Position numbers and translations under genes: made by a program
From: Paragyromitra xinjiangensis
Taxonomy: Eukaryota; Ascomycota; Pezizomycetes; Pezizales; Discinaceae
Assembly: GCA_038503065.1 (NCBI GenBank)
Contig: JBCAMK010000002.1
Location: 1,798,001 to 1,862,000 of the forward strand
Length of the DNA: 64,000 nt
Direction: 5' to 3'
The notes under the pieces: generated by a model
What the model was told of the DNA's origin: nothing
The model's database searches: none
Seen by the model: the letters and a program-made list of their open reading frames with translations, nothing else
Shown: in pieces, positions 1 through 64,000 of the stretch
Numbering within the stretch: position 1 is the stretch's first letter
Layout of the letters: every line of letters starts with the position of its first letter

Positions 1-2329
1 CACAGCACGCGATCCTCAACGGAACCCTTGTGATCCGAGTGGATTTCCTGCCCCATTTCAGGTCGTTTCCTTCTGTTTGAGGCTCGTCCGTTTTCTCCCG
101 TGGATAGGTTGTTTCGAGGGGTTTTTCTACAGCTGAACAGCGTCATAGAAGAGTGGCTGATGTGACTCGGTATCATATCGCCGCTTCAACCGTCCATTAA
201 TTCCAAGTTTTTTATTTCTCTCTCATCTCCGTCACAATTTATTTGAAACTACGCGTGATAGTTCGTCGATGGCAGCAGACTTTTGAGGCTCTGTTATCGT
301 GAGATGTAGTCAGTGGTTGATATCATGATCCCGGTGAGTCAGGACCGACCAATCACATGCACGCATGATTCAGGAGTTATAATACGGTGAACTGGCTTCT
401 TTGTTTGAGTGCTGGGTTTTGTTGATATGACGTTGATACGTATTTTCTTACACTTTCTGGTCATTTCTCTCTTTTTTTGTGATTCTTTTTTTGTGCCTTG
501 CGGATATTACGGGTCTTTTGTTTTCTCTGATTGTAGTGAAGATGTCTTGCTTACCAATGTGGTGAAGACGTTGCTTCGCCTCTCTATAAATAATATATGG
601 TCAAATGGACATGTAGTTTTAAAAAAAGAACAAACTACTAGAATATCAACCGACAACGAAAAAGATTTAATCCAGAGCAACAAAAAAACTAAACAGAAAC
701 CAGAGGAACGAAACGGAAGAAGACCAGCCTGTGTCAGGATCGAACATAATAATTGACAAAAAAGGAAAGCAGTAAGCAAGCACCGAGCCTCAGAGATGGG
801 TTACCTATTGCCACTCGTCAGGCTCACTACCATCAATCACCCACCATCACTCAGCACTTATAAACATTGTTTTCGGGGTAACGGCCTCCCCCACCGAGAA
901 ATCCACCACTGGTGGTTTGCCACCCAAGTCTGAGCCTTTCGGTTATCGAACCGAGTGGGTTAGGGTTTGATCCTGCCGTCTTGCGGGAATGACACATTCC
1001 CCCACAACTTGCATGTTTCACAATGTACCCCGCGATATGGTTATTGCAGGCTATAACGATATCCGGAACACGCAAAAAAAAGCAAGCCTGCATTGCATGG
1101 CTATGACTCTTATTTCTAGAGTAGGGGTTTTTCAGCTCGAGTGGACGTCTGGCTCTAAGCCTTCAACTGCCGTTTTGTAGGAAGATCTACCCGGTGGAAC
1201 TTGCATAAACTCAATGTCAACTCTGAACCCTAGGAGATCTTCCTTTTCCCTCACGTGAATTGAAGTCGTACCATTGGGGGGAAGATCGCGAGGAGCAGCT
1301 CAGACGTCGACTCATTCGACAGCAGAATTGAAACGACAGGAAGCTCCACCATTAATCGAGCTTCATTGTTGGTCAATTCAACGTTTTTTAAAACGCAATC
1401 CCGTATTTTTTTTAACTTCATCTCGCCTATCTATTGCTGCGGAATTCAAGGTAGATACCTGTCAGCATCAGAGACAGCTGAAGCGAAATGTATGGTTTTG
1501 ATGATCGACAGAGGCATTAATGTCTAGCATGATGCTGCGCCTAGCCACACGATATTCACCCGGCGCGTAAAGTTGAACGATATATGGCTCAACCACCAAT
1601 TCCCGCAACTAAGCCACTTCCCAGATCGAACCATCCTCTACTCGCGGCTGGCACAAGTTTGGTTTCGGAAGGCGTCAGTTACACGAGATACATAGACGCC
1701 ATCAATCGGCGCCACAGCCACAAAAGGAAATAGGCAGAGATATTTAAGTCCCTCCAGGACCTAAACCTTGACCCGTTCCATCTAATTAAACCCCCACTTA
1801 CCCCGCCACACCCCAATTCCCACCAGCCCCAACGGGGCAACCCACAACCGCCAAAAATACCCATGACGATAGGCAGCTCTGACCCGAGGCATGTCCTCAC
1901 GCTGTTCGACGCTCCTGATCCAACTGACCCGCATCCACCGAGGCGAATCACCGTCCATCACTCGTCCGCGCCTCCCACCACCCAACAAAACGATGAAAAT
2001 CTCAACCATGCATTCACACAACCCTACATACAAGACCTTTAAAGAAGTCAAGACCATCGCTCAACAAAAAAATGAATTGGAAGAGCAAAGCATAATGCGA
2101 AAGAAGATAAAAAAAATACAAACACCATTCCAAAAACGCAAAAAGAAAAGGTGGTAATAAAAAAAACAAACACCCAGATCCTCCAAACCCAAATCCAAGT
2201 CCAAGTGTCCGAATGCCAACCCCAGGGCCAGAAAATAGTTATAAAAAAGTAAAAAGTAAAAATAAAGAAACCCAAGAAAGAATGAAAAGTAGAAGCTAAA
2301 AAAAAAAAAAGTCCGAGAGGGAATAGAAA
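1..2329. other. gene-free left edge and MED13 3' flank
   Basis: No reading frame here looks coding: the frames are short, compositionally biased and overlap on both strands. At 911-954 there are two perfect 4-nt-loop hairpins (listed separately). The last 300 bases (about 2050-2329) are A-rich on the + strand and are probably the 3' untranslated region of MED13, which is read leftward. I see no tRNA and no recognisable transposon protein. Confidence 0.6.
911..954. repeat. two adjacent short perfect hairpins
   Basis: GGTGG-TTTG-CCACC at 911-924 and TCGGTT-ATCG-AACCGA at 939-954 are perfect stems with 4-nt loops, 14 nt apart, in otherwise non-coding DNA. A weaker CCG/CGG stem follows near 976-986. 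They could belong to a structured RNA or to a repeat remnant. I have no family match. Confidence 0.4.
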
Positions 2330-5300
2330 CTACATCACCAAACCCAACACCTCAACACCCTTCCAAGCTGCCCCAATATGCCACGGTATAACACTACCCC
2401 TCCCACCCATCTGCACAACCCCCTTAAACTGACCTAGTGTCGCCAGCCCCCTGTAGGCACCCAGCACCTCCCTCAGAAGCGCGTTCCCACCTGGACCCCT
2501 CACTACCTCGACCTGCAGTACGACCATCTCATCCCCCTCACCTGTCCCGCCGCGCTTGACGAGGTATCCCAGGCAGCCACCACCAAAGCCCCCACCGTCA
2601 TCTTGGCCAAGCAGTAATCCCCTCCGCCATCGATGAGCACACACAACCCCCCACGTCTCGTCCCCAAAATCCGCTAGGTTTGACCCTGGGTCCAAGTCCG
2701 GGAGTGGATCCGCAGATGGCGTATTGGCCGCATTACCAAACTGATCAGGCGACACAATGGAGTTCCCTCCGGGTGTGGGTGTAGTCACACCCGGCGGCGT
2801 GCCAGTATAGATCGACACCAGTGGATTAAAGTGCGTTGGTACAATCGGGGGCAGCACCGGTATTACGTTTAAAGGCGGGGCCACATCCGTCGATAGTAGT
2901 GTCAGACTGTGTGAGAGGCTGTTTATAGAGGTCCTTGATAACCCCGTCCACATGTCAATTTCATCCGCTGTCATGGTCCCGACTTTAACAATCATTAGCC
3001 GCCAGTGGATCTTGCGGAACCGTGCTATATCTATTGTCTTGCTCCAAATCTCGTGGCACACGTCCCCAAAGACGCGAAGGACCGTACAGCCTTTTCGTCC
3101 GAGAGAGTAGCTTTCTGTGAATTGTACTTGGCCCCAATTATCTGTCCACGCGACAGAGATCCATCGCTCATCGATACTTTGGGCATAAGCGCAGTGAAGA
3201 ATCGAGTTTTCGTAGAGAAGCGCAGGCGAGGGATCGGTAGTGAGACGAAAGTCTATTGACTTGGGTGGTGGTCGTGAGAGGTATATTGACGGTGAAAATG
3301 TCTTCTGAGCCTGTAAACTATTCGTCAATAATCTTGAGACATATCCCGATTGGTGCAAACAAACCTCTTCCAGCGACCCCATCCCATCAGTCGGCACACA
3401 TCGATTATACACCTCCCCCGCCAACGTATGCCACTCGCTCTGCGCCCTGCTAACGCCGCCCAACGTCGCCGCTACAAACCTCGCCGGCACGATCTGCAGT
3501 ACTAGATTATTACTCCTCGCATTCATCACCCCCTCCATCGTCCGAGTATAGATCCGTTTCATCATAACGAACCCCGCACAGATATCAACCACAGCGCTGG
3601 GATGCTCAAACGGGTTCACCACATACACCACGATATTCTGCAACTCATCCGCGACATTCGCCAGCACCACGCCAAACTCCCCCATCGCATCCATTAACGC
3701 CTTAACCCCCCTCTCTAACCCGCCTCCGCCCTTCGTCTCCACCGCAACCATCCCATCTATAATCCCACTCGCGTCTAACCGTCCCCTGACATGAGTCCCA
3801 AACCTCGCACCCTCATATGCACACTGCACCCGTTCTAAAAACCCATCCGCCGCCTCCTCCATCTGTTTCGACGCTGGGTGAAGACAAAACCCAATAATAT
3901 TTTTCGGGCCCCCACATGGCGCAAACCCAAACGTCTCCCAGAAATGTAAACTTGGTGGCAGAATCTCTAGCGCCTGTTCCGCGCGATGTATATGGATATG
4001 CGGTGGTTTCAATCTGAAAATAGCCGATACACCCCCTGCATTATCGCTTGCGCCGGCAGTAGCGGCGGTTGTTCGCTTATTCAACGTTATTGGTGCCACG
4101 CCGCGACGCGGCTGCGCCAGGGGCCGCATTGCCGCAGCGCGGCCGACCAATAGTGGCGGCTCTATTACGGCGTCGGCTACCGCAACATATGTTTCGAGGG
4201 TACATCGGATGACGCTGGAGATTCCAAATAAACTCTTAACGGTGTCCTCGACTACTCCTTCATCCTTGCCTTTTCGGCGTCGGAGTAAAGACCATTCTTC
4301 GTTGTCGTCTTCCATTGCGGTTTCCCACCCGCCGCAGCCGATGAGGTTCCCGAGCGGTTTTGAGGTCCCGGTGACGATCTGTTCCCGGACCAACTCGCTA
4401 ACGGCATTGAAATCCCCCTCCCCGAGACCGGCCAGTGATATTGCGTCGGTTTCAAAGCTCATATTGGAAAACACCCCTACAAGAGAAGAGTCCGTCGGAT
4501 CCGGTACCATCACCTCCCACGGCGGCGGTGAGATCTCACCTACCACTTCAACCTCCCCTTCAACGCCAACGCCCACATCCTGCTTCATAGTCTCAACAAC
4601 CCCGCCATCCCCCTCTTCATCAAACGGCCACTTCCTTTTCCTCCCCGCACCGCCTCCATACGCCCCCGCTAACGGACTATTATAATACCTACCCCCCGGT
4701 TCCTCCTCCTCTTCCTCCGTCTCATCATCCGCATCACTCTCAACACTACTCTCCTCCGTCCACCCGCTCTCACTATCATCCTCCTCCTCCGCTTCCTCCG
4801 GACTCTCCTCCATCACCGCGTCATCCCCGCTTATTAACACCTCCGCCATTTCCGGGGCCGTATCGTTGTTCTCCTCAACGGCAATCACGCGACTCATAAA
4901 CACGCCTCTTTTCCGCTTCAACCCGCCGCTTTGTGTTTTCGCGGGACTTTCTAGCTTCCCTTGCTTACTCTCGAATTCCTTCTGCTCCTTCTCTTTGATG
5001 CTCTCGGGGAGGAAGTAGCGGCCACCGGGTGCATATTTCCGGTCTGCCATCTCAACGGTGGTTGTGAACGTGATTGGTGAATATAACGACATGCGGCGTT
5101 TGGCCTCGCTCACGCCGCCAGCAGGGGGCGGAGGTGCTCCATTCTGCTGCGGCGTCTTCATGACGGTGCCGCCGGTAGTTGGGGGTGTGGGGTGTGGTTG
5201 ATTATTTGGTGATAGCGAGTATTCTGGTACAAGTAAACGTATAGCGCGATGTGGAGATAGTGGTGGTGTTTGAATATGTGGTTCCATCTCAGGTAGCTTC

Positions 5301-7689
5301 TCCATAGCCCCAGTCGGTGCTCCAGTAGGCTTTACATCCATCTTACCCATATCCATAGTACCACTGGGAAGCTGGATCATTGGCACAACAGGACTGCTCA
5401 CCACGACCATTTCCTGTGGTCCCGGAGTCTCCATTGTTAAATCCACCTCCCCTCCAGGCCCTATGCCCATACCAGAAAGATCCATCCCCCCAACCTCCCC
5501 TAGTCCCATATCAACATCATCACCCCCCAGTTCATCTCCAAACCCGTCCAAATCCCCCGGATTATCAAAAAACGCGAAATCATCCTCCGTGATACCCTGT
5601 CCGAGCATTTCATCCTCGTCCATATCACCATACAGATCCGTCTCACCAGCCGCACCCGCAAGGCCTCCAATCGCCGCGGCATCACTCTGCTTCCGTCCAT
5701 CTGGAACCGGATCCGCCACACTCGGCCCATCCGCTATCCAATCGAGATCCATCTCCGTAACCACTATACTCGTTGGCCCAGTCGACACCGTCGTAACCGT
5801 ATTCGGTGCGCTCCCCGAACTCGTCGATCCGGGTCCTTGCATCAAGTGTTGTTGTCCCGCGCCCCCGTCTGGCGGTGTCGGGTACACGCCGCCGGGGTTC
5901 TTGGCTTCAACCTTTAATTTCGCTTTTCCCTCCTCTTTAGTATCCATTGCCTCTGGCTCACCCTTCGTGGTTACGTCTGGTTCTAAGGCTTTCTTTTCGA
6001 GCTTCTCTGCTAGCTCTGCTTCTTCTTCGGCTTGTTTTGCGCGTCGTGCTTTCTTCTTTTCTTCGCTCCGCGCTTTGATGATGCGTGTGCGCTCGTCTTT
6101 AGAGTTGAGCCAGTCCTCGGCCCAGTCGACGGCAGATGGAACATCCCACCAGTCTGCGCCGAGGTCTTTATATTTCGTAGTATCACCGGAAGAGAGGACA
6201 AGGGATGCAAGAGAGATCGAGAGACCGCCGGTAGCAAAACGTGAGTATTCCGGTGATGTAAAGACTGATTTCCACCAAAGATCGTCGTCGTCGTCTCGAG
6301 CACCAGTAGTAGAATCCCCATCCTTAACAGACGTCGCATCAAGATCCTTTTCAGTAGCAAGAGCAAGTACCGGGTCATCCTCACTCGCTTTGACGAATAA
6401 TAGAGCCTCCGGCCATAGTATCTTCACAACCATACCCATTCCCGGCAACTCCTTAAACGGCACCCAAATCTCCACCCTCCTCCAAACCCCTTCAGTCACA
6501 GCCTCCTCTAGCACACTCCGCTCCCTCTCCCACCCCTCATCCGGTGTCGCGAGAACCCCACAATCTTGTAAATAACTCCTAACATCCCTCTTCCACCCCT
6601 CCTCCTTCCCCGTCAGCGCCCCATCACCGGGTAATAACCGTCCCCACTCGCCCCACGGCGCAATATACACGTCTCGTCCATCCCCCACCGCCAGTGTCGT
6701 GCCCCCAACCCTCCGGATCGCAGGCTGTATTTCCGTGTGTGGCACAATCAGAAGTGTCCCTGCGGTTGTTAGATACGCCTCGAGCGCTAGAACCGTCGGA
6801 CGGATGACCTCCGGGAGTAGTAGAGGCGATGACGGGAGCAGGTCGTCGGTTTTGTCTTTCTGTGGGGACCACGATGGCGCGATGAGCGTGCGGATGTTGA
6901 GTGGGGTGTAGCCGTGGACGAGAGCGAGGGTGAAGAGGAGTGAGTGGAGGACTGCTGCTATAAAGTGTTTATACGGCGCGTGACGGTCTTCAGAGTCCGA
7001 GGGTGGGAGTGATGGTGGGTCGTCTTCTGTTAGATCTATTGTAGTAGGGAATAACCCGGGAGTGGGAGTGGGGGGGAAGGAAGGAGTAAGTGGGGTACTA
7101 GCGGAGGATGCAGAGCGGAAAGTAGCAGTAGGCGGAGGCGGAGGAGGAGCTAAGGAGGATGCGAGGAGAGTTCCGGCAGTGGATTCTAACGTTCGTTAGC
7201 AATTGAAAGGTATATAGAGGGGGGGAGGAGGTACCTCGTAGTCCCCATTCTTCTCGTAGTCTTTCGTCGAGTCTCTTCCATTTCCCTTCTGTTTCTTCTT
7301 CTGCGATTTGCGCCTGTACTTCGCCCTCCATGGCGTCGTCTCCCCCGTTGATGCCGTTGCCACTGGTGCCATCTTTGCCGTGTGGACTCGACGGCTGGAT
7401 GCCTTCGATCTGGAATATCCACAGTTCAGCCTTTTCGCGGTCGGCGAGCACGAGGGTGCCCTCGCGACGGAGAGAGCGTTCCGCATGGCGGAGGGTGTTT
7501 GTGTCGCGACGGTTGAGGGAGGGAGGGAGGTTGGCGTGTAGGGGCGGATGTGGAGTAGAAGGACGGTAGACGGAGTAGGGTATTCGAGAGAGGTTCTCCT
7601 ACAGGGGGTTAGCATGGAGCAGAGGACTGCCCATTGGAAATACGTACGATCTTGAGGACGTTCGTGAGACAGGCTTCGGGGGATTCCAT
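2330..7689 (-). CDS. MED13: Mediator complex subunit 13 (MED13/Ssn2)
   Basis: Subunit of the CDK8 kinase module of Mediator, which represses or tunes RNA polymerase II transcription in the nucleus. Exons on the minus strand: 7648-7689, 7235-7598 and 2330-7185, giving 1753 residues. Exon 1 encodes MESPEACLTNVLKI, the usual fungal MED13 N-terminus. Exon 2 carries the LRREGTLVLADREKAELWIF block typical of the Med13 N-terminal domain. The middle (about residues 450-1050) is low-complexity, with acidic Glu/Asp runs and Pro/Ser/Gly stretches. The last 400 residues form the conserved C-terminal domain. Donors are GTACGT and GTACCT, with phases 0 and 1. Length is in the family range. The start is chosen because it lies just before the conserved block with a good donor. 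The exon 3 reading frame is uninterrupted for 4.8 kb. Confidence 0.93.
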
Positions 7690-9446
7690 GGTCCTTCACC
7701 CACTAGATCGGGAGTGGGGACTGCTGTCTGCCCCAGACCCGTATTGAGAGAGTGTTGGGGGGGTATATGGGGGGGTATATCTGTCGATGGGGGTGGGTTG
7801 CGCGTGGAGGGTTCTCGTGCGGCTGTCTGAAGTGAGTAGATAATCTTGAAGGTGAGGTGAGGTCGAGGTGTGGGGATCGCCGGGCACGCTTTGTGTCGCA
7901 GAAGCAGGGAATAGCAGGAGTATATAGAGGTAGGGGGGTCAACAACCTGGAGAGGGATCTTCTGCTCCTCTTCTTCTCCTCCAGTCGCGTATCGTGATGA
8001 TGGAGTGATATTCCCGCCGATGAAAGACAACCTCTGCGTGCGGCTCTGCTCCGGCTGATAGGTAATACGACAATAGATAGATACGATGCTACAGTGCGCC
8101 GGGAGGAGACTGCGGGCTGGAATGGAACGGGAGGGAAAAAAGGAACAGCTCTATGGATCTGCGCGTCTTTACGCCTTCTCTGGATTTGTTTCTTTTTCTG
8201 GGTTGAGCAGGGTGGATTAACTACGGGATCTCGACTCTGTCTGTGGTTCTATCTCGGTCTGTCTATCTCGGTCTCCGTCTCGACCCTGAGATCTCACGAT
8301 GGAATGCAGTCAGCTTCAGACACTCCTCAGTCCAAAGACACGATCGTGATAGCAGTAATATCGCCCCGCGTAAACATCCCGCCGTCAGACGTCCTCTGCT
8401 GCCAGTCGCATACCGTTATGCCCACGCGTGTCGTGAAGTGGAGTGAAGATGACCTCCCTCTCTCTTCCCATTCTGCCTATTTCCTCCCGCTGTCTTCCGT
8501 GAAGACGGGTAACTCAGGGTTAGGTTTGTATCGCGTCATCTGTGGGAAACTCCCGTATTTGCGGATACTGATCGGTCTGGGGGGTGATCGATCGGAATTG
8601 CACTGTGTCGTATTTTGTTGCGGACTGTGGTGATAGTCGTGGTCTGCTAATTGGGTAGGCACTGTGGCGCCCTCTGGAGTGGGTGATGGGAGATGTGATG
8701 GAGGATACCGAGTGATGTTTAGTGATTCTGCAGTATTGATAACTCGTGAGAATGATGTTCGTGGGTAGAAGTAGGTGAATATCAGCATGGTCAACGATGA
8801 TAGTATATCTATGAGCTTGATATACCTGATCCTTACTCTGAGTACACCGTTCAACATCTTGCGTCCATTATAACAGTCACAGTCTATCACTCGAGAGTAT
8901 CATACCAATAGTCTTGCCTTCGTTTCTATTTCTATTCTCCACAAACATATCAACTATTTATGATCCTCATTGGGTACACAACCAAAACCTAGTAATAACT
9001 CAAGAGTTGCCAGTGAAAAGGTAGAACTTAACAAGTTTGCACCCAACACACCTCTATTCACCTCAAGTTCAATACATATGCACTCGTTCACCAACACCTT
9101 CTACCACCAGATGACCCGAAAAAAACTCCGTCTCGTAGCCCCAACCATCGAGACATGCACAAAGGAAACAAAACTCCTGTTACCAAGAAAAAAAAAGAAA
9201 GAGATATACAAGCCCGGCAATTCTAAGGTTACATGTATATATAAGCTGACCCGCAGTAAGTCCAAACTTCTAAAACGCAAAAACAACAATAGGCAAGGAG
9301 AAATACTCCAAACCCATAGATTTAAACCCGTGTCTGAAAGCGTACGCATGCACCCAATAATATGCATAACCAAGAAACACCAAACCATATATCCACCCGC
9401 GTGAGTCTCCCAGAGATCTACCTTTTTTTAGGATGACATTCAAATC
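7690..9446. other. intergenic: MED13 promoter and phytochrome 3' flank
   Basis: Both neighbours are on the minus strand, so this 1.76 kb holds the MED13 upstream region (left) and the phytochrome 3' region (right, A-rich at about 9170-9370). Overlapping frames on both strands (up to 179 codons near 8094-8633) show no conserved motif and no start context. The 7740-7800 segment is a G-rich/CA-like promoter-type tract. No RNA gene is seen. Confidence 0.55.
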
Positions 9447-12400
9447 TTAACTTAGACCACTTTGAGACTCCTCTAATGACCCCAAGAACCATCCACCCCT
9501 CTCCCACGCGCCAGGTTGATATGCAGCGTTCTCTCTTATATCCGAGTGTGAGATCCCATCCATTAACACCTGCAGTCGCTGGAAGTCCACCGGCTTCAGT
9601 ATCCAGCCGTCGAATCCGAGCCCCATATACTCCTTGCGTCGCTCCTCGACCAGCGAAGCCGACACAGCGAATATAGGCACACGGCCATTGGATTGATGTT
9701 TCACGGGAATGCCGCGTCCGGTGTCCAATGATTCGAGACCACGTATTCGGGTAGTGGAAGTGCCTCCATCCATGATAGGCATCTTGAATGCTTTTTTTAG
9801 CGTATTACTACTAGGAATGGACGATGCTCGGGATGAGATTAAGGATTGTCATCTTTGCAGGAATGACGGTATTTGATCTCACCCCGAGCACCTGACTTAA
9901 AGGGATACCAACTTGCATGTCCATCAACACTATATCATACTCCTCGCCCTGTTTCATAAACAAATCCGCGCACTCCGCTCCATTCACCGTGAGACTGACT
10001 TCGTGTCCGAGTTTCTCCATGCGCTTTTTAATGATCTTACTGTTGATTGGGTCGTCCTCTGCAACCAGAACCTTGAAGCCTCCGGGATGGGGTTTCACAG
10101 GTTCCTCATGTTTCAGCTGTTCTCCAGGAGGTTTGGTCGTTGGAGTACCGGACAAGATTTCGCAGCTAGGACCCTGTGAGGATTCATCCGGAATTCGCAC
10201 CGCCTTCAATGGCACCGCTGACCCCTCTATGACCTTTTGACCAGGCTGATTCTGGGGTGCTGTTAAAGGATGTGGTCCTGGCGGAGATGCACTCCTCAAG
10301 CCAACAGGAGTTTTTTTCGGTGGGAGGGGAGACTTAGAGGTGCTTGGTCGGGAAGCCGCAGAGTTTTCGTTAGGACTTGAACTCATATGCGGAGCCGAAA
10401 TCGCGTGAACAATCCTCTCAATTTCGCTCCGTCCGCTGCTCTGAGACCCTAAGCTGTTCATGCTACCCGAGCTATTCCTCCTCTCTCTACTCCTCCTCTC
10501 TATGGGGATAGATCGGCCCTGAGGGGGTGAGCTGACGAGCAGGATTTCGTTTTGAGTACGGTCAGGTGGTGGTGTTATGCTCTGAGGTCGAGACGGTGAC
10601 TCTCTTGCTGCTAACGGTTGAGAGCCTGCTTCAACCTTCTCCATTTCTGATGGTAGTGTAAATGGGAGACTGATGATGAACAGAGAGCCTTTTCCTTCTT
10701 CGGACTTTAGTCGTAACTGTCCGTTCATGTTCCTTATTGTTCTAGCAACAACAGCTAATCCAAGCCCCAGGATTTTCTGTCCCGGTATCTTTGAAAGTGC
10801 GTCGAAAGTCTGTGCTGCACGAGGTTGAGTAGATGAGTCTCCACATTCGGTGGGTATAACGGGTTCATTCTCATCCGTCTGGACTTGTTCAAACTCTCGA
10901 AAAAGCGTGTCTAGTTTATTGGGCGACATGCCTACTCCAGTATCTTGGATAGCGATCACGACTTGACAGCGATCACCGACCGCTTCAGGCATCCACATCT
11001 CAATCTTAACGCCACCTACATCAGTATGTTTAACAGCATTCCCCGCAATGTTAGAAACCGCCTGACGTAGTCGTGATTGATCTCCTTTAACGAGTTTTGG
11101 TAGTCCGGGGTATTCGATGATTTCCAAGCTGAGGTTTTTCCGGTCCGTATCAGATTTGAACATGGAGGTTGCTTCACGGATTGTATTGGATAGGTCAAAT
11201 ATCTCGTCCATCATGAGGTCTTGGCCTTCTTCGGTTCGGGTGAGGTCTAGGAGGTCGTTGATTACGTAGATTAGGGATTTTGAGGCGGAATGGGAGCGCA
11301 TTAGGTTATCCCGGGTTTCTGAGTCTAAGGGGCTTTCGAGAGCGATTTCGAGGTAGTTGATGATGGCGTTTAGAGGCGTTCGGACTTGGGGTTTTTCGAT
11401 CGTTAGCTATAACGTTGTTTTATGAGAGAGGAGGTGTTTACCTTCGTGAGATGCGTTTGCTAGTAGTAGTTTAGTCAATTGGCTATTCTGCAATGCTGCC
11501 TCCTTTTGTCTCCAAACTTCGATGAATTTCCCGTAGACAAGACATAGTACGGCTGCTGTTTCGACTGTGATTGCAAAAGTACAAATTAGCCATTCTGCGA
11601 GCCATCAAATCAAGATATCCAATCCATAACGAGCTTCCGCCACAACTCACCCTGTTCTTCTGTCCATTCTCTGCATTTACCAACTACCGTCTCGCTCCAA
11701 ACCTTGAAGCTTGTTCTGGGCTCCAGATACCCTTTAGTGCCCTCTCTCAGAGTCTTCTCGTACGGGTTCCCAGCCCACTTCACGTGCTGCAACTGCCCTT
11801 TCCTGAAAAACACAATAAAGTCACCTCCACCCATACTTAAAGGCACCAGCAACAACCCTGCAATCACAGCAAACCCAGGAGCATAGCTAAGATTTGGAAA
11901 ATCGAGTTTCAAATCTTGAGAAGTAACAACAGAAGTGAAATTGCGCATACGCAGGTACTCCACCAAGGCCAAAGCTTCCTGTGAATGCTCCATCTTGCCG
12001 AGAACTTTTGTTTCCTCCCTTATCGACAACAGTCCGAAATCAGCGTCAAAGAGAGTTAGTAGGTCATCTGAACTCGCGATAATATAGCCGCTGGGGTTTT
12101 GCTCTGTCGGGACCGTGTTGATCAATTTTCGTGCGTGTAGTCTCGATGCATAGCTCAGACGTTCAATGTTCCTGCTCATCGTCTCGCCGATAAGTCTACA
12201 CATCTTCCGGATCGGAAAACTCACTCGCATCCCCTTTTGTCCATAAGAATGGCAGGAAACAAGGCCCCAAAGCTCGTTAAACGCTGTGATGGAGATACTC
12301 ATACTCGCTCGCACAGCCATGTTCTCCAGGTACTTGATATGGACTGGACTCATGGCTCTGAGATAGGAGTGGGTCATGTCCAAAGGGTTGTCCAGATATT

Positions 12401-14121
12401 TTTTGCTTTTGCAAACAAGTCGGGCAGTGTCCTGGTCCCTGTCGTACAAAAGACGTACTTTGTTGATTCGATATAGATCGCGAGCTTGCTTAGGAATGTC
12501 CGAAGCTGGGAAATTAAGACCTTTGTATAGGTCCTTTGTGGCTCTTGAGTCAACGAGTTCAGTAACCACCCGCCCGTTCCAGTTTTCATCGAATTGGTAA
12601 ATCATGACACGATGGAAACCCGTTAGTTCCTTCACAATGCCTACAGCTATCTTGAGGAAACCATCGAGAGTTGTTGCCGAGGAAAGTTGTTCTTTCAACG
12701 AAATGCATCAACAAAATTGCCAGGAATAAGAACGCCACCAAGAGGTTATCACCTTGTATTTGACCCATTAAATTAAAAACCTCCATTGCTGCAGCTTGAC
12801 CCCTTCGCTTCCGAGCATGTCGTAATACCCGAAGCGGTCTACTCATACTTGTTGTGCTCTCCAATAGGTCTTGCTCCGACGGACTCGAACCTAACGTGTC
12901 CTCTGGACCTGGCTCCTCTTCTGCCGGACTGAATAGAGGATATAAATAATCATCCTCTAGCTCCAGCTCACATATCACCAAATCTGGGTTCTTTTCCGAT
13001 ATGTGGATTGCACACCAAAGTTTGATGTTTGTTGAGTCTGGCGCTATCACGATAAGTGGGAAGACATCTGGTCCCGAATACACCAATTCGGATGTGTCGT
13101 CCCGTACAAATTCTAAGTGCTCGAATAAATTTTCTGCTTGTTCGTCGGAGAGAATGTCGCAAAAGCTATCGAGCGCAAACAAAACTGATGGTGGATATCC
13201 TATTATTGGTTTTGAATTCTGTATTTTCCATATCTTAGTGATTCATATAATGACCCTTATATATTACAAATGTTCAAGTTGAGAACCAACCTCACTGACG
13301 ATCTTGACGCTTAACTTGCCATTCGCACCCTCTTTAAATGCTATTAGCAACCCAAACCCCTGGACAGCACCAGGGATATGAATGGGCTCATCTTCACATC
13401 GTTGTATGCTTTCAGCTCCGGAGACACCGGTAACAACAAGGTGACCATCATTTGTCATTACATGCTTAAACCTAGCAGTCATGTAACTTTCCCCAGGAAC
13501 CTCCTCCACAGGTTGACATCTTCCTTCTCCCCCTTCTCCTTCCCTTCCCCCTAGAACCGCTTCGTTATCATCTGCCTCTTCCTCAGTACTTGTGCTCAAC
13601 TTCTCTACTATGGACGAAACCGATAAACTGCCTGGCTTCAAAGGAGGCCCCGCTCTCTCTGGGGTTGCACTATCATATGATCCCCTAAATGACGCAACTG
13701 AGGCCGGTCTACCCTGCCTCACAGAACTTTGGGGAGACCTTGAATGATTCCTGCTCTGGATCCCAAGCCCAACCCCCACTTCATCCGCCAACCCACTTGC
13801 TATAGACCCCGCCACGCTGCTATTTGCACTCCAATAAGTATTCGGTGAGCCAGGTGCCTGCTGTAGTGGATGCGAAATGTTAACGACTGATCGGATAGGG
13901 TAAACTAGGTCTGCGGCGTCTGGCGAGAGTGAGCCGAAGTCGGTCCCAGGCCCTGCGATAGATCCTGCAGGAGATGGAAAATTAAAAGGAATCGATCCTG
14001 GTGGTGAACGCCCACGTTGCTTGGGTGATACAGAATCCCCTTCGATGATTACGTCGGAAGAAGCTGTGTCGAGCACCAACGGCGCACCAATGATCTGATC
14101 ATTTTTATTACTGGTAGGCAT
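9447..14121 (-). CDS. fphA: fungal phytochrome (biliverdin-binding hybrid histidine kinase)
   Basis: Red/far-red photoreceptor and hybrid sensor kinase. Exons (minus): 13291-14121, 12753-13218, 11651-12691, 11442-11564, 9913-11384 and 9447-9782, giving 1422 residues. All junctions keep phase and restore family motifs. Order: Ser/Pro-rich N-terminal extension; PAS with CEDEPIHIPGA, whose Cys (about residue 242) is the biliverdin attachment site in fungal and bacterial phytochromes; GAF with PASDIP and HSYLRAMSPVHIKYL; PHY (about 620-780); dimerisation/H-box ASHEVRTPLNAI (His about 819); ATPase with N-box NIAGNAVKH and G-boxes DTGVGMS and LGLGLAV; Ser/Pro linker; C-terminal receiver (about 1257-1385) with acidic pair EDD, phospho-acceptor Asp in LMDMQMPIMDG (about 1309) and the Lys of LKPVD. 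All catalytic positions look intact. An in-frame stop lies four codons upstream of the start, though TTCTAG there could also be the acceptor of a 5' UTR intron. Confidence 0.95.
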
Positions 14122-17100
14122 CGGAGGAGCCTAGAACAGAAACAATCAACTTTCGCAACGCAATAGAAAAGACGATGTTGTCAGAGTGGGTAATAGTGTA
14201 GCAAGGACGGCGGTGCAATCGAATATCGAAGAATACCTTTCGGACAAGGGGAAAGTGTGGAGTCGAACTGGGGTTTGAAAGGCGTTAGTAAAGCTGGGGC
14301 CTATCATAGATGAACTCCCCCTCCCCTAATTACGCTTTTTGCGGCGAAGGCGTAATACCTGTGGGATGAACCTAGGCGGCCGTTATTGGTATCCCTTTCC
14401 CGCGCAGGCTTTCCAGTACCTTGGTTAGTTTCGGAATACCGACTGAGGGTAATTAACGAAGATTTGAGGCGTTTGGGCGCTCGCTCCCACGATACGTGCC
14501 ACCCGCGGTCTGAAGATATTCAAGACACACAGGAAGAAAGAAAAAAAGTTGCTGCTTTTTCAGTCTCCCCAGCTTCGAAAGTTTGTGTTCGCTTCCTTAG
14601 ATGACTTGGAAAAATAATTTCTCGTGAAGTCTTGCGGCACCTTTCCCCAGCACAAAGCAGACAAAGCTCTCGGTGCCCCTTGCTCAGCAAAATCACGACT
14701 CGGAAGGAGCCTCCAGCTGCGGAATAATCGCTGTTGGCCTGTTCCTCCCTAGAGGCAATACGAAGAGTGGCCAAGTAGACTATACCCTCAAGGGCTAGGA
14801 CGGACTTGGGGGCCTCCAAGACTCATCGGCCAAAGCATCCGCGAGCTTAATGACCACTCGTTTCCCCGGCTATGCGTTGTGAGGAATGATTACCACCGCT
14901 CCTGTCAGTAGTGGTATCGCATGTATGTGCTTGCCCAAGTACTGGAAGATAAAGCCAGCGTGCTCAGAGACGGGGAACCTCAAAGAGAATATTCCCAGCA
15001 ACTGGTAAAAAAGAAATAAAGCGAATTAAAAGGTGTGATGTGCGCGTGAGGTGATAGGTGGATATTCGTAGACCCTGCAAGAATAGTAGAGGCTGCTAAA
15101 CCCCTCGTCACTTTGGGCATCCTGGGTGAAAAACGCATTTAGAAGCCGCATTTTGGGGTCCTTCAAGCGCGAAACTTGTCGATTCAGGGCGAGGAATCCC
15201 CATTATTCCCCTAAGTGATTTCCCTGAATACCCTGCCACTCTAGCTTCCTTGTAAAATAGAACGGGTGCCGTTTGAGTCAAAACTAAATTCCCCCATGCC
15301 AGATCAACATCGAATTCACATTTCTCCCATGCATATCACTGATGTCTAGTGACGTCACGATGCCAAGATCACCCTGTTCGTGTGGACCGGCAGTGTTGAT
15401 TCGGATCCCAGAGGACAGGCGAGAGTAACTGGTAACGTTCATCACATCAGTATTAAGCCACAAGGCCTACTTCGCGTCTTCCAGGATATGTTACGCACCC
15501 GCCCCGACGGGAAGCATGTGCGTGCGGAGAACCGTGTCTATCATACCCTGCCGATTACACGGTTCAACTTTGATTTGATAGCACAACACGATATAGATCC
15601 GGGAAAGCATGGTTGGTAAGGTTACGTGGGGGTAAGTACGCCGCTTTCCCCGCAGTGCAATGAAAATCCTAATCTCTCGAACTTTGAAACGCGAAATTTG
15701 ATACCCGAATACCGAGCTGATCCACTAAGGGGTTAATACTATAGGTAGATCGTTGGACGTAATCTTTAGAGTTTGGCAGATCAGAATCTGATCAACGGGG
15801 ACACGTTTGCCTGGAGTACGCACCAATCACCATCATATGCTCGGAACGGATCTAACAATCCACCGATAACGAGATATCTGTACTTGTAGGAAAAGAGATT
15901 CACTTCGACGCTCATTGGTAAATTTTAAAAACAGGTGCGCGACGCGGCTTGCGGGCCTATTCGTCAACAGAGCTGACTTGCTGTACCCCTGTGTAGAGGC
16001 TTCCGTACCCTAATCGATCGAACTCGGCAGTCTGGATTATCTGGAGAAGGGCATCTTGCCTATGTGCACAAACACCACTCAAAGGCCCCCGCGTGCAGAT
16101 GATCGGGGACCAGAGCTAGGATTGAGCATATTCGAGCTCAATGTCACACCAACTAGGGTCCTCCAAACTCCCTTGCAGCTGTGGCTCTCTGCAGTTACAC
16201 TGGCAGAGAAATTTCAGCCACGTAGGGTTGCGGATATCTGGAAGGGCATGCTTTGATCATCACCTCCTATATTCCACTCCACTATTGAGCGCGTAACTGA
16301 TACCTAAAGAGCCTGTCCAAGAGCTCAACAGTCCCTTGAAATATCCTAGTGTTGGATTTGTTGGGTTGAACTATCATAAAAAGGCGTGAACACCGACGGC
16401 CCCCTCGAATACTATGAGTGTGCACGCGGTTCTCCGATTGCGGTCTTCTGAGATAGGCTTACTCCGAGGACAACAACATGGTTCCCCAGGCTGTAAGCCT
16501 TATTCACAAAAGCAATATTCGAACGGGTGGCCATCAAAGCGCAGGTTCGTGCCAAGTGCTCACCCACACCAGCTCTGCCAGTAGCAGCGCTACATGTGAT
16601 ATGCAGTCACGGCGTGACTTTCGCGAAGGGGAAGCCCAGGCGAGCTGTTTAGGGTTGAAGCGGAGGATGGCGGGGATAGAAGCAAGTAGAGAAGCGAAGA
16701 CTACATGTATTTTGTTGGCCCTACATTGTCACCTAAATAGCTTCATCTTAACCTCAGAATTTGACGGCTGCAACGTGGCTGTTAGGGATCTTCTTGGAAG
16801 GAGCCAACAAAGCCATAACTGTGGCCAATTAAGGGCTAGGGTTGGAAAATACGTGCATGGTTGGAGGGTTTTAATTAAGCTTCTTAGTGGGTGTACTCAT
16901 GTGATCTATAGCCCCTTTGGCTACTTAGAGTATCTTGGGGAAGAAAAAGGATCTGGTAAATAACATTAACTTACTTTGGAAATTTGCCGTTCTTGCTATA
17001 GGTATTTAAGACCTAGTTATGAAGTATAAAGAAACCAATAGCTAAATCCCAAATTACGAAACCTTTCGGTTTTGGCCAGGCAACGCCGTGTGCCGAGTGA

Positions 17101-18726
17101 TACCTGATGACTCATAAGACTCGCTGTTGTGGCCAGGGGAACTGAATGTGCCTGAACCCCAAACGAAGATGAGGATTGGGTAAGAAGACGATTATATATA
17201 GGCTATTGCTCTTGACGGCTGAGACACTGGCATACTAGCTAGGCTACTTCCCCGCATCTCTTTAAGGAATAACAAGTTGTATTTCGAAGGATTTATGAGA
17301 GGCATATCTGCCCATCTCTTTACCGCCCTACAAAGAGCTAGATGGCCTGAGGTAAGTTTCCATTTCACCAAGAATGATTTCTGTCGTAAGTAATGAGTTT
17401 ACGAAGAGCCTACTTCCGGCTGAGTGAGTGGATATACCGTGCATGAGCTGGGGAAAGAAAAGTTCGGATGGTCTAAGCTCAGAAACGAGTGAGAACGAAT
17501 GATGTCTTTTCGGGTGAGCCGAATCGTGCGTAAAATTATCACTCATAGATTACATAGCGCTAGTGCTAATGCAAGGGCTAAGTACAAGCGTATGGGGGTG
17601 AAGTTGAGACGGCAAGGGTACTGAAAAACTGTTTTTTGTAGCTTAATCGTTATAACTAAACATCCTGGCCGTTCCAACTTCACCCCGTACGCTTGTACAG
17701 CACGGGCTCTTCGTTTGGCCTTATTATTGGGCATGCATCTCCGGACCCTAGCCCTACAACCGACTTAAAAATCCGGGTAACCATTTCTCTCAGGGTTCAC
17801 GGAAAGCTTACTCTAACTTCACACCTACCCATTCGTATCTTCCGTACCGTACCACACTGCACTGATGGCGAAAAAGGGTTCGTCTCTCTTCCCAGTTCTC
17901 TAAAGCCATGATAAGAGGAGCTAATTAAATAACAGCCAAATCCCGCACGGTTTCCGTGCGTCTGATCTCAATGGCGATGACGGGCTACTTCAAGACACTT
18001 GTACGGCCACGAACGCATAGGCCGTTGTCAATGATCAAGTACGATCCAGTTGGTAAGATTGCCAGACAATTCCAGCGTTTATATCGGATTCGGTGAAGCA
18101 CAACATTTCGGAAAATATCGAAATAAGAGGAACCGGAGGTGAAGTGGGGCCGGCAAGTTAATTTCAAAGACTGACGCAAAGCTGTTAGTTCGACGAAACG
18201 TTCTCTTCCTCGAGGCGAAGCGCGGCGGTAAATAAGGGCAGTTAGCTTACCGAACCAAAACCTCGACTAGCGGCCTAAAGCGGAACTGCGATGGATGTGT
18301 GGAAAGGTGGAAGGATGACTGGGTGATGTACTAGAGTAAAGATGTAGGGGAAAGAGTGAAAAAGTGCCTTTGCATGTTTGACTGCGTCCACACACCCTTT
18401 GCATTATCCATATTTTAGACTAGGACGTTACCCATGGTTGTTTGTGGGTGAATTAAATTCTTGTAAATATCCTCGTCTAGGGGTTTACTTAGCACACATA
18501 TCCAATATCGTTGTATCTTTTGTGGTAGGGATTCTTTAGTGCAAACTTGTTAAAAATCTATTTTTACGTGATCAAGTAAGTATTTTTTTTGTCGCAATCA
18601 CATTGAAATTCATGTGAACAGCAAATGAGTTAGAAAAATGAAAAGAAACTAGCATCGTAGGAGCGCCCACCAAACAACTAGCAAATAAGCTACCCTTATA
18701 TAACAGCCCCGCCGCACGTGTCGACC
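14122..18726. other. 4.6 kb gene-poor region
   Basis: The longest frames are 161 codons or fewer. None resembles a known protein, and none has a plausible splice partner. Stops are evenly spread in all six frames. The left 250 bases are the phytochrome promoter. The right end (about 18300-18726) is A/T-richer and is the 3' flank of the coiled-coil gene. The only structure I could find is an imperfect inverted repeat at 17582-17698. It may be an old, decayed repeat island. No transposase, reverse transcriptase or RNA gene is recognisable. Confidence 0.5.
17582..17698. repeat. imperfect inverted repeat, arms about 23-24 bp
   Basis: The left arm begins GTACAAGCGTATGGGGG and ends TGAAGTTG (17582-17606). 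The right arm (about 17675-17698), read on the opposite strand, begins GTACAAGCGTACGGGG and also ends TGAAGTTG. The arms are separated by about 70 bases. This is a long hairpin or a remnant of a small inverted-repeat element. No target duplication is evident. Confidence 0.55.
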
Positions 18727-21700
18727 TTATATCGATCTCTTTCCGCCCTTCTTCCTCTCCTTATAGCTTCTCAAGCTCTTTTTCATATTCGGGGTATCCT
18801 CCTTCCCCTTATTATTCTTCACCAGCTCCCCTTCCTCTTCGACCCACTCCTGATCATCCTTATTCTTCTTCCCACGTTCTTTACGAGGGCGGTGCTGGAT
18901 TTTCCTAAAGTCGTCGGCGAGCCCTCCTCGATAGTCATTTCTTTGTGGCGTTTTTGGTTTATTCAAAGGTGTTATAGGGGTGAATGAATGTCGCTCCACT
19001 GGCGTACTTTCGGGGTTGCCAAAATACTTGCTGCTTTTGCTGTCTTTCTCTAAAACGCGAGATTTTGGGGTAAGAGGCATGGAGTCAGCTTGCTCGAGAT
19101 AGGTACTCGGCGGCAACAAAACGCCCACCCCAGCAACCTTATCTTCACTATCATCTGAAAAATCTTCGATCACAACGGCTTGATCGTTGATACCGCTGGG
19201 CACTATACTCGGTGTTCTGCGATGAGATGTGAATTTTGTCGCCATATTCTTTCTTGGTTGTGAACTTTGAGGGACTTTCTTGATCCCTTTGACCAAAGAA
19301 GTTGCCTGAGCGCCAGGCAACAGCTCCTCAGCTCGACCTCCAGCTCTACTAGGGCTTTCTAAAACGTCTTTTGCTAGGTCCTGAACATTCACCATATCAT
19401 CGTCGTCTCCGAATAAGTAGCGTTCAAACTTGGCGTTATCAATTCTCGAAAAGTTACCCCACACTTCATTTTCGAGTCCAACGGTATCGTCTGCTCCACT
19501 TGTGTCCATCTGTGTTTCCAATATACGTTCCAGTGGAGTGAACGGAGAAAGTGACTGGCTATCATCCCAAGATTCTGTCAAGGTTTTAGCTAACACGACA
19601 AACTTTTCCTTTATTTGCTGCTCGGCATTATGACCTTCAGCAGGTTTCTCAGTTTCCATTTTTCCAAGATTAGACTTGGATATATTTTCAAGCTTCGCAA
19701 TAGCCCCTTCCTTGGCCTTCATCAATTCCTCGTTACTTCTTTTTAAAGCCTCTACTTCCTCGTTCAAGCTAGCGATCGCATTTGAATTTCTATTCTCTGA
19801 TTCCTCGTTAGTGCCTTTCAATCCCTCAAATTCCTCTTCCAGTAATTTTATCTTTTCTCCGAGGGCTTGGTAAGCATGAACTGCTTCTTCTTTCTCCCTT
19901 CTCGTTATTCCATTCTTAGTTTCTGCCTCATCTAACGCGTTTCTCAGCTGTATTTCTGTAGTTCGAAGTGCAGCGATGTCTTCAGCAACCATCTTCAGCT
20001 CATGTTTCTCAGAGTTTGCACGTTCCAGTTCCTGTTGTTTGCTGTAGATTTCTTGCGACATCAACTGCTTATCCTGCTGGAGAATGTTGATTTGTTCCAA
20101 CGCCTTGGTGAGATCCTCTGCAGCCGCTCCTGTGCGTTCCTCGAGTATAGAATAGCCCGATCGGGCCGCCGCCTCGAGTTGCGTTGAATGCTGTACTAGA
20201 TTCTCAAGTTGGATCTTTTCCTGAGTCAATTCTAGGTGTGCCTTTTCGATCGCAGCGCACTGAAGATAGTCAGTAGATTTCCTTGTAGTGCTTTATAGAT
20301 ATGAGGTGCTGCTTGCCGCACCTTCTTTTGTAATTTCGTTATCTCCTCCTTTAATTCTGAAGTCTATCATCAACGCCATTGGTTAAAGTAATCTTTAAGG
20401 CTCCTACAGTATTGCTTACCTCAGCCGCTACAGCCTTAAGTCCTCGATTTTCCGTTTCTAGTCTCTCCTTCTGTGCTTCTAAGGCCTTGATTTGATTATT
20501 GAGCCTCGATGTTTCCCTTTGCCGAAACATATTTGCGTTTGTTTCAACTTCAATGCGTTCCTTCATCTTTTGCTCGTCAGCGCGTGCTATAAAGTTCGCC
20601 TTTTCATTCTCGAACCCCTCAATTCTTTCTTCAGATTCCTTAAGCTTCTTGATCAAGGACTGTAGCTTAGTTCTTAGGTTTTCAAGCTCTGATTCTTTTG
20701 TCTGCAACGATGAGTTTGCATCCCGAGCGTCGTTTCTCGCCAGCTCACATTCTTTTTGTAGCTCACAATTCTTCTGGTTCAAAGCTCCCATGGCCTCGGC
20801 TATAGTAAGATCTTCCGTTGGTCTCCTTTCGAGAATAGCAAGCTTTTTTTGCAGTATGGAAATGCTACGGCATAAGGTTAGAACCACTTCCGCCAATGGA
20901 CTCACCCAACTAACCTTTCGTTCAAACAGTTTTCGGTCATCTTTCCCTTTTCAACTTGACTACTCATCTCGTTGCAACTATTTATAGCCGTCTCCAACTG
21001 CTTCTCAAGCTCCTTCTCAAGCTGTTTTTTCTCAGCTGAGACAACCAATAACACCTCGTACTTTTCACGCATCTCACTCAATTCTGCCTCTAAGTCCTTG
21101 ATTCTAGAATTTAGATGACCAGTATAACCGTCTGTAAACGATAAAGCTTCAACGTTCATCTGATGCGTTTCGTGAAATAAGCCCATAATGCTATCAGACG
21201 CATGATTAATTCTTTTCTCGACTCCAATTAAGCACTCTGCAGCATCCACTTCCCTGTCCCTCAACTTCTCGACGACTTTGAAACATTTGCCAACCGAATT
21301 TCTGGTCATTTCTCCATCCGCTTCGATCTTTGTTGCTATAGCCTTCTGGAGCTCGGTGAGTTTCTCCTCTAATTCAACCTCGGTATTTGTCTCGAAGGCT
21401 CTTTGTAACTCAGTCAGTTTTCCTGCTAGCTCCAATTTCCCATCCTGGATTGCCGCCAGAAAGACTTTATTCTTTTCTCTGTCTTCCTGAATCTGGGATT
21501 CTAAACTTTGGGTGCGATCCCTTTCTGCCGCTAATAAACCTGCGTTCTCTGATAGCTGTGAGTGGAGAAATTTTAGGGTTTCGTTTACTACAGCAAGTTA
21601 CTTATCGCTATCCCTGAAATCCTGGATGGTGACCTACACTTCTCAATCTCCCTATTTGCATCCTTCAGCATAGTCCCTGAGCTGCCCCACTCTTGGACCG

Positions 21701-23348
21701 TCCCGTCAACCTTCTCAGCTAGGAATTTGGCATTTTGCAAGTCTTTGAACAGTTCGTCTCTATCTCGCGAGACTTCGTCTAATTTGTTATTTATCTGCGA
21801 GTTCTTTTCGCTCAGCATGTTGTAGTCTTTCCCTAATCCATCCATAAATTTCTGAAAGCCTATCATCTTCTTTTTCAATCCCGCTACATTCTCTTTAGAG
21901 GTTCGAACTTGAGCTTCGAGCTCTGAATTTTTGCTTTCAGAACTTTCGGCCCGAAACACTTGCGTTTTGAGCGAGACCATTGCCTCGTGGAGTTTCTTTT
22001 CAAGGGTCTGCTTCTCAGTCGTCAATGTTGTTAGAGCTACTAAGAGCCTATGTTCGCCGGTGCTGTTTTGTTCTTGCTCCCCGTGTGAGATTGGCGCGAC
22101 AGAAGAAGTTGGGGTTATTTTAGGATTGGATCGAGATTCTATGATATGGCCATTATTTATGGACCTCTTTCTCATAACACCATTGCTGCTAACACTTGAT
22201 CTGTTACTCCCAGAGACCTGGCTATTGACCCTCCCTACCCCCGCTTGTGAGTGTGAGTTCGAAGCACCAGTTATCTCGTTCGGAACACTTGGTCCTGCTC
22301 CGATACGCCGATTACTGTCCTTCGACTGTAGAGCATGGTGTTTCGTTGGTTGATCTGCATACACTTGAAATGTGCTACGCCGTTGAAGTGGTTCTGAGTT
22401 TCGTGCCGGTGCCCCAGTATCCATATCGTGGTCATCACTTAGCAGGCTTTCACCTGGCAAAATCATTGAAGTATCGGCCTCCTCCGGTTCAACCTTAACA
22501 TCATCGTCGAGCACAATAATCTCGAGCCCCTTGTTTCTGTCCGTAGGTGCAATAAAAGTGGACTTGGAGGAATCTTCTGGCCTGTCTTGTCTTGTCTTCT
22601 TTAGTCTTCTTTCATCACTTTGGGGCCCGGGAATCTCTGCTCTTCTCCCCTCGTTTCTGGGTTCTCTATCTCTGGAGTTCGATGTTTCAAAATGCCCCTG
22701 CCTCCCGTTATTCTCCCGAGTTGGCAATTTCCCGTAGTTGGATTGACTATGGCCTCCAGCACCAGGCATGTGCGAACTAGAGCCATCAATACGTTTCCGT
22801 TTTTCTTTAACCATCCTATTATTTCGTCCTCTGTCATTTAGACGTGGAGATGGGGATGGTGGAAGCATCATCTGCTCATCATCTGCGGCGAAGGTAACTG
22901 CTGTTGCAATAGGTGGTAGCTGTGGAGAAGACGAGTGAAGAATAGGAGTAGATGAAAATATGGGAACTGATACTTTCAGTGCTGTAATGTAAAACTCTGA
23001 TTAATACCAGTCCATAGCTAATAAGTTCCCCCTTAGGTGAGAAAGGGCTCAAATCGTACATTCCATCCCATTTGGGTTCATCCCACCACCACCACCGCCA
23101 CCACCACCTATCTCGACATCATTGCCAATTCTCTCTCTGTTAGGTGTACCAAACTTCGTAGCTTGTATTTCCACTCCACCCACAACTGCAGCTATTTGAG
23201 ATTTCTTCGCCGGAGCTGCAAACCGGAACCCTTGCGTGATGCTGTCGATACCTGCGCTCATAGGACGATGTGGAAGGAATCCGCTCTCGCCTAGGGAAGA
23301 GGTGAGTGGCGAGAAGTACTTGGAGGCGTCTTCTGGTGAGCTTGCCAT
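18727..23348 (-). CDS. long coiled-coil protein with SUMO-interaction-like motifs, function unknown
   Basis: Not recognised as a named family. Exons (minus): 23060-23348, 21638-22981, 20915-21587, 20420-20864, 20322-20363 and 18727-20259, giving 1441 residues. All introns are about 50-80 nt with consistent phase. Disordered ends flank a coiled coil of roughly 800 residues (from the middle of exon 2 through exon 6) rich in Glu, Lys, Leu and Gln heptads. The N-terminal part has a basic KEKRKR segment and the acidic-hydrophobic motif IIVLDDD directly followed by VKVEPEE, which fits both a SUMO-interaction motif and a SUMO-attachment consensus. A second such motif, VVIEDFSDDSED, lies at 19141-19177. 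SKYF occurs near both ends (SKYFSPL and SKYFGNP). The C-terminus is strongly basic. This layout suggests a nuclear structural protein, possibly a meiotic-axis or transverse-filament type (Zip1/Sme4-like), but that is inference from architecture only. Confidence 0.8.
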
Positions 23349-24181
23349 GGCCGTGGGTAAAGAGACGAATAGCTGGCAAAAGGATGAGTGCGAATCTAGT
23401 GATGACTATAAGAGAAGGTAACTATAGTGATTCTAGAAGATGAAGGAATATATGTGGTTATGTGAAATAAGAAAAGCAAAGAAGAGGAGGTAATGAAAAA
23501 AGGAAAAGAGAAGGCTGATTTTCATTAGGTCTTAGGAGATCAACTGACCACATAGCGCTAAATATCACTTACTCTAAACTAACGTCTGTATTCAGGTATG
23601 CAGCTCGGCCCAAAGACCAAATAGATTTCGCTCCCGTCCACACACCAACGAAAGAGGCGGATTCTTCAGAGTAAAAACGATATATATAAATAAGCTAACA
23701 TTTCCCTACCCCTACACAAAACAAAATCAAGTGAAAGCAAAACAAAACAGAACCAAGACAAAGCAAAACACAAAACAGACACCGGCTTGATGGATGATGA
23801 TGATGATGATAACAGGGAAAAGCTTCCACAAAGGAAATTCGTCTCGCTGTAGCGATGACAGGAAGGAAGGTGATAGATCTTCAGGTAAAAAAGTAGGATG
23901 GAAAGACTGATCGAGAAAGGAGCGAAAAAAGTAGGAATACTTGAACAGGAGGAGAAATAAAGAAATACATCAAAACACAAGACAACAACGCCAATCCCTT
24001 TAACGCAAAAAATATATAATAGAAATATTGAGGAGTTGTGAGAAAATAAAGAGAAATAAAAAATAAAAAAAATATCCCAGGTCCATGAAGGTTCAATACC
24101 ACTAACCGTGTCACCCCCGACATTACATCTCGCGTCCAAACCCCCTCTCCTCAGTCTCTGCATCCCGTCCTTTCCACTTTT
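23349..24181. other. intergenic between two minus-strand genes
   Basis: This is the promoter of the coiled-coil gene (left) and the 3' flank of LAMTOR1 (right). The 23680-24090 part is A-rich on the + strand with CAAAACA-type runs and a GATGATGAT microsatellite at about 23790-23812. A 165-codon minus-strand frame here encodes hydrophobic low-complexity residues (Phe/Ser/Leu) because of that base bias. I read it as untranslated. Confidence 0.5.
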
Positions 24182-24727
24182 TCAACCATCCAGCTCTAGT
24201 CCAACCACCAACTTCCCTACCCCCTTCACTCTCCCCACTTCTTTCACAGCCTCCTCCCCACCTTTTAAAACGCTCATCAGCCATTCTCTCTCTTTCTCGC
24301 CAACAACCCCTGGATCCAGCACAACAGGCATTTCTGGCCCTCGCTGCGGCGGTTGTGTCTTGCTAAGCACGCTGCGATACCACTCACCGCGACTATTCGG
24401 TGTGGTGGCAGAGGCAGAGTGGGTTAGCATGGGCGGCGCGAAGATGTCGATGAGGTTTTCAGACGTCTGAGCGACTAGACGGTCAAGGTATTCGCGCTCA
24501 TGGAGAAGCGCTTGGGGATCGATGGGAGGGTGTGCGCCGTGGGGGGTGGTGGGGGACATGAAGGTCCCTGAACTGTAAAGATTGTGGTCATTGTGGGTAG
24601 TGAGGAGTCGGGTGTGTTCAGGCTATGAAAGTTGTTAGTTGTGGGTATGCAGAGAGACTGGCGGGAGAGAAGTGTGCACATCTTCTGATTTTCGGCGGCC
24701 GAGGCAGGATGAACAAGCGGAACCCAT
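24182..24727 (-). CDS. LAMTOR1: Ragulator subunit LAMTOR1/Meh1 (Ego1) homologue
   Basis: Membrane anchor of the Ragulator/EGO complex, which recruits Rag GTPases to the vacuole or late endosome for amino-acid signalling to TORC1. Exons (minus): 24680-24727 and 24182-24622, giving 162 residues. The N-terminus MGSACSSCLGRR carries the N-myristoylation Gly2 and palmitoylatable Cys5 and Cys8 expected of the family. Exon 2 opens with PEHTRLL and holds the conserved helix REYLDRLVAQTSENLIDIF. The intron is phase 0, with donor GTGCAC and acceptor CATAG. Length matches the family (about 160). The start is fixed by the Met-Gly lipidation signal. Confidence 0.88.
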
Positions 24728-26239
24728 GATATCGGCGTGAGCGTTGTTGGTATGTTTATACGGAGGTGCGATGGTGTTGACTCGGATAGTCAACAATAGT
24801 AACGGTGGTAACGGCCGACGATGAACTACCACTTAAAAATTCGGGTGGTTGTTCTTTGGGCTTCGCGCAAAGATGACAAATTCCACGAGAGTTTGAACCT
24901 AAAAGGCTAACGAACGAGACTTTACTGACAGTTAAGCAGTCTAGACTCTAGCTAAATACCCGACGGGCAACCGCGTTTTATCAGAGCGGAGAGATTGAAG
25001 AGATTCGCAGCGTTTCCGTGCTTATCGAGATGTTGAACAGCTGGTGGGTAGCCGTTGTTGTGGTCACTAGTGTGTTTATATTCCCCGCGTCGCCTTTCGA
25101 TGTTGGAGAGGGGGTGGAGGCCAGGCTGGGGTATAAGCGCAGATGCCGAGACACCGAAGCGGGTAACGGTCGACTGAAGGGTGTAGAAAGGAGTACCCGA
25201 TGATGTTATGCCGCGTGATGTGAGCGGTGTAAAACGGATGGTTGACAGGCGAGCGCGAGTGAGGAGAAACGGAGAAACGCCGGTGCTGCTAGAGCCAGTC
25301 CGGAGCTATCAATGGCAGCTGGAGAACTACCGGACGTGGAATAAGAGACTAGAACGGGCTGGCCGACGGAAATGATATAGGTACATGTATATACTTCATG
25401 CTGTGTTCTGGGAATTGTCGCCTATCACATACTAGCTCTTCCGCATTCATGGTTACAATCCTGTCTGCCGTATCTCTGTCCTCTACGAACACCGCGATGA
25501 AGATGGCCGTTCAGTAGCCATGGTTATCTTCACGTCGCTACCGGTTGGTTCGCTCGCTGTTGCGCAATTGTCAATGTTGCATCCATCTTCGACCTTCTTT
25601 CCCGCTTCCGGCTTCCACTCTGATTGTTGGCTCAATGCTCTATATGCATGTAATATTTAGCTCGCAAGGATACCGTGGTTCTTGAAACCGTAATCTCATT
25701 ACTGCCAATGCTTGAAAGTGGATGTGCTTACTCTAAACGATGGCTAGAGGGCAATTGTTATGATACGATGGCCTTGCGCGCGGTTTATTTTTTGTCCACT
25801 GCATCACCTTTCTCCAAAGACCTTGGGGACTTTGCAACCTGACTGGTGTGAAGTGTATCTGTTGACATCAAAACATGCGCTTTTTCTTTACTTTACGTTG
25901 TTTAGGGTCCGTGCGCGGAAGAGACATGGTGTCGCTGCTATGCTGTATTGCGTGAGACACGGCGGTGTGCCTGAGTGGTCGCTTGCTGCTCCGTTCCTCA
26001 AATTTCCTCTTCTGGCTGCAGAACCCAGGGACGGCGTGCGGCTCTGCTCTGGATTTAGTTTCTTCCGACGTCATCGTTTTCGTCCCCACCAAACCCCAGC
26101 AAACAATAATCATAATAATAAGTAATAAATTCAGCCCTGCTTTCAGCCATCATCCATCCCATCCACTCAATTCATCCCACATCATCTCTACATATCCATC
26201 GGACATTGCCTTCATCCCCTAAAAATCATCAATATCATC
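24728..26239. other. 1.5 kb divergent intergenic region
   Basis: It lies between LAMTOR1 (read left) and the kinase-like gene (read right), so it may act as a two-way promoter. The last 100 bases before 26240 are C/T/A-rich (CATCCCATC-type), as is usual for fungal 5' untranslated leaders. Frames up to 121 codons show no conserved content. Confidence 0.5.
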
Positions 26240-28596
26240 ATGTCCTTCTTTCCCTATGCCCGTCTCCCGTTCTCTTCTGAGCCGGACAGCCCAATGGCCT
26301 CTCCTCCGCTCAGGATTCCTGTCTTCCCCCGTCACATTTCCAATCCACCCATCCCTACTACATCTTCTAGGACCCCTAGCACACCTTCCAGGATCTCGGT
26401 TGCGTATTCTTGGATATCCAATGCCTCGACTAAGGTCCCTAACTCTCCATCTGGAGCATCTGTTACTCGCTCGAGCAGAGCTTCTACTATTTCATCCTCC
26501 TACTCTTCCACCATACTCGTATTATTCAAACGTTACCGGATACTGGTATGGGCTGCCGCTAGCATGCAATCCACTCACCCGCATCGTATATCATTTAACT
26601 GGCAGATACTCCGCTTCTATCATCTGTTGAATTTTGTGCAACTAAGGGCTTAGCCAAATAGATTGCTGGATTTTGTTTGTGGCGTGGTGAGTAGCAGCTC
26701 ATAGAAGGCGAGCCAGCAGCAGAGACATGGCGCTCCCCGTTACCAGATTCCGGTAACGTTTGAAGAATACGAGTACATCATTTGGAAATTGTCTCGTTGG
26801 CTCCTGCCACACCTACTTCCCCTTACTTCTCACTGGTCCTACGTGTTCAAAATCACCCCGCTCGAACTCAGGATGCTATTTTCCTCTACTCGGAAGCGAA
26901 TGCACGTTGCTACTCGTTTGTTTCGCCCGCAGGCCCCACTACGCCTATCTCTCCTATTCAGCCCACCATTGGTAACCAAATCTCCATTCCCAGGCAACGC
27001 GACATGGTCAACAAGGTCCTCTCCAAGGTTCCACAGTACATCTTTCATGATACCAATTTCGGTAATCCGTGGTATATCCTTGAAATTCAACAGACGGATT
27101 ATGGTGAGCCTTGTTTTGGTTTGGTTGCAAGGTATGCCTACCAATTGCTCATTTCCAACTTGAAGGAACCCTCGCAGCTATATCTCCGCAGACCAGACGG
27201 ACAAGAGAGAGATAATCTCTACGAACGCTTTAATTTAACCTACGTCGATAAATTGGGGAACCTGGCCTACACTGGCTATCTTGGAGAGGATGATGTTGAG
27301 GATATCCCAAGACTGGTATTCATTAAAACGTTGGACCTGCGTACTGGACCAGAGAAGGATGGAGAGCCTGCAGTGGATAGGATAGAACAGGTAAACAGTA
27401 TCTACGAGGAGATTAACCTACTGAATATCATGCCAATGCATCCTTATCTTACGCCAGCACCAATGGGATACATCACATTAGGAAGCGAGGAGGGAGTGGA
27501 AAGACAAGGAAGGAAAATCGTTGGCTATGTGAACCGTTACTATGTAAACGGTCGCTTGAGCGACTATCTTTTTCTTCCGGGAGAACTTGACCATCCACCG
27601 GCTCCTAGACCGATTACTATTCTCCAAAAAGCGAAATGGGCGCTACAAATCACAAGCGCTATGATGCATATACACCGAAAAGCGGGGGTTTCTTTGGGTG
27701 ATGGGGGTCGCGGATTTGGACTGGAAAGATTTATGGTAGATGAATTTATGCAGCTTCATCTCAGTGGATTTGGCGCTAGCGAGAGGGTTGCTAGGAATTC
27801 ATGGAGAGTACCGCCGGAGGCACGTATTAGAGGTGAGTGGGATGTGGAGGAGGTCATCAACAACAGAGACAGTCACAGCTTAAGGAAACTCGTATGGACG
27901 CACAGTGATTATGTCCGTTTAAGATGGGAACAGGATAATGCGGGAGCCATGGATGATGGAATAGATCCGTTTCTTACGCCTCCCCCTTCCCCCACCAAGA
28001 GTGCCAATATCAAAACCGACGATAGAGCTGATAGTATAAGCGAAAACAGCATAAGTAGCAAGAGCACTATAGGCAAAAGCGGTAGAGATGGCTGCTCTAG
28101 CATTAGGAAAAGCGATACTAAAAGCTATGAGAGCTGCCACGACGATAGTAGCAGTATTACTAAAGTAGTTGATCGATTCAAGGAGGGTGGTGTTGGCGCG
28201 GTTTACGGCATGGGAAGAGGGGAGAGCGTGAGAAGGTGCAACGAGGGGAGTGAGGGGTTCGACCAAAAGAAGCGAGCTGCGATATTTGACAACAGTTGGT
28301 CTGCCTTCGAAGAATGGCGTCACATCCCTAGGGCCCTCGAAATCGTTGAGACATACTCTCTTGGGGTGATGCTCTGGCTTCTGTTCGAGCAGGTTCAACT
28401 TGACAATTTCTCAAGTGGCAGCGAAGAACCTGTTATTGCATGGTCGATTAATAACAAAATCCCGGGCCAGTGGAGGAGACTTGTGGAGGCGTGTGTGAAG
28501 AAGAATCCTGCGGATAGAATCGAAATGGAGGAGGTGTTGAAGTACTTCGTGGGTGAGGTAGGGAGGCGGTGGAATGGGGGTTGGCTAATGGGGTGA
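26240..28596 (+). CDS. protein-kinase-like (pseudokinase) gene with an apparent frame break
   Basis: The main reading frame (about 26782-28596, 604 codons) keeps a protein-kinase skeleton but has lost catalytic residues. VAIK-like FIKTL and an alpha-C-type EEINLL are present. The catalytic loop reads HRKAG instead of HRD, the DFG position reads LSGFG, the APE-like site is PPEAR, and the F-helix is ETYSLGVMLWLL. A Ser/Lys/Asp-rich insert (about 400-490) lies inside the C-lobe. A likely first exon is 26240-26545 (start in a pyrimidine-rich leader, donor GTATGG), joined in phase to 26705 after CTCATAG. From 26705 the frame reads a coding-like segment ending FEEYEYIIW, then the good frame shifts at about 26783-26786, as if one base were missing. 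Either the locus is mutated, the assembly has an error, or the true splice differs. A signalling or scaffold role is possible. Catalysis is unlikely. Confidence 0.6.
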
Positions 28597-28727
28597 GGGG
28601 GAGGGTGTCTGTTGCGAAGTGGAAAGGGGTATGTGGGATTAATAACATGGTGGGCAGGGAATCCTGGTAGTTATAGACTACCTAATTATCATCTAGCGAA
28701 ACTAATTTTTTTGTCCTCTCATATGTT
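28597..28727. other. short 3' flank of the kinase-like gene
   Basis: 130 bases after the stop codon. Nothing recognisable. Confidence 0.5.
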
Positions 28728-29234
28728 TTAAATGACGAGTGAGGGCTCATGATGGGCGGATAGGCGAATTTTTTTAATAACTGGAGATCTTCGGGATATT
28801 TTCCTATTTTTTGTGTAAGAATGAGTGAAAACTAGCACAAGTTCTTTATTTTTGCGCAAACTGATTGGTTCGTTTGTGTCAACGATTGTACACGCTCTGC
28901 CAGGAGGAATGCGTGTTCTAATGGTTTGCCCCACATAGATTTTATAGCCTGTCCTGATATACTTGACTGACATGGTTGACCTAGATGTTCCTGGGCTACT
29001 GTTTTTGGGCCGGTTGAAATATTCGTGGGAATGTGCATATCTGTCGCTGATGGAATATGTCAGGAATATTTGAGTGCCTCCAATAACACTAAAGGAGGTA
29101 TTGAGAAGAAGTGATGAGTGGGTGGATGGTAAGTTTGCTCCGTAACCGCCAAAGATTTTGATTATGTGTAAAGCCCCTACCACGTGAACTTTCTGTACGG
29201 GGTTGAAGTGGTCGGGGTTTATTATTGGTGCCAT
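28728..29234 (-). CDS. possible orphan ORF, 168 residues
   Basis: Open frame on the minus strand from an ATG at 29234 (an earlier in-frame ATG at 29333 would overlap the neighbouring gene's stop). It encodes MAPIINPDHFNPV and continues with mixed hydrophobic and basic residues. A Gly/Thr/Ser-rich centre is followed by a basic C-terminus. No signal peptide, no transmembrane segment, no recognised domain. It ends 131 bases after the kinase-like gene and faces it, so it would be convergent. A frame this long is uncommon by chance in DNA of this composition, but there is no conservation evidence. Confidence 0.3.
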   Translation of the reverse strand: MAPIINPDHFNPVQKVHVVGALHIIKIFGGYGANLPSTHSSLLLNTSFSVIGGTQIFLTYSISDRYAHSHEYFNRPKNSSPGTSRSTMSVKYIRTGYKIYVGQTIRTRIPPGRACTIVDTNEPISLRKNKELVLVFTHSYTKNRKISRRSPVIKKIRLSAHHEPSLVI

Positions 29235-29310
29235 GCATAAGGGCGAACAAAAATATTTGATTTTTTTAGGTCTTGGGTACAACGCATACACACATAGTTT
29301 AATAGAACAT

Positions 29311-30213
29311 TTAAAGGTCCATAATTTTAGCAACGATCTCTGCAGTAAAATGCGTTCCCCTCGCGATTTTCATGATCTGTCGCCAGTCCCTCTCGTCCGG
29401 AGTATCAACAACATAAATCTTATTCCCTATCTGAGCCTCAAAGTTCTCAATTCCTTGGTCGTGACCTAGCCCGAACTTGCTATGAACTTCTTCGAGAAAT
29501 AATTGTAGGGAAGTAGTATCATTCGCGTAGAGAAATTTAACCTTATTAGAGCCTGAAAGGTGTACTTGGAAGACAAACTCAGTGTTCACCAGTTTGTCGG
29601 CTGAGAGAGAGCTTGGGGTAGTGATGTCGTCGAATAAAGTGCCTTCTCTCGTTTTGTCCTGCCCCCCCTTTATTTCAAATCCATCTATCTTCCCCCAATT
29701 CTCCGCGTCGATATGTTCCACTCTTCTCTTGTCTCGTTGTGTTCGAGCCCCCTCCTGGCTACCCATTACTGTTTTCGTTGCCGCCACTGCTAAATCCTCT
29801 TTCTGCGAGTCGAAATGGGTTGATCGGCGGTTTGATGTCTTTTCTCTGCTTGCCGCCAGTAAAACGAGCAACCTCATGAATACCCTTACACTGTAGTAAT
29901 ATCAATCAGCGAGCTTCCAATTCATGACATAATTAGGTACTTACGCCGCCCTATCAACTCCAAAATCCCATTTCTTACCCATCCCAGCCCCAAAAAAGCG
30001 TTCACCAATGCCACCATCAATGAAATCATCAAGCCAGGCTTCCCAGCAATCACTATTCTTCGGGTCCTCTAAGACAACCGAGTTGACAGGATCGTGTACT
30101 GCTGCTTTCACCTCATTCATAAGGAGGATCCATTCGGCTTCAGGGAGATTGCAGTCGATATGAAGGCCTTTGTAGGAGCGGCCGTGCCGGTGTTCCCGGC
30201 GCCGGATAGACAT
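29311..30213 (-). CDS. uncharacterised protein with PB1/ubiquitin-like C-terminal region
   Basis: Exons (minus): 29945-30213 and 29311-29890, giving 282 residues. The donor GTAAGT and acceptor TACTACAG are near-consensus, in phase 2. The N-terminal third is hydrophilic, with a basic start (MSIRRREHRHGRS) and a compact segment containing CWEAWLDDFIDGGIGERFFG. A Ser/Thr-rich linker follows. The last 95 residues alternate strands and a helix: FVFQVHL, VKFLYAND, then LQLFLEEVHSKFGLG, IYVVDTPDERDW, QIMKIA. That order resembles a PB1 or other beta-grasp domain. I do not recognise the family. The gene is divergent from the sirtuin across about 620 bases. Confidence 0.65.
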
Positions 30214-30831
30214 TGCCTAGAAGTGTGGAGTTATTTCTGCTGAGGGAATGTAACAAATAAAAGTATGGGAAAGTATTTGTAGGTAAATAAGAGTCGTGTT
30301 GGATTTCGGGCAATCTTGCTTGGCGCTAATTTGAATGTCTTGATCATGGATTCTCACTCGGAAGTGCATCTGCACGTCAATAATTCCTCTTTTAGAAAAA
30401 TTTGGTGGGTTTGGTGTCGTGTGTCTTGAAATTTAAACATCGAAAGATGTTCTTTCTGTTTTTGAGGCCTAGGAGTTTATGGTTCATATGTTGAGCGGGA
30501 GTTATTAAATAAGCGAGCCTCATGGCGCAACACAGATCTCTGGTAGAATAAGAAACCTCACAGGGGAGTTTACATCTTAAGGGGATTTCAAGCAGTCTAA
30601 ATAACCTCTTTTATAGGTGCTATCAAGAAGAAGAACTGAGTTATTACTGCATTTATCGAATTTAATCAAGGTATTTGGGGAACTAAAGTGTTTTATGCAC
30701 TTGGTCTATAGGCTAGCTAGCGCTAAGCCCAGCTTAGGCAGCCAAGCAAATAACACTAACTTGTAGCCTCAACCCCGCTAATAAACTCTACAGCTAGTAT
30801 CTCAGCCTATTTTCCATAGTATTAGGTCATC
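30214..30831. other. divergent intergenic region
   Basis: Shared upstream region of the PB1-like gene (left) and the sirtuin (right). A/T-rich, with a GCTAGCTAGCGC palindrome-like run at 30712-30723. No frame or RNA gene is supported. Confidence 0.5.
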
Positions 30832-32069
30832 ATGCCACCTTCAACTGACATCGCTTCATTCCATGCCTGCCTCTCTTCGGCGCGCCGTATCCTTGCCGTG
30901 TGCGGTGCAGGCCTCTCAGCGTCGTCGGGACTACCCACGTTCCGTGGTGCTGGTGGTATGTGGAGGAGCTACGATGCTATAAGTCTTGCAACACCAGAGG
31001 CTTTTGATAGAGATCCCGGACTAGTGTGGCAGGTAAGAAATTTGAAATAATTGAGATATGTCTTATGGACCTGAGAACTAGTTCTATTCTATGCGTCGAC
31101 ACATGGCGTTGCAAGCGAAACCGAACAGTGCTCATTATGCATTGGCGGAGATGGCAAGGAAACATCCCGGGTTTCTGACTCTGACTCAAAATGTTGATGG
31201 TATGCACTGAAGATCTATCATGAGTGAGTGATTGACGTAGGATAGCTTGTTGATCTACTGCCCCAATAGGACTTTCTGTGAGAGCGAAACATCCAAAAGT
31301 ATCGATTTGTTATCTCCATGGCTCTTTATTTGAAATAAAGTGTTCTGGGCTCGGGTGCGACTACAAAGAAGATAACTTTTCGGATCCAATCGTGCCCGCA
31401 CTTGCAGTGCCTGAGGCCAAAAAGTCAATTGAGCAGAAAGCACCAGGGCCAACTGCAGGCGAAGGGGGAGATGACCCGACAAGTGGGGTGCTGGAATATG
31501 ATGAGGAAGCAGAACTTCCGACATTGCGGATTTCGGACTTGCCTCTGTGTCCAAAATGCATGCGATTTCTATCCTATTACATCTTGGGTCTAGTAACTAA
31601 ATATATGGGTGCGTAGGTAAAACTGGCATTTTACGACCAGGGGTTGTGTGGTTCGGAGAGAATCTGGATGATGATATGATGGCGTTTATTGAGGATTGGC
31701 TTGAAGAACCAACTGATCTCTGCATTGTTATTGGGACCAGTGGGACGGTATATCCAGCTGCAGGGTAAACTTCTTAAGTTTCCTGTATCTCTTCTAGCAC
31801 CTCCTATGATGGCTGACGGTGGTGTGTAAAAATTTAATAGATATGCAAGTAGAGTCAAACGCCGCGGAGGTGCGGTTGCGGTGGTAGATCTTGATGTTAG
31901 TGGGAGAGGAGGCGCATTTGACTGGGTGTTTGAGGGAGACGCTGCTAAGGTACAACTCTCTGCAGTTGAATTTTTTCCTAATCGAGCAGATTAAGTGACT
32001 TAAACTCGCTATTAGATCTTACCGGAGATTCTCAAACCAATCATTGGGGAAATCCAGGTGCCAGCATAA
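30832..32069 (+). CDS. SIRT5: NAD-dependent protein deacylase, SIRT5-type sirtuin
   Basis: Removes acyl groups (likely succinyl/malonyl, by family analogy) from lysines using NAD+. Exons: 30832-31032, 31082-31199, 31270-31557, 31617-31764, 31841-31949 and 32016-32069, giving 305 residues. NAD site: [16 protein letters not shown] (residues 24-39). QNVDG at about 103-107, catalytic His in LHG (123). The Y-x-x-R pair of class III sirtuins is present as YSMR (69-72). Zinc ligands are probably Cys131, Cys136, Cys200 and Cys203. RPGVVWFGE and VIGTSG follow, then the Rossmann end GAVAVVDLD. The third intron needs a GC donor (31558) to join CPK to CKTGILRPG. No GT donor gives a working product. Length is normal. 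No clear mitochondrial presequence, so it may be cytosolic or nuclear. Confidence 0.9.
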
Positions 32070-33246
32070 GGGTTTACCTCCACCAATTATTATCAGGGGC
32101 CTCGTATTGGCGTCTTGCTATGGAAGCACGGCGTTATATCGGCCGAGAGGATAATTTACACTTAACGTCTGTTACGAGGCTTAAGAATAATAAACATCTA
32201 TGACACATGTCTAATACGATGGGGCGCATGAAATATTTGAAGTGTGACGAGGTTTGCTTTGACTAAGGCTGAGCGTTAGGAGCAAATAGGAATAGAATTG
32301 AACTGTACTATTATAATTATTTGCCGGAGAGTATTTATCTGGTTCACATTCCTGGGTAATAACCAAGAGTTCCTGAAGTCAACTGAGGTTTTGTAAGCTT
32401 GATGTTAAGCTCTTTGTTGCCTTGCAAATGTAAAAAAGTAACTAATTATTTTCGAAGAGGGCAAAAAGGAAAACGTTTATTTTGTTAAGGGTTGGATTGT
32501 TGCAAACCCTTGGGTACCATACTGTAGACCCTAGGAGGAGTGCCTCTAAGAGGATTGTTAAATGAGCCCTCTTTCGGCCGGGACACCGTATTAAAGTTTT
32601 AACGTCTCAACACGAAGCCTGTTAACATGTATTTGTCTTTTGACAAGGCTCCCGTGCTGTTCTGTCGAGTAGGGTTAAGTTGTTTTGATCCCTGCACAGT
32701 CCGCGTATAGCTGTAGAAACGTGATGTCGGCCGAGACTTTGCATTCATCCGACGGCCCTTTGTTACGAGGCTCAAGAATAACAGACATACCAATGACGCA
32801 AGCAACACCTATCGCGATTGAAGAGTAACACAGCGCTAGACGTCGTGTCGGCCGCCGTTTAACCGAAACGGAATGGTTGTTTCCCGGTCCATCTCATCGC
32901 GGGCAAGGATCCAGAATCTAGGGATTAACGACACCCATCGCGGAAGTGTTATTATCGACCAACCACCGCTTGCAGCTTTTCAGAAAATCATGACGTTTAC
33001 ACTCCCCCGATCATAGCTTGCCCAATTGCATGAAAAGACTAGCACGATTTCGGGCCAGAGACCCTCCGACGGTCGAAAGAAATGCCAGGGCAAGAAGTAC
33101 CTCGAGATGCACATGTAGAATAATAACGTAGAAGCCTTATAATAATGATAAAGGCCCCCTCGCCTGTCTGCAGTCAAGCTTTTATCCTATCTCTATAATT
33201 TAATTTTAGGAACAGAGTTGGGCACGTTCGAGCTCAGGAACACGTT
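32070..33246 (+). other. 1.18 kb upstream region of the PDR transporter with diverged direct repeats
   Basis: Related segments start at about 32137, 32573 and 32725. Each has TCGGCCG near its start; TTAACGTCT follows in the first two. GTTACGAGGCT(T/C)AAGAATAA is shared by the copies at about 32170 and 32763, each followed by a GACAT/AACAT element. They are too diverged and short to classify. They may be an old repeat or a duplicated promoter module of the transporter. No gene is visible. Confidence 0.5.
32140..32854 (+). promoter_or_regulatory. cluster of four CGGCCG sites upstream of the ABC transporter
   Basis: CGGCCG occurs at 32140-32145, 32575-32580, 32728-32733 and 32849-32854, within 400-1110 bases of the transporter start. 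Abutting inverted CGG triplets are the kind of site bound by zinc-cluster (Zn2Cys6) dimers, the class that includes the pleiotropic drug-resistance regulators. Two CCGACGG sequences (about 32750 and 33066) add to the CGG content. Chance expectation for one fixed hexamer here is about 0.3. Binding is inference. Confidence 0.45.
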
Positions 33247-36200
33247 ATGGCCGCTATTCCTACTCCAAAAGGAATCCCAGGTCGATGGCCGTCAACCCTA
33301 GGTGATTCTTCGCAAAGAAATTACCCATTTCCAGAGGCAGGAACACTTGCAGCACACTCCAACCTAGAAGCTGGTCTGCTTCCTGGCACACCGAACCGGG
33401 ATAGTCGACGAATCTCAAACCAAACAACATCAGACGAGACGGTAGTGAATGATGATTCCGAGAAAGAAATACCTGGCTCCCAACTAAAAAGCACTACTTC
33501 TTCCAGTGCGTTTAGCAGTGTCCAAGAGCTTACCAACGTTACTACACAACCTATTCGACCAGCACCTGGACCTGGTGATTCTGCTCGTAGGGATTCGGTA
33601 GCTGGCGAAGACGACATCATCCGGATCCTCTCAAGGCGACGAACCAATGCGTCATCAACCCACGAGGAACAGCAGGAAACAAAAGCAGAGATAGAGCAAT
33701 TGCTATCGTCAATCTTCGGAAATACTCGTCAGAATGGTTCTCAGGAAGAGAAGACTCGTCATCTTGGTGTTGTTTTCAAGGACTTAACCGTGAAGGGGCA
33801 GGGGCTTGGTGCGAGTATCCAGCCGACTAATGGAGACCTTCTGATAGGTCCTTTTAGGTCTCTTTGGGGACTTCTCACGAAGGGTTCGAAAGCAGGTATC
33901 GGGAAACCGCCCATCAGAACGCTACTTAACAATTTTAATGGATGCGTTAGACCTGGTGAGATGTTGCTTGTGTTGGGAAGGCCAGGCTCTGGTGAGTACA
34001 GCTTGATTTTTTCACTTTTTGAGACATGAATGGAACTGGGCTGATGGGATTTAAGGTTGCTCGACATTCTTGAAGGTCATTGGCAATCAGAGGAGTGGAT
34101 ACGAGGAAATCTCGGGTGATGTGTCATACGGGGGAGTCGATAGCAAGACTATGGCGAAGAATTTTCGTGGGGAGGTTTGTACTCTGATAATATAACCTTC
34201 CTTAGTCTGATGAATTTTCTGATTCCAGGATATAACAGGTTTTATACAACCCCGAAGAAGGTAATGCCACGAAATATCGCCGGATAAGTTCTGGAGACTG
34301 ACATTTAGTTTTTAGACTTGCACTATGCAACCTTGACAGTCAGGAACACCCTCAGATTCGCACTTGAAACTCGTACCCCAGGGAAAAGTTCTCGGCGTGA
34401 AGGCGAATCCCGAAAAGATTATGTTGCCGAATTCCTTCGTGTCGTCAGCAAGCTCTTCTGGATTGAGCACACTCTTGATACTAAAGTAGGCAACGAACTT
34501 ATCCGTGGTGTTTCCGGCGGCGAGAAGAAGCGAGTCTCCATTGCAGAGGCGTTGGTCACCAAAGCTTCGTGTCAATGCTGGGACAATTCTACTAAAGGCT
34601 TGGACGCCAGCACTGCAATCGAGTATGTAGAATCGCTTCGAACCCTGAGCAACATGGCCGATATCTCGACTCTTGTTGCTTTATACCAAGCAGGAGAGAG
34701 TCTGTATAACCTTTTCGATAAGGTCATCCTGATCGATGAAGGAAAATGTGCTTATTTCGGCCCAACCGAAGACGCGAAGGGTTATTTCGAGAACTTGGGC
34801 TTTGTTTGTCCCCCGCGTTGGACAACTGCCGATTTTTTGACTTCTGTCACCGATAAACACGAGCGTCAGGTCAGAGAGGGTTGGGAAGACCGAGTTCCTC
34901 GCACATCGGAAGAGCTTGAGGCCGCATATGTTGCGTCAGACATCGCAGCGAGAACTAAGGAAGACATCAGCAACTTTGAAAGCACACTCGAGCAGCAAAA
35001 TGCGGAAAGAAATAAGGAAATGACCGGGGAAACAAAAACAAAGAACTATACCATATCGTTTCCTAACCAGGTCCTTGCTTGCACGAAAAGACAGGTTAAG
35101 GTGATGAAGGGGGACCCATTGAGTTTAGGGGGAAAATGGGGTGGAATTCTGTTTCAAAGTTTGATTGTTGGTTCCTTATTCTATAATTTACCAGCGACAG
35201 CGACGGGAGTGTTTCCTCGAGGTGGTATTATGGTGAGTTTTGGCCTTACGTTGATAGTAGGCTTGAAATTAATTCCTGTGACAGTTTTTCACACTATTGT
35301 TTAATGCATTGCTAGCATTGGCGGAGCTCACGGCAGCCTTTTCTTCTATACCCATTTTAATGAAGCATAAGAGCTTGTATGAACCTCCCCTGAATAACGC
35401 TGAAAGATGCTTGCTTACATACTGCTATAGCTCGTTTTACCGGCCATCTGCGTACGCGATAGCATTAGTCGTCGTCGATATACCTTTGTGTTTTGTACAG
35501 GTGTTTATTTGGAATATTGTAATTTATTTTATGTCAAGTATGAGTATCTGAAGGCTGAGAACTAGAAATAAGAGCTAACTTTGGGCGCACAGACTTACAA
35601 CGCACTGCTTCGCAGTTCTTCATAAGTTTGTTGATTGTATTCTTGATTACATTGTCAATGTATTCGTTCTTCCGGATGATTGGGGCTTTCTCTGCCAGTT
35701 TGGATGTAGCCACCAGGATAACTGGAGTTGCAATTCAGGCATTGGTTGTCTACACAGGTAGGATGCGATTCTAGAACTCATCCTTTCGCGTATTAATTGG
35801 GTCGAGTATAGGTTATCTGATTCCGCCATCATCAATGCATCCTTGGTTTTCGTGGCTTAGGTGGATCAACCCGATTCAATATGGATTTGAAGCACTTATG
35901 GCGAACGAGTTCTACAATCTCGATATTGAATGTGTGCCACCATATCTCGTTCCTGTTGGGCCTGGAGTGGAGCCGCGGTATCAATCGTGTCTCCTCCAGG
36001 GTAGCCAGCCCGGAACCACCACCGTAAAGGGTTCAGACTATATCAAATCGCAATTCACGTACACACGATCACATCTCTGGAGAAACGTGGGCTTCATCAT
36101 CGCATTTTGGCTCTTCTTTGTGTTTATGACGGCAATCGGTTTGGAATTGAAGAAGCCTAATAGAGGTGGAGCAGCAGTTACCATTTTTAAGAGGGGGCAA

Positions 36201-38557
36201 GCCCCTGCTCATGTGGAAAACGCTATGAATAATGGATCTCCCGCAGATGAGGAAATGGCGGAAAAAGATCGTAGCGAAGTGGTTCGCGGGGATGGGAACG
36301 CGGACAACGAACAACCAGCTGCAGTGGCGAAAAACGATACAATCTTTACCTGGCAAGGAGTTACGTACACTATTCCTGTTAAGGATGGCCATAGGACACT
36401 TTTGAGGGATGTCCAAGGATATGTGAGGCCTGGGAGACTTACTGCTCTCATGGGAGAATCTGGAGCCGGAAAAACGACCCTACTGTATGATTGTCTGTCC
36501 ATATTTTCTCAATATTGAACTAATAAATAGTAGTAATACACTTGCGCAAAGGATCGACTTTGGTGTCGTTGAGGGCACTTTCCAAGTTGATGGGAGACCT
36601 CTTCCTTTGTCCTTTCAGAGAGCAACTGGTTTTGCAGAGCAGCAAGATGTTCATGAACCTACCGCGACCGTTAGAGAAGCGCTTAGGTTCTCCGCCTTGC
36701 TAAGGCAACCAAAGGAGATACCTATTCAGGAGAAATACGATTATGTTGAAGTAATTATTCCGCTTCCTAGCAAGAGATTAAATTTATCGCTGATTGGTCT
36801 TTAGAAAATTATTCATCTTCTGGAGATGGATGATCTTGCAGGAGCGACTGTTGGGTCCCAAGGGAATGGATTGAACCAGGAGCAAAGGAAACGCTTGACT
36901 ATTGGAGTAGAACTTGCGAGCAAACCCGAGCTTTTGATGTTTCTTGATGAGGTGAGCCATCCTATTATCGCAATCATATCGAATCACTCGTACTAACAAT
37001 TATTTCAGCCAACATCAGGTCTTGACTCAAATGCGGCATTCAACGTGATTCGTTTCTTGAGAAAGCTTGCCGACTCAGGCCAAGCAATCCTCTGCACTAT
37101 CCATCAACCAAGCGCGGTTCTGTTCGAAAATTTCGACGATTTGATTCTCTTAAAGACTGGTGGACGCATCGCGTATCACGGAGAGCTTGGACCTGATTCT
37201 CAGAAGATGATTCGGTACTTCGAAAAGAATGGCGCGCCTAAGTGTCCCAAAGATAAAAATCCAGCAGAGTACATGCTTGAAGCAATTGGCGCTGGAGACC
37301 CGAACAGAAAAGAGAAGGATTGGGGCGATGTTTGGGCTAACTCCGAAGAGCATAATGAGCGGACCCAGGAAATCGAGCAATTGATCGAAGAACGTCGTTC
37401 AAAGGCAGATTCTACGACGGAAGACAACCGCGAGTATGCCATGCCCTGGGGTACGCAGGTCATTGCAGTTATCAAAAGAACATTTGTGGCCTACTGGAGG
37501 ACACCACAATACGCCATCGGAAAATTTGCACTGCACATCTTCACGGGGCTTTTCAATGCGTTTACTTTCTACAAGCTAGGGAATTCTTCCATCGATATGC
37601 AATCACGTCTTTTTAGCGTCTTCATGGTCCTCACCATTTCTCCGCCGTTGATCCAACAGTTGCAGCCAAGGTTCTTGCATTTCAGGGATCTGTTCAAGGC
37701 CCGCGAAAACTCATCAAAAATTTATCATTGGTCGGCTTTTGTGATTGCTGCTATCCTTGTGGAGATTCCGTATTCCGTCGTGGCAGGGACTCTGTATTTT
37801 GTTTCTTGGTATTTCCCTATTGCGTTTCCAAGGGATAGCTTTAGGGTTGGATACACATGGATGATGCTTATGCTGTAAGTTTTTTCTTATCGAAATATTT
37901 TCTATTTATCAAGCAAGAGGCTGATTGGCCGTCACGACAGGTTCGAACTGTATTATGTCGGTTTCGGCCAAGCTATCGCATCATTTGCGCCGAACGAACT
38001 CCTAGCCAGTTTGCTCGTACCCGTGTTTTTTCTCTTTGTCGTCGCTTTTTGCGGTGTTGTCGTACCATATGCTGGTATCCCGACCTTCTGGCACTTTGTG
38101 TACCGTGTCAGCCCCTTCACTTATCTCCTGGAGGGCTTTCTGGGCGTACTCGTCCATGACGTGCCGGTCCGGTGTGCCGAAAAGGAGTATGCGAGGATCC
38201 CGAAGCCGCCGGCACAAACATGTCAGGAGTATACCAGTGCATTCATCCGACAGGCTGGTGGATATGTGCAGCAGGTCGGGGACGAATGTAGATTTTGCCA
38301 GTATAAGAGTGGGGATGAATTCGTTAGTTTCCCCGCCTTTTCTTCATCAGAAAGCTTTGTCTCTTGGTCTTATAACTAACTATATATTTTCTTGTCAGGC
38401 GGCGGGCTTCAATGTTTATTACAGACATCACTGGAGGGACTATGGCATTTTCTGGGCGTTTATAATCTTTAATTTTTCGCTTGTATTTGTCTGTACATGG
38501 CTGTACCTGGGAGGACTAAGGAGGTTGCTTAAGGGGTTTAAAAAGCAAAAGAATTAA
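33247..38557 (+). CDS. full-size PDR/ABCG-family drug efflux transporter
   Basis: Plasma-membrane ATP-driven exporter of hydrophobic compounds, layout (NBD-TMD)x2. Twelve exons: 33247-33991, 34056-34174, 34239-34260, 34316-35232, 35285-35537, 35593-35757, 35812-36484, 36534-36750, 36805-36951, 37009-37874, 37941-38322 and 38399-38557, giving 1554 residues. NBD1 has the PDR-type degenerate Walker A (GRPGSGCST, Cys for Lys), an intact VSGGEKKR signature and a Walker B with Asn ([10 protein letters not shown]). NBD2 has a canonical Walker A (GESGAGKTT), a degenerate signature (LNQEQRKRL) and MFLDEPTSGLD. This asymmetry is normal for fungal PDR pumps. TMD1 and TMD2 carry the family motifs [23 protein letters not shown] and SPFTYLLEG. 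Exon 3 is a 22-base micro-exon encoding VLYNPEE. The CGGCCG cluster upstream may control it. Substrate unknown. Confidence 0.95.
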
Positions 38558-39087
38558 CTAATACTAGTGACTTAGGAGCGCACCAATTTTTTTTGTACCT
38601 AGATTTTAGTAGCCCCAAGGTTTAAATACAAACTTACTGGGAAGGAACATAGTTAGCCAAACTGAGAGATACTAAAAGGCATACAAAATAGGAATTGCCC
38701 GTTTGTTTTTAGTTTTGCCGATGCTGTTTTAGAGCCACCGGCATGAGTCTTTACACTCACGAAGCAGTCGCGATACTCCTGCTTGGGAAAAGGACTGGCT
38801 TGTCAAAAGGCTATGCATTAGTGTTTTTCGCCGTGAACATTAACAGGTAGTAGGAGAATAGATAATTTGATCACATGTTATCACTCGATATTCGTCAACT
38901 TCAGAGTATGATCCCATGAGTAAAGTACTCTATATTTTCCATCCCAAACTGCTCCCTTGATATGAATACCCTAATCCGTGCCAGAGCTCCTAGTGAACAT
39001 AAAATGAGTAACCTATAAACCGTGATCCATGCATACCAATTTCCCTGACACCCAAACAAATAAGCCCCTATCTCCCATGCTGACCAT
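38558..39087. other. convergent intergenic region
   Basis: It lies between the ends of the ABC transporter (+) and the SNF2 gene (-). It holds their 3' untranslated regions. No coding frame or repeat stands out. Confidence 0.5.
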
Positions 39088-42000
39088 TTACCTTCTTCCA
39101 AATGCACTATTCGCCTCAGCTGCTCTTCTCCTCTGGCTGAGCTCTTCCGCTTCTGGGTTCACATATCTTCCGTGCACTTCACGGCTATACCCTACACCTC
39201 TCTCCCTCTCCCTCTCCCTCTCCCTATCCTCGTCACCTCTATCCTTGAGCACCCTCGTTCTACTCCCCAATCCCTTCGCTATTGGTGTTGATGACCCCGG
39301 CGCAGTTTCCGCATCACGCCTGAACAGATACAAGATATCCTTCATGCTCAACTTCGCCGCCTTTGCCTTTCCGAGACCGCCATCACCATCTCCGAACGCA
39401 GCTTTGGCGAGTTCTCTTTTTTGTTCCTGGAGCTTCAGGATACGTTCTTCCACAGAGTTAGCTACAGTGAGCTTGTAGACAACCACATCCGTGACTTGGC
39501 CAATACGATGGACCCTGTCGATGGCTTGTTCTTCGATGAACTGTAGCCGTAAAGAGATGTCAGCGTAAATTCACCCGTAAGGATGGGTAGTTGGGCAATG
39601 AAAGGAAACCAACCGGATTCCAAAACGGCTCCAAAATAACTACCCTGCAAGCAGCGACCAGATTTAACCCCAACGCACCACACTTCAAGCTACATAGCAA
39701 AACGCCACAAAACTCTTTTTCTATTCCTTTCTTATTTGCGTATTCGCCCTCACCCCTCAACCTCCTCAAGCTGGCCTCACGGTCATCATTTTTCATGCTC
39801 CCGTCATACCTGGCAAATGCAATCCCCTCCCTATACAGGAAGGGCTCTATAAGATCTAGCATGCTTGTAAACTGACTGAAGACGATCGTTTTCTTATTTT
39901 CCTTCAGCTCCTTCTTGAGAATCCGTAGAAGGTGTTTGATTTTGGTGGAGATAACGAGATTAGAGTATTCGTCGCTTTCTGAGTAATTCTCATCAGCTTC
40001 CTCGTCCTCCTCGGCTTCGTCATTAATGAATTTCTTGGCGGATTTGCGGGCCATCCTCGATCTGACCGGCCCATCATCGTCAGATGTATCGGTACCTTCC
40101 TCAGCCTGGCTTCCTCCTTCGTCTTCTTCATCGTCCTCGTAGGTACGAGCCCTCACGTATCCCTCATCATCTTCCAAATCTTCCTCCACCTCTTCTGCCT
40201 GACTCCCTTCGCTGTCGTCTGCATCCTCATTAATTCGTGCCTTGTCACCTGCATCCTCCGCTTCATCCTCCTCTTCATCGTCGCTATCAAGAACGACCAA
40301 CCTTCCTCTTTTCTGCTTTAGCTCCTTAGACCCCTTTTTTTTATTAGTCTCCTCCTTATCATTCTTCGCAGCCCTCTTAACTTGCTCTAGATCTGCCCTA
40401 CAATCCGCACACCTTGGCTCTCCACTCTTCGATTCTTCCTTCGTTAGGTCTGAGAAGCAAACGTCGCATTTCCTAGCATCAACGCTAAGTCCACCAAGCA
40501 GGTCCGCAAGTTCATCTCCCAAAACTTCGTCCTGCTCTAGTGGTTTTGGGGCCGACTTTTTCCGTGGTGTGGCTAAACCGAGGCCAGATTCCTTATCCTT
40601 GTGAATTTTTCCGGCGACAAGTTGCGGATGGTTACAAGCTAGGTTGGTTAGCCTACGAAGTGGTACTTTTTAGATCATAGTCGGTAATAACAAACCTTGT
40701 CGTAATCTCAGCAGCAAAAGCAAAGCGCTTGTCATATTCACACCACCAAGCCCCTTACCACCCACGCCAAATCCACTTAGCATCTTTTCAAGGCTCTCCT
40801 CTGTTCTTGTTTCAAGCTTTTCGTAGAACTCCTGCTCTTTGGTATCGAATTTGGCCACGACGCTCTCAACTTTTCTTTGAACCATCTTCATCCTATTCTC
40901 ACCACCTGCCTTCTCTAACTTTTCACCATCTGCCCTCAATACATCCTTAGTTCTCCTTAGCATGATAGCGCCCAATACTACCCTCAGCCTTTCGATGGCC
41001 ACTCCTTCGCGGTTCTGGCTCATAGGCCTTGCAATCTGTTCTTTCCACACCGCAAGGTCGTCGAACGGAGCAACTCTCAAAAACTTGATCAAACTCTGCA
41101 ACTCCTCGATCTTGTTTTGTAAAGGTGTGCCTGTAAGACACCATCGGTATCTTGCTCGGAGTGCGCAAGCAGCTAGGGATCCTTTTGCAAGCCTGTTCTT
41201 GATCGTGTGCGCTTCGTCGAGTACAATCCTCCACCAGCGTAATCCAAAGCAGCCAACAGGTGTTCCATTTCCTTCGGTGTCCTTGTGCTCGGAGCGGATA
41301 ACATCGTAGGTGGTGATTACTACATCGTATTTTCGCAACAAAGCTGAGTCTTTGGCACGATTCGGGCCGTGGTGCACACGAACACGCATTTTGTGGGAAT
41401 CATCGGTGCGTCTAGCAATTTCGGCTTCCCATTGTTTTATTAAGGCTAATGGAGCGATGACGAGAGTCCCCTTTTCAAGGTCGGATGGAAGTTTCACAGC
41501 TGCCTTCTTGGAGTCTGGCGAAAGTGAAGAAAATGTAGATTTGTCCGAGATTGGATGGGTAGGGTGTGGATGCGAGAGAATAAGGGAGATTGTCTGGATG
41601 GTTTTTCCTAATCCCATCTATGCAGTAATATTAGTATGAGTCGAACGAGACACCTTAACGGGGAGAGCCCATACATCATCAGCCAAGATTCCTCCCCTAG
41701 CTTTTCCTTCCTCTCTGCTACGCAAAAATTTCAACCCTCGGATCTGGTGCTGAAGCAGCCTGACATTCAAGCCATCAACCACATCAGATTCTTCCTCTTC
41801 CTCCTCTTCCTCCTCCTCCTCTCCTCCTAAGTTATCTTTCAGGGTCACTTTCTCTTCCATCATAGCGGCCAGCTCATCGTCCACCTTTTTATCTCTCTTC
41901 TTTCCTTTCTTCTTCTTTACTGGGGGGGAGTCATTGATACCCTCCAATAACTCCTTAATGCTCTCGGTAGTCTTCTCGTGATCCACGTACGTTCCGCCAT

Positions 42001-42690
42001 AGTAGGTGCCATTGGCACCCGCAACTGCACCTCCACCAGGTATTGAGAACGTAGGCGGCAACTTCCTACCCTCATTAGGAGTGGGGAAGCTTGAATTGTT
42101 GAATTTAGTAGACGGAAATCCCGATCCAGCGGAGTTTCCGCGGTTAACGGAATGGAAAGTAGGGAATGCCTGAGGACGCGGAATTACTACTGGGGCGTCG
42201 TCGTCGCTGCCCGGCGAGTTTGTCAAATCAACTGTAGGAGGGCGAGGCCTCCAGTGCTCACGGGAGCCTTTGAGAGGTAGAGGCTGGAGGAATTCGTCGG
42301 CACGGGCATTGACCATCGAAACGAAAGGCTTCGGGACCGTTGCTACAACGGGCACCAGTTAGTTGATGAGCCTGACAAAGTACCAAAGCAGGAGCAAAGG
42401 GTATGCAGATTATTGTTTCCTTGAAGAAACCTCGGTGAAACAAATTCGAGGTACTCACGTTCAGCCCTTGCTGGGTCTTGAGGATTCCGATAAGGAATTC
42501 TACCCAAATTGGATTTCATGGGAGTTGTGGAGCCAAAGGCTGGCGTACTTTGCGACCAATTTCCGCCTGCAGCGGAGGAAGGTTCTCGGGAAGCATTGAG
42601 GTTATTCCTCGGCCCGTAGGGTCCAGCGGCAGAACTCTGGGACGAGGAAGGGCGGGGTCCCCGAGGTGGAGCTGGGTCAGGCGAACTCAT
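39088..42690 (-). CDS. SNF2-family ATPase, Rad5/Rad16 group, with a zinc-ribbon-like insert instead of RING
   Basis: DNA-dependent ATPase/translocase of chromatin or repair. Exons (minus): 42459-42690, 41675-42342, 40696-41617, 39614-40638 and 39088-39540, giving 1099 residues. Walker A DDMGLGKT spans the exon 2/3 junction (about 299-306). LDEAH is near 435, followed by LTGTPLQN and LRRTKD. The helicase C half has IVFSQFTSMLDL, LLCSLKCGALGLNL and DRVHRIGQ (about 960). Between the lobes, where Rad5 and Uls1 carry a RING finger, there is Cys665-x2-Cys668-x15-Cys684-x2-Cys687 followed by a very acidic stretch of roughly 150 residues. So a C4 zinc knuckle is likely and ubiquitin-ligase activity is not supported. 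The tail has a (Arg-Glu)n run coded by a CTCTCC microsatellite. The exact subfamily (Uls1/TTF2-like) is uncertain. Confidence 0.88.
39204..39228. repeat. CTCTCC hexanucleotide microsatellite in coding sequence
   Basis: Four or more tandem CTCTCC units encode Arg-Glu repeats near the C-terminus of the SNF2 protein on the minus strand. Because the unit is six bases, length changes keep the reading frame. Confidence 0.7.
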
Positions 42691-43234
42691 CTTATGTGAT
42701 TCTATTGTTGTTTGGAGCTATGTAGGCCTGATTGAGGAGCAAAGGCTGTAGGAAGGGCAAAAAAGGGAACGAAACAACAATTGAAGATGGATAAGGAATT
42801 CTTAAGGCGCAAGGTCCACAAAGAGGGGAGGAACTTGTAGGGAACAAAAATGGTGATAAGGTGTTGGGGAGGCTCCAGTGTTGGTATCGTCTTGCCGCTA
42901 AGAGGGCAATAAACAAACGCCGCCACAATAGGGGTCTTCTGTGGCGTTAGTGTTAACTTTAAGCCACTACTATCTAGCCAATGATCTTCCCGCCGTGCCG
43001 GAACAATCCTGGCCAGATTCTGGCCAGGCAAAGGGAACTGGCATTAAGTTTGGAAATGAGCAAGTTTAAAATGAGGTTTTTTTAAATGCCACAGATAACC
43101 CTATGCTAGGCAGACAATGCGAGTGATTTTCCATGACGAGTGTTTACACATTTCCAAGCGTAAAAAGAATACAGGTCTAAAAACGATCGAGAGACATAAC
43201 TACATGTATACGAAAGAATAACCGTCTACAATCA
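42691..43234. other. upstream region of the SNF2 gene / 3' flank of the IBTK gene
   Basis: Both neighbours are on the minus strand. A perfect inverted repeat CCTGGCCAG-ATT-CTGGCCAGG sits at 43008-43028, about 320 bases upstream of the SNF2 start. No gene is supported; the two overlapping minus frames near 42700-43030 have no conserved content. Confidence 0.5.
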
Positions 43235-46200
43235 CTATCGTGACCCTTCACCTTGCCCTGCCGCCACCGCCTCACCTCTACCTCTCCTCCCACCACCACC
43301 TCGTCTCCTCCCTCTCCCACCCTTCCTCCCCCCTCCTTGGCCAGCCCCTCCACCTCCCCCGTTATTTCCTCTGCTCGCTGCACGCTCAGCTGCTGCCGTC
43401 TCAAGTCTTACTTTCTCACTCTCCATATCCCACCATCTTAAAAACTCCTGTTCGGCTTGAATTTCCTGCAAGCTACGCTTCGCGGCATGATCGCGTATAA
43501 TCTCCTTATGCACTTCCTCCTGTAACATGATATCTGCAAGTGATAAGTGAAGAGTAGCTTCTGAGCGGCGAGAAGGAGGAGGGGGGAAAGGGGACGGCGG
43601 TGGAGGTTGAGATGTTGAGGACGCAGATACAGTTCTCCCTGGTGTTGTCGAACGAGTGGCCGGCGATGGTAAGGCCGGCGCGTACGCGGCGACTGGTCTC
43701 GGTGATGCTGGTGGGGGCGTAGAAATAGTTTTTTGTATATCTCCTCTCGAACTAGCACCGCGCTGTGTCTGAGGTTTTCCACCCACTGCAGACGATGACG
43801 ATGACGATGATTCTTCCATTAGAACATCCTTTAGGCTAACCCTGGAGACAGCAGTCGGGGTCTGCCACATCTTTGGCATTTGTTTCTCGGGAGTCGAAAC
43901 GACAGGCGTCGTCACTGCTGGCCCGGCCACTTGTTGCTGTTGTCGTTTCCGTTCTTTCTGTGAAACTTTCTCTGGAGTGGCAGATAAACCTAGCGACAAG
44001 TTAGACTTCCCCAAACTTGAGGAAGCCTGTGCCATGATTTCTTTTATCGGCAGCTTTTCCGGTAGAACTGGCGAGCGCCACGATTTTGAAGTAGTCCACT
44101 CCGGTGTGGACGGCTGTTTCTTCAAGCTTGACTTCGGGGTAACCGGTGGGTCGGCAGTTGCTTGACGGGGCGTGTCCTGTGCTGACGAGGGTTGGGAAGT
44201 GATTGCCTTCCCTTTCGCATTAAACCATATCCCTTCCTCTGGTTTAGGGAGACTCGATGGCGGGCTTGAGTATACACCTTTCCCATAGCTGCGGGCTCCT
44301 ATAGATAGTGTTGTATCTTCATCCATATCAAACATGAGGTCCCCGGTAGGATTGGAAGGCTTCAAAGCAGGTGACACACTCGTCGCTAATTTGTTCTCCT
44401 TGCTAGATTTCCTGCGTGCCTTATTCGGGACTTGTTGCGGCGAGGAACCGGACGCAACTTCTAGTGGCTGATTGCTAGCTTTTCTGAGTGACGAAGGCAA
44501 GGATGTCTGTTCGTCTTCCTGCGCAGCGTAAAAAGCAATCAAGGCTTCTTTTTCCTTCGCAGAGGCTTCTGGCAAGGAAGGGTATTTCGCTAATAGCTCT
44601 TGTTCCTGTTTATCGCTGCGAGAGTTGGGGGAACAACGACGCTGATTTGCCTTAACAACGGAATCGAGCTCAGACATCAAATCTACGTCGAGATCGTCCA
44701 GGAGACTGTTTTTTATTCGCTTTGTTAGCTTTGAGATAGAAATAGAAGAAATCATGGGGGAAATCACTGATTCTCCAGCATTGTTTCCATGTTTAAACAT
44801 ATATATTGCATGCACATGTCCTTAAATCCTGTTTCTGAGCACGCAGAAACTGCCATCAAAAGCTGTGCTGCATTTCTTGTATTCACTAGTTTCATGGAAA
44901 TATGTCAATATTTTGTATTCCTCTCTTTTAACTCCTAAAAGTACATAGGATAGATGTATGATGGTACTGACCATAGCCGCCCAAGACCTTCTGACACACT
45001 TGCGAGAGCCTTTCTAACATAAGCTCATTCGCAACACTCATAACATCCATGACAAAGTCAAGGTACTCGTCTACCTTCATACCTTCCACACCAACGCGTA
45101 TGCCATCAAAGCCGGCGGGGCCCCAATCAGTATATAGCCAGCTGATAACCATTTCCATAACCGGCTTCTCAACATGCTTCATATCCACTTTAACAAGACC
45201 TTCTCCATCGCCGCGGCGGCCGAGAAGCCATCTTCCGGATGCACCTCCACCATAAAGCGCCTCAAAGAAAGGGCAACGAACCCTCATTATGGCTGAATGA
45301 ACGTGCAGGCTCTCACCGCGTGCCAGCTCGATGGATAAATCAGCATTCTGCTTAAGCTCACGGGTTTTTAGTGCAGCTTCGAAGTCGCTGTGCAAGCTTC
45401 GCGGGGGGTAATGCATTCTCCCGACAGCATTCTCGAGGACCTTTAACTCCAGCGCTGATGCTACCGCTGAGAGCTCTGTACGAAGAGTTTTGAAATTGTG
45501 GGTTTGTGTTGGATTGACGCCACGTTGGTGCCATAAATCAATAACGGTGTCGATATAGATATAGTAGACCAAATTCAATACTGTAAGTAGATCTATGTCT
45601 TTAAATACTAACTGCAGCTTATCAGTGTCGTGCCGGATTTCAGCGGTATTGTCAATATGTGTGCTGCCCGTAGTCAATGCGTTCCTGAAGACTGAAGACC
45701 GTGCAGCAAGGAAGACCTTATGAATAGGAATTTCAATCTCTTCGCAGGCTGTTGTCGAGATAGTCATGTCCCACTCGTCAGCCCCACGCCGCAACGGAAG
45801 ACGTATCAAGTAGTCTCTCAGGTGTTGTTTTAAGTTGTCTTTCATGAACCATCTAACGGTACTACTGTAACCTTGTGGTCTCGGCCTAGGCCCGTAGCCC
45901 CATTCTTCCTCTATACGGCCGTTATCGCCACTCTCGTCTTCAACGTCTTCATTTATGAACGCCTCTCTAAATGAGAGCAGCCCAGCCACGTCCTCCCAAA
46001 GTGCCTGCGGTTGCACCACCGGAGCTGTCTTCATAATATCGCAATCCCTCCTGATCGCAGCGAAAGCACCGAACATGTTGCTCCTTATGCTGACGATCCT
46101 GGTCAGCCCGGGTACTCTATCGAACTTATATCGTCCACTTTCAGTACTGCCAACTCCCTTCTCTTTGATCTTTGCTCGTTTGACCCTTCTCCATACACTA

Positions 46201-47897
46201 CCAGACTCAGTGCAAACGATTATTGACCCATCCTGTCCAACATTTGCGTCTCTGACCGCCATGTGTTGCTTCCTCAAACTCCAAGCTCGCTGTGTAGGCC
46301 ATCCGACCTTGGAACCTTTCTCTGCACGCTCCTTCAAGCAAGCTTCTACATCCAAGGTGAATGCGTCACCTGTCCTGCTTAGGGCACACAAGGTGTCTCC
46401 ACCACCAGTAATCTTCCTGATAAAGTTGGGCTTGTTATCGTATCTAGTAACATTTTTCATTCCTAACAAGCCTTGCATTCGGTCCATTGGAAAGGACAGT
46501 TTGGAGTACCCGTATCCGATCAAGATCCAGACCTCGTGGTTTGCAAGGAGAACAGCGGTAGCCTTATCGATAGCGGCAACCTGTGATATTACTATCCCTG
46601 TTAAAAACCCTGCAGCGACCTTCCGTGGCGTAGGTTGGCTAGCTAATGTTCTTGCATCGGAGGAATCAAGAATCCCCAGCTGCCCCTCATTTTTACCGAA
46701 GGTGAATAATGAAGTAGAAGTAAATACAACGGTGTGAATCCTCGAAGCTGCGCACCCGACCACAATCTCCCGTTTCAGGCCGCCGGACACCTGCCGAGGA
46801 GTCGTCTGAATCGGTTCTTCTTTAGTGGTCTTTTGTTGGACAGCATACCCTAGCTGGCCCCACTTGTTCCCACCCCAAGTCCATACCTCACCACCCTCCA
46901 GGACAGCAACAGTATGGTCGAGCCCCAGTGCCACCCTTTCTACTCGCTTCTTAGGTAGAAGCGGTGGCGAGAGTGGCTGCAGTGTAAACTGGGTCAGTTG
47001 CTCATCCCCGAAACCCAAACGACCCCCATGCCCAAAGCCACAAATGAAAAGATTACTGTGTGGGTCGGACGTTAAGATGGCGGTATGAAGTTTCGAAAGC
47101 TGAATATCACTAAAGTGCAATGGATTGAAAAGTGTATTTGCGTCTAGCAACTCCTCGACTCTCTTCTCGCTAGTGGGATATTTGAGTTTTGTCTGCTCCA
47201 AGAGCAGATGGCGAGGGCGCTGTAAAGGCATTCTCTCGGGGTAGGTTCGATCGTCTCCATCGGGGAACCCCAATGTTAGGTTTTTGTTGGACCCAAAGGT
47301 GAAAACTTCATCACCACCTTCCTGATTTGCCTTATCTGTCTTCCGTTCCTCATCACCCTCCTCGTCGTCCGAGCTTTGGTTATCCTCAACTACCCTTTCC
47401 TCGGCGAGCAACTTCTCAATCCCATGTATCGAATTTCCAAACACTTCAAATGGACTATCACCAGCATGGTCTTTCAACTTGACGAAACCCCAATTACTAG
47501 GATTGTGCGAGAGGATAGCCCTAACAGCGGATATGTTCCCGCGGTAGAGCGCACGATGCATTGCCGTCCACCCAGACTCTAAATCTGGGACCGCAGGATC
47601 CGTTAATGGATGTGAGAGCAGTGCATCAACAAACAGAAGACCGTCTAGGTCACTACAAGCCAAATGCAACACATTCCTCCCCATGCTATCCAGCTCTCGT
47701 AACGCTTGTCGCGTAATCGTAACATTCCCTGGAACCTGTTTTGTATTCGCAGATGACTGTTTTAAAGATGCTTGCAGTGGCGTCGTCACTGTGGTTCCGG
47801 TGGATGTAGCGCTGCTCCGGGGCATTGAGCCCGCCAGAAGACGCCGGAACTTGGCGGCGTCATTCTCGAGGTAGTAGCGCCACAGATAACTGCTCAT
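43235..47897 (-). CDS. IBTK: IBTK-like protein: ankyrin, RCC1 repeats and two BTB domains
   Basis: Homologue of inhibitor of Bruton tyrosine kinase, in animals a CUL3 substrate adaptor. Fungi lack BTK, so only the adaptor role carries over. Exons (minus): 44972-47897, 44768-44885 and 43235-44705, giving 1504 residues. Ankyrin repeats lie at about 45-160 (GRNVLHLAC, GWTAMHRALYRGN). RCC1-type repeats lie at about 210-520 (FGHGGRLGFGD, WTWGGNKWGQLG). BTB1 lies at about 680-790 (EIPIHKVFLAARSSVFRNAL) and BTB2 at about 840-960 (SLHVHSAIMRVRCPFFEAL). Exon 2 restores the family block VNTRNAAQLLMAV and ends in METMLEN. Exon 3 opens with LLDDLDVDLMSELDSVVKAN, the conserved segment after the second BTB. 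These matches prove that the three exons are one gene. The last 300 residues are Ser/Pro-rich and end in an Arg/Gly-rich tail. The start MSSYLWRYYLEN is chosen from family-like sequence. Confidence 0.92.
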
Positions 47898-49463
47898 ATG
47901 CTGAGGGAAGAGGTTTCTTCCGCCGCTCAAATCACCTCCCACTTGCGGGTAGATGATGAGCGAGAGAAGAAGTGAGTGGGATTGAGAAACTGATCTCAAT
48001 CCGCTGATTTCTCGAATTTTTTTGCGGTGCGAGGACTGACGGTACACTGGTAGCTAAAGGATGGAAAATTGGGGACGAGAACTTTACAGGTATTGGTCGA
48101 GAAGAGATGAGGTCTGATATTCGATGGATTAGATAGGTATGGCAGATGCAAGGGACGGAGAATACGCGTACCTGCGAGTGTTTCACGAATGGCGAGTCCT
48201 GAGGTTTTTTTTCCTTTCTTTTTTTTTCGTAGCCGCACACACGAGTGGGGTTGATTGGCGGACGGTGGACCGGAACCTGCACGATCGATAGCTGTCTCTG
48301 GGGAAGAGTTCCCGACTCTGAGGGCAAAATCCGAGCTGGAAAATACCTCTGTGGCGCAGGCCGCGCCACAGTTGACTTGTGGCGTGAATCACAAGCGAAT
48401 CACTCGAATCCTTAGTGAATCCCACAGGAATTCCCGCATCGTTCCCAAATATGAAAAATGATATATATCTAGAGGTGCGGGGATCTGTATGAGTAACATT
48501 TTGTGATGCCAGTGTCTGGAGTTGTGTCACCAAAGTGAGCGATTAAACGTCAGGTCGAGTCTTCGTCCACGTTCAGTTGGAGAATACAATAAATGATTAC
48601 TCGGGACTCACGACTCAATAATTCGCCTGTACTACTTGAGGCTATGGAGATTATTTTCAGTTGTGCAGAGCATACCCTAGATGCTTCCACTCTTTTTCTC
48701 TCATCTATCGGAGCGCAAGGGTATTTACCGGGCAAAAGATCGCCGATTATATCAAAAACATCACTTCCCACCACGTATGTCTTAGCAGGGAAAATTGATA
48801 TCTTATCTCGTCACTTAAAAAACCAGTGTCAGATCTGATCATCCTCAGGCTGTAACTAGCGTAAGTGTCATCAATGTCATCAGTATCACCTTCATAATCC
48901 TCTAAGTTTTCACTAACAATCTCATGATGGCCCTATCAGTAAACATCTCAAGATAATCACAAAATCCAAAGAGCGTGTGTGGTCTCCATTGGTTTTAAAG
49001 GTCGCGCATTATGATGTTCTCGTTGAAGTGAGTTTAGTACAGATGCTGGTGTTGGTCTAGGTTTAAATATCTTGGCGAAACTCAAAATTCAGTGGATAGA
49101 TCCGTTATACGTAGCAACGTGGTATATACATATATTTCTGCCAATCCCACCGCTAAAAATTGGCCAATATTTTCGCCGCGCGAAACGCGCCCCGAAATTT
49201 GCAAATTTTAGATGTGGCTTTCTTCGGAAGCCAATCATAAAACATCACTCGCTCATAATTTTCAGCTGCGCACCGTGTATGCAGTCGAGATCTATAGTTG
49301 ATTTTTAAACTGGAAATCTCATCTAATCAGATTCAAGTCTCGTAGCAAACTATACTGACATCGTAAAACTTGTACTCTATGGTTCTTTAAATATCACCTA
49401 CATACATGTACGTGACTCCAAATATTTAGCGTTATTCCTAGAACCAAACAATGGAACCATCAT
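47898..49463. other. intergenic: IBTK promoter and A/T-rich tract
   Basis: The IBTK upstream region includes a 9-bp perfect hairpin at 48349-48371 (CTGTGGCGC-AGGCC-GCGCCACAG). The 48800-49460 part is A/T-rich with many stops. No gene or RNA is recognised. Confidence 0.5.
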
Positions 49464-50647
49464 TTACACTAAATAAAAAAAAGAAATAACATCTACGGAA
49501 TTCTCTCGATATCTATTACAAACGGTAAACTTGGCACCCTGAGGAGCATCAGACGGAATCACACCCGCCGCGACAGCCTGCTGATAGCCCCACCTCCAAT
49601 CGTCCCTCCACCAGTCTTCTCGACCTTCCAATTCTAGAAAATCTTTCTCACAGCTAAAAGTTTGAGCAGCCCACAAACCACCGTACTAAGCAACTGCATC
49701 GGAGTTATTGATGCTAAACTCAGTTCCGTCTTGATCTACAGGGCTCAAATTCCATTCACCGGTGATAACAGGATTACTACCTGCACAACTGTCAGTACAA
49801 GAGTGCTGCATGTAGGCGGCACGGGTGGCAGCAACACCGGAGGTATATTTAACATAGTGATGGCCGTCGTAGTAGGATAGGTCTAGTCGGTCAGGGACGA
49901 AATCGGGTCACCAGAGTCCCACAGCTGGTTCATCATCTGCACATAGAGCTTCTTAGGTGCTGCAACACAAAGTTCTTCTTCGACGGTGTTGATTCGGCTC
50001 ATGGCAGTAGGATAGTAGGTTTTGATCATGGTTGTTACCTGGCTGACGGTCTGGAGAGGCTCGTTAACGACCTCAATAGCGTACACGGTGTCAAAGTTGG
50101 GATTGGTATGGGTGACGTTGGTCATCCACTCGAGCCATTGACAAGCGCGCTTATACTGGCAGTCAACGTAAAAGCCAGCAGTTGGAGAATACTGTCCAGT
50201 GAATGGTTGTTGAGGTTGTTGGGCACCCGGCGCACCATGAAGATCGAGAATAAGATAAAGCCCTGCATCCTTCGCCCATCCACATTGCCTCTCAAGGTAG
50301 GTGAAGGCACCCTGTAGGAAGTGCTTGCTATCAGAATAGACGAGATCCTCCTTCATCTGATATCCGATAGGAATTCGAATAGTATTCAAACCCAAACTCG
50401 CGATTTGCGTAATGTCGTCCTGAGTAATAAAAGTGTCCCAATGCTTTTGGAAAGCTGTATTGGCAGCTGCCTGTCCGAGGGCTACCACACAATCGAACTC
50501 ATCGTTGTAGGCTGAACGTCCAATTGTATTCCAAGTATCCGACTCCATCCAAGGCTCGACGATGGAGAGACCTCAGATATTGACACCTCAGATTTTGTCG
50601 ACAGGAGGAAGCCAAGCTCGTGTAGACAAGAATACCGTGCTTGCCAT
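49464..50647 (-). pseudogene. GH5-family secreted glucanase pseudogene
   Basis: Remnant of a glycoside hydrolase family 5 enzyme (exo-1,3- or endo-1,6-beta-glucanase type, cell-wall glucan hydrolysis). The centre is well preserved: LNTIRIPIGY, LYLILDLHGAPGAQ, the acid/base Glu in EVVNEP and the nucleophile Glu in ITGEWNLS. Lesions seen on the minus strand: two in-frame TGA codons at 50588-50590 and 50573-50575, inside what should be the GVNLGG-type motif; a frame change near 49893-49920 between GDP and the YYDGHHYVKY segment; a TAG at 49686-49688; and another frame change with a TAG in the FWNWK-type motif near 49630. The TGA/TAG codons fit CGA/GGA to TGA and TGG to TAG changes. The N-terminal secretion signal is missing or further upstream. 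No functional product is expected. Confidence 0.85.
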
Positions 50648-50837
50648 GAGGATAGTCTACTGAAGAATTGAACTTTTCATTTTGACACCAAAAAGTTCGA
50701 CGATCTTAGAGAGACTAGCAAAAAGAAAATCTGTCGGCGGTGGTTATCTGGGGGAAGGATGGGACATTTTCAAGTGCTTCTAAAGCAACTATTCGAGAGG
50801 AATATATGTGTTTTGACCCGTTTTCCATTATGGCCCG

Positions 50838-50865
50838 TTTACAAACCGGCCAACCGGTTTGTAAA
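50838..50865. repeat. perfect 12-bp palindrome in the left transposon arm
   Basis: TTTACAAACCGG, loop CCAA, then CCGGTTTGTAAA. It is flanked on both sides by GGCC. The right transposon arm keeps only part of it. Confidence 0.85.
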
Positions 50866-50939
50866 TAGGCCCACTTTGGACATCGGCTGGCCCATCTATA
50901 AAGTGAAGTTAAGAGATGGCCGATATTCAAAGAATACAC

Positions 50940-51065
50940 TACTCGTATTCTCATGACATTTTTAAAATGGGCCAGGTTTGCATACCATACAAACTGCCCT
51001 GAATCTACCTATTTTATATGAGATGCAGAGGCAGCCCGTTTTAAAACGTCATGAGAATACGAGTA
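50940..51065. repeat. nested inverted repeat, arms about 33 bp
   Basis: TACTCGTATTCTCATGAC at 50940-50957, followed by TTTTAAAATGGGC, is matched in reverse by GCCCGTTTTAAAAC and GTCATGAGAATACGAGTA ending at 51065. The 18-bp outer block is perfect. The loop is about 60 bases. Confidence 0.8.
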
Positions 51066-51165
51066 TCTGTAAGCGAGCTTGGAAACTCTTTCAACACCTA
51101 AACACCATACATATAGCCTACCTTGCTATGCCAAACCTGTATAATCCACTGAAATTCACCCAGTA

Positions 51166-51305
51166 TAGCAAATTATTCGTTATAGCAAATTCAATATCTA
51201 TGAGGTAGCACTGAAAAAAAAGGTGTGGCCAAATCCATTCGTTACAGCAAGAGATTCACTACAGCAAGGGATTCGCTATGTGAAGATTCACTGCAGCAGG
51301 GCGCA
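51166..51305. repeat. degenerate 16-17-bp tandem repeat
   Basis: Repeated units of the type ATTC(G/A)(T/C)TA(T/C)AGCAAG occur at least five times: ATTCGTTATAGCAA, ATTCGTTACAGCAAGAG, ATTCACTACAGCAAGGG, ATTCGCTATGTGAAG and ATTCACTGCAGCAGGG. They lie inside the decayed transposon. Confidence 0.65.
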
Positions 51306-51557
51306 GCTGTAATCATAATTTGTCAGGTCTGGCCACTAGGTGGTGGTTGAGGCCCTGGAAGAAGAGAACTTTTACCTTGGTGAAAATTTTGAATATCGGC
51401 CATCTTTTAGTTTCACTTTGTAGCTATAGATGGGTCAGCCAATGTTCAAAGTGATCCTATTTGTAAATAGGCCAATTGAACCCATTTTCAAAGCGGCCTG
51501 GCCACTTTGTAAACCGGCATTTATGACAAACGGATCAGAACATATGCACTCCTATTA

Positions 51558-52211
51558 TTTAACGAGCACTAAATCACCCCGGATATTGCAGGGTGTGTAC
51601 TAAAGCAATACATACTAACATCAAACCTTGCTGGGAGAAAACGTCATGCAGGTGGACCTAAACTTAACAAGACCTGAGAGGAGGAATTCATCAAAGTGCT
51701 TGCGCGGCAGTTTTGAAGTTACTAACGCAATAGGTCTTTTGGTGGGGAGCTGTGATGCAATTAAAGGTTTTTAAGTACCGTTTATAGTACACCAAGCCGG
51801 CAACCCGGGGATATGCGTAGTTCGGCACACCCCCTAATCAGATTCCCCACAAAAAGCGGCTGTGCTGATCTAATCGAGTGACATCGCATGACTCGATTGA
51901 GCCAGCTTTATTGTCTGTTGGCACAAAAAAAGGTGCTAGGGCCTTTCTTTGGTCATGTCCTTTCCTATCGATAGCTTCCTTCAGATCTTCGTTCATGATC
52001 TATAACTTCTATCGCTGAGTTCGGGAGGCCGCTGCTTTTCTTTTTTTTGGACTTTTCAGTATCACTTCTTTGATGTTTGATTTCAAGTTTTTCCTCTATA
52101 TGGGCATGTTTTATTTCTTCCATCTTTTTTCTTGGTATCTAAGGTATCTTGCCAGCAAATTCTCATCCAAACAAACCAAAGAAAACAGGGTGAAAAATGG
52201 TCATGGGTAGT
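51558..52211. other. 3' flank of the MTAP gene
   Basis: No gene. An 8-bp inverted repeat AATCGAGT ... ACTCGATT lies at 51872-51898. T-rich stretches at 52030-52130 are on the 3' side of the minus-strand MTAP gene. Confidence 0.5.
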
Positions 52212-53569
52212 TCACGCGAAATACCCTGGCAACAGCCACTCCAATTTCTCCAGTGCTGCTTCTCCTCTTCCAGCTGGTGCAGTGCAGCAAGCAAATTTTG
52301 AAGAACCCGCTAAGTGTTTGGCATTGACCAAACCCTGATGTTCTTCTTTGGCTAGCTCCTCGAGGACAGCGGCGACAAGTCGTTTTGCGTTCGAACTGTT
52401 GGCGTGCATATTGCCCATGACTGTTTCAACAGTGACAGCTTCTTCGCCAACCTCTATTTTTTTAGAGCAAGTATGATTAGTGGGGGTTTTTTATACAAGT
52501 GATGGATAAAGGGAGACAAACTCCAGCAATCGTAGTCGGTGGACATGCAGATCATACAATAAGCAAGTTCAGCCTCACGAGCGAGCTTTGATTCAGGAAG
52601 AGCAGACCTAAAAGATATTATTAGTTAGAATTTAAAAAGTGGGAGGTGTCGGACTGACATGTTAATAACGTCACCCCCCCAAGATCTGTAAAGGTTGCTT
52701 TCTGCTCTGGTGCTGAACTGCGGTCCCTCTATTGCCAGAATGATTCGAATTAAAATAGCAAAAGGTCGTGGAAGCCACAATACGACTTACCCATACATAT
52801 CAACACCTTGTCGCTATGGAGTTTCACGTCGGTTCCTTCTAGGACACCGTTGCTTCCAACTTTCTCAACGACCTTCCCAAGAGCAGCGTCGAATGGATCA
52901 GCAAATCCAACATGCCCTACAACACCTCCCTCGAAGAACGTGAAGGGTCTGATCCCTTTGGTGCGGTCGATAATCTGGGAAGGGATGACAAAATCCCGTG
53001 GTTTGATGCGCTCCTGCAAACTGCCAACTGCAGAAAACGCAATCACTGACCTAACACCGATGGATCGTAGAGCAGCAATGTTGGCACGGTTGGGAACCTC
53101 AGTGGGAGTCAGTTGATGGTGAAGTCCATGACGAGAGAGGAAAGCAATAGGTGCTCCGGTAGGGGTTTGTAATATAGTTATCGGAGATGAAGGTTTGCCG
53201 TACGGTGTGTCAATATTTAGGGATGCAACAGCCTGTAAAGGGGGTTTTTAATGTCAAGAATTTATCAATTAGATATGTTCTTAGCTTAGAGCTCACAGTA
53301 AAGCCTTCATGCTCGAGGTGGGATATTCCGGTACCACCGATCACGGCAATCCTGACAGGGTCTTCATTTTGGATGATTAGTACCGAATTCTGTTTAGTTA
53401 TATTTAATGAAGGAGATAGATGTACCTGGGTAGGTGTTTGGTAACGACATTCTGCTGTAAGGGAATGGGAGTTTGATTCCTCGTTGGTTAGCAGTGCCAA
53501 ATTTGTTGATTGAGGCTTTCCACGATCTGAGATGAAACATCCTGAAGGAAAGCCCCGCACTGGCGCCAT
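52212..53569 (-). CDS. MEU1: S-methyl-5'-thioadenosine phosphorylase (MTAP/Meu1)
   Basis: Splits methylthioadenosine with phosphate into adenine and methylthioribose-1-phosphate, the first step of methionine salvage after polyamine synthesis. Cytosolic trimer in the family. Exons (minus): 53297-53569, 52791-53232, 52659-52728, 52522-52607 and 52212-52453, giving 370 residues. Motifs: [10 protein letters not shown] (phosphate site), [78 protein letters not shown]. All junctions keep phase and rebuild these blocks. The only in-frame Met places about 70-80 extra residues before the conserved core; animal enzymes lack this. The extension has no clear targeting signal, and an unseen upstream exon could replace it. 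Confidence 0.93.
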
Positions 53570-54430
53570 GGTGGGGCCCTGGCGGGCAATACCGGCATCT
53601 AAACCACGTGTTAGGGCAATAACTACAGTGTCCTATTCGTTCTGCCGGTATTAAATGAGGTTACCCTGCTCGACAAGAGGCAGAACCGGAAGTTGATGCT
53701 GGCATGAATCTTTAGGATCTGAAGTAAAGGACCTAGTAGCAACCTTGCTTGTCGAGGGTCATCAACCACCGTCAATTACGTTATTAATTTTTAGGGGGTA
53801 AAATGCCGACTGTCCTAGATATAGCTATCCACCTCACTATTGCACAATGGCGCCCTTGAATACCTCCAGGTATGGAAGTGACATCGGTGTTAAAATCTGA
53901 TGTCTCTTGACATACAAGTATCCTGTCGTCACCGGAGCGTAGTGGAATATCTAGGAACATGATATCAGCTGAAATGCGAATGTGCAAGAGATCCACCACG
54001 GGCCAATCCATAGGTACACAAAGTAGTGACCAGATGTGGATCATTCAGGTCGAATAATTGTCTCACACATCTACATCATCAGTAGTTAGAACACTGTAAC
54101 CACTATGTCAGCGCTTTGGCTTAATTGACGTAAAGTATTTTCCTCCCAAAGATGAAGTATAAGAAGAATGTTGTTTCGACTTCGGGCCCTCAAAACGTAT
54201 CCGAAAAATAAAATTACCTTCCTAGCCTCTGATACTTTGTAAGAACTCGTTGGAACATATCTATGGACTATTTGCTAACCAGACAAATAAAATTGCAGAT
54301 TTTACATCGCCAAAACCTACTCTTGTCGTTAGATATATTATAGAAATAGTACAAGGTTTGTCTACGTCCCAGCGTTTCCTTATCTACTAGGGTTATTGAC
54401 TAATAAACTCTACTTCTAAGATACTGGAGA
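53570..54430. other. divergent intergenic region
   Basis: Shared upstream region of MTAP (left) and the secreted-protein gene (right). A/T-rich toward the right. No supported frame or repeat. Confidence 0.5.
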
Positions 54431-54745
54431 ATGTTTGGCTCAGTTGCTACCACGGTTTCGTTTCTAGTCATGCTTTCGGCTACCGTCGTCGCGGGAGCTG
54501 GCTGGCATATGGACGTAAATTACGCCGACGGAGTCACGACGAAGCTCCACGGACATACCAACTCTGGCTGCACAAAATTCAAGAAGACAAACGCTGATAT
54601 CAACTCGGTGTACTTCGATACCTCTTTACTGGCAGATACTTTCGTTCTCTATAGCGGCCGGGACTGTAAATCCGAAGTTTACAAAGGAAAGAAGGGAAAC
54701 AACAATGTACCAAATGATATATACGAGTCTTACAAAGTTTATTAA
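54431..54745 (+). CDS. small secreted protein, 104 residues
   Basis: Single-exon frame with a clear signal peptide (MFGSVATTVSFLVMLSATVVAGA, cleavage likely near residue 22-23). The mature chain has about 82 residues and two cysteines (47 and 79), which could form one disulfide. Thr/Lys/Gly/Tyr-rich with alternating polar and hydrophobic residues, so probably a small beta-rich fold. No family recognised. It has the size and secretion of an effector-like or wall-associated protein, but function is unknown. It ends in TYR-type residues (SYKVY) before TAA. Confidence 0.65.
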   Translation: MFGSVATTVSFLVMLSATVVAGAGWHMDVNYADGVTTKLHGHTNSGCTKFKKTNADINSVYFDTSLLADTFVLYSGRDCKSEVYKGKKGNNNVPNDIYESYKVY

Positions 54746-56283
54746 ATCATGCAAAGTTGTTTCGCGAAATATTTGGTGAGAGAAGGCTCGGTCACGCATG
54801 GGTTTTTGTAAAGTTTAGGCTCTTACATTTACTTTAATGTTTCTAGTGTATTTTTACCCTTTTTTTATTGCTAGACTACATAATAAGCCTACTCACACCC
54901 AATAATCATCCTACTTAAAGAAATAGTTCCTGGAGACATAAGCCCCCTTCATCAACTGGCCCCAGCCGGGTGGAGACGTGGATCCTTCTCGCTCGTGAGA
55001 AGTAGTCTAAGCTGCAACATTCAATAGTCTTATCCCCCGTTAATTCTCGGCAACTTGGACTTGGACTCTAAAGCAAGATAGATAGCTAGGCCCTTACCTA
55101 TTAATCCAAAACTTGAAGCCGTAATATATATTCCCGTACTATCCCTAAAATGGTATCCTACTAAAGTCAGTTGCTTTGGCAGGCATCAGAGAACAGGAGT
55201 CTCATTACTATCTTCTCTGGATTGGTTGTGATGTCGTCCATTCTGAATTCTCCTAAATATATTCTCTGCTTCCCGGAAATCCCACGGCACTCTTCCGTCC
55301 TCTGTCATAGGCACCACTCTATTGGGCCCGGTCCTCGTCATCCTGTTTTCGAGTGTTTTTTCAGTACTTAGTATCTACCGAGTTATTCTAGGTTGCACGC
55401 GTCTCGGAATTTACCATTGCTTATGCAAGCTTGAGATTGTTCGCATTGGGAACCCAAATAGTCTTGCCCAAGTATTATATATCTCCATTAGTACCTCCCA
55501 GTCGTCAGAGCTAACAGGTCTGATGAATTCCATCAATTTTAAAAACCCTCGTATCTCATTATGGGTGTACCTTCTCTTGAGGCGTGGCCATAAAGGTTCA
55601 TCGAGGTGTTTTGTGCTCATGTTTATGGTGGTGGTGGTGGTAGTCGCGGTGAGCTCTTAACTGCAGAGTTGGGGCCCGGGCTGTTTGCTTTTATAACGTT
55701 CAAATAGCGCATTGGGTGAGGTTAGGTAGCCTTGGGCCAAAGGCTTATTTGAAATACCGTTCATGCTTAGCGAACTTCAGAATATGAAATTTAAGGCGGG
55801 CTGGTTTAGTTCAATTGGTTTAAATTGTAACCGTCTAGTGATACGATCCAGTCTCGTTATAGATTTTGAGCTCACACTAGAAAAAGTTGCAGCGGGTGTA
55901 AGTAGAATAACCCCTTTCTAGCGTAAGATGCTACGATTCTATTACTTCTATATTTTGAAACCCTCGTTTACACAAATTATCCCAATACTCTCTAAATTTA
56001 CAATTTTATAAGCAGCAACAACCTTCGCCCATCTATCCCATCCATCCCACCAAAGTGAAACATAGAAAGAAACCCGGTTCTTATCCCCCCCCCAAGCCAG
56101 AACGAAATCGCTCAAACGCCGCGAAATCTCCAAAGTTTCCCTCTTCCTCTTCTTCCTCCTCCTCCTCAGACGGAAAGAAAATGGGAAGGAAAAAAAGAAA
56201 AACTCCCCAGTCGAAATACAGAGGATAACAGTACCAGCCATCCTTCCACAGAAAAAGAGAAACAAAGAATGCTAACCAAAAAA
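54746..56283. other. 1.5 kb without a supported gene
   Basis: Frames here (up to 112 codons) lack any recognisable content; one ends in a poly-Val run from a GTG repeat at about 55626-55644. A box-A-like TAGTTCAATTGG at 55807-55818 followed by GATACGATCC gives a weak tRNA/SINE-like look but does not fold as a tRNA. The right 250 bases are the amidoligase 3' flank. Confidence 0.5.
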
Positions 56284-57435
56284 CTACCACCCTCTCCTCC
56301 CTAAGAACGCCTTCCTCCTATTCGTGTTAAGCCTGATCTTCATTGGAAGCTTCCTTCTCTTGCTTGCCCTCTTCTTCTCATCCCAGGGTACTCCGAATTC
56401 CTCAAACATTTTTCGCGAGCAGGAATGCCGAGGGTCCTCCGTCCGTGCCCAGGCCTCGAAAAAAAGGTGTTCTGTTTTCACCGCCGTCCCGACAAACTTC
56501 ACCACACGGTCAATCCAATCCACAGCCAGGTCGCCATCAACAGCAGCATCACCCTGCCTGAACTCCACCGTCCCGTGAGTCTCGACCGCATTCAAGTTGT
56601 ACTTGAAAAACTTGTGCGGCCCGATGAGATCAAGGAGATCCCGCCTCGTGGTAGCTTCTTCAAGGAGCCTGATAGCCTCCAGTTTGGTGTAACCCGCCAG
56701 ATTGTCGTTGCAGCGGTTGCTCGAAATACACCAGTTGTGGTGGGGTTTTCGATGGGCAGGGTGGTATCTGTCCATTGAGGACTCGAAAATGACGATGGCC
56801 TTAGCAATTCTCTTAAGGCTTTTGAGACTCCAACCTTCTCCACACCCGATATGAACGTGGAGCCCAGTTGTATGATTGAAACGGCAATCGAAGGTCCCTT
56901 TGAGATGTTCGACGACAGTAGGGATGACCCATTTCCATGACCTGTTCCTCAAAATCGGTGTACAAAGCTCAACAGCGTACCCAGTTATTTCCTTCCCCTG
57001 TGCTTCATCATAAAGGATGACTTCGACAGATTTTTCGTCCGTCACGATGAAGCGTTTGCGGTTAGGCTGATTCCCTGTGACCTGGGTCCAAACGTCGGCT
57101 TTGATAGAGACCCCATCGGGGTAAAGGGTATTCAGTCCATCCTTGACAATTTCAAAGATGGTATTATGGTTCAGGGCGTTTGGAGGAAGATTAACTATGA
57201 CCATTTCTAACTCCATTCCAATAGATATGCTATCCTCAAGATTGTTGGTTTGGGCTGTATTGAAGGTGGAGAAGTGGGAATCTGGAAGCCGGAGAAGGAA
57301 TGTTTCAGAGAGCTCTTTGCGGAGGATCTGAGGCACAAAATGGGGCAAAAGGGACGGGTTGAAAGGACGCCGGTTTTCATTGTGGATGATCATTCTCCTC
57401 GCTTGCTTCCGATTCCAGTCCTTTGCAAAGCACAA
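56284..57435 (-). CDS. putative amidoligase (ATP-dependent COOH-NH2 ligase fold)
   Basis: Single exon, 383 residues. Matches the pattern of the putative amidoligase enzyme family, related in fold to glutamate-cysteine ligase and glutamine synthetase and predicted to form amide bonds on peptides or small molecules. Motifs: GMELEM at 73-78 (metal/ATP Glu pair), YAVELCTP at 153-160, TTGLHVHIG at 189-197, FFKYNLNAV at 276-284 and the substrate/metal motif GTVEFRQGDAAVD at 288-300. All expected acidic and His residues are present, so it looks active. The C-terminus is Lys/Arg-rich. Start: the first Met (57435) is used; a later Met at residue 15 is possible. No biosynthetic partner gene sits beside it. 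The intact transposon is inserted about 500 bases upstream of its start. Substrate unknown. Confidence 0.8.
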   Translation of the reverse strand: MCFAKDWNRKQARRMIIHNENRRPFNPSLLPHFVPQILRKELSETFLLRLPDSHFSTFNTAQTNNLEDSISIGMELEMVIVNLPPNALNHNTIFEIVKDGLNTLYPDGVSIKADVWTQVTGNQPNRKRFIVTDEKSVEVILYDEAQGKEITGYAVELCTPILRNRSWKWVIPTVVEHLKGTFDCRFNHTTGLHVHIGCGEGWSLKSLKRIAKAIVIFESSMDRYHPAHRKPHHNWCISSNRCNDNLAGYTKLEAIRLLEEATTRRDLLDLIGPHKFFKYNLNAVETHGTVEFRQGDAAVDGDLAVDWIDRVVKFVGTAVKTEHLFFEAWARTEDPRHSCSRKMFEEFGVPWDEKKRASKRRKLPMKIRLNTNRRKAFLGRRGW

Positions 57436-57930
57436 GTGATCCGAGGGGAGTTGGAGAGGGACGTCGAGATTGCTGGCGAGAAAGACAGGAAGCGGCAGCT
57501 TTTGAGCAAATTGGCAGACGGAAGATGTTGCTTTTACAGCACTTTAAATGGGCTTGCCTTCTGCGTGTGGGCGGGCGAAAACGAAGATAGTATGGAGGGC
57601 GACGGAAGCAAGCTTCTTTGGTGAGACGGAAAGGACGGTAGACAAGGAGTTTCGATAAAGATTAGGCCGAGATGTATCATAAGCCGCGAAGAGTGGTCTT
57701 TCACAGGGCTTTGAAGTCCTAAGAGAGTTGCTGTTCACTGAGGGGTGAGCTGCGTGGGGTCATGCGGCATCACTCGGCGATCGGGAACCAAAGTATGCAG
57801 ATCGGTGTCCCGCAGAAACGGCGCCAATCTCTTACCGAAGGTAGATTACATTTGTCTATTCATGAAAACCCTATAGAAATTTTGCAGACAAAAATATAGG
57901 CCTAAAACTCTCCAAATCACCTGTCTGACC
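57436..57930. other. amidoligase upstream region
   Basis: About 500 bases between the amidoligase start and the transposon. The last six bases (CTGACC, 57925-57930) are the left copy of the target-site duplication. No other feature. Confidence 0.55.
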
Positions 57931-58052
57931 TACGGGGGCACGTAGCTACCAAAGTCTAATCTGCGATTTGGCAGCAACCGAGGCGCAACGCAGCAACCAC
58001 AACTACGCACCCACAAATAAAGAGATGTATGAAAATAATTTCGCTTTACTAG
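57931..58052. repeat. left terminal inverted repeat of the transposon
   Basis: 122 bp, starts TACGGGGGCACGTAGCTACC. Inverted match to 60467-60594. It ends in a shared block containing CGCTTTACTAG. Confidence 0.9.
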
Positions 58053-58554
58053 CTGTCTTAGGGAATAGATTATTTATATATAGATGAAAAAATTCCACAT
58101 ATGTTCTATTTATCTGCCTGGTCATCCTGTAGTCCCCTAATTGCACCAGCACTACCTGCTGCTAGTCAACTTGACTGCATAAACTAGAGCTAAAAACCCT
58201 GCATGCCTAGCATAATGCAACACCAATGCATTACTAGTAGATAAATGTGCACGATAAGAGTAAAGCTAGAATACAACAATAGGTGTCCTTATACTAAAAA
58301 GATAGGGTACAAGTGGGTATCCACGGTAGTTGACTACTAAACAGCGAACAACAGATACTATAACAGCATCACATCTTATATTCTTCTCCCAACACCTTTG
58401 CTATTTTCTCGTACCTTGCCACCTCATCTGTTACCTCATCTGTTACCTCATTACCTGCCCTCGCTACCTGCCCTCGCTACCTATCTACCTCGCTTCCTAC
58501 TTATTTCACCAAAAATCACTCGATTTATCATCAGATCTATCTTCGCAACACAAC

Positions 58555-60372
58555 ATGTCAAAATTCCATGTTTCCAAACATATTCGTCAGCACAAATACT
58601 TGATATACAGTCATTACATTGAGGAGAATAAAACTATTCAAGAGACTTTAAATATGTTACAGTTGCTGGGACTGAAGTGTTCTCGTGCTACTTTAATGAA
58701 TAGAATGAAAGAATGGGGTTTTACCAAAAATAAGCAATCAGAGGATACACCATCACTACGAGTAGAGTTGGCATACTTATTTTGGGCAAGATGTTTGAAT
58801 GATACAAAGATTTTAAGGGTAAATATCATGATAATTAAACTTATTGATTATCAATGGAATAGAGTTAATATCATTTAGATTTTACAAAGCCATGGATATC
58901 AAATAGAACAACGTCGTTTGGTACTTATTCGGAAATCTATGGGGATGTTTAGACAGCAATCTTCAGAGAATATCAATGAAGAAGCTAATCGGAAGCTTCA
59001 AAAAGTAATTGAAGCAGAATTAGAAAAAGGAAATATTACACTATCTGGTAGACGAGCTGTATGGGTTCATTTACGAAACATGGGAGTTCTAGCATCACAG
59101 TAAGTTTTTTATTTCAATGATTTTAAGTATCAATATTAACTTAAATTAGTGAGCGCATCAGAAGAGCCTTGAAAGTTGTGGACCCAATGGGAGTTGAGAA
59201 TCGTTGGAAAGGAGTTAATCGACATCATACACAGTTCACATGTCCTGGTCCCAATTGGTGTTGGTCTATCGATGGTCATCTCAAACTACAAATGTTTGGA
59301 ATTGAGATATATGCAGCCATTGATGCCTATTCTCGCTACATAACATGGTTTTATTGTGGAGTATCTGCAAAAACTGGTATCAGTGTTTTGAGTCAGTTTT
59401 TAGAAGTAGCGGAGGTTCAGAATTGTATACCTCTTCATATACGAGCAGATAGAGGTACTGAAACTATGATGATTGCTGAATCATTTTGGAGCCTTCATCA
59501 AGTAGAAAGTCCTGATGTGACTTTCCCAGAGGTATTTTGGTATGGAACTTCTACACGAAATGTCAGAATTGAGAGCTGGTGGGGGCAGTTAACTAAAGGA
59601 GCAACAATTGAATGGAAGGTAAGATTGTCACACTCTGCGATTAGAAGAAATAGTTTATCTAATAAATATATAGAAGCATTTTCGAAAGCTGCAACAGGAC
59701 AATCTTTTTCATGAGGATAGTATGGAAGATACTATCAGTCTTTTATACACATATCTTCCTCTATTACGAGCAAAATTGCATATCTTTGTTGAGAGATGGA
59801 ACAACCATAAAATCAGAAAGCAAAGCAATCGACCAAATCTTCCAACTGGTGAACCATTCTACAACTACAGTTTCCCTCCTGACAACATATCAGATTATGG
59901 TCAACCACCGTCATTGGAAAGAATTAGTGAAATTAAGGCACAAAAGTTGCAAAATATAGATACTGGAGAGTTATATGGTATGTATCTAACACTTACTCAA
60001 AAAATATAATTTACTGATGTTAAAGATCATAATATATACCTACCAGATGCTACAATGGCTTACTGTCATGCTTTACTGGTTAAAGCTGGCTTTCCTATTA
60101 ATATTAGTTATGAAGATTGTATGCCCGATGGTCAGAAATCTCATTTTGCTATGTATTGTTTTTTGAGAATTCATGTGCGAAGACATGTCAGTAAAGGAAA
60201 TCAAAATCCTGTACTTTCGCTTCTTCCGAAACCCAAAGAACACAAACCTAGTGTTGGGAAAAGAAAGAGACAGCAATCAATTGTAGAGGTCGAGGCAGAG
60301 TTTTATGGGGAAGAAGAAGGTGATGTAACAACCGATGAAAGTGGGGCAGAGAGGGATTCTGATAGTGAATAA
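58555..60372 (+). CDS. integrase-type (DDE) transposase, 527 residues
   Basis: Moves the surrounding element. Five exons: 58555-58818, 58879-59099, 59150-59618, 59674-59977 and 60047-60372; introns are 50-69 nt with matching phases. The N-terminus (about 1-85) is a helix-turn-helix-like DNA-binding region of the kind seen in fungal Clr5-type proteins (ETLNMLQLLGLKCSRATLMNRM then KEWGFTKN). The catalytic core spans about 190-330: WSIDGHLKL (first Asp), ADRGTET (second Asp) and RIESWW (Glu), the D-D-E triad of rve integrases. It is followed by a helical region with WNNHKIRKQSNRPN. The C-terminus is basic then acidic (GKRKRQQ, then EEEGD) and ends with DSDSE. No internal stop remains after splicing. 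Codon use is A/T-rich, unlike the flanking genes. Confidence 0.85.
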
Positions 60373-60466
60373 GGCTCAAGTTTTGGTAGAATAGGATGAC
60401 CTATAATATATTAAGTCTTTATGTGAGATATTTCTCTAGATACAATTAATCTATTTCTTGAAGCCT

Positions 60467-60594
60467 CTAGTAAAGCGAAATTATTTTCATACATCTCTTT
60501 ATTTGTGGGCGCGCAGTTGTGGTTGCTGCGCTGCGCTGAGAGCTCGGTTGCTGCCAAATCGCAGATTAGACTTTGGTAGCTACGTGCCCCCGTA
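60467..60594. repeat. right terminal inverted repeat of the transposon
   Basis: 128 bp, ends TAGCTACGTGCCCCCGTA. It is six bases longer than the left arm because of one indel in the GC-rich middle. It lies 94 bases after the transposase stop. Confidence 0.9.
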
Positions 60595-60600
60595 CTGACC

Positions 60601-61439
60601 CATATCACCTCCAACGGCCAAGATGCCCAAGCATTCGAAATTGGCCTAGAAAAAAGCTTATTGCAACCTCATAATTGGGTCTCTGTGCAACCCAAACCCC
60701 AAAGTCTCCTAGTTATCTTTAGGGTCGCACGAAATAGATCCTCATAAGCCAAAGACAGACAACACTCGTCCCGTAAAAGCTATTAGACGCCAGACTTATC
60801 CTCCCAAAAAGCAAAACCCTTAGCGCCAGAACTACATAGACCAGATGTTCCTAACGAAAATTGACGTGCCTACAATGATATAAAATTAACAAAAGCACTA
60901 AGGCTATTCTCAGAAATCTACCCCAATTACACGTAGTGTCCAGATTCCATTTAAATTCACGTGCCTATTGCATCACGTGTGACATATGATATCCAGAAGC
61001 TCCACCAATATTCCAAGAAGGCGATAGAAAAGGTAATTTAAATCAAACATAACGGTTCTCCCAATCCATTACCGCATCAAATTATTGTATCATCCTCAAA
61101 GAAAGTGACTCAACGCGACTTCAAACAAAAAAGGTGAAAAAAGGAACCGGAAAAGTATGATCATAAAAGGTTCGTAAATAGCCACCCATGGTATCGAATT
61201 TTTCCGTTGCCCACAAGGAAAGAACATATAAAGGATCAACGAAAGAATCTTCCCCGCTTACAAAGCCCAAACGACAGAGAAAAAAAAATCGCAAAAGCAG
61301 ATAACCCCACCCCCTTTTCCCTCTTCCCTAACCCTATCTATCCGAAGCAGAACGAGAAAAAAATGGAAGACAAATGGAGCAAAGTAACCTCACCGCCCAA
61401 TTTCTATGCCAACAGACCATTCTGACCAAAAATTCCCCT
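60601..61439. other. intergenic region between transposon and importin
   Basis: Contains the 3' flank of the importin gene (A-rich on the + strand, 61100-61380). Two CACGTG E-box-type palindromes lie at 60958-60963 and 60974-60979. No gene is seen. Confidence 0.5.
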
Positions 61440-64000
61440 CTAATTGCAAAGAGCGACCAGGTTATCATAGCCACGGATCAGGCTCTGATCCTGCTTGTGA
61501 AGGTACTGTACTAACTCGGTGAGATGCTGGCGAGTCTCCGGGGTCAGCTGTTCCTCTGGTGGTGAAAGTACAGAAGCAATGATAGGCACGAATTGTGCGG
61601 TCAAACCACCAACAGTTTGATTCCTGTCCAGGTCTGTAATGCGAAATAAATCGCGTGAGTCACAAGTCATTGTTTAAAAAAGTGTTGCAAGTGCCACTTA
61701 CAAAGTTTGACAAGCATGGTATAAATCGGCTCATTCTCGTCATAATCCTCCTTCAACGGAAGTACACTAGCAATTGCTGGAAGAACATCACCTAGAGGCA
61801 CATTGTTGGGATGAGCCATGATCATCCTTGCAACACATCCGCAAGCATTATCGAGCATCCTGTGGCTCTGGTCTTGCAAGAGTGGCTCCAATTTGCGAAG
61901 AATCGTGCTATAGTTGTTGATAACCGTTTGGTGATCCTGTGACTTAAGGCAAAGTAATCCCACGGCATATGCAGAATTTGACTTCGTTTCCGGATCCTCA
62001 TCAGAGAGTCTGTGCAAGAGGATTTTCATCAATTGCTATAATTTGGCGATTAGCAAGTTCTTATCTATCACAAGTGTTCGTAAATGGGGAGGTAATCACT
62101 GACATCCGTTTTGGCGGTGCATCCGCCTTCCATGTACTTAATGCAGTCCGCAATCACACCAACACTAGTCGACCGCTCTAACGCCTCCGAGGACGAAGAA
62201 AATTTGATCAAATGACTCCCAACTATTTCCCACATCTCCCCAAACTGCTGGCCAAGGGCCATGGCCAGGCCAAGGATCACATCCATAGTCGTATCAATCA
62301 AATGCCAGTCATATTCCGAGGATTCTTCGAGTTCCGGCATATCTTCATCTTCGTCATCATCAAGTTGGCAAGGGTGCTGTTTCTTGAGAATGAGGACAAG
62401 CTGGGTGGCGAGCTCAAGGATGTTTGCCGGGTCGACGAGGAAAGCAGGGCCGCAGATTTTGAGAGTCTCGGCGATGTTGCGGCAGATGTCGGTGACAGTG
62501 CTCCTAGAAAATTTCCGTTAACAAAGACTTCATAAAAATGCAAGTCCACCAAAATAAATAAGAGCAAAGAAAAGGGGATTAGAGTCAGAAACAGAATCGC
62601 GTTCGCAGCACTTGCTCTATGAGCATCTAAGTGAGCTGGGTATAACGAGTAGTGTTCATCATTCCACCCCTTCCCAAACAGATTCGAGGAATAAAATACG
62701 ACAATGACAAAAGGCGGATGTGGCAGAAATACTTGCCTATCAGTCTCATTCTTCCAATTAACCAGTGTGCAATTAATCACGACAGTTCCCAGATTCTGCA
62801 ATTCTGGAGACGGCTGCACCTTCAACGGCAGACCTGGCTGCCACTTGGCCATACCTTTACCTTCCAAAACTTGCCAGAGCGTAGCATAGGCTCTCCATAG
62901 TGTACTGATACTCGCCTTTCGAACGCCTTCGTAAGGATGCTGGGCCTTCTCGGCAAGAAGCTCGACGGTCTTCTCGAGATATTGCAGATATCCCTGTCTG
63001 CAGTGACTCAAGACATCTCCAATGACCTCAGCAGCGACTTCTTTCTCCAAAGCCACAGCACTCACAGCAGTAAGTTCGTCCCAAAGAGCTTCATCGTCTT
63101 CATCGTCTTCGACATCAATATCAGTGGGTTGAATCTCGGCTTGAATTCCTGGGCCAAGAGAGACCCTTTGAGTGCCCTCGGCACCAACGCTCGTGATATT
63201 TCCCTGAACAAGCTCCTCGATGTCTGCATCGATATCCGTCTCGGTCTGCTCCAGACTAGAGAAAAGAGCTTGAGTAACAGTCGGGAGGAAAGTAGAGAAA
63301 TCCTCGCCATAAACTTTGGCCATTGTTGCAAAGAACATGAAACTAGTTTCTCTCAAACGCGGATGTCCGAGGTTTAATGCATCTTCGGCAGATTGCATCA
63401 GCGGTTTCACATATGGTGTGAATGCTTGCATGCCAACAGATTCCGCAATAGCAGCCATGGCGTCAACAACAACCCCTCTAAGATCAAGTTCTTCCTCGGA
63501 GTCCTTTACTGAAATGTAGGGAAACAGGGCATTCATCGTGAGCTGGAAGTACTCGGTGAAACTATCCTTCGCTGCCATAGCAGTGGAACCGATACCACCA
63601 ACAGCTGCAGCCTTGAGTTTAAGATCATCTCTCTCAAACATGATAAAAAGCTTAGGCATAATAGTAGGAAGGTAAGTTGTGACATCGGATTGCTCGATTC
63701 CAACAAGCACGGCATCGATGGCGTTACAAGCTGCCTTCCAGATATCTAAGCCATCGCTAGAATCAAGCATGGCAATGAGGGCAGGGATCAATTGAGCATG
63801 TTCCTTGCCCATATCCTCAGCTAGATCATCTGCTAATTGAGCGATGGTATGTAGCGCCGCTTGCCGCACCCTAGGCTCGGGGTCGGTCAAAAGCTGGAGA
63901 ACAATAGGAAAGATAGATTTGATCTGAGTAGCGATAAAATCTGGAGCTCCCTCAACACACATTCCCAAGGCCAAAACGGCTGCCTTCCTATGGTCTGGGT
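61440..64000 (-). CDS. KAP123: importin beta-4 (Kap123-type karyopherin), C-terminal part, runs off the right edge
   Basis: Nuclear import receptor, mainly for ribosomal proteins and histones in the family. Built of HEAT repeats. Exons visible (minus): 62737 to beyond 64000, 62104-62503, 61702-62035 and 61440-61633. About 730 codons are in the window; the N-terminal third or so is missing. HEAT helices are seen throughout, for example DPEPRVRQAALHTIAQLADDL, LDIWKAACNAIDAV and HPRLRETSFMFFATMAKVYG, then the acidic loop DVEDDEDDEALWDE, LSDEDPETKSNSAYAVGLL and a C-terminus ending NLVALCN. The first visible intron has a GC donor (AG|GCAAGT at 62736-62735) with acceptor TTCTAG, giving DRSTVTDICRN. 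Junction phases all agree. Confidence 0.92.

What the first reader, a model, noticed from the sequence alone, without database searches (positions are those of the whole stretch)
57925..60600. Complete, apparently recent integrase-type DNA transposon with long inverted repeats and 6-bp target duplication
Every part needed for transposition is visible: 122/128-bp inverted repeats, an identical flanking CTGACC, a spliced 527-codon transposase with an Asp-Asp-Glu integrase core and a helix-turn-helix-like N-terminus, and no lesions. Long inverted repeats with an rve-type core and five short introns do not fit a common fungal superfamily (Tc1/mariner, hAT, MULE, piggyBac), so this may be a little-described family.
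Basis: partly seen in the sequence, partly recalled or inferred. Interest (0 to 1): 0.75.

Follow-up and report, generated by a model that had tools for sequence, protein, structure and literature searches.

The report
Intact IS3EU transposon in a fungus
This is a complete jumping gene of a known but rarely described kind (IS3EU, an integrase-like DNA transposon) in a fungal genome, probably a morel, with moved, broken and cargo-carrying relatives in the same genome; it is a good example rather than a new kind of element.

Summary
The element is real: window 57931-60594, 2664 bp, TACGGGGG...CCCCCGTA inverted repeats (52 bp perfect, 122/128 bp in all) flanked by CTGACC. One spliced gene encodes a 527-aa DDE transposase; it has four introns, not five. 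It is not an undescribed superfamily: ends of the form TAYGG..CCRTA, a 6-bp target duplication, no HHCC finger and an IS3/IS481-like core are published marks of IS3EU. A tree against named IS3EU proteins could not be made. The genome holds six close copies (94-99% over aligned columns) at other sites with their own duplications (two only after undoing an inversion). The transposase is under purifying selection (dN/dS about 0.1 against a second intact copy). Four copies share two stop codons and a probable solo LTR in intron 2 yet sit at four targets, so were probably moved in trans; two of them, on contig C4, have exchanged flanks, as after an inversion. Three larger relatives (7-13 kb) carry further genes of unknown function. 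The N-terminus is a Clr5 domain, named after a fission-yeast silencing factor; my searches found no paper linking it to integrase-type transposases. Recent insertion is plausible but unproven.

The parts
57925..57930 (.). left target-site duplication CTGACC
57931..58052 (.). left terminal inverted repeat, 122 bp, begins TACGGGGGCACG; outer 52 bp identical to the right TIR
58555..58818 (+). transposase exon 1 (Clr5 domain, residues 11-58)
58819..58878 (+). intron 1 (60 nt, GTAAAT..TTAG)
58879..59099 (+). transposase exon 2
59100..59149 (+). intron 2 (50 nt); in four other copies a 536-bp TG..CA insert with a 5-bp duplication (TATCA, equivalent to window 59128-59132) sits here
59150..59618 (+). 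transposase exon 3 (most of the rva_4 integrase core; D203, D262, E303)
59619..59673 (+). intron 3 (55 nt)
59674..59977 (+). transposase exon 4
59978..60046 (+). intron 4 (69 nt)
60047..60372 (+). transposase exon 5 with stop; acidic tail
60467..60594 (.). right terminal inverted repeat, 128 bp, ends CCCCCGTA
60595..60600 (.). right target-site duplication CTGACC

Best explanation
An intact, probably self-sufficient DNA transposon of the IS3EU kind. Its single spliced transposase probably binds the long inverted repeats through the N-terminal Clr5/helix-turn-helix region, cuts at the TA ends with an RNase H-like DDE core, and joins the ends to target DNA 6 bp apart, giving the 6-bp duplication. 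Shown: the anatomy, several copies at different sites with their own duplications, purifying selection on the transposase, and dispersal to four sites of a sublineage that shares a broken transposase gene. Inferred: TIR binding by the Clr5 region, excision (cut-and-paste), trans-mobilisation as the way the broken copies spread, and present-day activity.
For: Ends, TIRs, TSD and intact frame. Pfam rva_4 integrase core E 7e-31 and Clr5 E 7e-7. NCBIfam matches at E up to 1 are only IS3 (1.7e-6) and IS481 (9e-5). Six other close copies, 94-99% over aligned columns. Their TSDs: GACTTT, GATAGC, GGTTAG, a 7-bp match CCCCGTG, and TCGGAG and CGTATG once the C4 inversion is undone. dN 0.020, dS 0.205 against intact copy C9. 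Published IS3EU marks: TA..TA ends, TSD usually 6 bp, no HHCC, first D at 100-300; fungal TAYGG..CCRTA, TIR >30 bp, 6-bp TSD. Model of homologue P0002 (pLDDT 83): three helices at residues 10-52, where Clr5 lies, and an RNase H-like core; best solved-structure matches are TnsB and retroviral integrases, with IstA and MuA further down.
Against: No named IS3EU protein could be compared. The NCBIfam matches lie far under the curated cut-offs. The core tree used few references with long branches; the rva_4 group has 93/97 support in the cleaned tree. One copy shows 7 rather than 6 matching bases. No empty site, excision footprint or expression was seen.
Confidence: 0.9

Rival explanations
1. A new superfamily of integrase-type transposons, distinct from IS3EU, that shares its ends and TSD by descent from a common IS3/IS481-like ancestor.
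For: No named IS3EU sequence could be compared; the Clr5 N-terminus is not mentioned in the IS3EU passages that I read.
Against: Every published mark of IS3EU that I could test is met, including the fungal end motif. Rva_4 proteins with and without a Clr5 match form one group (99/99, 93/97), which includes one from Tuber indicum, a species from which an IS3EU family is reported.
Confidence: 0.06
2. A Ginger1/Ginger2, Polinton/Maverick or LTR-retrotransposon relative.
For: rve-type core; Polinton also gives 6-bp TSDs.
Against: No HHCC by pattern search; rve scores only 19 bits against 108 for rva_4; the TSD is not 4-5 bp; one gene in 2.7 kb; three LTR integrases of the same genome form a separate group. 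Ginger and Polinton cores themselves were not compared.
Confidence: 0.02
3. A domesticated host gene that only looks like a transposon.
For: Intact frame under purifying selection.
Against: TIRs and TSD surround it; six further close copies lie at other sites with their own TSDs.
Confidence: 0.02

Closest known systems
IS3EU superfamily, fungal members (Repbase; PMC10045372 and PMC12730594: passages, and section 3.3 of the first)
   Same: TAYGG..CCRTA ends, long TIRs, 6-bp TSD, IS3/IS481-like DDE core, no HHCC
   Different: The window element has only a transposase gene; the TET-positive fungal IS3EU families also carry a TET/JBP and an alpha-kinase gene. A Clr5 head is not mentioned in the passages read.
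GingerRoot (Selaginella; grouped with IS3EU at 99% bootstrap in PMC10045372)
   Same: 6-bp TSD, mostly TA..TA ends
   Different: Plant host; no sequence compared here
Styx of Zymoseptoria (PMC10853768, passages)
   Same: IS3EU-like DDE transposase, 6-bp TSDs, fungal
   Different: 36-bp TIRs and four coding sequences; no sequence compared here
Prokaryotic IS3 and IS481
   Same: core matches both NCBIfam models
   Different: Scores far under the curated cut-offs; TG..CA ends in those families, here TA..TA; introns

Membership tests
IS3EU | TA..TA termini; in the fungal families TAYGG..CCRTA | tested here: met
   TACGG..CCGTA in 7 of 7 close copies, and in the two large relatives whose both ends I read; criterion
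IS3EU | 6-bp target-site duplication | tested here: met
   6 of 7 copies match over exactly 6 bp (two of these only after undoing the C4 inversion), 1 of 7 over 7 bp; of 3 large relatives 2 were read on both sides, both 6 bp
IS3EU | TIRs longer than 30 bp (fungal families) | tested here: met
   52 bp perfect, 122/128 bp in all
IS3EU | no HHCC motif before the core | tested here: met
   one spacing pattern, searched over the 527 aa, finds none
IS3EU | first catalytic D 100-300 residues from the N-terminus | tested here: met
   D203; criterion
IS3EU | core groups with IS3EU/GingerRoot transposases | tested here: inconclusive
   Only rva_4 proteins, two IS3, two IS481, one IS30 and the genome's LTR integrases were available; rva_4 group 99/99 with 32 rows, 93/97 after leaving out 3 rows
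Ginger1/Ginger2 | 4 or 4-5 bp TSD; HHCC (Ginger1) | tested here: not met
   6 bp, no HHCC; criteria
IS481EU | TNT..AYA or TGT..ACA ends, TSDs of about 4, 15 or 25 bp | tested here: not met
   TAC..GTA ends, 6 bp; criteria
Polinton/Maverick | large self-synthesising element with DNA polymerase B (recalled) | tested here: not met
   2664 bp with one gene

The most novel reading that the evidence does not exclude
The Clr5 domain, known from the fission-yeast heterochromatin silencing factor Clr5 and present in fungal proteins of unclear role, is originally the DNA-binding head of IS3EU transposases; free-standing Clr5 proteins would then be domesticated transposon heads, some of which turned to silencing. 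In this genome 16 of 27 Clr5 matches lie within 3 kb of an integrase-core match and 11 do not. The direction of descent was not tested.
Probability: 0.3. Interest if true: 0.6.

Novelty: new member of a known kind. Interest (0 to 1): 0.3.

Why it matters
It gives a complete, intact IS3EU element with a compared set of sister copies in one genome, including broken copies that apparently moved in trans and a probable copy-mediated inversion, so end recognition, trans-mobilisation and rearrangement can be studied on natural examples. The Clr5 head ties a silencing-factor domain to a transposase, which makes the origin of Clr5 proteins testable.

Tried and rejected
Empty sites: flanks of the window copy and joined flanks of C13, C9 and C14 are single-copy, so there is no paralogous empty site for these four; flanks of C21, C4a and C4b were not searched. 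Plasmid tblastn with the core gave 4 records at E 1-8, of no weight. Solved-structure sequence search with the alignment found 4 sequences, all RpoN, at E 0.018 or worse. The first core tree held two LTR rows that were read out of frame (L056, L059) and a very long IS30 row; a further LTR locus (L060) had no HHCC and was never used. The tree was rebuilt without L056, L059 and IS30; support for the rva_4 group fell from 99/99 to 93/97, and IS3 became weak (74/13). The cargo-gene model came out at pLDDT 50.6 and was not used further. A database name 'GIY-YIG homing endonuclease' on one cargo homologue was not backed by Pfam. Considered and rejected from general knowledge: Tc1/mariner, hAT, MULE, piggyBac (core and TSD do not fit).

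Full report
The observation. The element runs from 57931 to 60594 (2664 bp). It begins TACGGGGGCACG and ends CGTGCCCCCGTA; the outer 52 bp of the two ends are perfectly complementary and the repeat extends to 122 bp (left) and 128 bp (right) with a 6-bp indel and three substitutions. CTGACC stands immediately outside both ends. One gene on the + strand, 58555-60372, is open over 527 codons when four short introns of 60, 50, 55 and 69 nt are removed. The catalytic triad is D203, D262, E303, with 40 residues between the second D and the E.

The gene model holds up against other copies. Against the C9 copy there are 82 coding differences, 11, 16 and 55 at codon positions 1, 2 and 3 (p 6e-10); 54 codons differ silently and 22 with an amino-acid change; dN 0.020, dS 0.205. 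C9 has no exon indel and is itself open over 527 codons. The four GT..AG pairs are kept in 6 of 7 copies, as aligned with inserts dropped; in C14 the donor of intron 2 is changed.

What the protein is. Pfam gives rva_4 (integrase core) at residues 191-371, E 7e-31, Clr5 at 11-58, E 7e-7, and rve only at 19 bits, under its cut-off. NCBIfam gives only IS3 (1.7e-6) and IS481 (9e-5), both far under their curated cut-offs. Of 70 homologues found, 15 carry both Clr5 and rva_4 among their precomputed domains. The best is a Morchella importuna protein (72% over 71% of the query), so the host is probably a morel or close kin, an inference from this hit and a genome of 48.2 Mb. A model of the homologue P0002 (mean pLDDT 83) has three helices at residues 10-52, further helices, then the RNase H-like core; its best solved-structure matches are TnsB and retroviral integrases, E 6.5e-5 and weaker, with IstA and MuA at about 2e-3, all with low overall TM-scores. 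No HHCC pattern was found.

Copies in the genome. A DNA search gave 47 matching places, which include seven close copies and more distant ones. Close copies: the window (C2); C13, 98.7% identical, with several small exon indels, TSD GACTTT; C9, 93.9%, intact, TSD GATAGC; C14, 95.0%, TSD CCCCGTG (7 matching bases); C21, 95.5%, TSD GGTTAG; and an inverted pair on C4, 96.3 and 96.2%. C4a, C4b, C14 and C21 share a TG..CA insert (536 bp in C4b) with the 5-bp duplication TATCA in intron 2, and stop codons at 371 and 432. A 532-bp piece of the insert has 32 further matches in the genome, 22 of them 366 bp or longer, with four same-strand pairs 2.1-2.2 kb apart, as LTRs of a short element would be; so it is read as a solo LTR. 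Because the four copies stand at four different target sites, the composite moved after it had acquired the LTR, and most simply after its transposase was broken, with an intact copy supplying the enzyme. This last step is inference.

The C4 pair. Read on the + strand the order is TCGGAG [a] CATACG ... CTCCGA [b] CGTATG. Turning the 5.6-kb interval round restores TCGGAG..TCGGAG and CGTATG..CGTATG, so recombination between the two inverted copies has most likely inverted the interval. An assembly error has not been excluded.

Relatives. The core family has 48 matches, which fall into 28 places by my clustering. A related TIR (72% over 149 bp) marks one end of two larger elements and is found at both ends of a third; with shorter matches at the other ends they are C21:143245-151978 (8.7 kb, TSD CTGCCC), C11:1930961-1938211 (7.25 kb, TSD ATTTAG) and C9:102057-115190 (13.1 kb, not read on both sides). 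Each holds a transposase relative; in C9 the match begins at exon 3, about 20 bp after an LTR of the same family as above, and exons 1-2 were not found in the stretch fetched. One further reading frame is shared by all three and has 19 homologues, the named ones in Choiromyces and Maublancomyces; another is shared by C21 and C11. The C21 frames have no Pfam match at E up to 0.1.

Comparison with what is known. IS3EU is described as having TA..TA ends, TSDs usually of 6 bp, no HHCC motif and the first D 100-300 residues in (PMC10045372, passages and section 3.3 read). Fungal IS3EU families have TIRs over 30 bp and TAYGG..CCRTA ends (PMC12730594, passages read). All of these are met. IS3EU includes cargo-carrying fungal families, among them one from Tuber indicum; a Tuber indicum rva_4 protein lies in the same group as the window protein, though I cannot show that it is the published family. 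The core tree puts the rva_4 proteins together (99/99, and 93/97 after removing three bad rows), apart from IS3, IS481 and the genome's LTR integrases, with few references and long branches. A tree against Ginger, Maverick and named IS3EU proteins was not possible.

What is new. The family in this fungus was not found in print: a search for papers holding both Morchella and IS3EU gave one, which names Morchella once and, in the passages read, reports IS3EU with a TET gene among Ascomycota only from Tuber indicum and Helitrons from Morchellaceae. The Clr5 head is the most interesting detail. A search for papers holding both Clr5 and 'integrase core' gave none; two searches with looser terms listed no paper holding Clr5 (listed titles only); Clr5 with 'transpos' gave 33, of which 15 were listed and three were opened at their Clr5 passages, none linking the two. 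[quoted passage not shown] Of 27 Clr5 matches in the genome, 16 lie within 3 kb of an rva_4 match and 11 do not.

Verdict. A well-preserved new family of a known superfamily.

Noticed in passing
G000 C4:133017-136183 and C4:141802-144969 (L011, L012): Two inverted copies have exchanged target-site flanks, as expected after an inversion of the 5.6 kb between them.
   Followed up: partly
C4a, C4b, C14 and C21 copies, position equivalent to window 59128-59132: A TG..CA insert (536 bp in C4b) with 5-bp duplication, read as a solo LTR, sits in intron 2 of four copies that stand at different target sites.
   Followed up: yes
G000 C21:143245-151978 (L068), C11:1930961-1938211 (L076), C9:102057-115190 (partly L069, L020): Larger relatives (7-13 kb) with IS3EU-type ends; 6-bp TSDs in the two that were read on both sides. 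Cargo frames without Pfam match; named homologues of one are in Choiromyces and Maublancomyces.
   Followed up: partly
L020 about 897-1366 (G000 C9:103896-104365): In the largest relative an LTR of the same family (90% identical) ends about 20 bp before the exon-3 match of the transposase, and exons 1-2 were not found in the fetched stretch; possibly a deletion between two LTRs.
   Followed up: partly
G000 C12:1594691-1622337: Five of the 11 Clr5 matches without an integrase core nearby cluster here.
   Followed up: no
L014 (G000 C21), insert of about 2.2 kb in the close copy: A further element with inverted ends, possibly with a TA target duplication, has gone into exon 3 of the C21 copy.
   Followed up: no
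window 56287-57543 (-) and 62071-62517 (-): Neighbours of the insertion: a putative amidoligase frame (PF12224, E 3e-12) on the left and a frame with a weak importin match (E 0.07, under its cut-off) on the right; the element lies between them.
   Followed up: partly
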